A stretch of 64,000 nt of DNA from Peptococcaceae bacterium BICA1-7 (GTDB taxonomy: Bacteria > Bacillota > Desulfotomaculia > Desulfotomaculales > Desulfocucumaceae), in assembly GCA_000802095.1 (NCBI GenBank), contig JUEB01000033.1, positions 248,001 to 312,000 on the forward strand, given 5' to 3'. Made by a program: the position numbers and the translations under genes. Under the pieces are notes generated by a model. The model was given only the letters and a program-made list of their open reading frames with translations. It ran no database searches and was not told where the DNA came from. Shown piece after piece: positions 1 to 64,000 of this stretch; the stretch's first letter is position 1, and each line of letters begins with the position of its first letter.

Positions 1-198
1 AGATTTTTTCTTTATATACCCTATACAGCACTGGGGGCCTTAATTATACGCGGGGCCATGGAGGCGGAGCCGGAAATGGCTGTGGCAACACTTGCCGGGA
101 TAGGGGTAGCGGCGGCTTTCTCATGGATCAGGGGGGGGCTGGTTACATCGGTGGCGGCCTCTATCATTGCTGCATTCCTTATTTTATATTATTTGTAG
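1..198 (+). CDS. AzlD-like branched-chain amino acid exporter small subunit, 3' end only
   Basis: An open frame runs from the window edge to a TAG at 196-198 and gives the last 65 residues of a very hydrophobic protein. Two membrane segments are visible, joined by a short charged stretch (RGAMEAEPEM) and a WIRGG turn. This arrangement is typical of the C-terminal half of AzlD (PF05437), the small partner of AzlC in branched-chain amino acid export. AzlC would be expected just upstream, outside the window. The fragment is short, so another small membrane protein cannot be excluded. Confidence 0.65.
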   Translation, partial: RFFLYIPYTALGALIIRGAMEAEPEMAVATLAGIGVAAAFSWIRGGLVTSVAASIIAAFLILYYL

Positions 199-272
199 TG
201 TTTCAGTCCCCATGCCAGGGGCTATAATAAGGAATAATAGTTAAGATCCTTACAAGATAAAGGAGCGGCAGC

Positions 273-839
273 ATGAAAGCTTTAGTCCTGAATGCTTTTC
301 CGGCATCGGAAAAGCATTCAGAAGCAGAGAGCATTTTGAAGTCTCTATTAATAAAGAAAGGCTGGCAGTATGATATTTATACTTTGAGGGACATGGAGAT
401 AAAGCCCTGTGCCAGCTGCGGAAACTGTGCCGTCAGGACTCCCGGCCAGTGCTCCCGGGGAGATGGGATGAAAGATATACTGGCCGGTTGGGTTCGTAGC
501 GGGCTGGTGATTTTTCTGACTCCCATCAGTTTTGGTGGTTACCATTCGGAACTGAAAAAGGTGATAGACCGCATACTGCCTCTAAAAAACGCTTACTTTA
601 CGGTTTACCGGGGGGAGCTTCACCATGAGAACCGTTATAAGCCCATGCCTTCTCTTCTTGCCATAGGCACGCTTGGAGAGGAGAACGGGGAGGAGCGGGA
701 AGACTTTCGGTATCTCACGGAGCGGAATGCCGTTAATATGCTAATAGAAGACCGCTATGCAGTCGCTGTGATTACGGAAAATGACGGCCCCGCTGATATG
801 GAAGATCACATAGCGAAAGCATTAGAGGAGGTGGGTTGA
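273..839 (+). CDS. flavodoxin-fold NAD(P)H-dependent FMN reductase family protein
   Basis: A 188-residue cytoplasmic protein of the flavodoxin / NADPH-dependent FMN reductase superfamily. The N-terminus (MKALVLNAFP) is the first strand leading to the flavin phosphate loop. A CxxCGxC...GxC motif at Cys46, Cys49, Cys52 and Cys60 is the pattern of iron-sulfur flavoproteins and related oxidoreductases of anaerobes. The segment around residues 75-95 (VIFLTPISFGGYHSELKKVIDR) fits the flavin-stacking loop. The start follows AAAGGAG with good spacing. The next gene begins one base after this stop and encodes a second flavodoxin-fold protein, so the two probably act as a pair or share a redox partner. 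The substrate is unknown. Confidence 0.8.
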   Translation: MKALVLNAFPASEKHSEAESILKSLLIKKGWQYDIYTLRDMEIKPCASCGNCAVRTPGQCSRGDGMKDILAGWVRSGLVIFLTPISFGGYHSELKKVIDRILPLKNAYFTVYRGELHHENRYKPMPSLLAIGTLGEENGEEREDFRYLTERNAVNMLIEDRYAVAVITENDGPADMEDHIAKALEEVG

Positions 840-840
840 A

Positions 841-1509
841 ATGAAGATAGTTTCACTGGCGGGAAGCAACCGGGGGGAGAAAGGCACTTCCGCATCCCTG
901 GTCAACTACCTGGCTCAGCGGCTTCTCAAGCACGGAGTATCTGTTGCAAGCCACTATTCTATCCATATGTATAGACAGCCCCACCGGATTGATGCATTTT
1001 TGAATGAATTGAAGGAAAGTGAACTCCTCATTATATCAGCCCCCATTTATGTGGATCTTCTTCCGTCCCCATTAATTCATGTGCTGGAAGAGATCAGGGA
1101 CAGGATGGGACCAAAGGGCCTGGAAGGAAGGAAGCTGTTGGCCATTATACATTCCGGCTACCCGGAGCCTCAGCAGCGGAGGCCTAGCCTCGGGATGTGC
1201 CGTTGCTTTGGCCGTGAGATGAGCATGGAGTGGTGGGGGGGATTAAGTTTTGGAGGCACTTCCCCCATCAGTGGACAGCCTTTGGAGGCCATGGGGGGTA
1301 TGACAAAAGGAATCCGGTCAGTACTGGACCAGACGGCGGAAAAAGCGGTTAAGGGCGGTCTTACGGGAGTGGAAGCTTTAGTTTTACAGGATCGCTCTAC
1401 AATACCAGTCCCCCCCTGGATGGTCAGGCTGATGATGAATGCTATGATCCGGAAGGATGCCAGAAAGGGTGGAGTCAAAGACTTAAGGGCAAGGCCCTTT
1501 GGGGTTTGA
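841..1509 (+). CDS. NAD(P)H-dependent oxidoreductase, flavodoxin fold
   Basis: A 222-residue protein whose first strand and loop (KIVSLAGSNRGEKGTSASLV) match the FMN-binding start of flavodoxin-like reductases. SAPIYVDLLPSPLIHVLEEI, near residues 64-83, matches the second flavin-contact region. The start lies one base after the preceding stop and is preceded by GGAGGTGGG inside the upstream gene, so the two are translationally coupled. It lacks the Cys cluster of its neighbour but has a CRC motif near residue 120. The acceptor is not evident. Confidence 0.75.
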   Translation: MKIVSLAGSNRGEKGTSASLVNYLAQRLLKHGVSVASHYSIHMYRQPHRIDAFLNELKESELLIISAPIYVDLLPSPLIHVLEEIRDRMGPKGLEGRKLLAIIHSGYPEPQQRRPSLGMCRCFGREMSMEWWGGLSFGGTSPISGQPLEAMGGMTKGIRSVLDQTAEKAVKGGLTGVEALVLQDRSTIPVPPWMVRLMMNAMIRKDARKGGVKDLRARPFGV

Positions 1510-1648
1510 CACACCAGTGTTCTTCTTTTTTTCATTGCCCTGATTAGGGTATTTTATTATGAATCATCCGACTTATGTGAAAGGGAAGGAATTTTAGGGA
1601 AGGGCCTCGAATTCTCGAATTGTAGAATTAACTTTTTTAGCTATTATT

Positions 1649-1745
1649 TACCCCTTTAAAGGGGTAGTTTTATGCCTGGCAGGGTTTGAGCCAGATCCGC
1701 ACTCACCCCTTTACGGGGCGGGAGGACATTACTGGCAAAGGAGCC
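1649..1745 (+). promoter_or_regulatory. structured untranslated leader of the sensor kinase gene
   Basis: The 240-base gap before the kinase contains a perfect 18-base palindrome (TACCCCTTTAAAGGGGTA, 1649-1666), then an interrupted TGGC...GCCA hairpin (1677-1693) and an ACCCCTTTACGGGG hairpin (about 1704-1720) just ahead of the ribosome binding site. No known riboswitch class was recognised and there is no obvious T-tract. It may be a regulatory leader or simply a processed 5' end. Confidence 0.35.
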
Positions 1746-1749
1746 AATT

Positions 1750-3033
1750 ATGAGTGAAAATAGCTGCTTCAAACCTGATAACGAAAAAAATATTTCCAAT
1801 AATACCATTTATTTTGCCGGCAGGCTCTTAAAGGAGCAGGGCAGTTTAAACTGGGTTCCCGACTGGCTTGTGGAAACGCCGGGCATTAGCGGGGCGGCCC
1901 TGGGCATTAATTGGGGGCAGCAGTGTAAAGTCTATTTTGCCGGGCAGGATAAAAACGGCGGTCTGGATTCCCTGGAAATAGCCCCCGACATTCTCCGGTG
2001 CCCAAAGTATTCACTTGGGAATAAGGCTGTTCCCTGCACTGTTTGCAACTGCCCTGCAGAGCAACGGGTAAAAGATAAATGCGGCCAGTCTGATCAGAAG
2101 AAAATCTGTTTTTCCCTGGCTGGAGGGAAAGGCTTTTTAATGGCCTGGGGAGACACGCTGCCGGAAAACAATTTTCCCTTTACAAAATTTCTTAAGGAAA
2201 TTGCTTACCTGGTGGACAGCAGTCTGGATACCGGTAAGTGGGCAGGAAGCACCTCCTCATATTTTCTTCCCTCAGAAGATGTGGCGCAGATGTGGTCAGA
2301 GATGCTGGCCGGGCTCTCTCACGATTTGAGGACACCGCTGGCCTGTATTAAGGGCTATGTCACAACCCTGCTGCGGGAGGATGTAACCTGGGAGACGGAG
2401 GAGCAGAAAGAATTCCTTAATATTATTTCTGAAGAGACTGATCATATTGAGAGTTTAATCAATAATCTGCTGGATTCTTCAACCTTCAGTTGGAATGGCG
2501 CCATAGAGCTGAAAAAAGAACCAATATCACTGCCCCAGATAGTGAATAAAGTGCTCAGAGATCCCTCATTCCAAAATAAGCGTCACCAGTTTACTGTCCA
2601 GTTTCCTGAAGGATTCCCTCCTGTAGAGGCAGATCCCAGCAGGATTGAACAGGTGCTGCGCAACCTTGTAGATAATGCGGTTAAATACTCCATGGAGAAT
2701 ACCAGGATAACAATTAAAGGGGAGCAGCCGCCCGGTGAGGTAGTTGTTTCGGTGGCCGATCAGGGTATTGGTATTGGTGACGAGCACCTGAGCCGTCTAT
2801 TTGAAAAGTTTTTCCGGGTGATGTCTAAAGGCGAGCAGAAGTATCAGAAGGGAATGGGACTGGGACTGCCCCTGGCCCGTCAGGTATTGATCAGCCATGG
2901 CGGCAGAATATGGGCAAAGAGCAAGTTAAAACAGGGGACGACCCTTTATTTTGCACTGCCCTGCAATATATCTAAAACAGCAGGACTACCGGCCTGCAGC
3001 GGTAATGACAGGGGGCTTCCAGATGAACCGTAA
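1750..3033 (+). CDS. sensor histidine kinase with Cys-rich N-terminal sensor region
   Basis: A 427-residue soluble histidine kinase with no membrane segment. Residues 1-170 form a sensor region with a cysteine cluster (Cys84, Cys96, Cys99, Cys101, Cys111, Cys120) that could hold a metal or Fe-S centre. The HisKA domain carries the phospho-acceptor in LSHDLRTP (His191). It is followed by an HATPase_c domain with N, G1 (DQGIGI) and G2 (KGMGLGLPL) boxes. The response regulator gene overlaps its end by 11 bases, so they form one operon. The sensor region looks unlike standard PAS/GAF domains, and the ligand (redox, metal or gas) is only a guess from the cysteines. Confidence 0.9.
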   Translation: MSENSCFKPDNEKNISNNTIYFAGRLLKEQGSLNWVPDWLVETPGISGAALGINWGQQCKVYFAGQDKNGGLDSLEIAPDILRCPKYSLGNKAVPCTVCNCPAEQRVKDKCGQSDQKKICFSLAGGKGFLMAWGDTLPENNFPFTKFLKEIAYLVDSSLDTGKWAGSTSSYFLPSEDVAQMWSEMLAGLSHDLRTPLACIKGYVTTLLREDVTWETEEQKEFLNIISEETDHIESLINNLLDSSTFSWNGAIELKKEPISLPQIVNKVLRDPSFQNKRHQFTVQFPEGFPPVEADPSRIEQVLRNLVDNAVKYSMENTRITIKGEQPPGEVVVSVADQGIGIGDEHLSRLFEKFFRVMSKGEQKYQKGMGLGLPLARQVLISHGGRIWAKSKLKQGTTLYFALPCNISKTAGLPACSGNDRGLPDEP

Positions 3034-3718
3034 ACGTATACTGATAGTAGATGATGAACCACGCCTGGTGCGGCTGGTTAAGGTTAACCTGCTGGCCAGC
3101 GGGTACGAGGTGGACACTGCTGCTGATGGGAAAACTGCTGTGGAAATGCTGGAGGCTTCCAACTACGACCTGGTGGTTTTGGATATTATGCTTCCCGGCC
3201 AGCTCAACGGTTTTGAAGTATGTGAAAGAGTCCGCCAGTTCTCCGATATTCCCATTATCATGCTGACCGGCAGGGCCCGTGAGCAGGACAGGATACGGGG
3301 CTTTGACGCAGGCACCGACGATTATTTGACCAAGCCTTTTAGCGTTGAAGAATTACTGCGCCGTGTCAAGGCGATTCTAAGGAGAGCCTGCCAGATGGAG
3401 GACTCTTCCAGGCGCCCTGCCTATAACTCCGGAGAACTGGTGATTAATTTTGCCCAGATGCGGGTTTATGTCAGGGGTGAAGAAATAGGGCTGACTGCCA
3501 CGGAATACCATGTCTTATATCATCTGGCCTGTCATCCGGGAAAGATAATCACCCACGAGGACCTGCTGACCTGGGTATGGGGACCCGAGTACCGCAACGA
3601 GCTGCACTACCTGAGAAACTATATCAGCAGTCTGCGTAAAAAAATTGAGGATGACCCGGGAAACCCCAAATATATTATTGGAAAACACGGCATTGGGTAC
3701 CACCTGGCAGCAGATTAG
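3023..3718 (+). CDS. OmpR/PhoB-family response regulator
   Basis: A 231-residue two-domain response regulator. The receiver domain has the acidic pair (Asp10-Asp11), the phospho-acceptor in LVVLDIM (Asp54) and the switch lysine in YLTKPF (Lys104). The C-terminal winged helix (residues about 130-230) has the PhoB-type LTATEYHVLYHLACHPGKIITHEDLL helix-turn-helix. I chose the ATG at 3023 because AGGGGG lies seven bases upstream and the receiver begins there; a longer form from 2951 adds residues without homology. It is co-transcribed with the preceding kinase, and its target genes are unknown. Confidence 0.92.
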   Translation: MNRKRILIVDDEPRLVRLVKVNLLASGYEVDTAADGKTAVEMLEASNYDLVVLDIMLPGQLNGFEVCERVRQFSDIPIIMLTGRAREQDRIRGFDAGTDDYLTKPFSVEELLRRVKAILRRACQMEDSSRRPAYNSGELVINFAQMRVYVRGEEIGLTATEYHVLYHLACHPGKIITHEDLLTWVWGPEYRNELHYLRNYISSLRKKIEDDPGNPKYIIGKHGIGYHLAAD

Positions 3719-3808
3719 AATAACTGTTAAATGAAACTAAAAACCAAGACTTTACCTGCATCTTGACCGCCCCAAAGGGGCTGTGGACAAACTGCATTTT
3801 GAATTAAG

Positions 3809-3860
3809 AGACGTCTGAGAACCCAAGAAATACAAGGGTTTGTCAGACGTCTTTCTTTTA
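3809..3860 (+). terminator. Rho-independent terminator after the kinase/regulator operon
   Basis: AGACGTCTGAGAACCC pairs with GGGTTTGTCAGACGTCT with one bulge, followed by TTCTTTTA. It ends the operon that stops at 3718. The rest of the 357-base gap, up to 4075, is AT-rich and holds the unmarked promoter of the next gene. A small GCCCC-AAA-GGGGC hairpin lies just before, near 3770. Confidence 0.85.
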
Positions 3861-4075
3861 TAACCTTAATTTTGAGTATTTGTCAACAGCTGCCAAAAGA
3901 CGGTTTTTATTAGGTTGGAAATATTATTTCAGACAGATAGTTATTATGAAATTTTTATATTTGGGCCTCTGTTTATTATGACTTATTTATGCGCTTCAAA
4001 TTAAAATAGTTTGTCAGTATCAAATTGTGTAGGTGAAGGGTAACCAAGTATATTCTAAAATTTTGGGGGTAGCCG

Positions 4076-5395
4076 ATGTTTACTGGCGAGGAAGTGCTGG
4101 AAAAGGCAAGAGAGGAACGGGTAAAATTCATTCGCTTGCAGCTCACCGACATTTTCGGCGCACTGAAAAATATTGCCGTTACTTCGGAAGAGCTGGAGCG
4201 TGCCCTGGCTGGCCTGGTTACCTTTGATAGTTCGGTAGTGGACGGAGTGACTGGAGGCAAGGAACAGAGTATCGCCCTCCGTCCGGATTTGTCTAGCTTT
4301 GTGGTTTTTCCCTGGAGGCCACGGGAGGGATCAGTGGCCCGACTTATCTGCGATGTGGCCAGTCCCGACGGAACCCCTTACCCGGGATGCTCCCGCAGTG
4401 TACTGAAAAAGGTGCTGGAGGAAGTTAACCGGATGGGGTTTGAAATTCTGCTGGGCGCGGAGGTGGAATTCTATCTTTTTCATACCGACGGGAAAGGTAA
4501 CCCCACCACCGACACCCATGACCGCGCCGGGTTTGGTGACCTGACTCCGGTGGACCTGGGAGAAAATGCCCGGAGAGATATGGTGCTTACCCTGGAAGAA
4601 ATGGGTTTTAGCATTGGCTCCAGCCATCATGAGGCAGGGCCAGGCCAGCACGAAATCAGTTTAAAGCCGGATACCGCCCTGGCCATTGCGGACAAGCTGG
4701 TTACCTTCAGGTTTATTGTGCGCACAATGGCCCAGAGGCACGGACTGTATGCCTCGCTAATGCCCAAGCCTCTAAACGGCAGGCCGGGGTCGGCGTTACA
4801 CTTGCAGCTATTCCTCTATCGCAGGGAAGAAGATTCCTTTTACGATGGAAGGGAGCCTTTGCAGCTTGGCCGGGAGGCCGGACATTTTATTGCGGGTGTC
4901 CTTGCCCATGCCCGGGCCAATACTGCCATTACCAATCCACTGATTAACTCATACAAGCGGCTGGTATCCGGCGATCATAACCCAGTATATATAGCCTGGT
5001 CGGAAGATAGCCGCAATACTGTGCTTCGGGTATCTGAAGATTATGGAAAAGGAATCCGGGTTGAATTAAGGAGCCCGGATTCGACCTGTAACCCTTATCT
5101 GGCCATAGCCATAATTTTGAAGGCCGGTATAGAAGGGATTCTGCAGAGGCTTCCACTACCGCCGCCGATGACCCAAAACAGTGAAATAAAGAGCAGCAAG
5201 CAGTGGCCACGGGCTGATCGCCTGCCTCGCACCCTGGAGGAAGCTCTGGGGGAACTGGACTCGGATCAGGTGATCAGGGACACTCTTGGTGAGTACATCT
5301 ATCAGAGATTTGCCCGGGCTAAGGATGAGGAGTGGGAGCGTTTCCAGAAGTTTGTTCACCCATGGGAACTGGAAGAGTATCTCCCTAACTTCTAG
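4076..5395 (+). CDS. glutamine synthetase family protein, type I, divergent
   Basis: A 439-residue protein with the GS beta-grasp (residues about 15-100) and catalytic domain (about 107-439). Metal-site acidic residues are seen in GAEVEF (127-132) and HHEAGPGQHE (184-193), and the substrate loop in SYKRL (292-296). Some motifs are not canonical. Usual NGSGMH is NGRPGSALH here (234-242), and usual NRSAxIRIP is SRNTVLRVS (312-320). True ammonia-glutamate ligase activity is therefore probable but not certain, and a gamma-glutamyl-amine ligase is possible. There is no adenylylation-site motif near the C-terminus. The gene lies directly before a glutamate dehydrogenase gene, which fits nitrogen assimilation. 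The start follows GGGGGT. Confidence 0.85.
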   Translation: MFTGEEVLEKAREERVKFIRLQLTDIFGALKNIAVTSEELERALAGLVTFDSSVVDGVTGGKEQSIALRPDLSSFVVFPWRPREGSVARLICDVASPDGTPYPGCSRSVLKKVLEEVNRMGFEILLGAEVEFYLFHTDGKGNPTTDTHDRAGFGDLTPVDLGENARRDMVLTLEEMGFSIGSSHHEAGPGQHEISLKPDTALAIADKLVTFRFIVRTMAQRHGLYASLMPKPLNGRPGSALHLQLFLYRREEDSFYDGREPLQLGREAGHFIAGVLAHARANTAITNPLINSYKRLVSGDHNPVYIAWSEDSRNTVLRVSEDYGKGIRVELRSPDSTCNPYLAIAIILKAGIEGILQRLPLPPPMTQNSEIKSSKQWPRADRLPRTLEEALGELDSDQVIRDTLGEYIYQRFARAKDEEWERFQKFVHPWELEEYLPNF

Positions 5396-5464
5396 GCGGC
5401 AGGTTCATGATCAGTATCTAGCCTTGGCTTTTCCCTGGTGATCTGCGAAAAAATTAAAAAATGA

Positions 5465-6835
<1,371 letters not shown>

Positions 6836-6879
6836 GGTACAATATACTCCATTGAGCGCATGGGCATAGGAGTGTAGCA

Positions 6880-7329
6880 ATGTCAGGGAAGACAGAATTA
6901 TCCAGGGTAATATTTGAAAAGCTTATAAATCATCTGGTAAATATTGAAGAGGATAAGAATAATTTGCTGCAGGAGTATTTTCCTGTGCCATCAAAAGAAC
7001 GTGATGGAATAAGCTATTTGTTGGAAAAATATATAGCTAAAATTGATCATTTAATAAGAAATGATTTGATTGTGGTACAGTCTTCTGATAACAGCTTCCC
7101 ATTTGTGGCAATGTATTGTGAGGTTGAGGTGCAGGACCTGGAAAATGGAGAGATTGAAAAACTCCGTATAGTACCTCCCTTTAAAAATGATGAAAGCAAT
7201 GATGTGTCATTTTTGTCCCCCGCGGGAAAGGCTCTCCTATTAAAAAATATTGGGGATGAAACCGTGGTTAAGGCGCCGGGAGGAGAATCTCATTATAGAA
7301 TAAAAACCATAAAATTGAGATATCCGTAA
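6880..7329 (+). CDS. GreA/GreB-family elongation factor-like protein
   Basis: A 149-residue protein. Residues 1-75 are mainly helical, as in the coiled-coil arm of Gre factors. Residues 110-148 (SPAGKALLLKNIGDETVVKAPGGESHYRIKTI) match the C-terminal FKBP-like RNA polymerase-binding domain of GreA/GreB. The N-terminal part lacks the classic acidic DE tip motif, so it may be a Gre-like competitor (Rnk or Gfh1 style) rather than a cleavage factor. TAGGAG precedes the ATG. The gene stands alone, ended by the terminator at 7358. Confidence 0.75.
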   Translation: MSGKTELSRVIFEKLINHLVNIEEDKNNLLQEYFPVPSKERDGISYLLEKYIAKIDHLIRNDLIVVQSSDNSFPFVAMYCEVEVQDLENGEIEKLRIVPPFKNDESNDVSFLSPAGKALLLKNIGDETVVKAPGGESHYRIKTIKLRYP

Positions 7330-7357
7330 CCGAGCAGTGGGCACCGGAATCAATATA

Positions 7358-7396
7358 CAAACCCCCTTCTTCCAACCGTGAAGAAGGGGGTTTGTT
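7358..7396. terminator. bidirectional terminator between convergent genes
   Basis: CAAACCCCCTTCTT and AAGAAGGGGGTTTG form a 14-bp perfect stem around a nine-base loop. It lies between the Gre-like gene (+) and the esterase gene (-). T-rich tails on both strands are short. Confidence 0.8.
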
Positions 7397-7408
7397 ATGG
7401 CGCCCCAT

Positions 7409-8332
7409 TTATCCGTCTATGCTTTTTTTTATAAAAGAGCAAATATGGTCCATCGCCTGTGTGGCCTCGGGAAAGAGGGGAGACATTACCGGATAGCAGT
7501 GCATCATTCCCTCTCCAACCTTCAATGTGACATCAACTCCGGCAGCCCGGGCTTTTTCTGAGAAACGCACCGAGTCGTCCAGAAGTATTTCGTCATCTCC
7601 GGCATATATGAGCAGAGGCGGAAGCCCGTTCAGGTCCCCGTACAGAGGGGAAATGTAGGGCAGGCGCGGGTCGCTATTTCCGGTGTAATGCTTGCTGCAG
7701 ACAGTCCACATCCCATCAGGGGACAGACATGACCCGGCATTGGTTTTATAGGACGCCCCGGTGCACTTAAGATCAGTCCAGGGGGAGAGTGCCACCGCCG
7801 CCGCCGGAAGGGGAATTCCCTGATCCTTCAGGGCAAGCATTGTGGCCAGGCATAAACCCCCGCCGGCGGAGTCTCCGGCAAATACAATGCGGGCAGGTGA
7901 AACTTCCTGGTCCAGCAGCCAGCGGTACGCTTTTACCGAGTCCTCGATTGCTGCCGGGAAAGGATGCTCGGGGGCCAAGCGGTACTCAAACTGCAGTGCG
8001 GCCACTCCACTGCCTTTGACAAACTTGGCCACATGCACCCGGTGGTCCGAGCAGGATCCCGACACGTATCCGCCACCATGGATATAGAATATTACCCTGT
8101 CGTTCACAGCCCGGGCAGGAAGAATCCATTCAGCCCGGAGGCCGTCCACTGTGACTGGCGATACCTCGATCCCTTCCGGCAGCCTGCCGAACCTGGCGGC
8201 CCCCTTTTCACATTGCTGTCGAAAGAGGGGTACTGAGGTATTGAAGTCCCAGGTTTCCCTTTTCAGCTGAAAGGACATTAAATGCCGGTGTTTTAATAAT
8301 AAATATAAAAATCGGCTTTTCAGACTGGGCAT
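7409..8332 (-). CDS. alpha/beta hydrolase, hormone-sensitive-lipase family esterase
   Basis: A 307-residue esterase/lipase of the HSL (family IV) type. The oxyanion motif HGGGYV is at 85-90. The nucleophile elbow GDSAGGG is at 153-159 with Ser155. The acid is in GDDEILLDD and the catalytic His in GMMHCYP near residue 285. No signal peptide is present, so it is cytoplasmic. It begins two bases after the DUF2087 gene, in one operon controlled by the promoter at 8933-8961 and probably by the divergent TetR regulator. Short-chain acyl esters are the usual substrates of the family; the natural one is unknown. Confidence 0.88.
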   Translation of the reverse strand: MPSLKSRFLYLLLKHRHLMSFQLKRETWDFNTSVPLFRQQCEKGAARFGRLPEGIEVSPVTVDGLRAEWILPARAVNDRVIFYIHGGGYVSGSCSDHRVHVAKFVKGSGVAALQFEYRLAPEHPFPAAIEDSVKAYRWLLDQEVSPARIVFAGDSAGGGLCLATMLALKDQGIPLPAAAVALSPWTDLKCTGASYKTNAGSCLSPDGMWTVCSKHYTGNSDPRLPYISPLYGDLNGLPPLLIYAGDDEILLDDSVRFSEKARAAGVDVTLKVGEGMMHCYPVMSPLFPEATQAMDHICSFIKKSIDG

Positions 8333-8334
8333 TT

Positions 8335-8781
8335 TTATTTCTCCTTACACCTCGAATTTGATTTTTCCATATACTCTCTTTTCCTCCGGTCGATTTCTTC
8401 CCGACCGGAATTGATAACCTCCAGTATATCCAGCTGGTCAACTGTATGGTCAAATAACTGCTGACCGGACCCGGATGGAGACACCTGGTAGCAGGAGCCG
8501 TCATTGTTCCGTGTCAGGTAGCCTGTGTCTACCAGTCTGCGCCTTAAGGTGATGTGGTCAATTTCTTTTATCCGGCTGATATGACTTAGCCAGAATATCA
8601 GCTTTTCGTTGACTTCCCGCTCGGTTAGGCTGCCGGGTTCACCTATAGTTAAAACAGCACTTTTAAATAAAATATGCTGATTTACATGATCTTTGGGAAA
8701 TCCTGCCAGACCGCTGCGCAAACACAGATCTACCAGACGTTTTTTAAATATTTCTCTTGTAACAGGCTGAGGGCTGATCAT
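8335..8781 (-). CDS. DUF2087 domain protein, putative small DNA-binding regulator
   Basis: A 148-residue protein whose middle (residues about 40-115, FPKDHVNQHILFK...YTLTEREVNE-like...LRRRLVDTGYLTRNNDGS) matches DUF2087, a winged-helix-like domain often fused to HTH regulators. I chose the ATG at 8781, preceded by AAAGAGGT. An in-frame extension to 8961 would overlap the -10 and -35 boxes of the gene's own promoter and is rejected. It is the first gene of the operon with the esterase. It may be a transcription factor, but its partner DNA is unknown. Confidence 0.75.
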   Translation of the reverse strand: MISPQPVTREIFKKRLVDLCLRSGLAGFPKDHVNQHILFKSAVLTIGEPGSLTEREVNEKLIFWLSHISRIKEIDHITLRRRLVDTGYLTRNNDGSCYQVSPSGSGQQLFDHTVDQLDILEVINSGREEIDRRKREYMEKSNSRCKEK

Positions 8782-8932
8782 ATGGATACCTCTTTTCACT
8801 GTAATAGTATTTTTTGCCGGTACAAAAACTGTATGACCAATATTGCATACAAAGTCACCAAATGGCCTAAAGAAAGGGCTGCTCTTTAAAAGCAGCCTGA
8901 GGTTTACATTTCTGGAACCGGCTGATATAATC

Positions 8933-8961
8933 ATTGTATAGACTTGGTGACTATTTGTCAA
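8933..8961 (-). promoter_or_regulatory. sigma-A promoter of the DUF2087-esterase operon
   Basis: On the minus strand, TTGACA (8956-8961) is followed 17 bases later by TACAAT (8933-8938), nearly a perfect housekeeping promoter. Transcription would start near 8926, giving a leader of about 145 bases before the ATG at 8781. Confidence 0.85.
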
Positions 8962-8975
8962 CAGTTATTCACCAA
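8944..8975. promoter_or_regulatory. inverted repeat, probable TetR operator
   Basis: TTGGTGA (8944-8950) and TCACCAA (8969-8975) form an inverted repeat with an 18-base spacer. It covers the -35 box of the leftward promoter and lies 21 bases before the TetR start, which fits autoregulation and repression of the divergent operon. Confidence 0.6.
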
Positions 8976-8996
8976 ATTAAATAAAGGAGCCTGAGG

Positions 8997-9596
8997 ATGT
9001 CAAAATTTAATGACAGTGAAAGGGAACAGATACGGCAGTGCCTTTTAAACAAGGGTAAAGAGCTTTTTATTCAGTATGGCCTCCATAAAACCAGCATTGA
9101 TGATCTGGTACAGGCCTGCGGGATTGGCAAGGGGTCCTTTTATAAATTTTTTTCCTCAAAAGAAGAGCTTTTCTATGTCATTTTAAATAAACAGGAGGAG
9201 ATCAGAAACCGGCTGATAGTGGAGCACCTTAATGAGGATCTGCCTCCCAAGGAGCTTATCTCCTCCTTCTTTCACCTGGCTTATAAACTGGCCGATGAAA
9301 ACCCTCTTTTGCAGCAGTGGCTGCAGGATGGGGAGGCCGAGCGCATAACCCGCAAATTACCGGAGCATCTCATAAAAGGATTTTCACAGGACCACACAGA
9401 GAAGGGGATACTTTTCGTGAAAACCTTAATTCAGCGCGGTGTGCTGAGAGAACAGGACCCGGAAGTGATTGAAGGGGTCTTGCGAACCATTTTAATGCTC
9501 TGCCTTCTTAAAGATAAGATAGGCAGTGATTTGTTTCCCAAAATTATGGATGTAATTATAGACTATATTTCAGAAGGATTGACTAAGCCCGGATAG
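8997..9596 (+). CDS. TetR/AcrR family transcriptional regulator
   Basis: A 199-residue repressor. The N-terminal TetR HTH domain spans residues about 10-55, with the recognition region SIDDLVQACGIGKGSFYKFFSSKEELF. The C-terminal helical ligand domain is of no named class. The start follows AAAGGAG. It is divergent from the DUF2087-esterase operon, and the inverted repeat at 8944-8975 is a likely operator. The ligand may be an acyl or ester compound handled by the esterase, which is inference from context only. Confidence 0.9.
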   Translation: MSKFNDSEREQIRQCLLNKGKELFIQYGLHKTSIDDLVQACGIGKGSFYKFFSSKEELFYVILNKQEEIRNRLIVEHLNEDLPPKELISSFFHLAYKLADENPLLQQWLQDGEAERITRKLPEHLIKGFSQDHTEKGILFVKTLIQRGVLREQDPEVIEGVLRTILMLCLLKDKIGSDLFPKIMDVIIDYISEGLTKPG

Positions 9597-9626
9597 GCAG
9601 TAGCTTTGCTGTGGAGTCAGCATAGT

Positions 9627-9866
9627 CTACACGTAGGTATCCACTTTATGCAATGAGCCTCTGTCTCTGTCAGGCGAAGGAGTAGAGGAAGCCGAAGCTG
9701 AAGACCTGCTTACCGGCCGGATGGGCAGGTAGATATTGTCAGTCTGCTTTTTTTCAAAGCTATAGGCCACTATCAAATCCCAGGTCTTCATGCGCCCCAC
9801 CGTGTAGTTTTTATAGCCCCGGTGTAAAAGAAAATTTTGTATTGTTGATATCTGAATAGGAAGCAT
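9627..9866 (-). CDS. hypothetical small protein (79 aa)
   Basis: An unrecognised protein of 79 residues. The N-terminal half is ordered-looking (STIQNFLLHRGYKNYTVGRMKTWDLIVAYSF). The C-terminal half is Ser/Pro-rich and probably disordered. A good ribosome binding site (AGGAGGG, seven bases before the ATG) argues that it is a real gene. It is monocistronic and convergent with the tetR gene. No function is proposed. Confidence 0.55.
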   Translation of the reverse strand: MLPIQISTIQNFLLHRGYKNYTVGRMKTWDLIVAYSFEKKQTDNIYLPIRPVSRSSASASSTPSPDRDRGSLHKVDTYV

Positions 9867-9954
9867 AATATCCCTCCTGCAAAAGCTGTCTACTTATAAA
9901 TACTTTATAAGTTGCCGGTTTATGGAGGTGAAAAGAGAACTTTTTCATTTTTTT

Positions 9955-9983
9955 AGAAGGCCTTTTATTAGCCTTCTTTTTTC
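9955..9983 (+). terminator. orphan intrinsic terminator
   Basis: AGAAGGC, a nine-base loop, GCCTTCT and then TTTTTT form a terminator oriented to the right. The nearest rightward gene (tetR) ends 360 bases upstream, beyond an opposite-strand gene. It may end a long tetR transcript or a small RNA. The rest of the gap from 9867 to 10208 shows no gene. Confidence 0.65.
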
Positions 9984-10208
9984 AGGCCCATTATTTGCAT
10001 CATATTGATCCCAGTTAGCGGTATGCCGTGCAGCTGGATAAAAAGTTATCCGCCCCAAACCGGCAGTCTTCAGGCAGCATGAACATCCGGCGGCGTCATG
10101 AAAGATTGTTTATATAAATGACAGGGGTGTTCAATATGTGAATAGGGGAGGAGGTTTGGGGCGCAAAAGCTGATACGGCCCGGACTAAAAAGAAAGGGTG
10201 GTTTTGTT

Positions 10209-11321
10209 ATGATTAAATCAAGACTCTGTGAGCTGGTTGGAATAAGGTATCCCATTATCCAGGCGGGAATGGGACCCTTCGGGACCAATAAGCTGTGTGT
10301 GGCCTCCTCTAATGCAGGGGTGCTGGGACTAATCAGCTCCAGCGGCATCACTACCAGGGACAGCCAGAGGGAAATTTACGACTACTTCTGCCGAAGCGGC
10401 GGCGCTGACCCGGAGGCCGGCCCGGAAACTATTTTGAGGACTATATTTCAGCAGACCCTGGATCAGACCAGGGAATCACAGGGCATTTTCGGTATAAATG
10501 TTATGGTGGCGGCTGAAATGAGAGAGTCGGCGGAATTGATCGTCAAAACCATGATTAAGGCCCGGGAAGAGGACCCGGAAATGAAAAAGAGGTTCAGGGT
10601 ACTGGTGACCTCGGCCGGAGATCCCCTGCCCTGGGCGGGTGCAGTTAAAAAGACTGATCTGGTCTGGATGCACGTAATGCCGTCGGTCAAGGCCGCTCTG
10701 CGCTGCAAGAAGGCCGGTGTTGACGTGATCGTGGCCTCCGGCCATGAGGGGGGCTTCCATACTTCCTGGGAGCCGGTTCACTCCATGATACTGCTCCCTG
10801 CAGTGGTAGAGGCGGTTTCCGATGAGAAAACACTGGTGGTGGGGGCCGGGGGATTCTGCGATGGTAAAACACTGGCCGCGGCCCTGGTTATGGGGGCCGA
10901 TGGAGCCCAAATGGGCACAAGGTTTTTGGCCACCGAGGAAAGCGACTTTCATCAGATATGGAAAGAGGGCGTGGTGGCTGCCGGAGATCGGGGAACACTG
11001 GTGGCCCGCGGCTTTGTGGGACCGGCCCGCTGGCTGAAGACACCCCGTAGCGAGGAGCATGCCAGAAACACCCTTAAAAAGTCCCCCGGAGTGTTTCTGG
11101 GCACCCCTGACGACTATACCACCATTGATATGTCCCTGATAAATTTTGAGATTGAATCCATCAATGCTGTGTACAGGGGTGACAGGGACAAGGCTCTGCT
11201 TGCCGCCGGAGAATCGGCCCAGCGGGTTAATGATATGCCCGGGGTAAAGGATCTGGTGCAGGGGATAGTCACCGAGGCCGAAGACATTCTGAAAAGCGTC
11301 CGGACCAAATTGCTGGCCTGA
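10209..11321 (+). CDS. nitronate monooxygenase family flavoprotein (2-nitropropane dioxygenase-like)
   Basis: A 370-residue FMN-dependent TIM-barrel enzyme. The N-terminal GIRYPIIQAGMGPFGTNKLCVASSNAGVLG is the family start. The catalytic-region histidine is in ASGHEGGFHTS (about residues 177-187), and the phosphate-binding strand is GAGGFCDGKTLAAALVMGADGAQMGTRF. Proteins of this group detoxify alkyl nitronates or act as enoyl reductases of the FabK type, and sequence alone does not decide between these. The gene is monocistronic, with AAAGGG before the ATG. Confidence 0.85.
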   Translation: MIKSRLCELVGIRYPIIQAGMGPFGTNKLCVASSNAGVLGLISSSGITTRDSQREIYDYFCRSGGADPEAGPETILRTIFQQTLDQTRESQGIFGINVMVAAEMRESAELIVKTMIKAREEDPEMKKRFRVLVTSAGDPLPWAGAVKKTDLVWMHVMPSVKAALRCKKAGVDVIVASGHEGGFHTSWEPVHSMILLPAVVEAVSDEKTLVVGAGGFCDGKTLAAALVMGADGAQMGTRFLATEESDFHQIWKEGVVAAGDRGTLVARGFVGPARWLKTPRSEEHARNTLKKSPGVFLGTPDDYTTIDMSLINFEIESINAVYRGDRDKALLAAGESAQRVNDMPGVKDLVQGIVTEAEDILKSVRTKLLA

Positions 11322-11343
11322 GGATAATGGCGGCTTATATACT

Positions 11344-12495
11344 CTAATTATTAAATTTCACCGTAACGCTGACTACTTCCGGGTTGTTGCCCAGTCTTAA
11401 CGGGGGGCCCCAGGTTCCATAGCCTGATGATACAATGAGGTGATAGCCGCCTTTCTTAAGCATACCCCAATCCTGTTCGTATATTTTCCCTGTAATCAGG
11501 TTAAGGGGAAATACCTGCCCCACATGAGTATGACCGGATAGCTGCAGATCCACCCCGTTGGCCCGGGCGCTTTCCAGGTCAACGGGCTGGTGATCCAGCA
11601 GAATTAAGGGTAATGAAGAATCAACTTCCTTCACTAAGTCCTCCAGTTCCTTTCGGCCCTGCTGTCCCTGGCGCCTCAAGCTGTCCCTGCCTATTAGATA
11701 AAAACTTTCTTCAATCTTCAGGAAGCTGTCTTTTAAGACAGTTATTCCTGCGTCCTCAAGGTAGTTAGATAATTGACTATCATCGCTGCGGAGCTCGCGG
11801 TCATGGTTTCCTGGAACGGCGAATACTCCGTATTTTGCCGGCATACCATGCAAAACATCAGTTAACTGACGGGCTTCTTCCTGCTGCGCGGCTCCATTGG
11901 TAATGTCACCGGCAAGAAGAATTATATCCGGCTGAAGTTCATTCATAATTTTAACCATACTGTCGAGCCGCTGGATATCCATAACTTCCCCGAAATGAAT
12001 ATCGGAGATCATGGCAATTTTAAGCTGCTGCAGGGGGCCTGCATTTTTGTCCACCTCCAGGCCGTATTCTGTCACTACCGGGTGCCTGGAATTCCAGCCT
12101 CCGTAGGCCAGAATCAGCGCAACTGTTAATACAACTGCAGCGCCTGTAGCCAGAGGGGTTTTTTTATGTTCCTTAATTGCGGCAGGGATAAAACCTATGC
12201 CTTTATCAATAAGTCTCAGTGAATCAATAAGCAGGAGCAGTAAAAAGATATATGAAACCCCCACCATGGAGTAGCCTCCCCAGATGGTCAACCAGAGCCC
12301 GGCGGTGTCGGGCAGTAAGTCCTCGCCTATTTCCGCCGCCGGGAAGGAAAAGAACAGCAGGGAGAAAAAGCCCCCATATATTGTCCGGTAAAGGAGGGAG
12401 GTAGATTTGCCCAGGGCAAGCCACCCCCTCCGGCCTATGTAGTAACCCATGAATAAATATAACGATAAAAAGACAGTACTCAGGACACCCCACAT
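11344..12495 (-). CDS. membrane-anchored metallophosphoesterase
   Basis: A calcineurin-like phosphoesterase of 383 residues. The first 130 residues contain about four membrane segments. The catalytic domain then shows the metal motifs SDIHFG, GDITN, GNHD, LDHQP and GHTHVGQ in order. This architecture matches the YkuE/YaeI-type membrane phosphodiesterases. AAAGGAG lies ten bases from the ATG at 12495; a GTG six bases earlier is an alternative start. The physiological substrate (UDP-linked lipid precursor, nucleotide or phospholipid) is unknown. Confidence 0.88.
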   Translation of the reverse strand: MWGVLSTVFLSLYLFMGYYIGRRGWLALGKSTSLLYRTIYGGFFSLLFFSFPAAEIGEDLLPDTAGLWLTIWGGYSMVGVSYIFLLLLLIDSLRLIDKGIGFIPAAIKEHKKTPLATGAAVVLTVALILAYGGWNSRHPVVTEYGLEVDKNAGPLQQLKIAMISDIHFGEVMDIQRLDSMVKIMNELQPDIILLAGDITNGAAQQEEARQLTDVLHGMPAKYGVFAVPGNHDRELRSDDSQLSNYLEDAGITVLKDSFLKIEESFYLIGRDSLRRQGQQGRKELEDLVKEVDSSLPLILLDHQPVDLESARANGVDLQLSGHTHVGQVFPLNLITGKIYEQDWGMLKKGGYHLIVSSGYGTWGPPLRLGNNPEVVSVTVKFNN

Positions 12496-12501
12496 GCTCA
12501 C

Positions 12502-12892
12502 TATTCTCCTTTTTTGTTAACCGGGAACCGGATACACATTTTATTATAACTTGTTAATAATTGAAGTACAATTTTTTAAGAGAAACTAATATCAATGCTT
12601 GCTTTAGCCAAATACTATCTCAGTACCTGGCTAGTTTATGACATCAGGCTCAGGCTCAGTAATGCGGCCAAAATTCTAATCTGGTATGTTTAATAAAACC
12701 GGGCCAGTAAGGTTAAGAAGGCTGTTTTTTTAGCCCTCTTTTTATCTTTAATAGGTCAATGGTTAGAGCAGAAGGTTATTCTGAAACTGCACATTAAAGA
12801 TAGGAGAAGAAGTGGAGTTTATATATATACCAAATTTTTACATGCCTAAGGGAGTCATAGATCTTGTCAGTATGTATTAACTTAATGACTAC
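12502..12892. other. intergenic stretch with an orphan terminator-like hairpin
   Basis: No gene is seen in the 567 bases between the phosphoesterase and HD-GYP genes. At 12716-12744, AAGAAGGCT, a T-rich loop, AGCCCTCT and TTTTTATC resemble a rightward intrinsic terminator with one mismatch. It is strikingly similar to the orphan terminator at 9955-9983. No upstream rightward gene exists, so a short RNA is possible but unproven. Confidence 0.4.
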
Positions 12893-12921
12893 TTGCATTA
12901 TATATAAAAGAGCGTTATACT
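12893..12921 (+). promoter_or_regulatory. sigma-A promoter of the HD-GYP gene
   Basis: TTGCAT (12893-12898), a 17-base spacer and TATACT (12916-12921). The predicted leader before the ATG at 13063 is about 135 bases, AT-rich, with no recognised riboswitch. Confidence 0.65.
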
Positions 12922-13062
12922 AATGGGGTAATTAGTCCATGTAGAGTTTATCAGGCAACTTTTTTTGTCAGAATTAAATGTTTAACATTTACATAAATCA
13001 TAAAATATGAAGAAACTTAAATCTTTTTAAGTTTACAAAAACACCTTTGAGGGTGGTGTGGA

Positions 13063-14199
13063 ATGAGAAGGATACCTTGTGATTTTTTAGTGCCTGGAAT
13101 GGAAGTGGCCAGCAGCATTTACAATGTTGATGGCAGGGTTTTACTTGCCAGGGGAGCAAAATTAAATGATTTTTACATAAGGCGGCTGGCGCAAAAAGGC
13201 TTTACTTCAATATACATAGAGGAAGAGATCTCAAGGGATATCTATGTAAGTGATGTTGTGCTTAGCGAAACCAGGATGAAGGCAGCTGCAGAAATTAAAA
13301 AAACAACAGCCAAAGTGTGCTCTAGTCTGATTAACAAGAACACTATTAATATGAAAGCTATAAAATCAAGTATAACTGATATAATTAACCAAATAATGGA
13401 AAATAAAAATATAATTTATGATTTAATTGATGTCAGGACAGTCGATGATTATTTATTTTCTCATTGTGTAAATGTATGCGTTTTATCAGTGCTGACCGGC
13501 ATGGCGATGAATTACAATTATGATCAATTGGAGCAGCTGGCGGTAGGGGCATTATTACATGACCTGGGAAAGGCCCTGGTGCCTCCGCATATTCTGAATA
13601 AGCCCGGGAGGCTGTCTGATTCAGAGTTTGCCGAGATAAAAAAGCATCCCTCCCATTCGCTGGAGCTTCTCCGGTCCAATCCCGGCATCAGCAGTGTCTC
13701 ACGGGTTATCGCCTATGAACACCATGAAAAGTACAACGGGGAGGGCTATCCATTAAATAAAGCCGGCCATGAAATACAGGAAATGTCCCAGATAGTAGGT
13801 ATGGTTGACATGTATGACGCCATAACAGCCAACAGGTGTTATAGGGAGGCTATGCCGGCCAACGAGGCTTATGAATTGATCTCGGCGTCAGGAGATCTTT
13901 ATTTCAGATATGATATTGTAAAAAGCTTTTTATCCAAAATATCGGCTTATCCATCAGGCAGTTTTGTTCAGCTCAGCACCGATCAGATTGCTATAGTTGT
14001 AAGTAATTCAGCCAACTCCCCAACCACTCCCATGGTGAGGCTATTGATGGAGCCGGACGGGATAGCTATAAATCCTTTTCGTGAAATAGATCTGGCCGGT
14101 CAGACCAAAATAGTAATAAAACGTATCTTAAGAGAAAAAGAGGTTCAGGGGGTTATTGAGAGGGTGCAGTATGAAAGATTGACGGGGACCGGATATTAA
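13063..14199 (+). CDS. HD-GYP domain protein, putative cyclic-di-GMP phosphodiesterase
   Basis: A 378-residue protein. An N-terminal region (1-60) resembles the DUF3391-like or PilZ-like lead-in of HD-GYP proteins. The HD-GYP domain spans about 120-280, with the metal pair His166-Asp167 (HDLGK), the KHPSHS motif and the signature HHEKYNGEGYP at 220-230. A C-terminal beta-rich tail follows. All main catalytic residues are present, so hydrolysis of c-di-GMP is likely. This fits the c-di-GMP riboswitch and PilZ protein near 46 kb. GAGGGTGG precedes the ATG. Confidence 0.9.
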   Translation: MRRIPCDFLVPGMEVASSIYNVDGRVLLARGAKLNDFYIRRLAQKGFTSIYIEEEISRDIYVSDVVLSETRMKAAAEIKKTTAKVCSSLINKNTINMKAIKSSITDIINQIMENKNIIYDLIDVRTVDDYLFSHCVNVCVLSVLTGMAMNYNYDQLEQLAVGALLHDLGKALVPPHILNKPGRLSDSEFAEIKKHPSHSLELLRSNPGISSVSRVIAYEHHEKYNGEGYPLNKAGHEIQEMSQIVGMVDMYDAITANRCYREAMPANEAYELISASGDLYFRYDIVKSFLSKISAYPSGSFVQLSTDQIAIVVSNSANSPTTPMVRLLMEPDGIAINPFREIDLAGQTKIVIKRILREKEVQGVIERVQYERLTGTGY

Positions 14200-14254
14200 A
14201 TATTTTGCTGGTGAGGCGATCCCACCAGACGCCCTTGAGCTTCTGGGCTGTTAG

Positions 14255-14280
14255 GGGCAATTATATTGATATAATTGCCC
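14255..14280. repeat. perfect 26-base palindrome
   Basis: GGGCAATTATAT and ATATAATTGCCC flank a two-base centre. There is no T-tract, and the loop is too small for a good terminator, so it could be a protein-binding site. It lies between the HD-GYP gene and the convergent receptor gene. Confidence 0.5.
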
Positions 14281-14360
14281 GTGAGCTGATAAAGATCAGA
14301 AAGAATGAAGAAAACAAAAAGCAGTAAAAATATAGTCAGGAACACTCCCGGGTAAGTCCC

Positions 14361-15191
14361 CTATAACTTGGCTGCTACTCCCGCCATGATCTCAGAAAGG
14401 CTTAGCATTTCTTCCACCTGGGCGTTTATTTCCTGTATGGCTGCTGCCTGCTCCTGGCTGGCATCAAGGGCAACCGCAGCTTTTTCGGTGGCATGAGAGG
14501 TGGCTTCTTCAATTTTTTGGGTTAATCCACGAATTAGATCAGCGGTCTCCTTGGAACTATCGGACAGCTTTCTTATTTCCACCGCCACCACACCGAATCC
14601 ACGGCCGGCCTCACCGGCACGGGCCGCCTCTATAGCCGCGTTTAGTCCCAGCATCTTGGTTTGTGAGGCAATATGAGTTATTGCGTCAAGCACCTTATTG
14701 ATCTCGCCTGACAGATGAGCTATGCCCTGTATCTCTTCCTGCAGATCACTGTTATTGGTATGGATATCACCTGCCGCCGTGGCGGTGTGCGCGGTGGCCT
14801 GACTGACTTCGGTCAGGCCCTGCTTAAAATTGCCCACTGCCTCTCTTACGGTGAATGCGTTGTCACGGGTTGCGGCCATTCCATAGGTTCCCACAACCCT
14901 GTCCGGTTCATCATCGTCAAAAACCGGAAAACAGGACACCTTTAGCGGAACCCCGTACAGGGAGGGGGGAAGCTCAACACTAATTGGCTGCTTGCTCTGA
15001 ATTACCTTGTAGGCAGCGCCATTCTCGTTAAATTCCAGCCCCGGCTTGGCAAAGGGAACCACAGTGTTATGCTCATATACCATAAGGAATTTGGTTAAAT
15101 CAGTAGTATAAAACCCCATTTTTTCACCGACAAACAGCGTGGCTACCTCTGGCGCTATAGAGGCAAAACTATCAAGAAATTTACTTCCCAC
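14361..15191 (-). CDS. short soluble methyl-accepting chemotaxis-type protein
   Basis: A 276-residue protein with no transmembrane segments. Residues 1-110 form a small sensor region (Cache/PAS-like, [17 protein letters not shown]...[12 protein letters not shown]). Residues 125-276 are a truncated MCP signalling domain with the hairpin tip [30 protein letters not shown]. The signalling domain is about half the usual length and ends just after the tip return helix, so it may signal through a different adaptor or modulate other receptors. The start is GTG with AAAGGAGG upstream. It is a single gene. Confidence 0.85.
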
Positions 15192-15340
15192 TGGTCTTCC
15201 TCCTTTGGATGCTGTTGATACATTTTGTATATTAAATCATTGCTGATGAATTTGGGTTGTATACAGAAAGTTCTTAATGGTAAATTTTTGACTATTTTCT
15301 ACAAAAAACATGAATATCCTTCCTGATTTAGGATTATTTT

Positions 15341-15385
15341 ATAAGTTAAAGGGCTGTGTCAAAAGCTAATTTTTTGACACAACCC
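15341..15385 (-). terminator. terminator of the 4-hydroxybutyryl-CoA dehydratase operon
   Basis: On the minus strand, GGGTTGTGTCAAAA pairs with TTTTGACACAGCCC across a short loop and is followed by TTTAACTTAT. It lies directly after the crotonase stop at 15401. Confidence 0.75.
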
Positions 15386-15400
15386 CTGGTTAGTTTGTCT

Positions 15401-16180
15401 TTACCGGCCTTTAAAATCGGCCTTCCTCTTTTCAAGGAAAGCAGCGGTTCCCTCAATACGGTCTTCTGTGGAAAAGGCTATTGTCTGGGCATATTTCTCA
15501 AACAGGAGCCCGGAGTATATGTCTGTGTTGGCCCCTATATTTATTGCGGCCTTGGCCAGACCAACCGCCACCGGGCCTTTGGCTATAATCTTAAGGGCAG
15601 TTTCTTTGGCTGCCGTCAGCAAGTCCTCCGGGTTTTCCACCACTTTATTGACCAGCCCTATTTCCCTGGCCTCCACGGCGCTTATGATGTCCCCGGTGAA
15701 AATAAGCTCCTTGGCCTTGCCCATGCCCACAATTCTCTGCAGTCTCTGAGTGCCCCCGGCTCCCGGTATAATACCGAGGTTAACCTCGGGCTGGCCGAAT
15801 TTGGACCGGCTGGTGGCGATCCTTATATCACAGGACAGGGCCAGCTCACAGCCCCCTCCCAGGGCAAAGCCGTCAATGGCGGCAATGACAGGCCTGTCAA
15901 GGTTTTCAATATCGTTTAGGGAGTCCTGGGCCTCGCCCTTTAATACCTCCAGAGTCTCCCTCTCATTCAGGGAGCGGATATCGGCGCCGGATGCAAAGGC
16001 CTTGCCTCCCGCCCCGGTTATTATGACCACCCTTATATCCTTATCAAAGCGGCACTCTCTTATGGCGCCGCGGATTTCTGCCCAGGTCCGGGGGTCCAGG
16101 GCGTTTCGCACCTCGGGCCGGTTTAGGGTTATTACCGCTATCTTACCGTCTCTCTCCAGCAGAAGGTTTTTATATTCCAT
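15401..16180 (-). CDS. enoyl-CoA hydratase (crotonase)
   Basis: A 259-residue crotonase. The oxyanion loop is GKAFASGADI. Both catalytic glutamates are present, in GGGCELALSCD and in QPEVNLGIIPGAGGTQ, so true hydration of 2-enoyl-CoA (for example crotonyl-CoA to 3-hydroxybutyryl-CoA) is likely. It is the last gene of the minus-strand operon dehydratase - Cys protein - thiolase - crotonase, 27 bases after the thiolase. It would act on the crotonyl-CoA made by the dehydratase. Confidence 0.92.
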   Translation of the reverse strand: MEYKNLLLERDGKIAVITLNRPEVRNALDPRTWAEIRGAIRECRFDKDIRVVIITGAGGKAFASGADIRSLNERETLEVLKGEAQDSLNDIENLDRPVIAAIDGFALGGGCELALSCDIRIATSRSKFGQPEVNLGIIPGAGGTQRLQRIVGMGKAKELIFTGDIISAVEAREIGLVNKVVENPEDLLTAAKETALKIIAKGPVAVGLAKAAINIGANTDIYSGLLFEKYAQTIAFSTEDRIEGTAAFLEKRKADFKGR

Positions 16181-16207
16181 CGGTTCGATCTTCTCCTTAT
16201 CAGTTAA

Positions 16208-17398
16208 TCACAGGTTTTCTATTACCGCAGCCATTCCCTGCCCTCCGCCTGTACACAGGGTAGACAGCCCCAGGCGGGCATTTCTCCGCTTCAGCTCATA
16301 GATCAGCGATACTGAAATCCTGCACCCGGTGGCGCCCAGGGGGTGACCCAGGGCGATGGCGCCGCCGTTGACGTTGGTCCGGTCAATATCCATCTCCAGC
16401 TCCCTGATACAGGCCAGGGACTGTGAGGCGAAGGCCTCATTTAATTCTATCAGGTCAATATCACTTAGCTGTAGATTAAGCTTTCCGAGCAGCTTCCTGA
16501 CCGCAGGCACAGGGCCTATGCCCATATATCGCGGGCTAACGCCAACGGCGCTGAAACCCAGCACCCGGGCTATGGGAGTCAGGCCCAGCTCTTTAACAGC
16601 ACTGCCCGACGCCAGAATCATAGCCGCCGCCCCATCATTCCTGCCGCAGGAATTTCCCGCCGTAACAGTGCCTTCGGGCTTAAAGGCAGGCTTTAGCCTG
16701 GCCAGTGCCTCCAGTGTGGTCTCCGGGCGGCCATGCTCGTCAGTGTCAAAAACACTGGCTTTTTTCTTGAATACTACCTCAACGGGGACTATCTCATCTT
16801 TGAACTTACCCCCGGCAATTGCTTTGGCGGCCAGCTGCTGACTGCGCAGGGCATATTTATCCTGGTCCTCGCGGGAAATATTGTATTTCTCAGCAACATT
16901 TTCAGCAGTTATGCCCATGCCAAGGTCAGGACCGTATATTTCCACCGGCTGGGCACGGCTGGCCCCTTCGGTGTTGGAGTCCACCAGCTGGGCAGGTCCG
17001 TCTCCCCACCTGATGTTGCGCATATAGTGGGGAGATCTGCTCATGATCTCCGCGCCGCCTACAGCCAGAATATTGGCATCCCCGGCAATTATGCGGAGAT
17101 AGCCGCTGTACATGGCCTCCATGGCCGACGAGCACAGGCGGTTGATGGTATAGGCAGGCACCTCCTCGGGCACTCCCGCCCTTAAGGAGGCAACCCTGGC
17201 CATATTGGCCGACTCAGTGCTCTGGCGGACCTCTCCCATGATCACTTCGTCCACCTGGCCGGGGTTAAGGGCGGCTCTTCTCAGGGCCTCTTTGATAACA
17301 ACAGACCCCAGCTCTCCGGTGGTGTACAGGCGAAGGCTGCCGCCATAGCGGCCTATGGCTGTGCGAACTCCGCTTACAATAAAAACATGTTCCTCCAT
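16208..17398 (-). CDS. acetyl-CoA C-acetyltransferase (thiolase)
   Basis: A 396-residue thiolase. The nucleophilic cysteine is in TINRLCSSAMEA (about Cys90). The NEAFASQS, GGAIALGHPLGATG and LCTGGGQG motifs carry the catalytic His and second Cys. It cleaves or forms acetoacetyl-CoA and related 3-ketoacyl-CoAs. It is third in the dehydratase operon under the sigma-54 promoter at 19303. No 3-hydroxyacyl-CoA dehydrogenase was seen in the window, so that step must be encoded elsewhere. The start ATG follows AGGAGG. Confidence 0.93.
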   Translation of the reverse strand: MEEHVFIVSGVRTAIGRYGGSLRLYTTGELGSVVIKEALRRAALNPGQVDEVIMGEVRQSTESANMARVASLRAGVPEEVPAYTINRLCSSAMEAMYSGYLRIIAGDANILAVGGAEIMSRSPHYMRNIRWGDGPAQLVDSNTEGASRAQPVEIYGPDLGMGITAENVAEKYNISREDQDKYALRSQQLAAKAIAGGKFKDEIVPVEVVFKKKASVFDTDEHGRPETTLEALARLKPAFKPEGTVTAGNSCGRNDGAAAMILASGSAVKELGLTPIARVLGFSAVGVSPRYMGIGPVPAVRKLLGKLNLQLSDIDLIELNEAFASQSLACIRELEMDIDRTNVNGGAIALGHPLGATGCRISVSLIYELKRRNARLGLSTLCTGGGQGMAAVIENL

Positions 17399-17427
17399 TT
17401 TGTAACCTCCTGTGGATGCATTTAAAG

Positions 17428-17742
17428 TCAGTTAATTGGAATAAACTTCTCCTCTATTTCATTTATCTTTCTAAGTAGAGTGTCAACCAATTCTTCCTGG
17501 GACACCTCCCAGGCGTCAATGCTGAGGCCGGCCACCACAATGGCTTTGCCGCTCCAGCCCTCTGCTGTCCGGGGATTTACACACTGGCGGGGGCAGCCGT
17601 TTATGAAAAGTGACAGATCCGGGTCAGTGCCCGGGCTAAAAGGGTATACAGGCTTCCCAAGCCTCTTGACAATTTGCTTTACCAGGGCCTCCCGGTCTAT
17701 TTCAGGATTGCACCCTCCACAATATATGGCCGTGATTTTCAA
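17428..17742 (-). CDS. small Cys-rich protein of unknown function (CGGC / GCPRQC motifs)
   Basis: A 104-residue protein between the dehydratase and thiolase genes. It has CGGCNPEIDR near the N-terminus and INGCPRQC near the middle, four cysteines suited to a metal or redox role. The translation start appears to be TTG with GGGAGG ten bases upstream, only five bases after the dehydratase stop. I do not know its function. The context suggests a role in supplying, protecting or reactivating the Fe-S/flavin dehydratase, which is inference only. Confidence 0.75.
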   Translation of the reverse strand: MKITAIYCGGCNPEIDREALVKQIVKRLGKPVYPFSPGTDPDLSLFINGCPRQCVNPRTAEGWSGKAIVVAGLSIDAWEVSQEELVDTLLRKINEIEEKFIPIN

Positions 17743-17747
17743 GAATT

Positions 17748-19205
17748 CTATTCCTCCCGGTCAATGCCGGAAATAATCCTGGCCAGCTTTTTCTTGTGCT
17801 CCAGGTTGGCCTGCCGGGCTATCATAATCCTCTGGGCCTGGGGCGAGCCGGCGCCGTGCATTGACTCTGTGCGGTATCCCACCGCGGCGCAGCCCAGGGT
17901 GATGTTTTCTACCAGCCGGAGCATTCTCATACGGTGCTCGGTGGGCACCCCGGCCACACCTTTAAGATATTTTTCAATATACGGACCTATTTCAGGGTGG
18001 CGGAAGTCCTTTTCTGAGGGCATTGTCACCATCAGCCCGCCGGCGATATCTTCAGCCAGCCTGGCAATCTCATAGGGATAGCGGGTTACATTCTGCTTGC
18101 ACACGTTGGCCAGGAGCATGTCTATTAAATAGGTGCCCGAGGGAGTGCGGTGACCCTGGCAGGAGCAGGCAATACCACAGGAGTAAAGGGTTTCGTTCAG
18201 GTGGATCATCTCGATGATCTTATCCTTGACATGGGACGCCCCGGCGGCGCCATTATACTCCGCCATCTGGGCTGCCGCGCCGATCAGAACGTCGCCTACC
18301 CCTACCTTGCACCCTCCGTAGCTCTGGCGGTGGTAGCCGGCAAAGCGCTCCACCAGCGCGCCTGAGAATTGGAACTCCCGGCACATAAACACCCTGTCCC
18401 GGGGCACAAACACATCGTCAAATACCACCAGCGCCTCCTGGCCTCCGTACAGGGCATTGCCCACATCAATGGAGGAGCCCTCCAGCTTTCTGGTATCGCA
18501 GGACTGGCGACCGTATATATAGGTAATGCCGGATGAGTCGCTGGGTATGGCAAAAGACACCGCGTAGTCCTTATCGGCCTCAGTCATGGCCACAGTGGGC
18601 ATAATACAGATTTCATGGGAGTTTATAGCACCGGTCTGGTGCGCCTTGGCTCCGCGCACAACAATGCCGTCGGAATTCTGCGATACAATGCGCAAATACA
18701 TGTCGGGGTCCGGCTGCTGGCTGGGGCGCAGGGAGCGGTCTCCCTTGGGATCGGTCATGGCCCCGTCCACAACCAGATCGTTATCCTGGATATACCTGAG
18801 GAAGCTGCGGAAGTTAGCGTGATATTTAGTGCCCAGCTTAAGATCCATCTCATAGGTTACACTGTCCAGGGCATTAATGGCGTCCATGCCCACACAGCGC
18901 TGAAAGCAGGTGGCTGTTTTCTGACCCATCAGGCGCTGCATCTTGACCTTGTTGACAAGGTCTCCGGCGCTCTGGTGCAGGTGTGTAAAGCGGTTTATTC
19001 TTTCTCCGCTCAGGCTGGAGGCCACCGTCATGAGACTGCTGTGGGCATCATTTTGTGCCAGCTCATAAGTTTTGGCGACCGAGTTGATAGAGGGCCGGAT
19101 GACTGGATGATCTACAATATTCTGTACTTTCTCCCCAAACATCCACACTTTAAGGTCCAGCTTTCTTAAGCTCTCCAGGTATTTTTCCGCAGTTTTTAAA
19201 GCCAC
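17748..19205 (-). CDS. abfD: 4-hydroxybutyryl-CoA dehydratase / vinylacetyl-CoA isomerase
   Basis: A 485-residue enzyme of the 4-hydroxyphenylacetate-3-hydroxylase flavoprotein fold. It converts 4-hydroxybutyryl-CoA to crotonyl-CoA using FAD and a [4Fe-4S] cluster. The four cluster ligands known for the Clostridium aminobutyricum enzyme (Cys99, Cys103, His292, Cys299) are matched here by Cys100 and Cys104 (TATCFQRCVG) and by His292 and Cys299 (YHRQSYGGC). This sets it apart from simple hydroxylases. The length equals that of the known enzyme. The GTG start follows AAAGGAGGAAGG. It is first in an operon behind a sigma-54 promoter at 19303-19318, divergent from an acyl-CoA dehydrogenase gene. 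Confidence 0.92.
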   Translation of the reverse strand: MALKTAEKYLESLRKLDLKVWMFGEKVQNIVDHPVIRPSINSVAKTYELAQNDAHSSLMTVASSLSGERINRFTHLHQSAGDLVNKVKMQRLMGQKTATCFQRCVGMDAINALDSVTYEMDLKLGTKYHANFRSFLRYIQDNDLVVDGAMTDPKGDRSLRPSQQPDPDMYLRIVSQNSDGIVVRGAKAHQTGAINSHEICIMPTVAMTEADKDYAVSFAIPSDSSGITYIYGRQSCDTRKLEGSSIDVGNALYGGQEALVVFDDVFVPRDRVFMCREFQFSGALVERFAGYHRQSYGGCKVGVGDVLIGAAAQMAEYNGAAGASHVKDKIIEMIHLNETLYSCGIACSCQGHRTPSGTYLIDMLLANVCKQNVTRYPYEIARLAEDIAGGLMVTMPSEKDFRHPEIGPYIEKYLKGVAGVPTEHRMRMLRLVENITLGCAAVGYRTESMHGAGSPQAQRIMIARQANLEHKKKLARIISGIDREE

Positions 19206-19302
19206 AGTCCTTCCTCCTTTAAACCGGGTATAGGTGGTACTTCCTGTCAGACTAGCTTCTTTTTATTGGAGACAGGAAAAGACACATCATTATAATTCTT
19301 GT

Positions 19303-19318
19303 TGCAAAAAAAGTGCCT
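19303..19318 (-). promoter_or_regulatory. sigma-54 promoter of the abfD operon
   Basis: On the minus strand AGGCAC-TTTTT-TTGCA gives GG and GC with exactly ten bases between, the -24/-12 pattern. The predicted start is near 19291, about 86 bases before the GTG. Confidence 0.75.
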
Positions 19319-19345
19319 TTAATATTGCCGGTAAACGGTTCTGTC

Positions 19346-19360
19346 AGGTACAATTCTTGC
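19346..19360 (+). promoter_or_regulatory. sigma-54 promoter of the acyl-CoA dehydrogenase operon
   Basis: AGGTAC-AATTC-TTGC has GG-N10-GC spacing. It lies 27 bases from the divergent sigma-54 promoter at 19303-19318, and transcription would begin near 19371. The ATG is at 19399. Confidence 0.7.
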
Positions 19361-19398
19361 GAGCATTTTAAAAACAATTACACTTCGGAGGTAATAAT

Positions 19399-20556
19399 AT
19401 GAATTTTGACCTGAGTGAAGAATTGAATGACATTCGAAAGGTGGCCAGGGATTTTGCTCTGAGGGAAATACAGCCCACCGTGGATGAGGACGACAGGGCA
19501 CACCGCTTTCGCAGGGATATAGTGGATAAAATGGCTGAGCTGGGCTTTTTCGGCACTGCCATACCGGAGGAGTACGGCGGCAACAACATGGGCTTTTTGG
19601 CCGGCGCCATCATAGCCGAGGAAATAGCCCGGGTGCATAGCTCCATGCGCCTGCCCTTCAACATGAATATGAATGGGCCCGCCCTTACTATTCTGAAGTT
19701 CGGCAGCAGGGAATTAAAGAATAAGTATATTCCCGGACTGGTTGACGCCCGGATACTGGGTTGCTTTGCCATTACCGAGCCTGATACCGGGTCGGATGTG
19801 GCCTCAATGAAGGCAAAAGCCATCCGTGAAGGAGAACATTATGTTTTAAGCGGCAGTAAGATCTGGATATCCAATGCCCCCGTAGCGGATATTGCGCTGG
19901 TTTATGCCTACACCGACCCGGGCCGGAAGGTAAAGGGCATGTCGGCCTTCATAGTGGAAATGAGCTCTCCCGGCATAAGTGTGGAGCCCATAACAGAAAA
20001 GCTTGGCACCTGGTCTGCTCCGGTAGGAACCATCACCTTTGAGAACTGCCTGGTTCCGGCTGCCAACCTGGTTGGGGAAGAGGGCGATGGCTTTAAAATA
20101 TGCATGTCCCAGCTGGATGACACCCGCCTGGGCTGTATGGCCGGCGGGATCGGCGTGGCCCAGGCCTGCCTGGACGCCGCTATAGCCTATGCCAACGAGC
20201 GCCACCAGTTCGGACAGCCCATCGGTAAGTTTCAGATGATTCAGGACATGATCGCCCAGATGGTGGTGGAGGTGGAGGCCGCCAGACTTTTGGTATACCG
20301 GGCAGCCTTTTTGAGGGACAGGGGAGTGGTCTGCACCAGGGAGATTTCCATCGCCAAATATGCTTCCGGCGAGGCCGCCAACAAGTGTGCCGACCTGGCC
20401 ATGAAAATTTACGGGGCCTATGGCTATTCCGAGGAGTACCCGGTGGCCAGGTACTACCGTGATGCAAAGTCCTACCAGATTGTTGAGGGGACCAGCAATG
20501 TGCAAAAAATAATTATTTCCAATGATGCCCTGGGCTATCGCAGGGCCAACCGATGA
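19399..20556 (+). CDS. acyl-CoA dehydrogenase (short-chain type)
   Basis: A 385-residue flavoenzyme that introduces the 2,3-double bond into an acyl-CoA and passes electrons to ETF. The signature CFAITEPDTGSDVASM is at residues about 117-132. The C-terminal YQIVEGTSNVQK places the catalytic glutamate in the SCAD/butyryl-CoA position. It is the first gene of a rightward operon with two MaoC-like hydratase genes and lies divergent from abfD. CGGAGG precedes the ATG. Its substrate may be butyryl-CoA, glutaryl-CoA or a branched acyl-CoA; this is not determined. Confidence 0.92.
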   Translation: MNFDLSEELNDIRKVARDFALREIQPTVDEDDRAHRFRRDIVDKMAELGFFGTAIPEEYGGNNMGFLAGAIIAEEIARVHSSMRLPFNMNMNGPALTILKFGSRELKNKYIPGLVDARILGCFAITEPDTGSDVASMKAKAIREGEHYVLSGSKIWISNAPVADIALVYAYTDPGRKVKGMSAFIVEMSSPGISVEPITEKLGTWSAPVGTITFENCLVPAANLVGEEGDGFKICMSQLDDTRLGCMAGGIGVAQACLDAAIAYANERHQFGQPIGKFQMIQDMIAQMVVEVEAARLLVYRAAFLRDRGVVCTREISIAKYASGEAANKCADLAMKIYGAYGYSEEYPVARYYRDAKSYQIVEGTSNVQKIIISNDALGYRRANR

Positions 20557-20632
20557 TGGAACTTATTTCAATTTGAAACAGGACTGTTAAGTTTTAAAAC
20601 AAAAACGGTACTGATTTAAAAGGAGGCAATAC

Positions 20633-21085
20633 ATGGCCGCGCTGGATAAGAAGGGTCTGAAATTTAAAGAGTACACCATGACGGTTGAGCGGGGAAAGAT
20701 AAAGGAGCTGGCCGGGGCCATAGGCGACCCAAACCCAATATACTCCGACGCCGGGGCGGCAAAGGCCGCCGGGTATCGCGATATTACCATACCGCCCACC
20801 TTTATGCAGGTTATTGACATGTGGAGCGGGGTATTAGGTTTTGAAGAACAGTGCAGGGCGCTGGAAATGAATCCGTTAAAGGTTCTTCACGGGGAGCAGG
20901 AGTTCGAGTACCTGGCGGATATTTATCCCGGTGATGTGATCAGCGGGGCTGCCAGGGTGGCCAATGTGGCTGTGCGCACCGGGAGCTCCGGGGGGATGAA
21001 TATATTCAAGCTGGAGACAAGATATACCAATCAGCACGGCCAGCTGGTTATGGTTTCCAGGGCCAGTATTATAGAGAGGCACTAG
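20633..21085 (+). CDS. MaoC-like hydratase subunit, N-terminal FAS1-type dehydratase domain
   Basis: A 150-residue hot-dog-fold protein matching the MaoC dehydratase N-terminal (FAS1_DH_region / HadA-type) family: GKIKELAGAIGDPNPIYSD, PPTFMQVIDMW and LHGEQEFEYLADIYPGDVISG. The small second partner follows 11 bases downstream, so the pair should form a heterodimeric (R)-specific enoyl-CoA hydratase or 3-hydroxyacyl dehydratase. The start follows AAAGGAGG. Confidence 0.85.
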   Translation: MAALDKKGLKFKEYTMTVERGKIKELAGAIGDPNPIYSDAGAAKAAGYRDITIPPTFMQVIDMWSGVLGFEEQCRALEMNPLKVLHGEQEFEYLADIYPGDVISGAARVANVAVRTGSSGGMNIFKLETRYTNQHGQLVMVSRASIIERH

Positions 21086-21096
21086 GAGGTGCGGAT

Positions 21097-21501
21097 ATGG
21101 GTACAGTATTTTCGGCCGGGGATTCCTTCCCGGATTATAAAAAAGCTCCGGTGAGCCGCTTGCAGCTGGTTAAATTTGCCGGGGCTTCGGGGGACTTCAA
21201 CACCATTCACCTCTTCAGTGAGGCGGGGGAAAAGGCCGGCGCAGGCGGCGTCATTGCTCATGGAATGCTGGTGATGGGCATGGTGGGGGAGGCTATAGCC
21301 CACTGGGTGCCCAGAAAGGCGCTGAAGAAGATGTCGGTGCGCTTTAAGGGGATGACCCTGCCCGGAGATGAGATAACAGTGTCCGGTAAGGTAGCCGACG
21401 TTATCAAAAATGGTGAAGAAACCAGTATTATATGCAAGGTAACGGCAAAAGACCAAAACGGCCAGGTGAAAATCACCGGAAGCTTTGAGGCCCTTGTATG
21501 A
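21097..21501 (+). CDS. MaoC-like dehydratase subunit carrying the hydratase-2 motif
   Basis: A 134-residue hot-dog protein. The active-site motif FAGASGDFNTIHLFSEAGEKAGAGGVIAHGML contains the Asp and His of the R-hydratase family (near residues 31 and 36). The preceding gene encodes the N-terminal-type partner. Together they resemble HadA/HadB-like two-subunit hydratases. Their place behind an acyl-CoA dehydrogenase suggests hydration of the enoyl-CoA it produces, with the R rather than S stereochemistry expected for a crotonase. Confidence 0.87.
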   Translation: MGTVFSAGDSFPDYKKAPVSRLQLVKFAGASGDFNTIHLFSEAGEKAGAGGVIAHGMLVMGMVGEAIAHWVPRKALKKMSVRFKGMTLPGDEITVSGKVADVIKNGEETSIICKVTAKDQNGQVKITGSFEALV

Positions 21502-21513
21502 AAGAAGCTTAAG

Positions 21514-21677
21514 GGTCCTTTTAAAAACCACAGAGGGCACAGAGGACAACAGAGAATAATAGGTACTACTATGTGGTCTTTAGGCCATATGTTTAAAAAT
21601 TTATTAAAAATCTTCTTAAGCATTCCGTACGGGCTAAAAGCTCTGTGTGCTCTGTGTGCTCTGTGGTTTATAAGGAC
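21514..21677. repeat. MITE-like inverted-repeat element, copy A
   Basis: A 164-bp element with imperfect inverted ends. The left end reads GGTCCTTTTAAAAACCACAG and continues with CAGAG repeats. The right end is its complement, rich in CTCTGTG. It lies between the convergent hydratase and livF genes. Copy B (52952-53111) has the same size, ends and internal landmarks, and a right-half copy is at 51441-51491. Confidence 0.7.
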
Positions 21678-21692
21678 ATGCATTATCAGTAT

Positions 21693-22406
21693 TTACGCCC
21701 CTATGTAGGCCTGTCTTATTTGCTCATTACCGGCTATATCCTGGCTGCTGCCTGACATTACCACCGCGCCGCTTTCCATGACATAGGCGCGGTGGGCTAT
21801 TTTTAGGGCTGTATAGGCGTTCTGCTCTGCCAGTAATATGGTGGTCCCCTCACGGTTGATGGCCTCTATTGTATCAAACATCTGCTGCACTACCAGGGGG
21901 GCCAGGCCCATGGAGGGCTCATCCAGAAGCAGCACCCCGGGGCGGGCCATCAAGGCCCTTCCGATGGCTACCATCTGCTGCTGCCCTCCGCTTAGGGACC
22001 CGGCGGGGTCGTTTTCTTTTTCCTTAAGTATGGGATACAGGCTGTACACGTATGCAAGGGATTTTTCCACTCCCTTTTTATCCTTCCGGCAGGTGTAGGC
22101 CCCCAGCAGCAGGTTTTTGTAGACCGACATTTGGGCAAACAGCCTTCTTCCCTCTGCGCACTGTGAAATGCCGTGCCTCACTATCTGGCTGGGGCTTAAG
22201 CCTGATATCTTTTTCCCCTGCAGTGTAATCACTCCGCCGGAGGGCCTTAAAAGACCGCTGATGGTTTTCAAAAGGGTGGTCTTTCCCGCTCCGTTAGCCC
22301 CCAGGAGGACCAGAAGCTCCCCCTGCCGCACCTCCATGCTTACGCTTCTTAAGGCCATAAAGCTTCCGAATGAGACAGACAGATTTTCCAGCTCAAGCAA
22401 CCTCAT
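21693..22406 (-). CDS. livF: branched-chain amino acid-type ABC transporter ATPase
   Basis: A 237-residue LivF-type ATP-binding protein. Walker A is GANGAGKTT, signature LSGGQQQM, Walker B VLLLDEPSMGLAP and H-loop region ILLAEQN. The ATG at 22406 overlaps the end of livG by 14 bases and has GGGGGG just upstream; an in-frame TTG at 22427 is less likely. It is the last gene of the Liv operon. Liv-type systems take up branched amino acids but also amides, urea and aromatic acids. The acyl-CoA context suggests an organic acid substrate, by inference. Confidence 0.93.
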   Translation of the reverse strand: MRLLELENLSVSFGSFMALRSVSMEVRQGELLVLLGANGAGKTTLLKTISGLLRPSGGVITLQGKKISGLSPSQIVRHGISQCAEGRRLFAQMSVYKNLLLGAYTCRKDKKGVEKSLAYVYSLYPILKEKENDPAGSLSGGQQQMVAIGRALMARPGVLLLDEPSMGLAPLVVQQMFDTIEAINREGTTILLAEQNAYTALKIAHRAYVMESGAVVMSGSSQDIAGNEQIRQAYIGA

Positions 22407-23163
22407 TACCCCCCAAATAGGCCTCAATTACCCGCAGGTCGCTTTGTATCTCCCCGGGGGTGCCCTCTGCAATTTTCATTCCGTAGTTAAGCACAGTGAT
22501 GCGGTCCGCCAGGTTCATCACCATTTTCATCTTGTGCTCAATAAGGCAAACAGTAATGCCGGAATCCCTGATCTTGTTTATTAAATGCATAAGTGACTCG
22601 GTTTCGTTGAAGTTGATCCCGGCGGCCGGCTCGTCAAGCAGCAGCAGCCTGGGGCGGGTAGCCAGGGCCAGCCCTATGGCCAGACGCTTTTTAGCCTCCT
22701 GGGAAATGCTGTCCACAGGTCTTGAGGCCGCTTCGCCAAGACCCACAAAGTCAAGAATCTCCCGGGCGTTATCCAGGCTTTCCCGCTCTTCCCGCCTGGC
22801 CCGGGAGGTTTTGAATATAGAGTCCATAAAGTTCATGCGGGTACGGAGCCGGTTGCCTATAATTAGATTGTCGATAACCAGGCTGTTGGGAAAAAGGTGA
22901 GTGGTCTGAAATGTCCTGGCTATTCCTTTAAGGGCTACAGCATGGGCCGGAAGCCCGGTGATTTCTTCTTCAGAAAAGACAATTCTTCCACCGGAGGGTG
23001 GTAAAAAGCCGCTGATGAGGTTGAAAAAGGTGGATTTGCCCGCGCCGTTTGGGCCGATAACGGCCATTATTTCTCCTTTTTGCACATTAAAGTCCACGGT
23101 GGAGACCGCGCTTAGCCCGCCAAAGGTTTTGGTAAGGGACTCTGTATTTAGTATCAATGTCAT
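22393..23163 (-). CDS. livG: branched-chain amino acid-type ABC transporter ATPase
   Basis: A 256-residue LivG-type ATPase. Walker A is GPNGAGKSTFFN, signature ISQEAKKRLAI (a relaxed LSxGxxR version typical of LivG), Walker B LLLLDEPAAGIN and H-loop VCLIEHKM. The C-terminus (AEGTPGEIQSDLRVIEAYLG) is the usual LivG tail. It overlaps livM by one base and livF by 14 bases, so translation is coupled across the operon. Confidence 0.94.
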   Translation of the reverse strand: MTLILNTESLTKTFGGLSAVSTVDFNVQKGEIMAVIGPNGAGKSTFFNLISGFLPPSGGRIVFSEEEITGLPAHAVALKGIARTFQTTHLFPNSLVIDNLIIGNRLRTRMNFMDSIFKTSRARREERESLDNAREILDFVGLGEAASRPVDSISQEAKKRLAIGLALATRPRLLLLDEPAAGINFNETESLMHLINKIRDSGITVCLIEHKMKMVMNLADRITVLNYGMKIAEGTPGEIQSDLRVIEAYLGGNEVA

Positions 23164-24224
23164 TACCCCCGTAGCTCTTCAGATTTAGTCTTTGCATGAT
23201 CAGCTGCCAATACCGGCGGGGCTTCCTTGTGGGCGGCCCTGGGCTGTTTTTTTAAGCGGATCCGGTTTTTCAGGCTGTAATAGCCGCCTGTGATGCCTCG
23301 CGGGAAAAACATAACCACCAGTATTAAAAATGGCCCAAAAACCACATATCTGTATGACTGCATAAACTGCAGGCTTTCGGTCACGGTATTGACCAGGAGC
23401 GCTCCCACCAGGGGCCCCGCCAGGGTGCCCTGACCTCCTATGAGCAGCATAAGAAGAAATTCGAAGGTCATGTTGGGGTGGCTCATGGGCGGGCCGAGGA
23501 ATCTGATATATCCGGCAAAAAGCGCACCGGCAAGGCCGGCGAAGAAGGCTGATATGACAAAGGAAAGAAGTTTACTGGTAAAGACGTTGATGCCAATGGT
23601 GGAGGCCAGTTCCTCGCTGTTCCTGATGGCCATGAAGGTCCTGCCCACCATAGAATTAATTATTCTGTTCATTACAAATATAGTAAACACCAGACATAAA
23701 AGCACCAGGTAGTACTGCGCATTTAAGTCGGTGAAAACTATTGAGCCTCCTCCGGGCAGAGGTATGGGGTTGGGCGGGGGCACCCCAATGAGCCCCCTTA
23801 CTCCCTCGGTAAGTGAGTCCCAGTGCTCGATGGTCAGGAATAGGATCAGTCCCACACAAAGGGAAAAGATTGTGAAATAGTGGGATTTCAGCCTCAGGGA
23901 GATTAATCCCACCAGTATTCCCGCCAGGGAGGCCAGGATACAGGCGGCAGGCAGGGCCAGCCAGAAGGACCAGTGTAATTTCAGTGTAAGAATTCCCACC
24001 GTGTAGGCGCCGATTCCGTAAAAACCGGCGTGGGCCAGCGATAGCTGCCCTGTGTAGCCCAGTATAAGATTCAGGCCGTAGATGGCAATGGCGTACATGT
24101 AGCACATGATAACCACGTGCAGCAGGTATTTGCTTGTAATGATATAAGGCAGCGCCAGGGCAAGCAGCCCCAGGGCAAGATAAATAGCTTTGCCGGACCG
24201 TAAGCTGTTGATAGAAGGAGTCAC
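23163..24224 (-). CDS. livM: branched-chain amino acid-type ABC transporter permease
   Basis: A 353-residue inner-membrane permease with about nine hydrophobic segments and the LivM family motifs LNLILGYTGQLSLAHAGFYG and LLMLLIGGQGTLAGPLVGA. The C-terminal tail is basic and cytoplasmic. I chose the GTG at 24224, nine bases after AAAGGAGGG, over an upstream TTG that lies before the ribosome binding site. It follows livH with one base between. Confidence 0.93.
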   Translation of the reverse strand: MTPSINSLRSGKAIYLALGLLALALPYIITSKYLLHVVIMCYMYAIAIYGLNLILGYTGQLSLAHAGFYGIGAYTVGILTLKLHWSFWLALPAACILASLAGILVGLISLRLKSHYFTIFSLCVGLILFLTIEHWDSLTEGVRGLIGVPPPNPIPLPGGGSIVFTDLNAQYYLVLLCLVFTIFVMNRIINSMVGRTFMAIRNSEELASTIGINVFTSKLLSFVISAFFAGLAGALFAGYIRFLGPPMSHPNMTFEFLLMLLIGGQGTLAGPLVGALLVNTVTESLQFMQSYRYVVFGPFLILVVMFFPRGITGGYYSLKNRIRLKKQPRAAHKEAPPVLAADHAKTKSEELRG

Positions 24225-24225
24225 C

Positions 24226-25089
24226 TTATCTGCCCTCCTTTGCAAAAAGGCCGGTGGGCCTTATTGAAAGAATTATGACCAGTAGAATGAAGGCCACCAG
24301 GTCCTTGTACTCAGCAGGGAAAACGGTTGCCCCCAGGCTTTCCGCCAGTCCCAGTATGTAGGCGCCCGCCACGGCCCCGGGAATGCTTCCCATGCCCCCA
24401 AGCACTATAATGACAAAGGCCTTTATGATGAGAAGGCCGCCCATTGACGGAAACACCAGGAACAGAGGCCCGGCCAGCCCGGCGGCGGCGGCCGCCAGGG
24501 CCGAGGCCACCCCAAAGGTCATCATGGAAACCATATTGGCGTCTATACCCACCAGGAAGGCTCCTTCCCTGTCCTGGGACATGGCCTCAATGGTGGATCC
24601 GATGAGAGTTTTTTTCATAAAAAGATACAGCGCCCCCATCAGTGCCAGGGCTGAGAAAATAACCACCAGCCGCTGCTGGGTGGCCATGATCCCGAATATG
24701 TTGACCACCTTGTCGAATACCTCGGGCATTCTGCGGTAGTCCGCCCCCCACAGCACTGTTGCCCCTGCCTCCAGGAAAAGCAAGGCTCCCACTGCGGCGA
24801 TAAAGCTGTTGGTGGGAGGAGAGTCACGCAGGGGATGGAATACCAGTCTTTCCATAATAATGCCAATAACTGCCAGTATGACCATGGAAATCAGTATGGC
24901 CATCCAGTAGTTAAGCCCGTACAGGGTGCACAAAAAAAGGACACAGTAGGCGCCAACCATGTACAGGTGGCCGTGTGCAAAATTGGGAATGTGCATTATA
25001 CCGTAAATAAGGGTTAGACCAAGGGCTACCAGGCAGTAAATACTGCCCAGAGTTAACCCGTTTAGCAGCTGCTGAAAATATAGTTCCAT
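24226..25089 (-). CDS. livH: branched-chain amino acid-type ABC transporter permease
   Basis: A 287-residue permease with about eight membrane segments. Family marks are LNGLTLGSIYCLVALGLTLIYGIMHIPNFAHG at the N-terminus and KAFVIIVLGGMGSIPGAVAGAY near residue 220. It pairs with LivM to form the transmembrane channel. It is the second gene of the operon, 131 bases after the binding protein, with a stable hairpin in the gap. Confidence 0.94.
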   Translation of the reverse strand: MELYFQQLLNGLTLGSIYCLVALGLTLIYGIMHIPNFAHGHLYMVGAYCVLFLCTLYGLNYWMAILISMVILAVIGIIMERLVFHPLRDSPPTNSFIAAVGALLFLEAGATVLWGADYRRMPEVFDKVVNIFGIMATQQRLVVIFSALALMGALYLFMKKTLIGSTIEAMSQDREGAFLVGIDANMVSMMTFGVASALAAAAAGLAGPLFLVFPSMGGLLIIKAFVIIVLGGMGSIPGAVAGAYILGLAESLGATVFPAEYKDLVAFILLVIILSIRPTGLFAKEGR

Positions 25090-25157
25090 GTTATAAACCC
25101 CCAGATGTTATCCGTAAAAATTGTGCCGGCCTAAAGGCCACCGCTGGGATGGTGTTT

Positions 25158-25192
25158 TGTCAGGGACGGCTGGTTTTCCGGCGCCCCTGACA
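25158..25192 (-). other. intergenic hairpin between livK-like and livH genes
   Basis: TGTCAGGG and CCCTGACA flank a partly paired GC-rich interior. There is no T-tract, so it is more likely an mRNA-stabilising or processing element that raises binding-protein yield over the permeases than a terminator. Confidence 0.5.
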
Positions 25193-25221
25193 GATAAATA
25201 CCAATCAGTTAAATACTATTT

Positions 25222-26418
25222 TTATTCTGTACGGGGAATATCGATTGGGTCACCATACTGGCCGTTTTTGATGTATGCTGCCATACCGAGGTTAGTATAC
25301 CCGCCTTTGGGGCTGACACCCTCAATAGCAATAGGGGCGATGCTTTTATCGAGGGGAAGGACCTGGCGCATGGACTCGAATATTTTGGCCGCGTCCTTGA
25401 CCGTTCCGGCCTTCTCAAGGGCTTTGCCCAGGGCCAGAGCCGTTTCATAGTGCCAGACGTGCTCATAGGTGGGACGCTTTCCATACTTTGTTTTGTAGTC
25501 GCTAACGAATTTATCCCGGGCAGCCTTGTCCGGTCTGGGATTCATGTAATAAGGATATATCCCTATGGCCCCTTCCAGGGCGGGCATGCCGATAATATCT
25601 GCCATGTCTTCAAATTTAGCCTGATCCAGGACTATGAGGCCACCCTTGAAGCCCTGGTCCCGGGCCTGCTTAATCACCATGGCGGTGGGCTGGGAGGCTC
25701 CCCCCACGAAAAGAACTTCCGGTTTGGTGGCCAGCGCTTTGCTGACATATGGGGCGAAATCAGTTTCGGTGTTATAACTGAAGGGGGAGTTGATGGTGAT
25801 TGTGCCGCCGGCTTTTTCCCAGGCGGGAGCGAACAGTGTTCCCCAGTCTTTGCCGTAAGCAGCGTTGCTCTGGATCATGGCCACTTTCTTTCCGTGCTCT
25901 GCCATGGTCTTCTTGATGAAAGGATCTATGTAGCTGTTATAGGGAGGAGGCAGCAGCAGGGTCAGCTTGTTGCCCCGGGCGTACAGTTTGGGCTCACTGC
26001 TGTAGGCGGCGATCAGGAAATTTTCAACCTCGTTGAATTCCTGCATGGCCGCTATGCCGCCGCTGTGGGGGCAGAAAATAATGGAGGCGTTATATTCCTT
26101 GACCAGCCGGCGGGCGTTGGTGGCCGCCTCATTGGGGAGGTAGCGGTCGTCCAGCGAGGTAACCTTTAAAGTGTATTTTTCTCCGGCCACAGTAACTCCT
26201 CCGGAGGCGTTGACCTGTTCCACACCCATTTCAAGACCGGTTAAGATGTCCTTGCCGTAAAAGGCGGCACCGCCGCTAAGCGGTCCGGTAAAGCCTATGT
26301 TCAGCACCTTGGCCTCCTTGGCCTGGCCGGAATCCTTGTCTCCCCCGCCACAGCCTGCGGCTGCCAGAAGGGCAACTGCCAGGGTTAATAAGATCATAAT
26401 TTTAACAAAACGTTTCAT
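25222..26418 (-). CDS. livK: Liv-type ABC transporter substrate-binding lipoprotein
   Basis: A 398-residue extracytoplasmic binding protein. A signal peptide (MKRFVKIMILLTLAVALL) ends in the lipobox AAAGC at about Cys23, followed by a Gly/Asp linker, so it is a lipoprotein. The type I periplasmic-binding fold is recognised by NIGFTGPLSGGAAFYGKDIL and by VKEYNASIIFCPHSGG. The pocket cannot be read for specificity. It heads the liv operon; a sigma-54 promoter match at 26645-26660 would give a leader of over 200 bases. Confidence 0.93.
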   Translation of the reverse strand: MKRFVKIMILLTLAVALLAAAGCGGGDKDSGQAKEAKVLNIGFTGPLSGGAAFYGKDILTGLEMGVEQVNASGGVTVAGEKYTLKVTSLDDRYLPNEAATNARRLVKEYNASIIFCPHSGGIAAMQEFNEVENFLIAAYSSEPKLYARGNKLTLLLPPPYNSYIDPFIKKTMAEHGKKVAMIQSNAAYGKDWGTLFAPAWEKAGGTITINSPFSYNTETDFAPYVSKALATKPEVLFVGGASQPTAMVIKQARDQGFKGGLIVLDQAKFEDMADIIGMPALEGAIGIYPYYMNPRPDKAARDKFVSDYKTKYGKRPTYEHVWHYETALALGKALEKAGTVKDAAKIFESMRQVLPLDKSIAPIAIEGVSPKGGYTNLGMAAYIKNGQYGDPIDIPRTE

Positions 26419-26644
26419 TTAATTACATTCACCTCTCTTAGTATTGATGTCTTTGAGGGCCAGGTAAAAGTATTTGTGATCAGGTCATGGGCAGCGTCAC
26501 CTCCAATACAGTTTATCGTTTAAGTTTCCGCCAAAAAGGTAGTCCCCGGACCTTAAGCATTTTTTCGGGGAATTAACTCAAAAACTGCAAAGATGAATTT
26601 TTATAATTTTATCTTTTGCAAATGTTTTGAATCTTTAATTTATA

Positions 26645-26660
26645 TGCACAATATGTGCCA
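26645..26660 (-). promoter_or_regulatory. sigma-54 promoter of the liv operon
   Basis: On the minus strand TGGCAC-ATATT-GTGCA has GG-N10-GC spacing and a perfect -24 box. Transcription would begin near 26633 and run through a leader with a CCCCG...CGGGG hairpin before the ATG at 26418. Confidence 0.65.
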
Positions 26661-26845
26661 CCATTTTAAAAACGGATATAGTCCCTGCCGATATCTTGCT
26701 GGGCGCAAATAACAAATTAAACGCCGGCCTGCTGAGGCTAAACAGATTTGTTTGAATATAGAACATAATGTTTCACTCAGAAACAGCCGGAGTGAACCAA
26801 CGGACCCCTGGCGGGAGGCGGGGGCTGTAGAATATCAGAAGCAAA
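26661..26845. other. region between divergent sigma-54 promoters, possible activator site
   Basis: This non-coding stretch separates two divergent sigma-54 promoters. It holds an inverted repeat, TTCACTC-N11-GAGTGAA (26772-26796), at a distance from both promoters suited to an enhancer-binding protein. Nothing else is seen. Confidence 0.4.
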
Positions 26846-26861
26846 TGGCATAATGTTTGCA
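26846..26861 (+). promoter_or_regulatory. sigma-54 promoter of the large acyl-CoA dehydrogenase gene
   Basis: TGGCAT-AATGT-TTGCA matches the -24/-12 consensus at nearly every position, with GG-N10-GC spacing. Transcription would start near 26872, and the ATG is at 26965. Confidence 0.75.
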
Positions 26862-26964
26862 TGGATTTGGCAATAGCCTTTGGATGAATGGTAGCTCATA
26901 ATCATTAAGAGAAGAAAAAGTGCATTTGTTCCACAAAATTTTTATTTAAGAAGGAGAGTAAAAG

Positions 26965-28788
26965 ATGGCGGGTAATTTCAACTATTCAAACCGGGATCAT
27001 AAGTTCATCATCAAAGAGTGGCTGGATACTGAAAAAATATTAAACTTTGACGAATTTAAGGATGTTTACGGCATGGAGGACGTAGATATGATCCTGGATC
27101 AGGGTGTAAAGGTGGCCAGGGAAATTGTGGCTCCCACCAACATAGACGGAGACAGGATTGGGGTCAGGCTTGAAAATGGGCAGGCCTTGGTCCCGGAATC
27201 TTTCCACAAGCTTTATAATTTCATGCAGGAAAACGGCTACGGGAATTCACAGTTTGATCCTGAAGAGGAGGGGAAGCTCCCAACTATACTGCATATTGCC
27301 CTGGAAGAATTCTTTAATGCCGGCAATCCGGCCTTTCACTCTTACATAGGCCTGGCCGGGGGCTCCTCCAACCTGATCAACAGCTACGGAAGGGAAGAGG
27401 ACAAACAAAAATTCCTCCCCAAAATGTTCAGCGGCCAGTGGGCAGGCACCATGTGCCTTACCGAGCCCTGCTGCGGGTCCGATGTTGGTGACATTACCAC
27501 CAGGGCCTATGCCACAGATGACCCGATGATTTATAAAATAAAGGGGACCAAGTGCTTCATCACCTGCGGCGACCAGGATATTACCGAGAATATAATTCAC
27601 CTGCTGCTGGCCAAGTGTGAGGGGGCCGCTCCCGGCACCAAGGGTATCTCCCTTTTCATAGTCCCCAAGGTATGGGTTAATGACGATGGAAGCCTGGGAG
27701 AGCGCAATGATGTATCTACTGTGGCTTTAGAGCATAAAATGGGCATACACGGATCTCCCACCGCTATGCTGAGCTTCGGCGAGGAAGATAACTGCCGGGG
27801 CATACTGCTGGGGAGCCCCCCGGATGAAAGCGGCAGGGCCGAGGGCATGGCCCAGATGTTTGTGATGATGAACGGGGCCAGGCAGGGCACAGGGCTTACC
27901 GCGCTGTCCATTATGCAGGCTGCCTATAATTACTCTCTGCAGTACGCCAGGGAACGCATACAGGGTAAAGCCATTGACAATCCAAAAGGGCCCCGGGTGC
28001 CTATAATTCAGCACCCTGATATAAAAAGGATGCTTGTTTTCCAGAAGGCTGTGGCCGAGGCCTGCAGGGCCATGTTGGCCAAGAACTCCTACTATATTGA
28101 CCTTTCCAGGCACAGCCCGGATCCTGCTGAAAGGAAGATGGCTCAAAGAAGGATTGAGGTCAACAACCCACTGGTGAAGGCCTATCCCTCAGACATGGTG
28201 TGGCAGACCACCTGTGAGGCTATACAGGTGCATGGGGGCTACGGATTTACCGAGGAATACCCGGTGGCCCAGTATGCCCGGGACAGCAAAATACTGTCCA
28301 TCTGGGAAGGAACCAACTTCATTCAGTCAATGGACCTGGTGGGCAGGAAGTGGACCCTTGACGGGGGCAAAATATTTGCCGAGTGGATGGCCGAATTGAA
28401 GGACTCTCTGGAAAAACATAAAAACCTGGAGGGGCTTGCCCGTGAGGGAGAAATAATGGCCAAGGCCGCAGCCACCTATGGCGGGATACAGGCCTTTATC
28501 GCCGGGGCCTTTACCGGCAACATTAAAATTGTGCCCCTCTATTCCACAAGGATACTGCGGGCCACCGCCTTACTTTGGGGCGGGTCACTGCTCCTTGAGC
28601 AGGCCGGTGTTGCCCTGGAAAGAATTAAGGAGCTGGGTGAGGGCCACTACGATTATAATTTCTATCTGGGCAAGGTTAAGACCGCACAGTTTTATATCAG
28701 AAACATAGTTCCGGAAATATTCAATATTGCCGAGGTGGTCAGGGACTCTGACACATCGGCTGTGGAGATCCCGGAAGAGGCGCTTTAA
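26965..28788 (+). CDS. large acyl-CoA dehydrogenase (about 600-residue class)
   Basis: A 607-residue acyl-CoA dehydrogenase of the long class with an extra C-terminal domain (VLCAD/DmdC/AcdB-like). Seen in order: the FAD-binding motif CLTEPCCGSDVGDITT (about 170-185), HKMGIHGSPTAMLSF, the C-terminal VHGGYGFTEEYPVAQYARDSKI, and SIWEGTNFIQSMDLVGRK in the catalytic-Glu region. The last 150 residues form the added helical domain. The gene is monocistronic under its own sigma-54 promoter, with a terminator at 28808. Acyl chain preference is unknown. AAGGAGAG precedes the ATG. Confidence 0.92.
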   Translation: MAGNFNYSNRDHKFIIKEWLDTEKILNFDEFKDVYGMEDVDMILDQGVKVAREIVAPTNIDGDRIGVRLENGQALVPESFHKLYNFMQENGYGNSQFDPEEEGKLPTILHIALEEFFNAGNPAFHSYIGLAGGSSNLINSYGREEDKQKFLPKMFSGQWAGTMCLTEPCCGSDVGDITTRAYATDDPMIYKIKGTKCFITCGDQDITENIIHLLLAKCEGAAPGTKGISLFIVPKVWVNDDGSLGERNDVSTVALEHKMGIHGSPTAMLSFGEEDNCRGILLGSPPDESGRAEGMAQMFVMMNGARQGTGLTALSIMQAAYNYSLQYARERIQGKAIDNPKGPRVPIIQHPDIKRMLVFQKAVAEACRAMLAKNSYYIDLSRHSPDPAERKMAQRRIEVNNPLVKAYPSDMVWQTTCEAIQVHGGYGFTEEYPVAQYARDSKILSIWEGTNFIQSMDLVGRKWTLDGGKIFAEWMAELKDSLEKHKNLEGLAREGEIMAKAAATYGGIQAFIAGAFTGNIKIVPLYSTRILRATALLWGGSLLLEQAGVALERIKELGEGHYDYNFYLGKVKTAQFYIRNIVPEIFNIAEVVRDSDTSAVEIPEEAL

Positions 28789-28807
28789 TTAAAAATTCAA
28801 CAGCAAA

Positions 28808-28841
28808 AGCAGGGCGCGAATAGTGCGCCCTGCTTTTTTTT
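28808..28841 (+). terminator. intrinsic terminator
   Basis: AGCAGGGCGC, a seven-base loop, GCGCCCTGCT and a run of seven T. It ends the acyl-CoA dehydrogenase gene and sits against the convergent crotonase gene. Confidence 0.92.
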
Positions 28842-28845
28842 AGCG

Positions 28846-29682
28846 TTACAGCCCCTTAAAAACAGGCTTCCTTTTTTCCAGCAGGGCATTCACACCCTCC
28901 CGGTGGTCCTCGGTTTCAGTAATTATGGCCATGTGTGAGGATATAAGGTCCAATGATGTTTTAAAATCGGATTTTAGCCCCTGGTAAACGGCCCGCTTGA
29001 TCATCCTAATGGCCAGAGGCGGCCCCTGGGCTATTTTTTCGGCCAGCCGGTAGGTTTCCTCAAGCAGCTTTTCCCCTGGCGCCACCCGGTTCACCAGGCC
29101 CATCTGCAGGGCCTCCGGGGCGCTTATAAGATCACCCGTCCACAGAAGCTCCAGCGCCCTGGGCAGACCAATAAGCCTGGGCAGCAGAAATGCTCCTCCG
29201 TCTCCTGGCACCAGCCCAAGTTTAACATATCCTTCTGAAAACCGCGCTGATTCCGCTGCAACACGCAAATCACACATCAGCGCCATATCGCAACCGGCGC
29301 CGATGGCATCTCCATTTACAGCGCAGATTACCGGCTTATCGATATTCTCCAGGGTCAGAGGGACCCGGTGGATTAATTCCCAGAGACTTTTTTTCTTGTG
29401 ATAGGTGTTGTTTGTACCCAGGGGGGGAAAATCCTGCTCAGAAAAAAAGCCTTCCCCTTTTTTCATGGCCCCAACATCCCCTCCGGCGCAGAAGGCCCGT
29501 CCGGCCCCGGTGATCACAATAACCCTTACATGATCATCGCTCTGCGCGTCCTTCAGTGCCTCCACCCAGCCGTTCAGCATGCTTACAGAAAAGGCATTCA
29601 GCTTTTCCGGCCGGTTCAGGGTAATGGTTGCTATATAATTCTTTTTTTCATAAACCAAATCTCTGCAATCATTTTCTGCCAT
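28846..29682 (-). CDS. enoyl-CoA hydratase/isomerase family protein lacking both hydratase glutamates
   Basis: A 278-residue crotonase-fold protein. The oxyanion loop is intact (GRAFCAGGDVG). At the first catalytic position there is Asp (GAGCDMALMCD), and at the second there is Tyr (SEGYVKLGLVPGDGG). True hydratases carry two Glu, so an isomerase, a PaaG-like ring isomerase or a hydrolase is more likely. It probably shares an operon with the acyl-CoA ligase gene, about 160 bases upstream. Confidence 0.85.
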   Translation of the reverse strand: MAENDCRDLVYEKKNYIATITLNRPEKLNAFSVSMLNGWVEALKDAQSDDHVRVIVITGAGRAFCAGGDVGAMKKGEGFFSEQDFPPLGTNNTYHKKKSLWELIHRVPLTLENIDKPVICAVNGDAIGAGCDMALMCDLRVAAESARFSEGYVKLGLVPGDGGAFLLPRLIGLPRALELLWTGDLISAPEALQMGLVNRVAPGEKLLEETYRLAEKIAQGPPLAIRMIKRAVYQGLKSDFKTSLDLISSHMAIITETEDHREGVNALLEKRKPVFKGL

Positions 29683-29770
29683 GGTCAGTTACTCTCCTGT
29701 CTATTAAAAATACTATCCATAGTTTCTCCTGCATACGGGTCAAATCCTTTTGGATATTGTCAAGCAATAC

Positions 29771-29810
29771 GGCACAGGAGGCCCCCCTGACCGGGAAGGC
29801 CTCCTGTGCC
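29771..29810. other. strong hairpin between ligase and crotonase genes
   Basis: GGCACAGGAGGCC and GGCCTCCTGTGCC form a perfect 13-bp stem with a 14-base loop. Neither side has a T-run, so it may be an mRNA-stability element or partial terminator within the operon. Confidence 0.55.
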
Positions 29811-29839
29811 AGTTTAAAATATATACACAGATGAGGTTT

Positions 29840-31462
29840 CTATTTTTGCTTCTTTAGCTCCTCATCTATCAGCATCCTGCGCAAAAGTTTGCCTACAGCA
29901 GATTTAGGCAGCTCGGTTCTAAATTCCACCTGCTTGGGAATCTTGTAGGGAGCCAGTTTTTCCTTGCAAAAATCTATTATCTCCTTTTCTGTGGCTGTCT
30001 GCCCCTCCTTCAGGATGAGGTAGGCCTTAACAGTTTCACCCCTGTACGCGTCAGGTATTCCGGCCACCACCGCCTCCTGAACCTTGGGGTACTCGTATAG
30101 CACCTCCTCCACATCCCGGGGGTAGATGTTGTAGCCGCTGGCCAGGATCATGTCCTTTTTGCGGTCTACAATGTAAAAATAACCGTCCTCGTCCATCCTG
30201 GCCATATCCCCGGTATGCAGCCACCCGTCCCGCAAGGTCTGGGCAGTCTGATCCGGCATGTTCCAGTAGCCTTTCATCACCTGGGGCCCTCTGATGCACA
30301 ATTCTCCCACTTCTCCCGGTGGAACCTCCTTGGTTCCGGTTTCCAGATCCATCAATACAGCTTCGGTGGCAGGGAAGGGGATGCCAATGCTGCCGGGTTT
30401 TATTGCGCCGAAAGAAGGATTGCAGTGGGTGACCGGAGAGCACTCGGACAGCCCGTAGCCCTCACTCATCACAATATCAGTGCCCTCAAAAAGCTTGTTA
30501 TAATGTTTCAATACGTCCAGGGGAAGGGGGGCGGCCCCGGAATTGTACACCATAACAGAGTTAACGGCATTGAATTCCGGATGGTTTTTCAGGGCTATGA
30601 ACATGGTGGGGACCCCGGGGAAATAAGTGGGCTTATACTCTTTGACAATGCTGACTATTTCGTCCGGCACAAAGCGGGGTACCACTATCATGGTGGTGCC
30701 GGCCATCATGGCCATGTTCATGCAGGAGGACATGCCGTAAACATGGAAAAAGGGCAGAACGGACATGACCAGCTCCTTATTCTCCTCGCCCACGAAGAAG
30801 TGGTCGGTCTGCTTGGCGTTGGCATAAAGATTGACGTGGGTAAGCATGGCGCCCTTGGATACTCCGGTTGTCCCCCCGGTATACTGGAGCACCGCCAGGT
30901 CTTCCAGGGGATTTATCTCCACCGGGGGCGCGGGTTTGCGGTCGGCCGCGTACAGATCGGGAAACCACAGTGTATCGTCAGGCATGGCTTCCGGCTTTCC
31001 GGTGAAGCCTGTCAGAAATACCTTCTCCAGGGGGGTATTGGCACGGACATTTTTGACCCGTGGATACAGGTCGGTCAGGGTGACCATCATCCTGGCCCCG
31101 GAGTCATTTGTCTGGTGTTCTATTTCCCTTTCCACGTACATTGGGTTGGTGTTGACCACAATCCCGCCCAGGCTCAAAATGGCGTAGTAGGCGATGACGA
31201 AGTCGGGACAGTTGGGCAGCATTATGGCCACCCGGTCTCCCTTGCGGAGCCCCATCTCATGCAGTACAGAGGCTGATCTGATTACCGCGCCGGCCAGCTG
31301 GGCATAGGACAGCTGGCGCCCATAGAAAATAATGGCTGTTTTCTCCGGGTTCCTTTTGGCCGAGGCAAAAAGAAGGCTATGCAGCGGCTGGGGCTCTATT
31401 TTCAGGTCCCACTCCACTCCTCCAGCCTGGTATGTTTTCAGATAAGGCTTTTTTGAATCCAT
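29840..31462 (-). CDS. long-chain-type fatty acid-CoA ligase (AMP-forming)
   Basis: A 540-residue ANL-family ligase that activates a carboxylic acid to its CoA ester at the cost of ATP. Motifs in order: the P-loop YTGGTTGVSKGA, EGYGLSECSPV, HTGDMARMDEDGYFYIVDRKKDMI, NIYPRDVEEVL, and the catalytic lysine region PKSAVGKLLRR. It lacks a membrane anchor. The ATG at 31462 follows GGAGGT; an upstream in-frame ATG adds 12 residues without support. It likely supplies acyl-CoA for the dehydrogenases and thiolases around it. Confidence 0.93.
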   Translation of the reverse strand: MDSKKPYLKTYQAGGVEWDLKIEPQPLHSLLFASAKRNPEKTAIIFYGRQLSYAQLAGAVIRSASVLHEMGLRKGDRVAIMLPNCPDFVIAYYAILSLGGIVVNTNPMYVEREIEHQTNDSGARMMVTLTDLYPRVKNVRANTPLEKVFLTGFTGKPEAMPDDTLWFPDLYAADRKPAPPVEINPLEDLAVLQYTGGTTGVSKGAMLTHVNLYANAKQTDHFFVGEENKELVMSVLPFFHVYGMSSCMNMAMMAGTTMIVVPRFVPDEIVSIVKEYKPTYFPGVPTMFIALKNHPEFNAVNSVMVYNSGAAPLPLDVLKHYNKLFEGTDIVMSEGYGLSECSPVTHCNPSFGAIKPGSIGIPFPATEAVLMDLETGTKEVPPGEVGELCIRGPQVMKGYWNMPDQTAQTLRDGWLHTGDMARMDEDGYFYIVDRKKDMILASGYNIYPRDVEEVLYEYPKVQEAVVAGIPDAYRGETVKAYLILKEGQTATEKEIIDFCKEKLAPYKIPKQVEFRTELPKSAVGKLLRRMLIDEELKKQK

Positions 31463-31691
31463 AAAAGTAATACCTCCATGTTTCATTTTTCTGCTCATTT
31501 TTTACGTTACACTAATATCCACTTTTAACTGGCATCTCTTATGCTGTGGTAAAACCCCCTTCCACTCCTGAGGTGCTTTAACATTTATTGCTCTAAATAG
31601 GGCAACCATTTAAATAATTAACATCTGTTTAAAAAGTAAACACCGTTGCTCCGGGGATAGTTAAGACCCTGCTTCTTACGGGGAAAATAAT

Positions 31692-33266
31692 TCAAACCTT
31701 AAATCTCTTAACAAGCTTATCTACGCCGGTGGCCATGGTATTGAGCTCCTGGGCGGCGGCGCTGACCTCTTCCATAGCGGCGGTCTGGCCCTCGGTGGTA
31801 GATGCCACCCTCTGTATGCCCGACGAGATCTCCTCAGCCGCAGCGGCAAGCGCCCGGACCTGCTGGGCCAGGTCCTCTACTATATTGATTATCCCCTTGA
31901 ATTTATTGCCCACATCATTTACTACCGCTGCGCTGTCCTCCACCTGCCGCCTGCCTAGATCCATGGCCTCAACGGTTTCCTGTGAATCCCGCTGGACCCG
32001 GCTGATTAGCTGGTTTATTTCCCTGGCGGCGCCAGTGGTCTTTTCCGCCAGCTTCCTTACCTCGTCCGCTACCACCGCGAAGCCCATCCCCTGCTCCCCG
32101 GCCCGGGCCGCCTCTATGGCTGCGTTAAGGGCCAGGAGATTGGTATTGTCCGCAATCTGGCTGATCATATCGACAATCTGGCTGACCCGCCCGGTGGTTT
32201 CGGATAATCCGCCGATTACCCGCGCTGTAACATTGGTGGTGGAAATTATAGAGTCCATCTGGCCGTGTACCCGGTCTATTCCCCGGGTGCCCTCATCAGA
32301 ATTCTTCAATGCCTCACCGGTGACCACAGACACATTTCTGGCGCTCAGGGCTGCCCTTTCTATGGTGGCAGCCATTTCCCCCACGGTGGAGGCGGTTTCA
32401 CAGGCGCCGGCCGATGTCTGCTGGGCCTGGCAGGAAAGCCTGGTGGCCGCGCTGGCAAGGGAGTCAGAAAAATCAGCAAGCTGGTGAATGGTTTCTTTAA
32501 GATTGTTTTTCATTTGGTTGAAAGCTGATGAAAGCTGTGCTATTTCATCCCTGCCCTGAGCCTTTATATCTTCCGCAGTGAGGTCACCACCAGCTACAAG
32601 GTGTGCGCTTTCCGCCACCCTGGCCAGCCCCCCGGCAATGCTGCGGGAAATTAGCAGCGACAGCAGTAGACCGGCCACACCGGAAAAAAGGATAAAGGAC
32701 ACCACCATGTAAAGTGCCGATCTGTATTGGGCCCGGCTGCTGTTTTGCCTTTCCTCCGTCAGCCGGCCATTTAGCTCAACTATACTGTTCAGTGTTTTCT
32801 GGGCCAGGCTGAAGGACTGCATCACATCTCCGGAAAGAAGGCTTCTGGCCTCCACGTTATAGTACCGGGACATCATCATGGCCTGGGACGCTGCCAGCAT
32901 ATAGTTATCCCATTCCTGATTAAACTGGTCGTAAAGAGCTTTTTCTTCGTCCGTTGTAATGAATTTTTGATATTCACTTTTATTAGATCCAAGCTCGCTT
33001 ATGCTTTTGGCAAGCTCACTTTCAGCTGCTGCCTTGTCCTCGTCGTTGGCGGACAAAATGTACTGGCGGACCGCAGCCTTATAGTCAGAGGTGTTTTTAT
33101 CAATGGCCATGACAAACTTAACCCCCGGAATTATTGTGCCGGACATCTCTTCCAGCAGGCTATTGACCGATTTGATCCTGGACAGGCCCATCAATCCCAC
33201 CGTGAGCATGAGCAGAATCATAATTATGAAGGAACAAATCAAGCGCAGACGTATACTTACAGACAT
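31692..33266 (-). CDS. methyl-accepting chemotaxis protein with 4HB sensor
   Basis: A 524-residue transmembrane chemoreceptor. TM1 spans residues about 10-30 and a four-helix-bundle (4HB_MCP) extracytoplasmic sensor about 35-190. TM2 (about 190-212) is followed by a HAMP domain and the MCP signalling domain with the tip [35 protein letters not shown]. It is preceded by a sigma-54 promoter match (33370-33385), so it probably belongs to the same regulon as the catabolic genes and may sense one of their substrates. GGAGGT precedes the ATG. Confidence 0.93.
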
Positions 33267-33369
33267 TTCTTCAGACCTCCTTTGGTAACCGGACTTTATA
33301 TGTTCCTCCTTAAATAAATTTTTTTATGCCAGCGCAAGTATTAATCTATTTTGAATTGTCTGATTGTTA

Positions 33370-33385
33370 TGCATAACTCGTGCCA
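33370..33385 (-). promoter_or_regulatory. sigma-54 promoter of the chemoreceptor gene
   Basis: On the minus strand TGGCAC-GAGTT-ATGCA has a perfect -24 box (TGGCACG) and GG-N10-GC spacing. Transcription would start near 33358 and give a leader of about 92 bases. Confidence 0.72.
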
Positions 33386-33548
33386 GGATGCAGCTCTGAA
33401 ATACTTACTGCTGCTGGAAAAGGTAATCCACCGGGACCGTCATGCAGGCAGTTTAATGTTAATAATTTGAACCCGCTGTTTCTACATGAAACAGGCTAAA
33501 AACCCATAGATTTTGAAAGATTCACCTGTGAATAGTAAGTTTTTTTTG
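33386..33548. other. region between divergent sigma-54 promoters
   Basis: Non-coding. It holds two short palindromes, GTTTC-TACAT-GAAAC (near 33479) and ATTCAC-CT-GTGAAT (near 33520), that could be activator sites. No gene is seen. Confidence 0.35.
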
Positions 33549-33564
33549 TGGTATGAAAATTGCT
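33549..33564 (+). promoter_or_regulatory. sigma-54 promoter of the thiolase gene
   Basis: TGGTAT-GAAAA-TTGCT with GG-N10-GC spacing. Transcription would start near 33575, and the ATG is at 33689. It is divergent from the chemoreceptor promoter. Confidence 0.68.
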
Positions 33565-33688
33565 GATATTCTGCTACAGCCTCTGTTGCAGCCAAAAGGA
33601 GGCCAAGTAATGACAATACCCGGTACCGGAAACATTTAAATATTTATTTGTGCAGGGTCTCGCCGGGGTAAACGAAAGGGGAATTGAA

Positions 33689-34876
33689 ATGAAGGATAAA
33701 GATGCTTTTATAGTGGGCGCCGCCCGAACGGCCATTGCCAGGGAAAACGGGGCTTTAAGGGAGGTGCCGCCCGAAACAATGGCCGCCATCGTCATGAAAG
33801 AGGCTGTAAGCCGGAGTGGGCTTGGCGATCCCGGGCTGATTGACGAGGTTATTTTTGGCCACTGCCTGGGTGCGGCAGGCTGCCTGGGCAGGATGGCTCT
33901 CCTGAGGGCAGGACTGCCCGTGGATATACCAGCCATAACCATAGACCGCCAGTGCGGCTCCGGATCTACAGCCGTCAACCTGGCCGCCACACATATCTGG
34001 GCAGGGGTTGGAGACGTTTATCTGGCTGGCGGGGCAGAAAGCATGACCCGTATGCCCTACCTGCTGGAAAAGCCCACTTCTGCCTATCAGCGTACTGCGC
34101 CAAAGTTTACCGGCCGACCCTTGAGCCCGGAAGAAATAGGCGATCCCCCCATGGGAATTACCGCTGAGAATGTTGCCGAGCGCTATAGAATTCCCAGGGA
34201 GGAGCAGGACGAATTGGCCTATCTGAGCCAGGTTAAAGCAGCCAGGGCCCTCCAGGAGGGAAGGTTTGAGGAGCAAATTGTCCCGGTCCCGGTACCTCAG
34301 AGAAAAGGCGACCCAGTGGTAGTCCAGGTCGATGAGCACCCCCGTCCCGGCACCACCCTGGAGTCCCTGGCCAGGCTTTCCCCTGTCTTCAAAAAAGGCG
34401 GGACGGTAACCGCCGGTAATTCCTCCGGAATAAATGACGGGGCTGGGGCCCTTGTTGTTGTCTCGGGCAAAAAGGTAAAGGAGCTGGGGCTTAAGCCTCT
34501 GGCCAAGGTATTATCCATAGGGGCAGGGGGGGTGGACCCCAGCATAATGGGCATGGGGCCTGTGCCGGCCACCAGAAAGGCCCTGGCAGCAGCAGGGCTG
34601 ACTATTGACCAGATAGATGTCATAGAGCTTAATGAGGCCTTCGGCTCACAGGCAGTGGCCTGCAGCAGGGAGTTGGACATAGACTGGAGAAACCAGGAAA
34701 AACTAAACCCCAATGGCGGGGCCATCGCCCTGGGGCATCCCATTGCCGGGTCCCTGGCTATACTGGTCATCAAGGCCGCCTACGAGCTGCGCCGGAGAGG
34801 CGGGCGGTACGCGCTGATCACCGCCTGCTGCGGGGGCGGCCAGGGAGTGGCCACTATAATAGAAAATGTGGATTAG
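33689..34876 (+). CDS. thiolase family protein (acetyl-CoA acetyltransferase-like)
   Basis: A 395-residue thiolase. The nucleophile is in TIDRQCGSGS. NEAFGSQAVA and ACCGGGQG, with the second catalytic Cys, are present. The usual GHPxGxSG loop reads ALGHPIAGSLA, so a glycine is replaced by Ala-Gly-Ser, a change next to the catalytic His that may alter substrate fit. I chose the ATG at 33689 after AAGGGGA; upstream in-frame start codons lack a binding site. It is monocistronic under a sigma-54 promoter. Confidence 0.9.
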   Translation: MKDKDAFIVGAARTAIARENGALREVPPETMAAIVMKEAVSRSGLGDPGLIDEVIFGHCLGAAGCLGRMALLRAGLPVDIPAITIDRQCGSGSTAVNLAATHIWAGVGDVYLAGGAESMTRMPYLLEKPTSAYQRTAPKFTGRPLSPEEIGDPPMGITAENVAERYRIPREEQDELAYLSQVKAARALQEGRFEEQIVPVPVPQRKGDPVVVQVDEHPRPGTTLESLARLSPVFKKGGTVTAGNSSGINDGAGALVVVSGKKVKELGLKPLAKVLSIGAGGVDPSIMGMGPVPATRKALAAAGLTIDQIDVIELNEAFGSQAVACSRELDIDWRNQEKLNPNGGAIALGHPIAGSLAILVIKAAYELRRRGGRYALITACCGGGQGVATIIENVD

Positions 34877-34911
34877 GGAAAGGGGCTATCGCCCCCATCT
34901 CTATTTATGAA

Positions 34912-34962
34912 GGGGCTGCCGCCCCTCGGGACTACCGGTTCCTCACCCCGCAATGAGGGGGA
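34912..34962. repeat. dispersed GC-rich repeat, inverted copy of 38620-38671
   Basis: On the minus strand this stretch reads CCCTC-ATTGCGGGGTGAGG-ACCGGTAG-GAGGGGCGGCAG, closely matching the plus strand at 38620-38671. The two copies face each other and bracket the PrpR-type regulator and a thiolase gene. The surrounding gap (34877-35199) has no supported gene. Confidence 0.6.
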
Positions 34963-35024
34963 ACTCCCCCTTCTTAACCCCCTGGGAAATTACCCACAAA
35001 GCATAATTTCCTCTTAACACAAAG

Positions 35025-35060
35025 AAAGGGGCACGGAATCATATCCGTGCCCCTTTTTTC
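35025..35060. terminator. bidirectional intrinsic terminator
   Basis: AAAGGGGCACGGA, a six-base loop, TCCGTGCCCCTTT and TTTC. It separates the thiolase gene from the convergent regulator gene. Confidence 0.85.
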
Positions 35061-35077
35061 AGTGCATTAAACCATTC

Positions 35078-35195
35078 TGACTCCTGAATTCTGAATCCCA
35101 ATCGGGGACATTCCTGTCCTCTAAGAAATACTACAACTTCAGCAGGTGTGTCCCCTTTCCTTTGTATTCCGACCGCACAGGAATACAGAATCAGG
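35078..35195. repeat. mosaic of short dispersed repeats (GGGGACA inverted repeat, TTCTGAAT units)
   Basis: Contains TCCTGAATTCTGAAT, then an inverted pair GGGGACA (35104-35110) and TGTCCCC (35149-35155), then ATTCCGACCGCACAGG (35166-35181). The last occurs again in inverted orientation at 51360-51375. Such GGGGACA and GAATTCAG units look like debris of small non-coding mobile repeats rather than a gene. Confidence 0.5.
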
Positions 35196-35199
35196 GTCT

Positions 35200-37125
35200 T
35201 TAATTCCTTCCCTGGTTTGCTGTTTTCAGCCTTCTCCATAGGGTGGTGCGGCTTATTCCCAGCTTTTTGGCCATACCCTCCCTGGAGCCGGGGTAAAGAC
35301 CGGCCACCTGGCCGATAATTCTGGTCTCAATCTCATCAATGGTACCCACATCCACGGTAATCTGCGGCTTTTTGCTGACATCCACATGGTTATTATCGAT
35401 AAGCCTGGATATGAGCGACTGTAATGTTGTAAAGCCCTGGGGGTCATCCTCCCCAATGGCGCAGTATCTTTCAGCCAGGTTTTCAAGCTCTCTGATATTA
35501 CCGGGCCAGGGGTAGCTCTTCAGCTTTTCAACCACCTGCTTTGGCAGGTGGCCCTGTATACCGCTGTCTTCTTTTCTCTTCAGCAGATGTAAAAACAAAA
35601 CCTGAATATCCCCGGCCCTTTCCCGAAGAGGAGGAACATATAATGAAAGAACATTAAGCCGGTAAAACAGGTCCTCCCGGAAGGTTGCCTTTTTCACCGC
35701 CTCTGACAGGTTGCGGTTGGAAGAGGCTATTATTCTCACATCAACCGGTATTACCCGGTTGCCTCCAACCCTCATCACTTCTTTTTGCTGTATAACCCTT
35801 AGGAGCCTTGCCTGCAGCTGAGGGCACAGTTCACTTATTTCATCCATAAAAATGCTCCCTCCGTGGGCCAGCTCAAAGAGGCCGGGCTTACCGCCACGCC
35901 GGGCGCCGGTAAAGGCTCCCTCCTCATAGCCGAACAGCTCGCTCTCCAGAAGGTTTTCAGGCAAAGCAGCACAGTTCACTGCCACAAAAGGGCCTGTGCA
36001 GCGGCTGCTTTCATTGTGTATGCTCTGGGCAAATAATTCTTTTCCGGTTCCGCTCTCACCGGTAATCATGACTGTAGACATGGTTTTGGCATATTTACGG
36101 GCCTGTGTTATTACATCTATTAAGGCAGGGCTCCTGCCCACTATGTCGGTAAAATGGTATTTTGCCAGCAGCCCCTTGTCATGAAGCTTTTGCCGGATAC
36201 TTTCTTCCATCTTTCTTATCTTGCTGATGCCTTGAAAATTGATCACCAGGCAACGGCCACCTCCACTGGTTTTAATGGGCATTCTGTTAACCAGAAATTC
36301 CTTCCCGGCATATAAAACTATTTCACCGGTAACTCTGGTTCCATTATCGTAAATTGCCATTAGTTCCGAAAAATTCTGTAAATTCTTTATGTTTTGACCC
36401 AGTATTTCTTCCCGGCGCAAACCAAGTAACTGCTCGGCCATAGGGTTGCAGAAAAAGATGGCGCCCCCTTCGTCCAGGGCTAACATCCCGTCATGTATAC
36501 TTTTTAGTATAGTGCTCAAACGATCTGCAAAAGCCCTGTTCTCCTGTTTGATGTCCATCATTTGTACAGCCCTGGCCACGGCTCCCCTGATGGATTCCTC
36601 ATTACTGTGCACAAAAATAGGATTGACATCCCAGTCCCTGGCTTTTTCAACTATGCAGGAGCCGGTGGCAATCATTGTCCTGATGCCCTGGACACATGCC
36701 AAATCAATCTGTTCTAACAGATCAGTACCGTTTTTATAATTATAAATATTAAAATCAATATTAAGCATTTCTTTATAGGTGTCAAAGTTCAGCTTAAAGG
36801 GGTTGCTCCTGTGCACCAGAAAACCAATAGGGGCTCCGTACAAAGCTCTGGCCTGATGCAGGGTGTTCATAACGTCAAAATTTGTAATATCAACCACTGA
36901 TACCGGTAAATCCACTGCCTTTTCCACCATTTGCGCGGTGGGCCCACGGGCCACCACCACATCAACAGCCTCTTCCCGGAGCCATTTTCTGGCTGCCTTG
37001 ACTGCGTCACCAAGTATTAGATGCTCAATGACAAATTCCGCATTAAAATCACGTCCTATTTTTTTGACCAGCCCGCTAAATTCACGGTAGGGCGCAAAAA
37101 CCCCTATTCTTATTTTTTTAGCCAT
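35200..37125 (-). CDS. PrpR-type sigma-54-dependent transcriptional activator
   Basis: A 641-residue enhancer-binding protein. In order: a PrpR_N sensor domain (about 1-175, PYREFSGLVKKIGRDF...TIATGSCIVEKARDWD); a PAS domain (about 195-300); and an AAA+ domain with Walker A GESGTGKE, the sigma-54 contact loop GAFTGARRGG and Walker B GGSIFMDEISEL. A Fis-type HTH (AKKLGISRTTLWRRL) lies at the end. I chose the ATG at 37125 after GGAGG. PrpR_N binds organic acid or acyl metabolites in propionate and related regulators. With many sigma-54 promoters nearby, it is the prime candidate activator of the acyl-CoA block. Confidence 0.94.
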   Translation of the reverse strand: MAKKIRIGVFAPYREFSGLVKKIGRDFNAEFVIEHLILGDAVKAARKWLREEAVDVVVARGPTAQMVEKAVDLPVSVVDITNFDVMNTLHQARALYGAPIGFLVHRSNPFKLNFDTYKEMLNIDFNIYNYKNGTDLLEQIDLACVQGIRTMIATGSCIVEKARDWDVNPIFVHSNEESIRGAVARAVQMMDIKQENRAFADRLSTILKSIHDGMLALDEGGAIFFCNPMAEQLLGLRREEILGQNIKNLQNFSELMAIYDNGTRVTGEIVLYAGKEFLVNRMPIKTSGGGRCLVINFQGISKIRKMEESIRQKLHDKGLLAKYHFTDIVGRSPALIDVITQARKYAKTMSTVMITGESGTGKELFAQSIHNESSRCTGPFVAVNCAALPENLLESELFGYEEGAFTGARRGGKPGLFELAHGGSIFMDEISELCPQLQARLLRVIQQKEVMRVGGNRVIPVDVRIIASSNRNLSEAVKKATFREDLFYRLNVLSLYVPPLRERAGDIQVLFLHLLKRKEDSGIQGHLPKQVVEKLKSYPWPGNIRELENLAERYCAIGEDDPQGFTTLQSLISRLIDNNHVDVSKKPQITVDVGTIDEIETRIIGQVAGLYPGSREGMAKKLGISRTTLWRRLKTANQGRN

Positions 37126-37315
37126 GACACTGCCTCCGTACTTTAATAAGTTTCTTATGGCAGGTACCTTGCTGACGGATACGCCTGAAATCAACTGTAT
37201 GGAGGACCGGATTCATAAAGGCTTTCAGTCATACCCGGACGGAAATGTTTTAAGGTATTTTACCATAGTGCCAGCCGGCAGGTGAACAGATGAGCCGGGA
37301 ACGGTTATGCTGGGG

Positions 37316-38503
37316 CTACGGAAGAAGCTCTATTATAAAGGCGCAGGCAGGTCCTCCGCTGCCGCACAGAGATGCGCAGCCCAGCCTGCCGCCCCGAATT
37401 CTCAGCTGGGTAATGAGGCTCAATATCAGTCGCGCTCCGGTGGCTCCCACCGGGTGTCCCAGGGCAATCCCCGAGCCAGCGGCGTTGATGCTGTCCAGAT
37501 CTATTCCCAGCTCCCTGTTTACCCCTAAAAACTGCGCGGCGAACGCCTCGTTTATTTCCCAGTAATCTATGTCCTCCTGCTTGAGGCCGGCGAATTTTAG
37601 CGCCCTGCGAACCGCAGGAACAACTCCCATACCCATTATGCGCGGCTCAACGGCCCCTGACGCCGTGGCCACCACCTTTGCCCAGGGCTTAATCCCCAGC
37701 TCTTTGGCGCCTTCGGCGGACATCATAATAAGGGCGGCTCCCCCGTCATTAAGGCCGGAGGCATTGCCGGCAGTAACCGTGCCGTCCTTTTTGAAGGCAG
37801 GCCTAAGGCTGGACAGGGACTCCATGGAGGTATCCGCCCGGGGATGTTCATCGGTGTCCACTATGCGAACGCCCTTTTTTTCTTTAATCTCCACCGGAAT
37901 AATCTCATCCCTGAACCAGCCGGCGGCCATAGCCCTGCAGGCGCGCCGGTGGCTTCTCAGAGCGTGCTCGTCCTGCTCCTCCCGGCTTATCCCGTATTCT
38001 TCAGCTATATTCTCAGCTGTAACTCCCATATGATAGCCTGCAATATCACATATGAGCCCGCCTTTCATGAGTCCGTCCACCATTTGCCCGCCGTTATTCA
38101 GACGATACCCCTGGCGGGCGTTATAAAGATAGTAGGGGGTGTTGGTCATGCTTTCAATGCCCACCACAGCCCCGGTGTTCACTTTGCCCAGCATAATTTC
38201 CTGGGCCAGAATTTCCGCCGCCCGCATTGAGGAGGGGCACTGCTGGTGTACTGTAACCGCCACCGAATCCACCGGGCAGTCCGATCGCAGGGCCACATGT
38301 CGAGCGCTGTTGCCCGGGGCGGAGGACTGGTTGCAGTGGCCGCCCACCACCTCTTCAATAAGGCCTGCGCCGACACCGGCTTTTTTCAGGGCGCCTTTCA
38401 GCGCAATCACTCCCAGGTCCACCGGACTTAAGCTTCCCAGCGATCCCAAGAAATCCCCGATAGGGGTTCGTGCTGCTCCCACTATAAAAACTTCCCTCAA
38501 CAC
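37316..38503 (-). CDS. thiolase family protein
   Basis: A 395-residue thiolase. The nucleophilic Cys is in TVHQQCPSSMRAA, with NEAFAAQFLG, GSGIALGHPVGATGARL and the second Cys in SLCGSGGP. CPSS in place of the usual CxSG suggests a distinct subgroup. The start is GTG at 38503 or TTG at 38500, both within reach of AGAGGAG. A sigma-54 promoter lies 48-63 bases upstream. It lies upstream of, and on the same strand as, the PrpR-type regulator, about 190 bases apart. Confidence 0.9.
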   Translation of the reverse strand: MLREVFIVGAARTPIGDFLGSLGSLSPVDLGVIALKGALKKAGVGAGLIEEVVGGHCNQSSAPGNSARHVALRSDCPVDSVAVTVHQQCPSSMRAAEILAQEIMLGKVNTGAVVGIESMTNTPYYLYNARQGYRLNNGGQMVDGLMKGGLICDIAGYHMGVTAENIAEEYGISREEQDEHALRSHRRACRAMAAGWFRDEIIPVEIKEKKGVRIVDTDEHPRADTSMESLSSLRPAFKKDGTVTAGNASGLNDGGAALIMMSAEGAKELGIKPWAKVVATASGAVEPRIMGMGVVPAVRRALKFAGLKQEDIDYWEINEAFAAQFLGVNRELGIDLDSINAAGSGIALGHPVGATGARLILSLITQLRIRGGRLGCASLCGSGGPACAFIIELLP

Positions 38504-38550
38504 CGCAACTCCTCTCTGATCCAAAGGGCTTTAATATCTATTTTATAGAA

Positions 38551-38566
38551 AGCATAAACCGTGCCT
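38551..38566 (-). promoter_or_regulatory. sigma-54 promoter of the third thiolase gene
   Basis: On the minus strand AGGCAC-GGTTT-ATGCT has GG-N10-GC spacing and a -24 box matching GGCACG. Transcription would begin near 38539. Confidence 0.65.
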
Positions 38567-38619
38567 TAAAGACCGGTGGGCCCCTATTTATTTATCTAAA
38601 AAAATTGTGTAAGGATAAT

Positions 38620-38671
38620 TCCCCTCTTTATTGCGGGGTGAAGGGCCGGTAGACTTAGGGGCGGCAGGGTG
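38620..38671. repeat. dispersed GC-rich repeat, inverted copy of 34912-34962
   Basis: Shares TTGCGGGGTGA, CCGGTAG and GGGGCGGCAG blocks in order with the complement of 34912-34962. The rest of the gap to 38920 shows no gene. Confidence 0.6.
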
Positions 38672-38920
38672 TTTTTTTACGGGACACCTCCGGAAGTCCA
38701 CCTGGTAATATTGTTTGGCGATGCGTTAATGTATCGTAGGGCGGGCTAGCATGTTCCGGTACCTTCTTTATGCTGCTGGTGCCTGGTTTTACAGCTATGG
38801 AGGACTCTTAATGCCCTGATGCGGATCGGTATCAGAAGTCTGCTGGCATTCACTGGTGCTCTAAAAAGTAATATTCAATTGCAGAAATGACCGTCCGGCA
38901 ACTTGTAGCCCTGGCCAGGT

Positions 38921-38936
38921 GATGCAATATTGTATC
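38921..38936. promoter_or_regulatory. near-palindrome upstream of the CBS/PAS activator promoter
   Basis: GATGCAATATTGTATC is palindromic but for one base pair and lies 22 bases before the -35 box of the downstream gene. It is a possible regulator site. Confidence 0.35.
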
Positions 38937-38958
38937 AAACTATTTTTTTGATGCATTC

Positions 38959-38987
38959 TTGTTTCGATATAGAAAAGAATTTATACT
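38959..38987 (+). promoter_or_regulatory. sigma-A promoter of the CBS/PAS activator gene
   Basis: TTGTTT (38959-38964), a 17-base spacer and TATACT (38982-38987), followed by a leader of about 70 bases to the ATG. Confidence 0.65.
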
Positions 38988-39065
38988 GAAAGAAAATACG
39001 GGTTGGCTAAAATGGTGTATAAACCCGGCCAGAAGAAGTGCTGAGTTTAAAAAAGGGGGTACGGA

Positions 39066-41252
39066 ATGATGGCAGCGGGGAGATCCGGAGGGAAAGACAA
39101 ATGGGTCATGATTGGTCAGGGCCTATTGCAGGACGGAGCCAATATCATAATAAAGAGCTCATTAAAAATAAAAGATTTTATGCGTCATAATCCTTCGATT
39201 CTCAATACCCACGCCCCTCTCAGGTCGGCTGCCGAGATAATAGTCAACAGTAAAATCGACGGAGTTCCCATTGTTGACGATAGTGGGTGCATGGTTGGCC
39301 TGGTAACCAAAACACTGGTCTTAAGAGAAATGCTGGCCGGAACAGACCTTGAAATCCCGGTCAGTCAAATAATGATTACAAAGGTGATATCAACCGGCCC
39401 GGAAGAGGACGTGGCCAGGCTTATTACGGTTAATGTGGGAAATCTTCCGGTGGTGAGGGAGGGTAAGGTAATAGGCATTGTAACCCTGTCAGACACAATA
39501 AGGGCCTATTTCAGCTCGTTAATGACACTGAGGGAAGAGCTGAACACCATCATTGACTCTACCCATAACGGAATTCTCACTGTTAATGATGAAGGCAAGG
39601 TAATACTTATTAATAAGGCTGCCGAGGACTTCCTGGGACTGACGCGGGAAGCTGTGGTGGGGCAGCCGGTGAGTAAAGTATTCCCCCAAAGCCGGATGCT
39701 GGAGATATTGAAAACAGGCAGGGCTGATTTTGGCTGGAAAATAGTATATGGTGACAGGGTTTTTATTTCCAACCAGACACCGGTGGTCAGCAGCGGGCAG
39801 ATTATTGGAGCGGTGGCAGTATTTCAGGATATTTCCGAGCTGGAACTTATTTCCGAGGAGCTAAACTATACCAAGCAGATGAAGGAGGAGCTGGATGCCA
39901 TCATTGAGTCCTCCTTTGACGGAATCCATGTCACTGATGGCGGGGGAAAGACACTTCACGTCAACCGCGCCTTCAGCAGAATTACCGGCAGGACTCACGG
40001 TGAATTGATGGGGATATCAGTCCAGGAGCTGGTAGAGGAGGGGATTTATTCCCAGCCGCCAACCAGCATGGTGCTTAGCCGGCGCGGTCCGGTTACCTTC
40101 TCCCAGATATCCAGGCCCGGGAACACTGTCATGATCACCGCCAATCCTGTTTTTGATAAGCAGGGAAGCCTATTTCGGGTGGTTATCAACGCCCGTGACA
40201 TGACTGAATTGGATATTCTTAAAAACCAGCTGGAACAGGCTCAGAATTTAACCCGGCACCTGCGGGAAAAGCTGGATAAATTTAATCTGGCAGATCAGTA
40301 TGTGATCCGCTCTCAGAAATCCAGGGATCTGGTAGATCTATGCATCCGGCTGGGCCAGGTGGACGCAACAGTGCTAATCCAGGGAGAGTCGGGAGTGGGC
40401 AAGGAAATAACCGCCCAAATAATCCATAGCAACAGCACCAGGCAGTCCAGGCCAATGATAAGCGTCAACTGTGCCGCCATTCCCGAGGCGCTTCTGGAGT
40501 CAGAGCTGTTTGGCTACGCCGCCGGAGCCTTTACAGGGGCCAGTAAGAACGGGAAGCCTGGTATTTTTGAGACAGCCCACGAGGGGACTCTTTTCCTGGA
40601 CGAGATAGCCGAACTGCCTCTCAATTTGCAGGCCAAGCTCCTGAGGGCAATACAGGAGAAAGAAATTACCCGGGTGGGCAGCAACAGCCCCATAACCGTC
40701 GATGTGCGCCTTATTGCAGCTACAAACCGGGACCTCCGGGAAATGGTCCAGCTTAAGGAATTTAGAAAAGACCTGTTTTACAGGCTCAATGTGGTGCCGG
40801 TGGTGGTCCCTCCACTGAGGGAGAGAAAAGCCGAAATACCATTTTTTGTAGCCCATTTCCTTAATAAATTTAATGCCCGGTATGGTTTTTATAAAAACAT
40901 TGATGAGCGGGCCATCAAAGATTTAATGGAGTATCACTGGCCCGGCAATGTCAGGGAATTGGAAAACCTCATCGAAAGAGTGGTGGTTACCTATCCCGGT
41001 CAGATTATAAGGCACATTAACCTGAAAGAGATGGACTCCGGGGTAAACGAGAATATGCATATAGATCTCTTTGCCGGATACAAACTCAAGACCGCAGTGG
41101 AGCAGTTGGAAAAGTATCTGATTCAGAGCTCTCTGGAAACATTCGGATCAACACGCAAAGTTGCTTTGGAGCTGGGTGTAAGCCAGCCCACCGTTGTTCG
41201 AAAGGCCAGCAAGTATGGGATCAAAATAAGGGAATCCTTAAAAGACTGCTGA
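39066..41252 (+). CDS. sigma-54-dependent activator with CBS pair and PAS domains
   Basis: A 728-residue enhancer-binding protein. Two CBS domains span about 35-150 (a Bateman module, which in other proteins binds adenine nucleotides). Two PAS domains follow (about 155-270 and 285-395), then an AAA+ domain (about 410-650) with GESGVGKE, the [10 protein letters not shown] loop and [12 protein letters not shown]. The C-terminal HTH is atypical ([20 protein letters not shown]), closer to TyrR-like ends than Fis. CBS suggests control by cellular energy charge as well as by a PAS ligand. It is monocistronic under a sigma-A promoter and is probably a second regulator of nearby sigma-54 promoters. 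AAAGGGGG precedes the ATG. Confidence 0.93.
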
Positions 41253-41381
41253 TTTCTGCCCAGGCCTGACTGACACCCTTACAGCATAAAATCCCAGGTT
41301 ATGGAATATGGCAAGGTTCCTGTTTTTGCACGGCAGCTTTCCTCCGCCGGGCCTGCTGGATAAAACTGTGGTTGTGGGAAT

Positions 41382-42080
41382 CTAGCCCCGGCAGGAGCTA
41401 GTCAAACGGTAGCCGGTTCCCCATAGTGTTTCAATAAACTCTGGATTTGACGGGTCTTTTTCTATCTTTTTTCTTATTTTTTGTATATGCACGGCCACGG
41501 TTGCCGTATCCCCATAGTTATCGTCTCCCCATATGGCCGCCAGAAGGTGTTCCTTTGAAAACACCATGTTGGGGTGGGAAGCAAGAAAAAGTAAAAGCTC
41601 ATACTCCTTGGCGGTCATCTGGACCTCCCTGCCGTTGACGGATACCTGGTGGGAGGCCGTATTGATTTCAAGTCCCCCGTGAGTGATTACTTCAGTGGTA
41701 GCTATGCTGCCTTTAAGCCGCTCATATCTTTTGATATGAGACTTGACCCTGGCCACCAGCTCCCCCGGGCTGAATGGCTTGGTCAGATAATCATCGGCGC
41801 CGTACTCCAGCCCTCTAATCTTACTGATATCTTCATCTTTGGCCGAGACCACCACCACCGGCACGTCAAGTCTTTTTCTTATTTCTTTAATTATTTCAAA
41901 GCCGTCTCTGCCGGACAGCATAAGATCCACAATAATTACGTCATAATTGCCCGTAAGGGATCTCTTCAGCCCCAGGGCCCCATCCTGGACGATGTCGGCC
42001 TTAAACCCGTTTAACTGAAGATAGTCCTTTTCCAGTTCGGCAATATTCAGATCATCCTCGATAATCAATATCCGTTTCAT
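41382..42080 (-). CDS. OmpR/PhoB-family response regulator
   Basis: A 232-residue response regulator. The receiver has the acidic pair EDD (residues 8-10), the phospho-acceptor in VIIVDLML (about Asp52) and Lys in YLTKPF (about 101). The winged-helix domain carries MTAKEYELLLFLASHPNMVFSKEHLL. Its start overlaps the end of the kinase gene by 29 bases and has AGGAGG inside that gene. It is the output of the adjacent membrane kinase. Confidence 0.94.
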   Translation of the reverse strand: MKRILIIEDDLNIAELEKDYLQLNGFKADIVQDGALGLKRSLTGNYDVIIVDLMLSGRDGFEIIKEIRKRLDVPVVVVSAKDEDISKIRGLEYGADDYLTKPFSPGELVARVKSHIKRYERLKGSIATTEVITHGGLEINTASHQVSVNGREVQMTAKEYELLLFLASHPNMVFSKEHLLAAIWGDDNYGDTATVAVHIQKIRKKIEKDPSNPEFIETLWGTGYRLTSSCRG

Positions 42081-43245
42081 CAGGAGCCTCCTTCACAAAT
42101 GAGCCGGTAAAAGGAAGTGTGAGCACAAAGCAGGTGCCGCCGCCCTCCTGGCTGGAGGCCGTAATCCTTCCCCCGTGGGCTTCCACCAGTTCCCTGGCGA
42201 TAGCCAAACCGAGCCCGGTGCTCACCAGATCCTTTGTGCGTTCATTATCGATGCGGTAGAACCTGTCAAAAATGTGGGGTAGCTTGTCTGCGGTAATTCC
42301 CGGCCCGTTGTCGCTCAGCTCAATACAGGCAAAGTCACCCTGTTTCGATAGTCCGGCCTTTATGACTAAATCCTTCTCCGGCCCATACTTTAAAGCATTG
42401 CTGACTATATTCCTGATGGCCTGATGCATTCTTTTCCTGTCCATAAGAACAGGTAAATCCTGTTCCATCAGGTCAGTGTACACAAGCTGCACCTGCCTTT
42501 CTGACAGCTCAAATCTGAATTCTTCCATCAGGTCACTCAGAAAAGCCCGGATAGGAACACTGGCATATTGGAATTCCAATTTTTGCATATCCAGCTTGGA
42601 AAAAAGGAAAAGATCATCTATAAGCTTGTTCACATAAACTGTATTCCGATGTATTATCTGCAGATATTTTTTCTTGTTTTCCGGGGGCATCTGCCCGTCC
42701 AGAATGGCCTCAACATATCCCTGAAGGGAGGTAATGGGGGTTTTTAAGTCATGAGATATGTTGGCAACCAGTGCTTTTCTGTTTTCTTCATATTCAGACT
42801 TGACTTTTTCACTTTCTCCCAGCTTGCGCGCCATTTCATTGAAGGAAGCAACCAGCAGGCCTATTTCATTCTTCATGGCACACTCTACTTTTACATCATA
42901 ATTACCCCTGGCAATTTCATTTACCCCGTTTTTTAAATCTTCGATGGGCCTGAAAACTCTCTTTTCCAGGCGCAGAAGAAATAATACCTGTATTATTTCT
43001 TTTACAATGAGCATTACTGCGATAAATATAACAATGGCTTTAAGTCCGGCCAGCTTAAACAGTAAAATGACTATCAACAGATTGAACAGCAGTGCAAACG
43101 GGCGAAAATACCTCACGGATTTGTGCATCCTGTGAAATTCCCGGTGATATATATAGCGTTGATCAATAAAATTGCAATACTCCGTATGCCTTCTTTGTTG
43201 ACTTCTTAGTTTCTGGAAAAACTGTCTTTGTTTGTTCTTATCCAT
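42052..43245 (-). CDS. membrane sensor histidine kinase with HAMP domain
   Basis: A 397-residue kinase. Two hydrophobic segments near residues 45-85 lie close together, leaving almost no extracytoplasmic loop, so it may sense from within the membrane or through another protein. HAMP (about 85-140), HisKA with NISHDLKTPITS, and HATPase_c (DNGPGI, STGLGLAIA) follow. I chose the ATG at 43245 after GGTGGTAGGT over an upstream GTG. The neighbouring His/Cys-rich protein gene upstream may be linked in function. Confidence 0.93.
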   Translation of the reverse strand: MDKNKQRQFFQKLRSQQRRHTEYCNFIDQRYIYHREFHRMHKSVRYFRPFALLFNLLIVILLFKLAGLKAIVIFIAVMLIVKEIIQVLFLLRLEKRVFRPIEDLKNGVNEIARGNYDVKVECAMKNEIGLLVASFNEMARKLGESEKVKSEYEENRKALVANISHDLKTPITSLQGYVEAILDGQMPPENKKKYLQIIHRNTVYVNKLIDDLFLFSKLDMQKLEFQYASVPIRAFLSDLMEEFRFELSERQVQLVYTDLMEQDLPVLMDRKRMHQAIRNIVSNALKYGPEKDLVIKAGLSKQGDFACIELSDNGPGITADKLPHIFDRFYRIDNERTKDLVSTGLGLAIARELVEAHGGRITASSQEGGGTCFVLTLPFTGSFVKEAPDETDIDYRG

Positions 43246-43307
43246 ACCTACCACCCGTCGCACTGTTTAATAGCTTTATACTATTATATACCCTGGAAAA
43301 ACAAAGC

Positions 43308-43342
43308 CCTAAAGGAAAAAGAAAAACCGGCGCTAAACCGGT
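43308..43342 (-). terminator. weak intrinsic terminator
   Basis: On the minus strand ACCGG, a seven-base loop, CCGGT and TTTTCTTTTTCC. It could end the His/Cys-rich gene transcript before the kinase gene. The stem is only five base pairs. Confidence 0.45.
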
Positions 43343-43467
43343 CAGTCTTTTGGCTTGCCCTTGAGCCGCCTGAAGGCCGCAATGGCCACTTTACGGGCTC
43401 TTCTCACAGGCCGGGCAGCCGATGCAATTCCGCAGGAGCGCCTATAGTCCGGCAGTCATTACCCGGC

Positions 43468-44157
43468 TCACCAGGTAAAGCGCAGCTCTGCCTGCAAGTC
43501 CATGTGGCGAGGACTATTAAGAGGATCTTTTGTCCTTCCCTCAATCATTAAAGTAACTTTTTCTATTTCCCTGTTTTTGTTGATGAGAATGTTCAATCCG
43601 GCCTTTAAATCATCCAGGTCTGAGAATTCTTTGCACACGCACTGGTGGCCGTTATGGTGCTGAGCCATTTTGTGGAGCAGCTTTTCATGGATAGTTTTTT
43701 TCATCTCCCCGGTAATATCAGCAAAATCCAGGGAAAGTACGGTGCTTTTATCCTCCTGATCCTTAACTTTCATGCTGTTTAAAACACTTAACAGGAACGA
43801 TAGCCTGGCCAGTCTCTCTTTAAGTCCGCAGCAGGGGCCGGTATGACCATGGTGGGAATGGTGGCCGTGACAGTGGTGAGCCATAATGCGGCCCATAAAG
43901 CTATGCTGACCCCCGCCGTGGCAACTGGACCGGTCAAATTGTGTACTGCTCTCATGCTTCACTTTTTTCCCTTCGCAGTCCATTTCCAGGGAAAATTTTG
44001 CCTTAATACTTCCTTCGGCCATATTTTTTTCAAACTCATTGTCAAGTCCCAGTATTTTTACCTGGTCCCTGCGGCCTTCCAGTTTGAGAGTCCCACTGAG
44101 GGATTCCTTGTCTTTCATGGTGGTGATCACATCATATAGAAGCTTGATTTTACTCAT
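43468..44157 (-). CDS. His/Cys-rich protein of unknown function
   Basis: A 229-residue protein without signal peptide or membrane segment; I do not recognise the family. The N-terminal part (1-75) and C-terminal part (180-229) look like beta-rich halves with related wording (SGTLKLEGRRDQVKI and EKVTLMIEGRTKDP). Between them is a metal-site-like tract with many His and several Cys (about residues 80-112, CHGGG...HHCHGHHSHHGH...CC). A second HHNGHQCVC motif lies near 163-171. A role in metal binding or metal stress is plausible. It lies upstream of a two-component system on the same strand. AAAGGAGG precedes the ATG. Confidence 0.75.
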   Translation of the reverse strand: MSKIKLLYDVITTMKDKESLSGTLKLEGRRDQVKILGLDNEFEKNMAEGSIKAKFSLEMDCEGKKVKHESSTQFDRSSCHGGGQHSFMGRIMAHHCHGHHSHHGHTGPCCGLKERLARLSFLLSVLNSMKVKDQEDKSTVLSLDFADITGEMKKTIHEKLLHKMAQHHNGHQCVCKEFSDLDDLKAGLNILINKNREIEKVTLMIEGRTKDPLNSPRHMDLQAELRFTW

Positions 44158-44279
44158 TACAACGACCTCCTTTTTTATAATAAGGTCATTGTAGAAGAAA
44201 TCTTTAAACAGCCCTTAAAGAATTTATAAAAATTTTATAAAAATGAATAAATAGTTTATAAATTATCCGTCCTGATCGG

Positions 44280-44318
44280 ATCAACCCCGGCCAGGGGTAT
44301 CCCCGGCACGGGGTTGAT
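44280..44318. other. large GC-rich hairpin after the acidic stalk protein gene
   Basis: ATCAACCCCG and CGGGGTTGAT enclose a second GGGG-TAT-CCCC stem. There is no T-run. It may terminate or stabilise the 3' end of the leftward transcript that stops at 44350. Confidence 0.5.
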
Positions 44319-44349
44319 TATATAGAAGCCTTAATTTATCAAAGAACCT

Positions 44350-45444
44350 TTAGCTCAGATCCTCGTCAGACACATCATAGTCAAAAGCACTGTCAAGTAA
44401 ATCATCGTCTTCATCATAGAAGTATGCAGTAACAGTTAAGAGAGTTATATCCGCATCGTCCTCAAAGGCATCTGCAATCTCTTTGCAAATATCGATCACT
44501 TCATTGTCAATAGTGGTGCTGCTCAGATCATCCCATTCCGAGGAGGCATCATCATCGTCCGCGTATAAATAAACATCAACTCTGTAATTATCGTCGTAAT
44601 CAACTTCATCCAAGGTGAAAGCTATGCCGCTCACATCATAATCCTCACCTTCAAGGTTATCCACAACATCATCGGAATCCGACCCTCCATCCCGGTAGTC
44701 ATCATCCTCAAATTCTACGTCAAGGCTATCGTCCCCGTCCTTGGAGAAGTCCACCAGCGTATCATCGCTGTCGGTGTCTATAATGGTTCCGTCAACGTTG
44801 GTATCTCCCGATAATTCATCTTGTATGTCGTTTACTATATCCTCAATCCAGTTCTCTATGTCGCTGTCGGTCAGATCTTCCCACTCACTGTCATAGTCAC
44901 CCAGGTCCACTTCAATATCAACGTCAACATCGTCCTCGTCTCCGTCAAGGCTGATATCGTCAATATCCACGTCTTCCAGGCGGTCATAGTCGGATAGCAG
45001 GTCATCCTCCAGGTCGTTAATCACTTCATCATCAGTATCATTATCATTATTCTGCAGGGAGGTGATGGTATTATTCAAGCTGGTAATTTCACTATTCTTT
45101 TGTGCCAGCTGAGCTTTTAGGTCCTGTATCTCCTTATCTTTTTGGGCCAATAAATTTGGATCAGTCTGCACCGTGCCTGATATTTTCACCGCTTTGGCTG
45201 CATCTATCCACTCCACCTGCTGGTTTAAAGCCTCGGCCACCACTCTGATGGGAACAAAGGTTCTTCCGTTGTAAATAAACGGCTCCTCATCAGGCGGAAC
45301 ACTGACAGCCATTCCATTTACGTATATCTTCATATTCTGGTAAACAGCGCTGATCTGCCTTGTGGCCAGGGCAGCCTCCGCAATTCCGGCAGTCACCAGT
45401 ATAATGGCCAGTGACAGTAATACAGCAATAATTCTTTTCTTCAA
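44350..45444 (-). CDS. secreted stalk-domain protein (copper amine oxidase N-terminal-like) with very acidic tail
   Basis: A 364-residue exported protein. A signal peptide of about 24 residues ends near AEAALA. Residues about 30-90 form a copper-amine-oxidase-N-like stalk domain (MKIYVNGMAVSVPPDEEPFIYNGRTFVPIRVVAEAL). A coiled coil (about 95-130, heptads of Leu/Ile) follows. The C-terminal 230 residues are extremely rich in Asp/Glu and seem to hold two related beta-alpha units (DSEWEDLTDSDIENWI and SSEWDDLSSTTIDNEV). TTG at 45444, seven bases after GGGGGAG, is the best start. The acidic part could bind calcium or another cation at the cell surface. Confidence 0.8.
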   Translation of the reverse strand: MKKRIIAVLLSLAIILVTAGIAEAALATRQISAVYQNMKIYVNGMAVSVPPDEEPFIYNGRTFVPIRVVAEALNQQVEWIDAAKAVKISGTVQTDPNLLAQKDKEIQDLKAQLAQKNSEITSLNNTITSLQNNDNDTDDEVINDLEDDLLSDYDRLEDVDIDDISLDGDEDDVDVDIEVDLGDYDSEWEDLTDSDIENWIEDIVNDIQDELSGDTNVDGTIIDTDSDDTLVDFSKDGDDSLDVEFEDDDYRDGGSDSDDVVDNLEGEDYDVSGIAFTLDEVDYDDNYRVDVYLYADDDDASSEWDDLSSTTIDNEVIDICKEIADAFEDDADITLLTVTAYFYDEDDDLLDSAFDYDVSDEDLS

Positions 45445-45604
45445 ACTTATCTCCCCCATCATTTTTGATTGGATTCTGAATGGAACAGGCTGATTTTATT
45501 GCCATTTTTTACGTTAGTTCGATCAACTGCCTATAAATACCTGCTTGAAATTATGAATAATTGGGGGGTTATTTATTTTTGCCGGCTTTTGGTGTGGTAT
45601 CCGC

Positions 45605-46297
45605 CTATACTCTTCTCCAATAATGCAGGAATATTTTTTTGCCCAAACACAGCCAGTGCATTATGTATTTCTTGTTTTTTATATAAACCGTGTTACTGAT
45701 TATTCCGTTATATCTATGGGCTTCTCCAAGCATGCAAAAAGAACAGGCCTTGCTTTCATTCCAATACACCTGGTAGCACTTGGCTCCTGGTGAAGCACCG
45801 AGCTTTGCAGATAAATCGTTGGCCGCAATTATTTTTTTTTCGGCGGTTAACAATACTGCCGGATATGGTATGGCATAGATCATTTTGGCTGCAGGAGATT
45901 CACTATAACTGCATTTTGTTCTTTCCAGTTTGGTTTTGCTCAGCTGGTACTTGTTTAAGTCGTAAACTAACTGGCGTTCCTCCTTTTCTGAGAGATTTAT
46001 AAACTTAGTACCATATATTCTTTGCTGATAGCTTTCTTCCTTCCAGACTAATACACCCTGTAAAACACGATTTTTATCCCCAAAATCAAAAACAGACTCC
46101 AAAATAATATCTTTGCCCACAGGTAAATCCAATAAGGCGTTGATTTTCATCCCGCTGGCGCTGAAGTCCAATATGGATATTGGAAAATATTTATCCATTT
46201 TTATTTCTGTATGATTAACAGATGCAATTCTTGCCTTCCCCTGTATGGGGACCACAAGGGACACTCTAAAGTTGCGTCTATTGTCCACAAATGACAT
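45605..46297 (-). CDS. PilZ-domain protein with C-terminal PAS-like region
   Basis: A 230-residue protein. The PilZ domain (about 5-115) has the c-di-GMP-binding RRNFR and DFSASGMKI (D/NxSxxG) motifs. Residues about 135-225 resemble a small PAS domain (IPYPAVLLTAEKKIIAANDLSAKLGASPG) with a CxxC (KACSFC) that might bind a cofactor. The ATG at 46297 follows GAGGTG. The leader carries a c-di-GMP-I riboswitch plus terminator, so the second messenger controls both the level and, probably, the activity of this protein. Confidence 0.88.
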   Translation of the reverse strand: MSFVDNRRNFRVSLVVPIQGKARIASVNHTEIKMDKYFPISILDFSASGMKINALLDLPVGKDIILESVFDFGDKNRVLQGVLVWKEESYQQRIYGTKFINLSEKEERQLVYDLNKYQLSKTKLERTKCSYSESPAAKMIYAIPYPAVLLTAEKKIIAANDLSAKLGASPGAKCYQVYWNESKACSFCMLGEAHRYNGIISNTVYIKNKKYIMHWLCLGKKIFLHYWRRV

Positions 46298-46345
46298 TGT
46301 TACACCTCGGCCATAAATTGGTATGTATGGCATATAAAGAATTTA

Positions 46346-46367
46346 AAAAAGGATGCCGCAGCATCCC
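46346..46367 (-). terminator. riboswitch-controlled terminator
   Basis: On the minus strand GGATGC-TGCG-GCATCC is followed directly by TTTTTT. It lies between the c-di-GMP aptamer and the PilZ start codon, the expected expression platform for transcriptional control. Confidence 0.75.
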
Positions 46368-46371
46368 TGAT

Positions 46372-46452
46372 AAACAAACTGCAGCCTGGCAATCATTGCA
46401 TAATGCTGAAGACCCATGGCTTTGCGACCCCGGGTTTCCCCGGGTGTGCCTT
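46372..46452 (-). ncRNA. cyclic-di-GMP-I (GEMM) riboswitch
   Basis: On the minus strand the conserved parts are in order: GGCACACC, a CCCGG-GGAAA-CCGGG hairpin, the invariant CGCAAAGCC, then ATGGGTCTT, and a second arm ending in GCCAGGCTGC. This is the layout of GEMM-I aptamers. It is 85 bases upstream of a PilZ gene and followed by a terminator. The 3' arm is slightly unlike the usual consensus. Upstream sequence to 46845 is AT-rich, with no gene seen up to 46838. Confidence 0.78.
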
Positions 46453-46802
46453 TTAAATTTTTATAATATTGATTCACATAAAAAATAGAATTGCGATAAC
46501 TGAACATGTGCTGTAAATATCATAATCAAGGTTTTTATTATGATCAAGGAAAAATAAAACAACAAATTCTACAAAATAAAACATTGATCGACATTAATTG
46601 CCGTAGTAGTTAGCATAATTTCATTATAGTGGAACTGGAAGTATGTACAGAGGTCTGAAATATTTTGCTTTGTATCAAATAAATAGCATATATAGAATAA
46701 CCACATTATTGGGCGAATAGTGTCTTTAAATTCAGTTGTGAAGTACAAATGGCCAGTATAAAGAGAGGGGTAATTAAAATGGGGGAGATTAGGGAACCGC
46801 CC

Positions 46803-46838
46803 AAAAAGAAGTAGAGGCATCCTGTGGGATACCTCTAC
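46803..46838 (-). terminator. intrinsic terminator of the small zinc-ribbon gene
   Basis: On the minus strand GTAGAGGTATCC, a short loop, GGATGCCTCTAC and TTCTTTTT. It follows the stop at 46846. Confidence 0.78.
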
Positions 46839-46845
46839 ACTCTGG

Positions 46846-47040
46846 TTAATATGGCTCCAGGAGGATTTTGCCTTTATTTTTGACAAGGCATTCTTTGCAA
46901 CTGTACTGAAGGTTCGAGCTAGTGCTGATACAATTAAAACAAAGTGTTTTGCCACATTTACTACATTTCTCCCAGAACATATTATTTTCAGTCTGTAATA
47001 CTGTCCCGCATTCCTCACAAATCAGATTTTTAGCTTGCAT
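46846..47040 (-). CDS. small zinc-binding (treble-clef/ribbon-like) protein
   Basis: A 64-residue protein with CEEC, CSKC, CFNC and CKEC pairs (residues about 8-52), enough for two zinc sites in a cross-brace pattern. The start lies seven bases after the stop of the preceding small gene, so the two are probably co-transcribed. The ribosome binding site is weak. Function unknown; it may be a nucleic-acid or protein adaptor. Confidence 0.65.
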   Translation of the reverse strand: MQAKNLICEECGTVLQTENNMFWEKCSKCGKTLCFNCISTSSNLQYSCKECLVKNKGKILLEPY

Positions 47041-47047
47041 TTAAAAC

Positions 47048-47212
47048 CTACTCTTCTTTTTTCTTAGCCTCCACACCCATATCCGTCAGCATATCCCATA
47101 CGGCCTTCTTGATTGCCTCGGACGGATTTTCCCCCTGCAGGGCTTTTTCAATTTTTCCGGTCAAATCGCCCACTGCAGTTTTGTAATCCTTCTTTTCTAC
47201 GGTTTTAGGCAT
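47048..47212 (-). CDS. hypothetical small acidic/basic helical protein (54 aa)
   Basis: A 54-residue protein, mostly helical and highly charged (DYKTAVGDLTGKIEKALQ...AVWDMLTDMGVEAKKKEE). AAAGGAGTG precedes the ATG at 47212; a longer in-frame start lacks a site. It shares an operon with the zinc-binding protein. The family was not recognised. Confidence 0.6.
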   Translation of the reverse strand: MPKTVEKKDYKTAVGDLTGKIEKALQGENPSEAIKKAVWDMLTDMGVEAKKKEE

Positions 47213-47310
47213 TAATAAAACACTCCTTTCAATTTTATACAACATATTATGCTACAGATGAGATACTGTGCCAATAAAGGAAAAAATAACCAATAGGTTT
47301 ATAATATTTC

Positions 47311-48069
47311 TTACTGATTGTCCAGTAACTGTCGGATGGAGGCGGCCAGGGTTTCAGGGCTGGGGTCCTGGAATAAGTTTCTGCCTATGGCCACTCCGCC
47401 GGCGCCAGCCTTGACGGCGTCTGCAATCATGGACAGCAAATCGCCGGTGGAATCCATCCTGGGGCCGCCTGCAATTACCACCGGGATACTTACCGCGCCG
47501 GTAACCTCGGCGAAAGTCTCCGGGGAACCGGTATAGTTTACCTTTACGATGTCTGCGCCCACTTCCTCAGCCACCCGGGCAGCATGTTTTATTTTCGCCG
47601 GGTTGTACTCGTTTTCTGGAATCCCGTCTCTTACGTACATCATGGCCAGGAGAGGAATTCCCCAGAGATCGCACTCCTCCGCCAGCTTGCCCAGGTCTTT
47701 TAGCATTTGGGTCTCATAGCTGCCGCCCAGATTTATATGGGCCGATACCGCGGTTGCCCCCATTCGGATGGCGTGTTTCACCGAAGATATGGTCTCCTTT
47801 TTGTTAGGGTCCGGAGACAGGGAGGTGGAGGCCGAGAGGTGGACCACCAGATCGCAGCCTCCCGGGTAAACAAAATCAGTTATTTGCTTGGCCAGTCCCT
47901 TATGCACTATAATAGCGTCCGCTCCACCATCAACTACTGCCTTTACAGTCTTGCGAATATCTATAAGTCCCGGGGCCGGCCCAATGGTGATCCCGTGGTC
48001 CATGGGAACAATGAACAGCCGCTTGGAACGCTTAAACAGCTGTCTCAGGCGCACTTCTTTCCCTTTCAT
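47311..48069 (-). CDS. class I aldolase of the 2-amino-3,7-dideoxy-D-threo-hept-6-ulosonate synthase / GriI family
   Basis: A 252-residue TIM-barrel aldolase of the DeoC/FbaB superfamily. IVPMDHGITIGPAPGL near the N-terminus and ADIVKVNYTGSPE, with the Schiff-base lysine, near residue 180, are typical of archaeal ADH synthase (AroA'). That enzyme makes the precursor of 3-dehydroquinate from aspartate semialdehyde. GriI-type relatives make the 3-amino-4-hydroxybenzoate precursor instead. It is directly downstream of a DHQ-synthase-II gene. The ATG at 48069 follows AAGGGGGAAG. Confidence 0.85.
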   Translation of the reverse strand: MKGKEVRLRQLFKRSKRLFIVPMDHGITIGPAPGLIDIRKTVKAVVDGGADAIIVHKGLAKQITDFVYPGGCDLVVHLSASTSLSPDPNKKETISSVKHAIRMGATAVSAHINLGGSYETQMLKDLGKLAEECDLWGIPLLAMMYVRDGIPENEYNPAKIKHAARVAEEVGADIVKVNYTGSPETFAEVTGAVSIPVVIAGGPRMDSTGDLLSMIADAVKAGAGGVAIGRNLFQDPSPETLAASIRQLLDNQ

Positions 48070-48092
48070 GAATACTTCCCCCTTAAGTGTCA

Positions 48093-49199
48093 TTATTTTT
48101 CGATAATTGTTTCATCAACCTTTATGCCGACGTGCCGCCCCGGCTCACAGAGGTAAGCCAGGAGGCTGTCGCCGGGCCGGATGGCGGAGGCGTTCCGGGG
48201 AAGGCCGTCTGCGCCCATGATCCTTATATGCCAGTCGTCCTGCACTACGACATTCAACTCTCTGCCGGCTGCCTCTCCCTTGATTAATAAAAGTGGCCTT
48301 ACCTCGGTTTTAACCCGGCCCACGGTCACTTCCCTGGCCTCTCCCTTTGTATTTACGCACAATACCTTGCTTCCGGCAGCCAGGTCGGTAATATATTCAG
48401 TGGAGTTATTGGGCGCCCAGACGTAGGAGTGGACGGCCCCGGCGTTAACCCTGAAGGGGCGCAGGTTCATGTAAGGGAGAAAGTGGGTTTCGGAGCAGAC
48501 CAGTATCCCGCCCCCCGAAGTGGACCCCACGATCATGCCCTCTTCCCGGGACATAAGATCGGTAGTGTCAATACAGGCCCTTGATCCCATGCCGGTATGG
48601 CGGACCTCGGTAACCACCAGCGGGCACAGCTCAAGATGACAGGCTCTTTCTTTACGCAGGTAACTGGTCAGCCCAATGATTTCATTGCTGTCCATTCCGG
48701 AAAAGAGCACCCCGTCGCTTCCTTTTTCCAGGACTCCAAAGGCGACCTCCATGTCATCAGCGGTTGACACCCGGCGCAGGAGAACAGTATTGCTGTCCTG
48801 AAGCCTGGCGATGATCAGCTCCAGCGGTATGTTGGTAGGCAGGTCGAAGTCCACGGCGGCATAGTCATGCTTTACAGCCTCCTGCCACGACTGCTCCAGG
48901 GCCTCACTGTCGTTTACCGAAAGAAAAACACATGTCCTGTATCCCTGCCGCCTGGCCTCCTCCAGTACTTCCGGGCTATCTGAAAATACTGTTTCCCCGC
49001 CGGCCAGCCCGGCCAGATCTTCTGTATCGCGGACCGCGGTAATGAGATGGGTTTTGTGGGGAAAGTGGCCGCTTATCCGCTGTTCTGCGGATACCACCAC
49101 TTTTTCAATGGGCGAATTGTTTACCAGCCCCCAGATATCCGATCGCTCAAGGGGTACCGACCGGCCGTCGAACCATATCTCCTTCTGTTTTTTGACCAT
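48093..49199 (-). CDS. 3-dehydroquinate synthase II / GriH-like protein
   Basis: A 368-residue protein of the archaeal-type DHQ synthase (AroB', DHQS-II) family, unrelated to ordinary AroB. Marks include EIWFDGRSVPLERSDIWG, KEGMIVGSTSGGGILVCSETH-like text (actual EEGMIVGSTSGGGILVCSE), FRVNAGAVHSYVWAPNNSTEYI and EVRPLLLIKGEAAG. In archaea it turns the ADH-synthase product into 3-dehydroquinate by oxidative deamination. GriH homologues keep the amine and make 3-amino-4-hydroxybenzoate. Sequence alone does not tell which. It is 23 bases upstream of its aldolase partner, a conserved pair. Confidence 0.88.
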   Translation of the reverse strand: MVKKQKEIWFDGRSVPLERSDIWGLVNNSPIEKVVVSAEQRISGHFPHKTHLITAVRDTEDLAGLAGGETVFSDSPEVLEEARRQGYRTCVFLSVNDSEALEQSWQEAVKHDYAAVDFDLPTNIPLELIIARLQDSNTVLLRRVSTADDMEVAFGVLEKGSDGVLFSGMDSNEIIGLTSYLRKERACHLELCPLVVTEVRHTGMGSRACIDTTDLMSREEGMIVGSTSGGGILVCSETHFLPYMNLRPFRVNAGAVHSYVWAPNNSTEYITDLAAGSKVLCVNTKGEAREVTVGRVKTEVRPLLLIKGEAAGRELNVVVQDDWHIRIMGADGLPRNASAIRPGDSLLAYLCEPGRHVGIKVDETIIEK

Positions 49200-49273
49200 G
49201 GTTTACTCCTTTCTCCTGTTTGCTAATAAAAATTCTATGAACCACAGGCTCTGTGTGTCATGGTAAGGGGATC

Positions 49274-50530
49274 TCACATCCGGGCGGACTTAATGTATTT
49301 TTTCTGACCCATTTCAGCGGCAGAGTAGATGTATTGCGGTTTTCCCACCACGCCCACGGACAGCAGCTCGCTGCGGTCATAGAGGGTCCCCCTGGGGACT
49401 ACATCAATATAAAGCTTCATACTATATTTTTTTTCCAGCTTATTGATCAGCTGGGGTGAGATGCTGCCTGACTTCCTTTCCTCCTCCACCACCAGGTGCA
49501 GCCCGCCGGGTGCGGGACCCACAGCCCAAAAGCGCCGGCAGGGGAGGTGGGAGACAATTTCATCCAGGTCCCACAGGTCCAATGACCTGTCTCCCACGGT
49601 AATGGTGTCTTCCCGGCGGCCTCTTATTTCCAGGGAGGCTGACGCCCCGCAGGGACACTCTTTTTCAACAAACCTTGCCCTGTCCCCGGTAAGATACCTG
49701 ACCATGGGAGTGGCCTTCTTTTTGAGGGCGGTAACCACCAGGTAGCCAAGCTCACCGGGCTTTACCTCGTTCTTCAGTTCTTCGTCCAGCAGTTCAAAAA
49801 CAAAGTAATCCTCCAGCGGGTGAGGCCTTCCGAATTCGCAGTCAACCACCGCTGTGCCTATTTCGGCCATGCCGTAGATGTCAAAAACAGGCACTCCCCA
49901 AATATCCTGCAGCAGCCTGCGCCGACCGGCGGACAGAGGCTCTCCTGCGGTGCAGATGGCCCTTAAGTCAGGGAAGTCCTGATTGGGTTTTTTCCCAAGC
50001 AGCTCTGCGGTTTCAGCTATAAGCACCGCCTGCAGGGGCAGGCAGGTCAGGACGGTTACCTGCAGCTTTTGCAGCAGGGTGATCACCCTGGGAAAGGGGC
50101 TGACTGCGGAGCGGGCGCCCACCGGGACCACGCAGGCGCGCTTCATCTGGGCCGCGGCGTGTATCATATGGGCTATGGCCGAGATGGAATAGGGGAAACG
50201 CACCAGCACTGTGTCGTCATGGTTGAAATCTACCCCGCACAGGGTGATCTCTCTGGCATTGTAGCGCAGGTCCTCCCTGGTGAACCAGGTGGAAACAGGC
50301 ACGCCGGTGGTGCCAAAGGTTTCATGGTACTGAAAGATCTCCCTCGGGGGCACGCAAATGAGCCCCAGGGGGGACAGGCTGCGGAGGTCCTCCTTGGTGG
50401 TCAGGGGAATATCCTTTAATTCCTCCAGGGATCTTAAGGGGCGGCCGGGCAGGCGCTCCCTGTAAAAGGGGGAGGCTTTGCAGTGCTCCAGCAGCTGGTT
50501 AAGCGCCCTGAGCTTTTCCTCAGTTTTCAT
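49274..50530 (-). CDS. PaaK-like adenylate-forming enzyme (phenylacetate-CoA ligase / F390 synthetase family)
   Basis: A 418-residue ANL-superfamily ligase. The P-loop TFGTTGVPVSTWF is at about 91-103. YGMAEIGTAVVDCEFG and YLTGDRARFVEKECPCGASASLEIRGRREDTITV, with the CPCG zinc-like motif, follow, then a C-terminal small domain. It should activate a carboxylate, probably aromatic, as AMP or CoA ester. It sits just upstream of the DHQ-synthase-II/aldolase pair on the same strand, and a second relative is at 53119. The substrate is unknown. Confidence 0.87.
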   Translation of the reverse strand: MKTEEKLRALNQLLEHCKASPFYRERLPGRPLRSLEELKDIPLTTKEDLRSLSPLGLICVPPREIFQYHETFGTTGVPVSTWFTREDLRYNAREITLCGVDFNHDDTVLVRFPYSISAIAHMIHAAAQMKRACVVPVGARSAVSPFPRVITLLQKLQVTVLTCLPLQAVLIAETAELLGKKPNQDFPDLRAICTAGEPLSAGRRRLLQDIWGVPVFDIYGMAEIGTAVVDCEFGRPHPLEDYFVFELLDEELKNEVKPGELGYLVVTALKKKATPMVRYLTGDRARFVEKECPCGASASLEIRGRREDTITVGDRSLDLWDLDEIVSHLPCRRFWAVGPAPGGLHLVVEEERKSGSISPQLINKLEKKYSMKLYIDVVPRGTLYDRSELLSVGVVGKPQYIYSAAEMGQKKYIKSARM

Positions 50531-50544
50531 GTGTGTATCATCCC

Positions 50545-51300
50545 CTAAACAAGGCGCAGGAGCGCCCGGATATTACCGCCCAGTATTTTTTCGCTCTCTT
50601 TGTCAGGCAAGCCTAAGAGAAGTATTTTTTTAAGCTCCACGGCCGGGTGGGAGAGAGGGTACTCTGAGCCGAATATAATTTTTTCGGCGCCGGCCTTTTC
50701 TACTGACTGCTTAATGTGCAGGTAGCTTCCGGTGGATGTTTCCAGGAATAGATTGGGCAGCTCAGCCGCCGCTTCCATTGCTTCCCGGTCAGCCGGGCCA
50801 AAGCCCATATGCCCGAGAATAAAGTTTGTTTTGGGGAACTGCCTGGCCAGGGCCACAAATCTGGCGGTGGCTGCACCCGGGCTGAAAACCACGTGGCTGT
50901 ACAGGGGATAGCCGTGGCTTGCGCAGCATTCCGCCAGGGCGGCCACCACCTTGCCGGCAAAGGAGAACTGGTGTGTCATGGGTGTAAGCTTTAGTCCCCG
51001 GAAGCCCTGCTTAAAGCTGCCTTCAAGCGCTTCAACCGCATCCGGGCTGTGCGGGTCGATACAGGCAAAGCCCTGAAGTGAGGGATGGAGGCGGCAGGAC
51101 TCCTTTACGTAGTGGTTGTCAGGGACGGGGTTTTCAGGCTGGGCCTTGCCAATTATGTAGTCAGTCATCCTGCGCACGTCCATAGTTCCACCGGGTACAA
51201 CCACCCCCCGGTCAATGCCGGCTTCTTTGAGCTGGCTTATATAATTGGCCACATCTCCGTAGGAGGTGGCCGATATATGAGCATGGGCGTCAATAATCAC
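50545..51300 (-). CDS. amidohydrolase-family metal-dependent hydrolase (PF04909-like)
   Basis: A 251-residue TIM-barrel hydrolase. The N-terminal MIIDAHAHIS gives the HxH metal pair. Further ligands are YSHVVFSPG and ILGHMGFG. At the last position usual GSDxP is GSEYPLSHP, with Glu for the catalytic Asp. Family members are decarboxylases or C-C/C-N hydrolases of ring acids (ACMSD, resorcylate decarboxylase). The GTG start follows GGAGG, 14 bases upstream of the PaaK-like gene in the direction of transcription, so they share an operon. Confidence 0.83.
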   Translation of the reverse strand: MIIDAHAHISATSYGDVANYISQLKEAGIDRGVVVPGGTMDVRRMTDYIIGKAQPENPVPDNHYVKESCRLHPSLQGFACIDPHSPDAVEALEGSFKQGFRGLKLTPMTHQFSFAGKVVAALAECCASHGYPLYSHVVFSPGAATARFVALARQFPKTNFILGHMGFGPADREAMEAAAELPNLFLETSTGSYLHIKQSVEKAGAEKIIFGSEYPLSHPAVELKKILLLGLPDKESEKILGGNIRALLRLV

Positions 51301-51440
51301 TGTAGATTCCTCCTTTATGGTGTAACAGCAATCTTTCTAAAAAAACTTATGCTGAAATCCCTGTGCGGTCGGAATTCAGAATACAGAATAGTTTAGGCAT
51401 TTCTTATAAGTTGAATAATTCTTATCAGCTGGGCTCTTAA

Positions 51441-51491
51441 TCTCTGTGTCCTCTGTGTGCTCTGTGGTTAAAAAGGACCTGAATTTCATCC
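51441..51491. repeat. partial MITE-like element, right-half copy C
   Basis: Repeats of CTCTGTG followed by GGTTAAAAAGGACCTGAATT match the right end of copy B (52952-53111). The 16-base CCTGTGCGGTCGGAAT at 51360-51375 is the inverted match of 35166-35181, with GAATTCAGAATACAGAAT next to it. Confidence 0.6.
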
Positions 51492-51519
51492 TTAGTTGCC
51501 CGGTTGTCTGGTTTCGGGA

Positions 51520-52923
51520 TCAGTAATGGGGCAGGGGCGGGGGCTGCCAGCCGCCCAGAGCCTTTTCGATATGGAGCGCCACAGCCAGGGCCACGTCCTC
51601 ACGCCAGGGGCGGGCCACCACCTGTACTCCTATGGGCAGCCCTTCGGGCGAGGTTCCGCAGCGGACCACCACCGCCGGCCACCCGGTGAGGTTATAGGTG
51701 GTGGCGTAGCTGAAGGCGGGGGCATTTTCGCCGCTGGCTGCAGCGCCGTGGGGCATAGCGGGAAGGGCGCAGGCCGGGCAGATAATGACATCATATTTTT
51801 TAAGGAAAGATAGCATCTCACAGCGGAAGAAGCGCCACCTGTACATCATCCCGCCAAACTCGGCGGCTGACACCGCACAGGCCCCCACCGAGTCCAGCAG
51901 CTGGCGGGTGAGGGTGTGCGGGCTGGATGTTCCGGCCATTTGAAGCAGTATGTTGATACCTGACCCGCCATCGGCGGAAAGAAGGCTGCTCATCAGATCC
52001 TGAGACATGCCTATAATATCCGGGCGGTCCTCCACCACGGCCAGGCCGGCATCGGACAGAGCCCCGGCGGCTGACTTCACTGCCTCAGAGGTTTCCCGGG
52101 TGGGTGACATAATCCCATTGTCGGTATAGAAGGCCGCGCTCAGGATCCCCAGCGTGACTTTTCCGGAATCCCCCGGGGGAACCGGCACCGTGGAGGGGTC
52201 CAGCCAGTCGGTTCCGGCCAAAATGGGTAGGGTCAGCGCCAGGTCTTCCACAAACCTGGCCAGGGGCCCCACCGCCGACAGCTGTTCCATCATCCAGATA
52301 TAAGGCGGGAAGAGGCCTGTGGCCGGCACCAGCCCGGTTGTGGGCTTGATGCCGGCAATGCCGCAGAAATGAGCGGGCAGGCGAATGCTTCCGGCGGAGT
52401 CACTGCCCAGTCCCAGCGGTGATCCGCCTGCAGCGATGGCGGCCGCCTCGCCTCCGCTGCTTCCGCCGGGGGTGTGCAATAGGCTATAGGGATTGTTGGT
52501 TCTCCCGTAAACCAGGTTGTCGCTCTCATAGGAAAGGCTCAGTTCCGAAACATTGGTTTTGCCAAGCAGCACCGCTCCGGCGGACCTCAAGCGCCCCACG
52601 GCGGTGGCGTCCCGGTCCGGGACAAAGCTCCTGCGCCCCTCGGTGCCCCCTGTTGAGACCACACCGGCGGTATCAAAGGAATCCTTGACCGTTACCGGCA
52701 CGCCGTGGAGCGGCCCGGCTATTTTTCCCCGGGCAAGGAGGGCGTCGGCATGGCGGGCCTCGGCCCTGGCCTCCTCCGCTCTCAGCCGGATCACAGCGTT
52801 AAGAGAAGGGTTTATATTTTCAATACTCTTCAGGTACGCGCCCACAGCCTCTTCCGAGGAAACGTTTTTGGCTCGGATGGCCCGGGCCAGCCCGGCTGCC
52901 GAAGTATGGGTTATATTATCCAT
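51520..52923 (-). CDS. amidase (amidase-signature family)
   Basis: A 467-residue AS-family amidohydrolase. The Ser-cisSer-Lys triad is seen in VKDSFDTAG (Lys about 78), GGSSGGEAAAIAAG (cis-Ser about 155) and GSDSAGSIRLPAHFCGI (nucleophile Ser about 178). The rest follows GatA-like architecture, but no gatB/gatC is near, so it is a stand-alone amidase. It lies in the cluster with two PaaK-like ligases, which suggests hydrolysis of an amide intermediate or product. AGGGGAG precedes the ATG. Confidence 0.9.
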   Translation of the reverse strand: MDNITHTSAAGLARAIRAKNVSSEEAVGAYLKSIENINPSLNAVIRLRAEEARAEARHADALLARGKIAGPLHGVPVTVKDSFDTAGVVSTGGTEGRRSFVPDRDATAVGRLRSAGAVLLGKTNVSELSLSYESDNLVYGRTNNPYSLLHTPGGSSGGEAAAIAAGGSPLGLGSDSAGSIRLPAHFCGIAGIKPTTGLVPATGLFPPYIWMMEQLSAVGPLARFVEDLALTLPILAGTDWLDPSTVPVPPGDSGKVTLGILSAAFYTDNGIMSPTRETSEAVKSAAGALSDAGLAVVEDRPDIIGMSQDLMSSLLSADGGSGINILLQMAGTSSPHTLTRQLLDSVGACAVSAAEFGGMMYRWRFFRCEMLSFLKKYDVIICPACALPAMPHGAAASGENAPAFSYATTYNLTGWPAVVVRCGTSPEGLPIGVQVVARPWREDVALAVALHIEKALGGWQPPPLPHY

Positions 52924-52951
52924 TTTTTTCTCCCCTGTTTGAAAATATCCC

Positions 52952-53111
52952 GGTCTTTATTAGCAGAGGACACAGAGATCACAGAGAATTTACTCTTAGG
53001 CGCTACTCTGAGGTCTGAAAGTAGATATTAAAGTTTTGTCTGCCTTTTTAAAAACTTTTATAGCATTCAAGCAGGCAAAAACTCTGTGTCCTCTGTAGCT
53101 TTAAAAGGACC
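52952..53111. repeat. MITE-like inverted-repeat element, copy B
   Basis: A 160-bp element between the amidase and second PaaK-like gene. Left end: GGTCTTTATTAGCAGAGGAC. Right end: its imperfect complement ending AAAAGGACC. Internal GGTCT and AGCATTC blocks align with copy A at 21514-21677. The right end stops eight bases short of the PaaK-like gene's stop codon. Confidence 0.7.
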
Positions 53112-53118
53112 TGAATTT

Positions 53119-54474
53119 TCATCCTCTGATGGTACCGCTTGCGGCAGGCGCAACTACCCGGACAGTTTTGCCCTGCGGGCGGGGAATTTTATCCACAATT
53201 TCAAATTCACAGGGCAGCCCGGTGCCGAATTCCATTTTGCTGGCCAGATAATCAGCCAGCTCCGGAGTGGGGCTGACCCCCGGTGCTAGCTCGGCCCTTA
53301 TTTTCAGCCGGTCCGATCCCGCCGGATCAACCACGAACTGGAACCAGTGGCCCACTTCCGGCAGCCGCATCAGGAATTCTTCCAGGTAGAAAGGAGACAG
53401 CTTTACTCCCCGGATTACTACATGGTCCACCAGCCTGCCCCGCAGAAACAGCCTGGGGAGGGGGACCCCGCAGGGGCAGGGGTCAGATTCTATATAACCA
53501 AGGTCCTGGGTGCGGTAGCGCAGTATGGGGGTGTCGTAACGAAGCAGGCAGGTAACCACTATCTCCCCAATCTCACCTGGCTCCATGACCTTCCCGGTGT
53601 GGGGGTCCACTATTTCAACAGCTGTGTGGGCGGTGGCCAGGTGGTAGCCGTTGTGGGCGTCACACTCAATGCCTACTCCGCCGCACTCCAGGGAGCCATA
53701 GTAGAAGTTGGCCGTAGCGCCCCATATACTCTCCACTCTCTGGCGGAAGGAATATGAGCAGCCTTCTCCGGTGAGCCACATCTTTTTCAGAGGCAGACTT
53801 TTTAAGTCAAAGCCGTATTCAGCCGCCGCCTCGGCCAGGGTAATGGCCCAGGAGGGGGTGGTGATCACCACGGTGGGCTGCAGGTCACGCATCATCTTGA
53901 TGGTTTTGGCCGGAGTGGAATAGGCTCCTCCTTTTCCGGCCGGGATCACGGTGGCCCGGCAGCCGTCCATAAAGGTCTTGTGAAAGGCCAGGCCCGCCGA
54001 GCTCATTTCGTAGGGCAGGGCGTTGAGGACTATATCGCCCCGCTCCACCGGCACCAGGGTAGGATAGCCGGCGGACATTTCGTAAAGGTAATAGTCCTCC
54101 CAGGTATTCATGATGTATATTTCTTCTCCTCCGGTGGTTCCGGTAGATACCTGCACCAGGGAAATATCCCCCTTGTCGCAGGCCAGGAGCGCCCACGGGT
54201 TGCCCCGCAGCTCATCCTTGGTGACGAAGGGAAGAAGGCTTAGATCCTCAAGAGATTTTATGCTGTCCGGGCTTACCCCCTCCCGGTCCATCTTATCCCG
54301 GTAAAAGGGGGAATGATTGTAGGCTCGCCTTACTATCTCAATCAGTGATTCTCTCTGAAACTCGGCCAGCCGGTCTAAAGGCATGCTGTCGGGAAAATTG
54401 GGCACGGTAAAGTATTTGCCGGCCAGCCCCGGCTTGCCCATGTCATTTATTATTTTTTTCAGGTTGATCTTCAT
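53119..54474 (-). CDS. PaaK-like adenylate-forming enzyme
   Basis: A 451-residue ANL-superfamily ligase of the phenylacetate-CoA ligase type. The P-loop STGTTGGEEIY is near residues 111-121. YGSLECGGVGIECDAHNGYH, YRTQDLGYIESDPCPCGVPLPRLFLRGR and VIRGVKLSPFYLEEFL follow. It differs clearly from the other PaaK-like protein, so it is not a recent duplicate. It overlaps the end of the TPR protein gene by 32 bases, so the two are probably translated from one mRNA. An aromatic or hydroxy-acid substrate is inferred from the family. Confidence 0.87.
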   Translation of the reverse strand: MKINLKKIINDMGKPGLAGKYFTVPNFPDSMPLDRLAEFQRESLIEIVRRAYNHSPFYRDKMDREGVSPDSIKSLEDLSLLPFVTKDELRGNPWALLACDKGDISLVQVSTGTTGGEEIYIMNTWEDYYLYEMSAGYPTLVPVERGDIVLNALPYEMSSAGLAFHKTFMDGCRATVIPAGKGGAYSTPAKTIKMMRDLQPTVVITTPSWAITLAEAAAEYGFDLKSLPLKKMWLTGEGCSYSFRQRVESIWGATANFYYGSLECGGVGIECDAHNGYHLATAHTAVEIVDPHTGKVMEPGEIGEIVVTCLLRYDTPILRYRTQDLGYIESDPCPCGVPLPRLFLRGRLVDHVVIRGVKLSPFYLEEFLMRLPEVGHWFQFVVDPAGSDRLKIRAELAPGVSPTPELADYLASKMEFGTGLPCEFEIVDKIPRPQGKTVRVVAPAASGTIRG

Positions 54475-56677
54475 CCCCGGCGCCCATCCTTTCTTTCAGC
54501 AGTTCGGTATATTTTGAGCCAGGGTTTTCTTTCAGAAGCTTTGACCATATCTTTTGGGCCCTTTCGGTGTCACTGGTGCGCTGGTAGGCCACACCCAGGT
54601 CATAAAGTATCTTATGGTAGAGGTCCCTGGAGAAAATGCTGTCTTCCTGCTCACATACCATTTTCAGGAATTTGAAATCCTTAATGGCCCGCTTGGTCTG
54701 GTGGAAGAACACCTCGGGCAGGGAGTAGGCCAGGTAGGCCCGCAGCAGGCGTATCCTGGGATTGTTCCGGTCCCGTGATATGGCGCGGTTTAAATGGACC
54801 AGCCCCTTTATGGCGCTGCCGAAAATGGCGTTGGGCTCGGTGGCGTCCCGACCCACCAGGGCCATGCTGCTGCCGAAGTAGGCCCTGGCGACAGTGTCAC
54901 CGGGATAGGCCTCATAGGCTTTTTGCCACATATCCAGGGCCAGCCTGGACGCCCCCGGGTTGCCTGCCACACCCAGATCATGCAGACGGAATCCTTCCTG
55001 GTAAAAAGCTTCCCGGTTGTCCGGGGTCAGCTGTTCCAGGGTGCTCCTGACCACTTCACGGCCGCTGCTTTCATTGATCATGGCTTTGAATCTCGGATCA
55101 GGCTTGAGAGACAGAAGCTTTGCGCGGGTTGAAGAGGCCTCCTCCTCCAGTCCCAGTCGCTGGTAAGCCACGCTCAGGTCGTAGAGGATCTGCCAGTACG
55201 TTTCGGCTGCAAACGCCGACCGATTTTTTTCATACATCTGAACCAGGAATTCAAAATCAGCGATGGCCGGAGCCGTGCGGTGGAAAAAGGCCTCAGGCAG
55301 CCGGAAGGAGTGGTAGGCCCTGATCATTCTTATCCTTATATCGTCAGGACTGCTGTTTACGGCGCTGTCAATTATCTTGGAGGCCTTTATGGGGGTGGAA
55401 AACATTTGGCCGGGATCTGCCGCGTCCCGCGCCGCCAGGGACATGCAGTCGGCATAATAGGCCCTGGCAAGGGGGCTGTCCGGATTAGCCTCCATGGCTT
55501 TCTTAAAGAAGCTCATGGCTTTATGGGAGGCCTTTTGATCGCCTTTCAGGGCCAGGTCCCTTAGTTTAATGCCCTCGGTAAGTTTTTTCTCTATTTCTTC
55601 GTCCGGCGGCTTATTTTTTTTTTCGGTGTCCAGGCCGGGTAAAACGCCGGCGGCCTTAAAGCCTTCAGCCCTGAGAAGTTCAATGTATTTTGGGTCCTTT
55701 GTCACAGACAGAAGTTTTTGCCAGGTGGACTCGGCCTCCTGGTTTTGACCAAGGCGCTTATAGGACGATCCCAAATTAAATAAAACCTGACTGTAAAAGT
55801 CTTTTGAGAAGGATGGGTTACCATCGTAGCAGGAAGCAAGGTAGCTAAAATCTTCTACTGCAGTGCCGGTGCGGTGAAAAAAATTCTCGGGCAGCCGGTA
55901 ACACACATAAGCCCGCAGAGTGCGTATTTCTACATTCTCCGGCTCACGGGACACTGCACTGTCCAGTATCTTGAGTCCCCTGATGGCCTTATTGAACCTC
56001 TCCGTAGGATTAACAGCGTCCCGGCCAAGGAGAGAGGTTGCACTGCCGTAGTAGGCCTCCACAAGGGTGTTTTGAGGCGCCAGCTTCCGTAATTTCTCAA
56101 GCTGTGCAACGGCCTCCTTAACGCTGTCCCGATTACCTTCAACCCCCAGTTTATGCAGGTTAACCGCCTGGGCAAACAGTTCTCCCCAGGGTTCACTTGC
56201 GGCAGCGTGGGCAGCAGCAGTCTGTGCCGGGAGACTGACTCCGGTGTCTGAAGTTGATTTTTCTTCCTCTGGGGCCTCCTGGGCCAGGGCAGTTTTCTCC
56301 CCGGTGTCTGAAGCTGATTCTTCTTCCTCTGGGGCCTTCTGGGCCAGGGCAGTCTTTTCCCCGGTATCTGATGCTGCTTTCTCTCCCTCAGGGACTTCTT
56401 CGGCAATATCAGATTGCTCCCCGGCGTAATCATCAGTGCCCAGAACCGGCTTTTCAACGTCTATTTTGATATCACCGGCCCCTTCAGCTTCTTCCGCTGT
56501 CTTTGTATCCAACTGTTCCGGCGGATGCGCGCACAGAGGGACCTCTATCGGGTAATGCTGTTCCAGGGCTGTTTTGGGATAATGGTCCTGTTCTTTTTGG
56601 GTGTGCCCGGTTTGTTCGATCTTTGCCGATACTTCAAGCAATTTCGGCTGTAACAATACCTGATGAAACTTGGTCAT
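54443..56677 (-). CDS. three-module TPR-like repeat protein with tandem-repeat linker
   Basis: A 744-residue soluble protein. Residues 1-90 are unrecognised. Residues 92-146 hold three copies of a 20-residue Glu/Ala repeat (EKTALAQxAPEEExxSDTG). Three modules of about 180 residues follow (about 165-345, 370-540, 560-735). Each has the same order: LGVxGN, a TPR pair, ARDAxxP, LPExFFHRTxxAIxDF and LSVAYQRLG-like helices. This triplication looks ancient. A scaffold role for neighbouring ligases is a guess from the overlap with the PaaK-like gene. AGGAGG precedes the ATG. Confidence 0.82.
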   Translation of the reverse strand: MTKFHQVLLQPKLLEVSAKIEQTGHTQKEQDHYPKTALEQHYPIEVPLCAHPPEQLDTKTAEEAEGAGDIKIDVEKPVLGTDDYAGEQSDIAEEVPEGEKAASDTGEKTALAQKAPEEEESASDTGEKTALAQEAPEEEKSTSDTGVSLPAQTAAAHAAASEPWGELFAQAVNLHKLGVEGNRDSVKEAVAQLEKLRKLAPQNTLVEAYYGSATSLLGRDAVNPTERFNKAIRGLKILDSAVSREPENVEIRTLRAYVCYRLPENFFHRTGTAVEDFSYLASCYDGNPSFSKDFYSQVLFNLGSSYKRLGQNQEAESTWQKLLSVTKDPKYIELLRAEGFKAAGVLPGLDTEKKNKPPDEEIEKKLTEGIKLRDLALKGDQKASHKAMSFFKKAMEANPDSPLARAYYADCMSLAARDAADPGQMFSTPIKASKIIDSAVNSSPDDIRIRMIRAYHSFRLPEAFFHRTAPAIADFEFLVQMYEKNRSAFAAETYWQILYDLSVAYQRLGLEEEASSTRAKLLSLKPDPRFKAMINESSGREVVRSTLEQLTPDNREAFYQEGFRLHDLGVAGNPGASRLALDMWQKAYEAYPGDTVARAYFGSSMALVGRDATEPNAIFGSAIKGLVHLNRAISRDRNNPRIRLLRAYLAYSLPEVFFHQTKRAIKDFKFLKMVCEQEDSIFSRDLYHKILYDLGVAYQRTSDTERAQKIWSKLLKENPGSKYTELLKERMGAGDEDQPEKNNK
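56240..56404. repeat. 60-bp tandem repeat inside the TPR protein gene
   Basis: Nearly three copies of a 60-base unit encode the 20-residue repeat of the linker. The copies are close to identical, for example GGGCCAGGGCAGT recurs, which suggests recent expansion and possible length variation between strains. Confidence 0.8.
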
Positions 56678-56745
56678 CCGCTTTCCTCCTTCTTATGGAA
56701 AAATAAATAAAAAAAACCATATCTTCCTGTTTGTATAACAGTTTA

Positions 56746-56822
56746 TGGCAATAAAATGGTATATGTGATTATGCCTGGAATTAAATATAGTTATTGCCAA
56801 ATAAAAACCAAAAAATGGCAAT
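56746..56822. promoter_or_regulatory. three ATTGCCA motifs upstream of the TPR protein gene
   Basis: TGGCAAT at 56746 and 56816 and ATTGCCA at 56793 lie in an AT-rich gap before the TPR gene. The last two form an inverted repeat with a 16-base spacer. A regulator site is possible. No gene is seen between 56678 and 56933. Confidence 0.35.
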
Positions 56823-56933
56823 TTATTGCACAATTGTATTATTTTCCTTAATACATATATCGAAGGGTTTTGGAATTATTTTTATTCTGTAGGGCCTATG
56901 GTGTGTCGTCTTCAGGGCTCTTGTCTCTCCGCC

Positions 56934-56988
56934 TGAAAAAGACAGGGGATGATCACCGTTAAAAGTGAAAATCCCCTGTCTTTTTTTA
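56934..56988. terminator. intrinsic terminator, usable in both directions
   Basis: GACAGGGGAT and ATCCCCTGTC with TTTTTTT on the right and a TTTTTC tail on the opposite strand. It ends the DUF3795 gene that stops at 57005. Confidence 0.85.
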
Positions 56989-57004
56989 GATTAACCCATT
57001 AATA

Positions 57005-57529
57005 TTATTTTTTCCCGCCCAGCTGTCTGAGAATTTGGTCTTTATACAGACTCACATAAGTGCAGCTTGGGCTTGTTCCGCATTTCCGGCAGGACAGGTC
57101 ATAGGCGGAATTTATAGTACCGCACCGGGGACATGAAAAATGCGCGGCCATTTCCATATACCATTTTTCATACCCCACTTCCCTGATGCGATCCTGGTTT
57201 TTCCACAGCTCTATTCTATGCGGCATCTGGGCCTGGAACACTTTCAGGTCTTCACAGGGATACTCCGGGCACCGGCCGCAAAAGTCTATCCCTTTTTCAG
57301 CGGCACAGCCCGGCTTTTTACAGCTCTCACAGTAAAAACACCTTTTTTCCGACCGGCACCCGTGGCATATCAATTCTTCAACAGGGCGCTGCATACGCTC
57401 GGCAATGCCTTTTAATTTTTCCGGGTCTTCCGTGGTTCCAATATATACATTGCACGCCGGGCAAAACAGTCCGCAAACGGCCGCCAGCCGTTTGTCCGGC
57501 AAACAGCCGGCCTTGTTAGTAATTTCCAT
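57005..57529 (-). CDS. DUF3795 Cys-rich protein with C-terminal zinc ribbon
   Basis: A 174-residue protein. The DUF3795 core has CGLFCPACN near residue 19, CHGCRSEKRCFYCESCKKPGC (about 55-75) and FCGRCPEYPCEDL. A zinc ribbon follows (CPRCGTINSAYDLSCRKCG, about 133-151). Such proteins are common in anaerobic Firmicutes, with no known activity. It is monocistronic, and GGAGGGG precedes the ATG. Confidence 0.83.
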   Translation of the reverse strand: MEITNKAGCLPDKRLAAVCGLFCPACNVYIGTTEDPEKLKGIAERMQRPVEELICHGCRSEKRCFYCESCKKPGCAAEKGIDFCGRCPEYPCEDLKVFQAQMPHRIELWKNQDRIREVGYEKWYMEMAAHFSCPRCGTINSAYDLSCRKCGTSPSCTYVSLYKDQILRQLGGKK

Positions 57530-57619
57530 AAATACCCCTCCGTTCCTGTTTTCAATTGTAGGTTAGACTGTGACAGGAGGAAGAGGTTACAGAATAATAG
57601 TAAAAATTTGAGTCAGGGT

Positions 57620-58429
57620 TTACAGTGCAGCATCAAACTTAAGAATATCTGTAACAGGTATGGCCAGTCCCAAATCAGACTCGCTTTGATCCGCATTACT
57701 GTGCAAACTGCCAAATACCACGCCCACTACCTTCCCGGTTCCGTCATAAACAGGGCTTCCGCTATTCCCGGGATAAATTGGGGCGCCTATACTGAATACT
57801 TTTTGGCCTTTTATAGTTAAATACTGTCTTACCTCACCCTCAACTATTATGTTGTTAAGCCCAAGTGGATTGCCCACTATCCTGACCCGATCCCCGGGTG
57901 ATGGAGGTTTGGTCATATTGAGGGGGACGGTCGGCAGTTTTTCTTTATCCAGGGTAATAAGCGCCAGGTCATACTCCGGCTTTCCGGACCAGTGGGCAGC
58001 AGGGTAAGTATCCCCATTGGGAAAGCTAACTGTTATATTTATAGAGTCGCCGCCAATAACGTGGTAATTTGTAACTATTAATCCCTTGGCAGCTATATTG
58101 AATCCTGTTCCCGACTTCTGCTCAACTGCCAGGGAAGAGCCATTCTTTCGGGAAATCACGTCAATCTTTACCACTGCCTGGAGTAGCTGTTTATCTATAT
58201 CCTTTTTATAGTGCAGTGAGTTTAACACCAGTTCCGCTATAGGGGCCTTAAGTACAGGCCAATAATTTATAGCTATTAAGCCAATGAAGGCCAGCACTGT
58301 GAAAAAGGCAACCAGCCGGAACAGTAACGGCCTCCGGGGAGGGTCATACTCCTCTGCTTCATCCGAATAGACATGACCGGAATAGGGGTTATTCAATTCC
58401 TCTTCTTCCGGTTCCTTTTCCCAGCTCAT
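57620..58429 (-). CDS. membrane-anchored trypsin-like serine protease (HtrA/S1C-like, no PDZ)
   Basis: A 269-residue protein with an acidic N-terminal cytoplasmic tail, one membrane segment (about 37-57) and an extracytoplasmic protease domain. The catalytic triad is His123 (TNYHVIGG), Asp154 (EYDLALI) and Ser223 (GNSGSP). GSP replaces the usual GGP after the nucleophile. It has no PDZ domain and is shorter than DegP, so it is likely a surface quality-control or signalling protease. Confidence 0.87.
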   Translation of the reverse strand: MSWEKEPEEEELNNPYSGHVYSDEAEEYDPPRRPLLFRLVAFFTVLAFIGLIAINYWPVLKAPIAELVLNSLHYKKDIDKQLLQAVVKIDVISRKNGSSLAVEQKSGTGFNIAAKGLIVTNYHVIGGDSINITVSFPNGDTYPAAHWSGKPEYDLALITLDKEKLPTVPLNMTKPPSPGDRVRIVGNPLGLNNIIVEGEVRQYLTIKGQKVFSIGAPIYPGNSGSPVYDGTGKVVGVVFGSLHSNADQSESDLGLAIPVTDILKFDAAL

Positions 58430-58514
58430 AGGTCCTATACTCCATTTCGTGAGTGAATGCTATTATGCGATAACAAGGGGGTAGTCTTTTTGTCACTGTG
58501 CAGCCGAGCTTTTC

Positions 58515-60071
58515 TCAGACAATTTTGGTGGTCCAGTCCTCAATGTTCCATACATCGGTTACCCAGTCCTCGTAAAACTCCGGCTCGTGGGATACCAGAA
58601 CTATTGTCCCCTTAAATTCTTTCAGCGCCCTCTTCAGTTCTTCCTTGGCATCCACATCGAGGTGGTTGGTGGGCTCGTCAAGGACCAGCCAGTTAACGTC
58701 CGTTAGCATCAGCTTGCATAGCCGCACCTTGGCGCTTTCCCCGCCGCTTAATACCATCATCTGGCTGGTAATATGCTCGTTGGTCAGCCCGCATTTGGCC
58801 AGGGCCTGGCGTACTTCGTAATTGCTTAGTCCGGGGAAATGGCGCCAAATCTCTTCCATGGCTGTGTGTCCGTTTTCCTGGGCGCCTTCCTGCTCAAAAT
58901 AGCCCGGCTGGAGGTACTGGCCCAGCATTACCGACCCGGAGAAGGGCTTAATAATGCCCATAAGAGTTTTCAGCAAAGTGGATTTGCCCAGGCCGTTAAC
59001 TCCCCGGAGGGCTACCTTTTTATTTCTTTCCAAAACTACATTTAAAGGCCTGGTTAAGGGCTCATTGTAGCCCAGTATTAAATCAACAGCCTCAAAAATA
59101 GTTCTTCCCGGTGTTCTGGCTTCGGTAAATCTAAAAGTGGGCTTTGCTTTTTCTCTGGGCCTCTCCAGTATTTCCATTTTATCCAGCTGTTTCTGGCGGC
59201 TTTTGGCGCGGCCGGTGGTGGAGAATCTGGCCTTGTTGCGGGCTATGAAGTCTTCCAGCCGCTCCACCTCTTTTTGCTGCTTCTCGTAGGCTTTGAGCTC
59301 CTGGAGCTTTTTTAATTCATGCATCTGCAGGAATTGCTGGTAATCTCCGGTGTACCTGGTAAGGATGGTGTTTTCGACGTGGTAGATAACATTGACCACC
59401 TCATTCAGAAAATGTACATCGTGAGAAACCAGAATAAAGGCGTTCTCATAATTTTTAAGATATTTTTTCAGCCACTCAATATGCTCAAAATCCAGATTAT
59501 TAGTGGGCTCATCCAAAATCAAAATGGTGGGATTCTGGAGCAGCAGCTTGGTTAGCAGCACCTTGGTGCGCTGGCCGCCGCTTAATTCGGCCACATCCCT
59601 GTCCAGGCCGATGTCGGCCAGTCCCAGGCCATTGGCAATGCCCTCAATTTTGGCCTCTATGCTGTAAAAGCCGTTGCTCTCCAGGATGCTTTGTATTTCC
59701 CCCACATCTTCCATCATCCGGGCTACCTCATCCCCGGAGGACTCACCCATCCTGTCATATATCTGGAACATTTCCGCTTCCAATTCATACATGCTTTTAA
59801 AGGCATCTCTCAGTATTTCCCTGATAGATTTGCCCTTGGTTAAAATTGTCTGCTGATCAATATAGCCCACCGAAACACGGTTTGACCACTCCACTTTTCC
59901 CTTATCCGGCATCAGTTTTCCGGTAATAATGTCCAAAAAGCTGGATTTGCCCTCTCCATTGGCCCCCACCAGACCGACGTGCTCTCCCTTCAGCAGTCTG
60001 AAGGAGGCATCTTCCAGTATGGCCCGGGCGCCGAATCCATGGGTCACATTTTCCACTGTCAATATGCTCAT
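58515..60071 (-). CDS. ABC-F family ATP-binding protein
   Basis: A 518-residue protein with two ABC domains in one chain and no membrane part. The first has GANGEGKSSFLDI, LSGGQRTKVLL and ILILDEPTNNLDFEH. The second has GVNGLGKSTLLKTL, LSGGESAKVRL and LVLDEPTNHLDVD. A charged interdomain linker lies near residues 240-310. ABC-F proteins act on the ribosome (translation factors or antibiotic protection). I chose the ATG at 60071 after AAAGGAG; the longer form overlaps promoter sequence. Confidence 0.92.
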   Translation of the reverse strand: MSILTVENVTHGFGARAILEDASFRLLKGEHVGLVGANGEGKSSFLDIITGKLMPDKGKVEWSNRVSVGYIDQQTILTKGKSIREILRDAFKSMYELEAEMFQIYDRMGESSGDEVARMMEDVGEIQSILESNGFYSIEAKIEGIANGLGLADIGLDRDVAELSGGQRTKVLLTKLLLQNPTILILDEPTNNLDFEHIEWLKKYLKNYENAFILVSHDVHFLNEVVNVIYHVENTILTRYTGDYQQFLQMHELKKLQELKAYEKQQKEVERLEDFIARNKARFSTTGRAKSRQKQLDKMEILERPREKAKPTFRFTEARTPGRTIFEAVDLILGYNEPLTRPLNVVLERNKKVALRGVNGLGKSTLLKTLMGIIKPFSGSVMLGQYLQPGYFEQEGAQENGHTAMEEIWRHFPGLSNYEVRQALAKCGLTNEHITSQMMVLSGGESAKVRLCKLMLTDVNWLVLDEPTNHLDVDAKEELKRALKEFKGTIVLVSHEPEFYEDWVTDVWNIEDWTTKIV

Positions 60072-60355
60072 GTGCTTCTCCTTTATGCCTTTAGCAGTGT
60101 ACGCCTTAAATATTTTATAGGGCTGCAGCTCTTTAGTCAAACAGTATCCTGTGCCGGTGCGCTGTGCCGGTAATGATCAGCGGCGGCAACTGGATTCAGA
60201 TAAAAATTATTGATTATAATACCGGCAAGCTTTTTAACTGGTATGCTAGTATTAAAAAAGTAAATAATGGTTTTACTCTAAAAAATACCTAAAAGCAGTA
60301 GAAAGTTTACTTATAAATACTTTAAAAAGTTAGATAATACTTTTTGGGTGATAGA

Positions 60356-60859
60356 ATGATTTTTATATATAACTGCTATGGAGGAACCCATTCTTCTTCC
60401 CTGGCATCCGCCGTGCATTTAAAAAAGCTTCCGCTGGACAGGACGCCCACTAAAAGAGAGATAATGGATACCGACTATTTTAACAGGCTGACCTATAGGG
60501 ATATGGGAAGAATTATCTACCGGGGCGCAGATGAAGAGGGAAATAAGGTTTACAGTGTGGGAAGGGGTACTTCAAAGGTATTGCTGCCCTGCCTGAAAAA
60601 TTTTATAAATCTCCTGCATAGAGAATGTGGGCTGAATGAAAAAATTATACTTGCCAATATGACACCCACGGTTACCTTTCCGATGACTGTGGGGGGATTT
60701 CTGTCCAGGGGTCTGGGGATGGATTCTATAGGAGTGCCCCTTTTGCTGATCGGGGTGCAGCAGGCCTACCGGGAAATACTGAGGGTTGTAAAATATACCA
60801 AAGAGTCCGCCAAAACAATGAACGGGCCGGTGCTGGTACTCTTTAATAACAGAAGGTAA
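60356..60859 (+). CDS. DUF3189 family protein
   Basis: A 167-residue protein matching DUF3189, known from spore-forming Firmicutes. FIYNCYGGTHSSSLASAVHLKKLP at the N-terminus resembles a nucleotide-binding loop. VTFPMTVGGFLSRGLGMDSIGVPLLLIG follows near residues 105-132. I chose the ATG at 60356 after GGGTGATAG over an upstream TTG. No function is known. Confidence 0.82.
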   Translation: MIFIYNCYGGTHSSSLASAVHLKKLPLDRTPTKREIMDTDYFNRLTYRDMGRIIYRGADEEGNKVYSVGRGTSKVLLPCLKNFINLLHRECGLNEKIILANMTPTVTFPMTVGGFLSRGLGMDSIGVPLLLIGVQQAYREILRVVKYTKESAKTMNGPVLVLFNNRR

Positions 60860-60928
60860 GGTATGAATAACCAGAGTGTCCGGACAGGCTGCCAGGAAAT
60901 CAATCTCCCTGCAGCCTGAAGCCATGCT

Positions 60929-61558
60929 TTAAATCCATCCCAGGACAGCTCCAAATATTATAAGGGCGACTATGTTCACCAGGCCAAGAGTGCCAATAAA
61001 GAGCTTTTGTTTCCCGGTACTCCAGTCATGTCCATAGCAGGCCGCAGCGAAGAAGGGTATGTAGACTGTCAGAAAGACCGGTAAGGCCCCCCACCATGGA
61101 TAAACCCAGACGAAGACAGGGGTCCGGACCAGGAAAATTTCAATTACCGAGGCCAGGGCTGCGTTTAAAAATGTGTAAAACAGGCGATTGTTGATGCCCA
61201 ATACTTTCTGTCCGGGATCTCCGGGCATCATTTTACAGGCTATAATACCGGCTACAGAAAACATAAGGCTGATCTCGATGCCGACTCCCACCATTATGCT
61301 AAAGGAGGTGCCTGTGGGCACAGTCCAGAGGGCATGGCCGGAGAAATACTGGATCAGACCGTTTACTATTTCCACCAGCCAGTGCACCATGTAAAGGGCC
61401 AGGCCGCCGGCGATGGCGCGGTAATTGCCTTTTTCATACTCATTGGCGTATATATAGATCACAAAAATAAGCAGGGGGATCACGTACCACTGAAAGTGAT
61501 CACCTGATCTCAAATTGCTTAGTGCCTCATAGGTCGCCTGGGGGTTGTTGAGTACCAT
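60929..61558 (-). CDS. multi-pass membrane protein of unknown function
   Basis: A 209-residue protein with about six hydrophobic segments (near 25-40, 50-70, 85-105, 125-145, 155-172 and 185-207). No transporter or enzyme motif is recognised; a conserved HW...E and an EYEKGNYRAIAGG loop are visible. AAAGGG precedes the ATG. The gene is convergent with the DUF3189 gene. Confidence 0.75.
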   Translation of the reverse strand: MVLNNPQATYEALSNLRSGDHFQWYVIPLLIFVIYIYANEYEKGNYRAIAGGLALYMVHWLVEIVNGLIQYFSGHALWTVPTGTSFSIMVGVGIEISLMFSVAGIIACKMMPGDPGQKVLGINNRLFYTFLNAALASVIEIFLVRTPVFVWVYPWWGALPVFLTVYIPFFAAACYGHDWSTGKQKLFIGTLGLVNIVALIIFGAVLGWI

Positions 61559-61747
61559 GGGAATCCCTTTCTTTTGTATTGGATTATAATATATTTTATT
61601 ATTTAGATGATTTTGGGAAAATTCCTGCTAAGATAAGGTAATTAGACCATAGATTTGACCTCGTGCAGTTTATTTCTAATAGCCCGGCAGTTTTATTGCC
61701 CTGTTTTGAGAATAACCATATTCTAATCAGAGGATGTTGCTGATAAG

Positions 61748-62506
61748 TTGACAAAATATCAGATTAACATTATCATTGCATTGTGCCATAATTATCCAGA
61801 TGACTGCTGGCGGGAGGGATTTGAATTGATTGTCTTTGAAAGGCCGGGGCCGGTTAATACCGATAGACTAATTGAGTTGGCGGTTAACTCTTCAGTTAAC
61901 TGCAATTATATTGTAGTTGCTTCAATTACCGGTGATTCTGCATTGAAGGTCGCAAAGCTTGTAAGGGATAAAAAAGTTGTGTCTGTTACCTGTCCCCAGG
62001 GTATGTACTGGGAAGTCAACAAAATGGATTCCGGGCCATTTTCAGATGTGCCGGAGCTGAGGGAAATCCGGGACTCCTGGATGGAGAAGGGGTACCAAAG
62101 AGTTCCCATGGACACCGATAAGGACAAAATCAAGGCTCTTTGTGATTACAATGTGACTATTGTAAAGGGAACCATTCCCTTCTTCGGCCCCAGTTTTTCG
62201 ATGAGATTGCATATAAACCACACCAACTCTCTTGATATTGTTGCTAAAACACTGGAGATGATTTCCACCGGCACACTGGTTTGTCTGGAGACTGTTTTAA
62301 TGGCTGTTGACGCATCCGCTATACCTGAAGGTGAAGAGGTGCTTGCCCTGGCGGGCACTGAAAGGGGGCTGGACACAGCATGGATTATCAGAAGCTGCTG
62401 CTCCGCCAACCTTTTTCACCCTGAAAAAGGCGCCAGGCTGGTTGAGCTGCTGGCCAAGCCAGGAATATCCTGCCAGCCGGATATAATGATTGAGTATTTA
62501 AGATGA
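61748..62506 (+). CDS. pyruvate-kinase C-terminal-like domain protein
   Basis: A 252-residue protein resembling the stand-alone pyruvate kinase alpha/beta-domain proteins of archaea and anaerobes: NTDRLIELAVNSS...NYIVVASITGDSALKVAKLV (about 38-72). GLDTAWIIRSCCSANLF follows near the C-terminus. It lacks the catalytic barrel of pyruvate kinase, so it is not that enzyme. The start is probably the TTG at 61748, with AGAGGA somewhat far upstream. It may bind a phosphorylated regulator molecule; the function is unknown. Confidence 0.72.
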   Translation: MTKYQINIIIALCHNYPDDCWREGFELIVFERPGPVNTDRLIELAVNSSVNCNYIVVASITGDSALKVAKLVRDKKVVSVTCPQGMYWEVNKMDSGPFSDVPELREIRDSWMEKGYQRVPMDTDKDKIKALCDYNVTIVKGTIPFFGPSFSMRLHINHTNSLDIVAKTLEMISTGTLVCLETVLMAVDASAIPEGEEVLALAGTERGLDTAWIIRSCCSANLFHPEKGARLVELLAKPGISCQPDIMIEYLR

Positions 62507-62582
62507 CTTGAACCAGGTGATTAGCAGAAAGCGGAAATGAATTTAACTTTTACATCTGTGAAGTGTTGAGGCAAATGAAATA

Positions 62583-62606
62583 AGGGCAGGTTGAAAAACC
62601 TGCCCT
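62583..62606. other. GAAA-capped hairpin downstream of the PK-C-like gene
   Basis: AGGGCAGGTT-GAAA-AACCTGCCCT is a perfect ten-base-pair stem with a GNRA tetraloop. There is no T-tract on the right, so it may be the 5' part of the structured RNA that follows or a weak terminator. Confidence 0.55.
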
Positions 62607-62639
62607 CAGACTGATGACAAACCCATTGATCATTATATA

Positions 62640-62890
62640 TGCTTCAAAATGACGTTCATAGAGGCAGGGAATGACCAGCCACTTGCTAGCATTGCGGAGG
62701 CTGTTACCGGGTTTTGACGGAGAAGGCTTACGGAATGCCGATCCGTCTGCCGGATGCAGACGGAAACCCGAGAGCCGCATGGACGCGGTATTCGAGGGTG
62801 GTCGGCAGTCCGTTGCCTGCGAGTCTTAAAGCCGGTTCAGCCGGAGCACCAGCTTGCATGGGGTTGGTGTTCCAAGCCGGCCCTTAAGTT
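62640..62890 (+). ncRNA. candidate structured non-coding RNA or remnant of a mobile RNA element
   Basis: A GC-rich island with nested pairings. CGGGTTT (62709) pairs with AAACCCG (62764), enclosing CGTCTGC-CGGAT-GCAGACG. CCGC-ATGGAC-GCGG lies near 62775. GCCGG plus GGAGCACCA (62831-62851) pair with TGGTGTTCC plus GCCGG near 62866-62880. No coding frame is convincing. The text CCCGAGAGCCGCATGG recalls group II intron or HEARO/IscB-guide-RNA style folds, but I cannot assign a family. Strand is inferred from GU-compatible pairing and is uncertain. Confidence 0.5.
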
Positions 62891-62976
62891 GCTTAATACT
62901 GTTCACTTTGGATGAAAATTAAAACTTCGACTTTGTCAACAACCTGCCCTTTAGTTTATACCTGTATTGATAAAAT

Positions 62977-63735
62977 TTAGCGTTTGCTTTTGGCAAAGAA
63001 CCTCTGCACCCTTTTTTTAGGCTCGTCGCCGGCAAAGCAGCGTCCCCACAGCTCGTTTTCCAGAGCCAGGCCGGCCGTTGATATGCGGGAGCCCTCAACC
63101 ACCGCCTTTTTGGCGTAGCGGATGTTGTCGGGGCCGTTTTTAACTATTTTCCCGGCCAGCTCGTAGACCCTGTCCATAAACTGACTCTGGGGGTATACAG
63201 CGCTTACCAGGCCCATCCGGTAGGCCTCCGCAGCATTTATGGGCTCTCCGGTAAGTATTATCTTCATGGCGTCAGACTGTCCCACCAGCCTGGGAAGCCG
63301 TTGAGTTCCCCCCCAGCCGGGAAAATTCCCCCATAGTACCTCCTGCTGTCCAAACATGGCGTTTTCAGAGGCCAGGCGAATGTCGCAGGCCAGAGCAAAC
63401 TCCATGCCGCCCCCGTAGGCAAAGCCGTTTACGGCTGCTATTACAGGAACGCTGCAGTAGGCGATACTGTCACACACCAGCTGGCCTATTTTGGACCCCT
63501 TCTGGGCATTGTGCTGGTCCAGTGTCAGGAAAAGGCCTATGTCCGCCCCGGCAATAAAGGCCTTGTCCCCGGCGCCGGTCAAAACAGCCACCACCACCGA
63601 GGGGTCCCTGTCTATCTCGGCAAATGCCCGGCCAAGCTCTTCCACAACATCCAGGGTAAGCGCATTCAGCGCCTCGGGACGATTAATGGTCACAGTGGCT
63701 ATGCCATTCTCAATCTTTAATAGCACCTGACTCAT
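62977..63735 (-). CDS. enoyl-CoA hydratase (crotonase family)
   Basis: A 252-residue crotonase-fold enzyme. The oxyanion loop is DKAFIAGADIG. Both catalytic Glu positions are filled: GGGMEFALACD and FGQQEVLWGNFPGWGG. The Trp residues around the second Glu are unusual and may shape the acyl pocket. It is monocistronic and separated from the main acyl-CoA block. CGGAGG precedes the ATG. Confidence 0.9.
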   Translation of the reverse strand: MSQVLLKIENGIATVTINRPEALNALTLDVVEELGRAFAEIDRDPSVVVAVLTGAGDKAFIAGADIGLFLTLDQHNAQKGSKIGQLVCDSIAYCSVPVIAAVNGFAYGGGMEFALACDIRLASENAMFGQQEVLWGNFPGWGGTQRLPRLVGQSDAMKIILTGEPINAAEAYRMGLVSAVYPQSQFMDRVYELAGKIVKNGPDNIRYAKKAVVEGSRISTAGLALENELWGRCFAGDEPKKRVQRFFAKSKR

Positions 63736-63841
63736 TTTATTTTACCTCCGTATCTATTAAAACTGATTCACTATTCATAATAAACCCTGGAGTATGTTGG
63801 CAGCAAGAGGCTAAAATTATGATTGGATCAGAAATTGATTA

Positions 63842-63870
63842 TTGACAGGAACGGATTTTTGCAATATTGT
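63842..63870 (+). promoter_or_regulatory. sigma-A promoter of the gene entering the right edge
   Basis: TTGACA (63842-63847), a 17-base spacer and TATTGT (63865-63870), 50 bases before the ATG at 63921. Confidence 0.7.
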
Positions 63871-63920
63871 AAACATGTTAACAATATATATAAAAAAATC
63901 TTTAAGAGAGGTAATATCCT

Positions 63921-64000
63921 ATGTCCACAATTGACAGCCCTTTGGAGATATACAGGTTCCTCCCCAAAACAAACTGCAGGCAGTGTCAGGTGCCTACCTG
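63921..64000 (+). CDS. Fe-S domain protein, AcsC-like (CODH/ACS corrinoid subunit type), 5' end only
   Basis: The first 26 residues read MSTIDSPLEIYRFLPKTNCR and continue QCQVPT. This is the start of the four-cysteine Fe-S domain (LPKTNCxxCxxPTC) found at the N-terminus of the large corrinoid Fe-S subunit AcsC and related proteins of acetogenic-type pathways. GAGAGG precedes the ATG. The rest lies outside the window, so the full identity is open. Confidence 0.65.
   Translation, partial: MSTIDSPLEIYRFLPKTNCRQCQVPT

Follow-up and report, generated by a model that had tools for sequence, protein, structure and literature searches.

The minus strand of the window (the whole 64-kb stretch of DNA analysed here) carries an operon-like block of seven open reading frames, at 47311-56677, which probably encodes a variant of the closoxazole (benzoxazole) pathway characterised by an additional TPR protein. 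Promoter sequences make it rather likely that the operon is under sporulation control, and this TPR-type variant may well be a mother-cell pathway of late sporulation. The block and the associated promoter site comprise the following features:

47311..48093, minus strand: candidate AHBA aldolase, ClxE type (TIGR01949, 302.2 bits against a cut-off of 299.45, plus motif)
48093..49199, minus strand: DHQS-II-type enzyme, candidate 3,4-AHBA synthase, ClxB/GriH type (PF01959, 330 bits)
49274..50530, minus strand: ligase A, ClxA/NatL2/AjiA1-type aryl amide/ester-forming ligase (top PDB match ClxA, 9s3l)
50545..51300, minus strand: ClxD-type candidate condensing amidohydrolase (PF04909, Amidohydro_2)
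51520..52923, minus strand: amidase-signature enzyme, optional member (PF01425, 341 bits; motifs)
53119..54474, minus strand: ligase B, PaaK-like adenylating enzyme, candidate for the ClxC/PfxA role (PF00501 and PF14535)
54443..56677, minus strand: TPR protein, 744 aa (module HMM)
56739..56767, minus strand: sigma-K-like promoter site CAC-N17-CATAAACTG, ~62-90 bp upstream of the TPR start

The open reading frames, span and families agree with those reported in the initial annotation. The aldolase and DHQS-II genes overlap by 1 bp and the ligase B and TPR genes by 32 bp, while the other gaps do not exceed ~220 bp. The arrangement is not due to chance, since the same set recurs with equally close packing in dozens of genomes. 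Four of the proteins (TPR, ligase B, amidase and amidohydrolase) were also tried with PADLOC as parts of a defence system and gave no match.

The initial annotation knew of no described system with this set. However, five of the seven genes correspond to members of the closoxazole set, and the top PDB match of ligase A is ClxA itself. The closoxazole cluster encodes five enzymes. ClxE and ClxB produce 3-amino-4-hydroxybenzoate (3,4-AHBA), whereas ClxA couples two units, ClxD forms the benzoxazole ring and ClxC attaches a third unit; the homologous pathway of P. fallax, for which m/z 289.08, 271.07 (benzoxazole) and 406.10 are given, has been reconstituted in vitro (PMC12118335). The enzyme types common to the window and the clx and pfx clusters (Clostridium cavendishii and Pyxidicoccus fallax, respectively) are the AHBA aldolase, the synthase, two AMP ligases and the amidohydrolase (PMC12118335), where the likeness to clx refers to sequence for ClxA and to enzyme type for ClxB, ClxC, ClxD and ClxE. 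In contrast to both clusters, the window's clade adds a near-constant TPR-module protein and, in some species, the amidase. Ligase A is moreover only ~40% identical to ClxA, with changed contact residues, and the promoters look sigma-K-like. The nataxazole enzymes NatL2 and NatAM from Streptomyces likewise combine a ligase with a zinc amidohydrolase to make a benzoxazole (PMC7204872), but their precursor is 3-hydroxyanthranilate. The BagB, BagC and BagE proteins of bagremycin/ferroverdin biosynthesis in Streptomyces represent an AHBA pair plus ligase, as in the window. To our knowledge, neither an amidohydrolase nor a TPR protein belongs to that set.

In a sample of 398 Bacillota genomes, the host genome (4.75 Mb, 33 contigs) among them, 22 contain a close relative of the amidohydrolase, and nearly all of these 22 have the same neighbours around it; the operon is conserved in 20 or more genomes from many families. 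A scan of 84,980 species yielded 58 loci, 52 of them with a close relative, and extended the hosts to Heliobacterium, Heliophilum, Thermincola, Syntrophomonas, Metabacillus, Rossellomorea, Filobacillus, Aquisalibacillus and many MAGs. The co-occurrence of six families, put forward as a check in the initial annotation, thus held for the set as a whole, which travels together across Bacillota, but not for the amidase. The latter carries Lys (VKD), GGSSGG and SAGS motifs and is found otherwise only in L026/L081, L088 and L095, which represent three lineages; it is an optional, non-core member of the operon. The L081 operon lies on a contig titled 'Actinobacteria bacterium', with an amidohydrolase 92% identical to that of the window. 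This title looks wrong, since kinship places the same contig (G002) in the genus of the window. A CPBP/Rce1-like membrane protein often adjoins the operon (L075, 6763-7695; L155, 8726-9454; and further loci).

The TPR protein, previously treated as a mere add-on, proved to be a near-constant partner. In the Bacillota clade, 42 of 47 loci encode it; of the five remaining loci, four end at a contig edge, and for the fifth, L087 (apparently G240), TPR matches lie on a different contig. The protein comprises a variable N-terminal region of ~160 aa followed by three modules, each ~169 aa long and all from a single family, at residues 168-335, 366-534 and 560-727. Its AlphaFold model (mean pLDDT 85.6) displays three helical TPR modules, and a fold search with this model returned generic TPR superhelices only. 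Intact loci contain two to five modules per operon, variously divided over one to four genes. The closoxazole literature that we covered contained no description of such a partner, and the TPR protein is a conserved new part of the closoxazole-type set. Whether it acts as a scaffold or coat part is a more tentative matter, for which we see a real though lesser chance.

The link to sporulation emerged from the sequences upstream of the operons. The consensus for sigma-K reads AC-N16/17-CATAnnnTA. The window contains a single exact match to the pattern MAC-N17-CATANNNTR, against 1.46 expected by chance in 64 kb. It is located just upstream of the TPR start, and this site is conserved in L026, from the same genus, and in L027. 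Upstream of the first TPR gene, a block that fits sigma-K (AC-N16-CATAnnnT) is common to eight of nine Bacillaceae loci, and Syntrophomonas zehnderi has a site at all four transcription units. Overall, a strict site preceded at least one core unit in 10 of 33 lineages, compared with 0.47 expected from shuffles. Counted by unit, strict sites were present at ~14 of 45 TPR-operon units versus 7 of 207 control upstream regions (p = 7e-7 in a Fisher test based on 13 of 43 units), these counts including the non-independent rows of the Metabacillus pairs and of Filobacillus/Aquisalibacillus. With a relaxed sigma-K score, the separation between core and control upstream regions was weak (p 0.006 at score 8), whereas the strict pattern separated them well. 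The published B. subtilis sigma-K logo has a similar spacing (PMC517825).

The gene neighbourhoods point in the same direction in some of the hosts. In the M. litoralis group, ligB-ligA forms a separate operon more than 100 kb away, which has the same promoter element and adjoins a Coat_F gene, and a spore_YkwD-type gene adjoins the operon in Metabacillus. The host genome of the window encodes a TPR paralogue that has its own site upstream and adjoins a spore_YkwD-type gene (below the model's cut-off). A second stand-alone paralogue (G203) also has a sigma-K-like site, and for a paralogue in G017 the match lies ~400 bp upstream, beyond the strict test window. No spore genes were found among the genes flanking the operon in the window. 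Both the promoter form and the spore-type neighbours in some operon hosts resemble the B. subtilis sigma-K regulon of spore coat genes. We know of no member of that regulon that makes an AHBA compound, and none of the papers listed in our literature search joined benzoxazole and endospore.

Sigma-K-family genes scored above the cut-off in eight of the nine hosts tried, the window's host among them (308.6 bits against a cut-off of 298.65). The host also encodes SpoIVA, but since this protein was present in 336 of the 398 sampled genomes (84% of the sampled phylum), its presence in operon hosts says little. We further observed two halves of a sigma-K-family gene in the host genome (G000:C17:232170-232502 and 240705-241061, profile positions 6-117 and 108-226), located on one strand ~8.2 kb apart and resembling a skin-type interruption, in addition to a full-length sigma-K-family gene at C26:296264. 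Two sigma-K halves were also present in Syntrophomonas zehnderi (L085), on different contigs.

The near-constant TPR partner, together with the sigma-K-like sites in several lineages, suggests a tough aromatic spore compound rather than an ordinary antibiotic. Nevertheless, the operon could be an ordinary closoxazole-type antibiotic cluster that is expressed in the growing or stationary phase and has no role in spores, with the TPR protein serving as an enzyme scaffold. Its genes are near kin of the clx genes, and clx-type clusters without TPR do occur; they make up five of the 52 loci and come from Spirochaetes, Acidovorax, Anaerobacterium and Bacillus sp. REN10. In addition, the strict site was absent from Heliobacteria, Thermincola, Rossellomorea and several others of the 33 lineages. 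We regard this explanation as possible but doubtful, given the enrichment of sigma-K-like sites, the occurrence of the same element at the split ligase operon beside Coat_F, and the TPR paralogues that stand among spore-type genes with sites of their own.

The proposal that PaaK-like enzymes activate the ring acid is borne out to the extent that both ligases fit activation of 3,4-AHBA. Ligase A matched ClxA (9s3l) best in the PDB (E 1.3e-69, 238 bits; 39.8% identity over 322 residues, with ClxA residues 8-330), followed by AjiA1 and NatL2 (201 bits for the latter), all well above PaaK. Its top NCBIfam match was BagE_FevW, with 218 bits, far under the cut-off of 800. Ligase B instead had PaaK (4r1l, 179 bits) as its top PDB match. 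Against the PaaK equivalog cut-off of 646 bits, ligases A and B scored 108 and 191.6, respectively, both far below. In the alignment, the ClxA contact residues K140 and N226 are changed in the TPR-type ligases, K140 to Ala or Ser and N226 mostly to Thr, Ser or Ala, with few retaining Asn, although both positions are details of ClxA not established as defining the closoxazole ligase family. S118, a modelled acceptor contact in ClxA, is retained. In ClxA, N226 touches the para-hydroxyl of the donor, and the K140A mutant yields oligoamides. The donor or acceptor of ligase A may therefore differ from those of ClxA. An Ala-type residue at the K140 position as a sign of oligomer formation was set aside, since the aligned AjiA1 residue is Ala as well.

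The amidohydrolase is predicted to form an amidohydrolase-2 barrel (model pLDDT 89.2), the nearest solved folds being amidohydrolase-2 enzymes and decarboxylases. NatAM uses three His ligands, one Asp and one catalytic His (PMC7204872). The window's enzyme is shorter than NatAM; it has retained the HxH motif, another two His and one acidic residue, which is Glu where NatAM has its catalytic Asp; these residues (H6, H8, H136, H164 and E213) were invariant in alignments of 24 relatives. The TPR-type amidohydrolases group as a single clade in the tree (95/91), and the window's protein is 45% identical to its homologue in L125; the ligase of that locus shares 48.8% identity with ClxA.

The changes in ligase A leave some room for an AHBA pathway with a non-benzoxazole product, in which the donor would be another, perhaps imported, aryl acid and the end product an arylamide or ester. 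Nearly all TPR-type ligases have another residue in place of N226 but retain S118, and genes for ABC importers occur close to the cluster in genomes of the Thermincola type and others, either of the LIV type (L063, L066, L068, L082, L090 and L122) or of the unrelated NMT1 type (L062, L065, L067, L087 and L155). Those near the Thermincola-type clusters may provide for an imported building block. On the other hand, the amidohydrolase is always there, with all its catalytic residues intact, and we consider this outcome unlikely. The importers close by in some genomes, the PaaK-like ligases and an Amidohydro_2 fold near aromatic decarboxylases would also suit an operon for the catabolism or uptake of aromatic acids, with the ligases acting as CoA ligases. 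This is quite improbable: the AHBA-making pair is constantly present, ligase A sorts with bond-forming ligases rather than CoA ligases, and the conserved set is free of ring-reduction genes.

The families of the first two genes fit the synthesis of 3,4-AHBA, in line with the ring acid originally proposed as their product, although profile scores do not separate DHQS-II from AHBA synthase. Archaea use DHQS-II together with ADH synthase for shikimate entry, but that the pair is likewise this organism's shikimate entry, with the remaining genes incidental, can practically be dismissed, because the host genome has aroB (163 bits) as well as three DAHP synthases at other loci, the DHQS-II gene being present as a single copy, and because the other operon genes travel with the pair.

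For the TPR-type closoxazole variant, we propose the following sequence of events. Upon recognition of the sigma-K-like promoter, the mother cell would transcribe the operon at a late stage of spore formation. The aldolase and the DHQS-II-type enzyme, judging by their families, would convert aspartate semialdehyde and triose phosphate to 3,4-AHBA. By analogy with ClxA, PfxC and NatL2, ligase A would adenylate an aryl acid and couple it to 3,4-AHBA as an ester or amide, after which the amidohydrolase would close the benzoxazole ring, as PfxB and NatAM do, and ligase B would add a further aryl unit in the manner of ClxC/PfxA. The protein with the TPR modules would most likely be either a scaffold in the cytosol or associated with the coat, keeping the enzymes or the product in place where the spore is forming. 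Where present, the amidase may hydrolyse a dead-end amide arising from ester rearrangement.

More speculatively, many endospore formers might make 3,4-AHBA-derived benzoxazole or arylamide material in the mother cell, kept in place by a dedicated TPR-module protein, to give the spore a sunscreen or a resistant layer. This would represent a spore-specific small molecule pathway alongside dipicolinic acid, an undescribed aromatic compound in the spores of Heliobacteria, Thermincola, Syntrophomonas, Metabacillus and their relatives, and a developmental role for a pathway so far filed as an antibiotic cluster. As 3,4-AHBA is also a monomer of heat-resistant polybenzoxazoles, the material properties of such a compound would be of interest. 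The TPR family provides a sequence marker for finding the pathway, and the split operon of Metabacillus opens its regulation to a direct test.

Finally, outside the block, positions 44350-45462 of the window encode a very Asp-rich protein of 370 aa, whose N-terminal stretch resembles, by eye, the N-terminal domain of copper amine oxidases.
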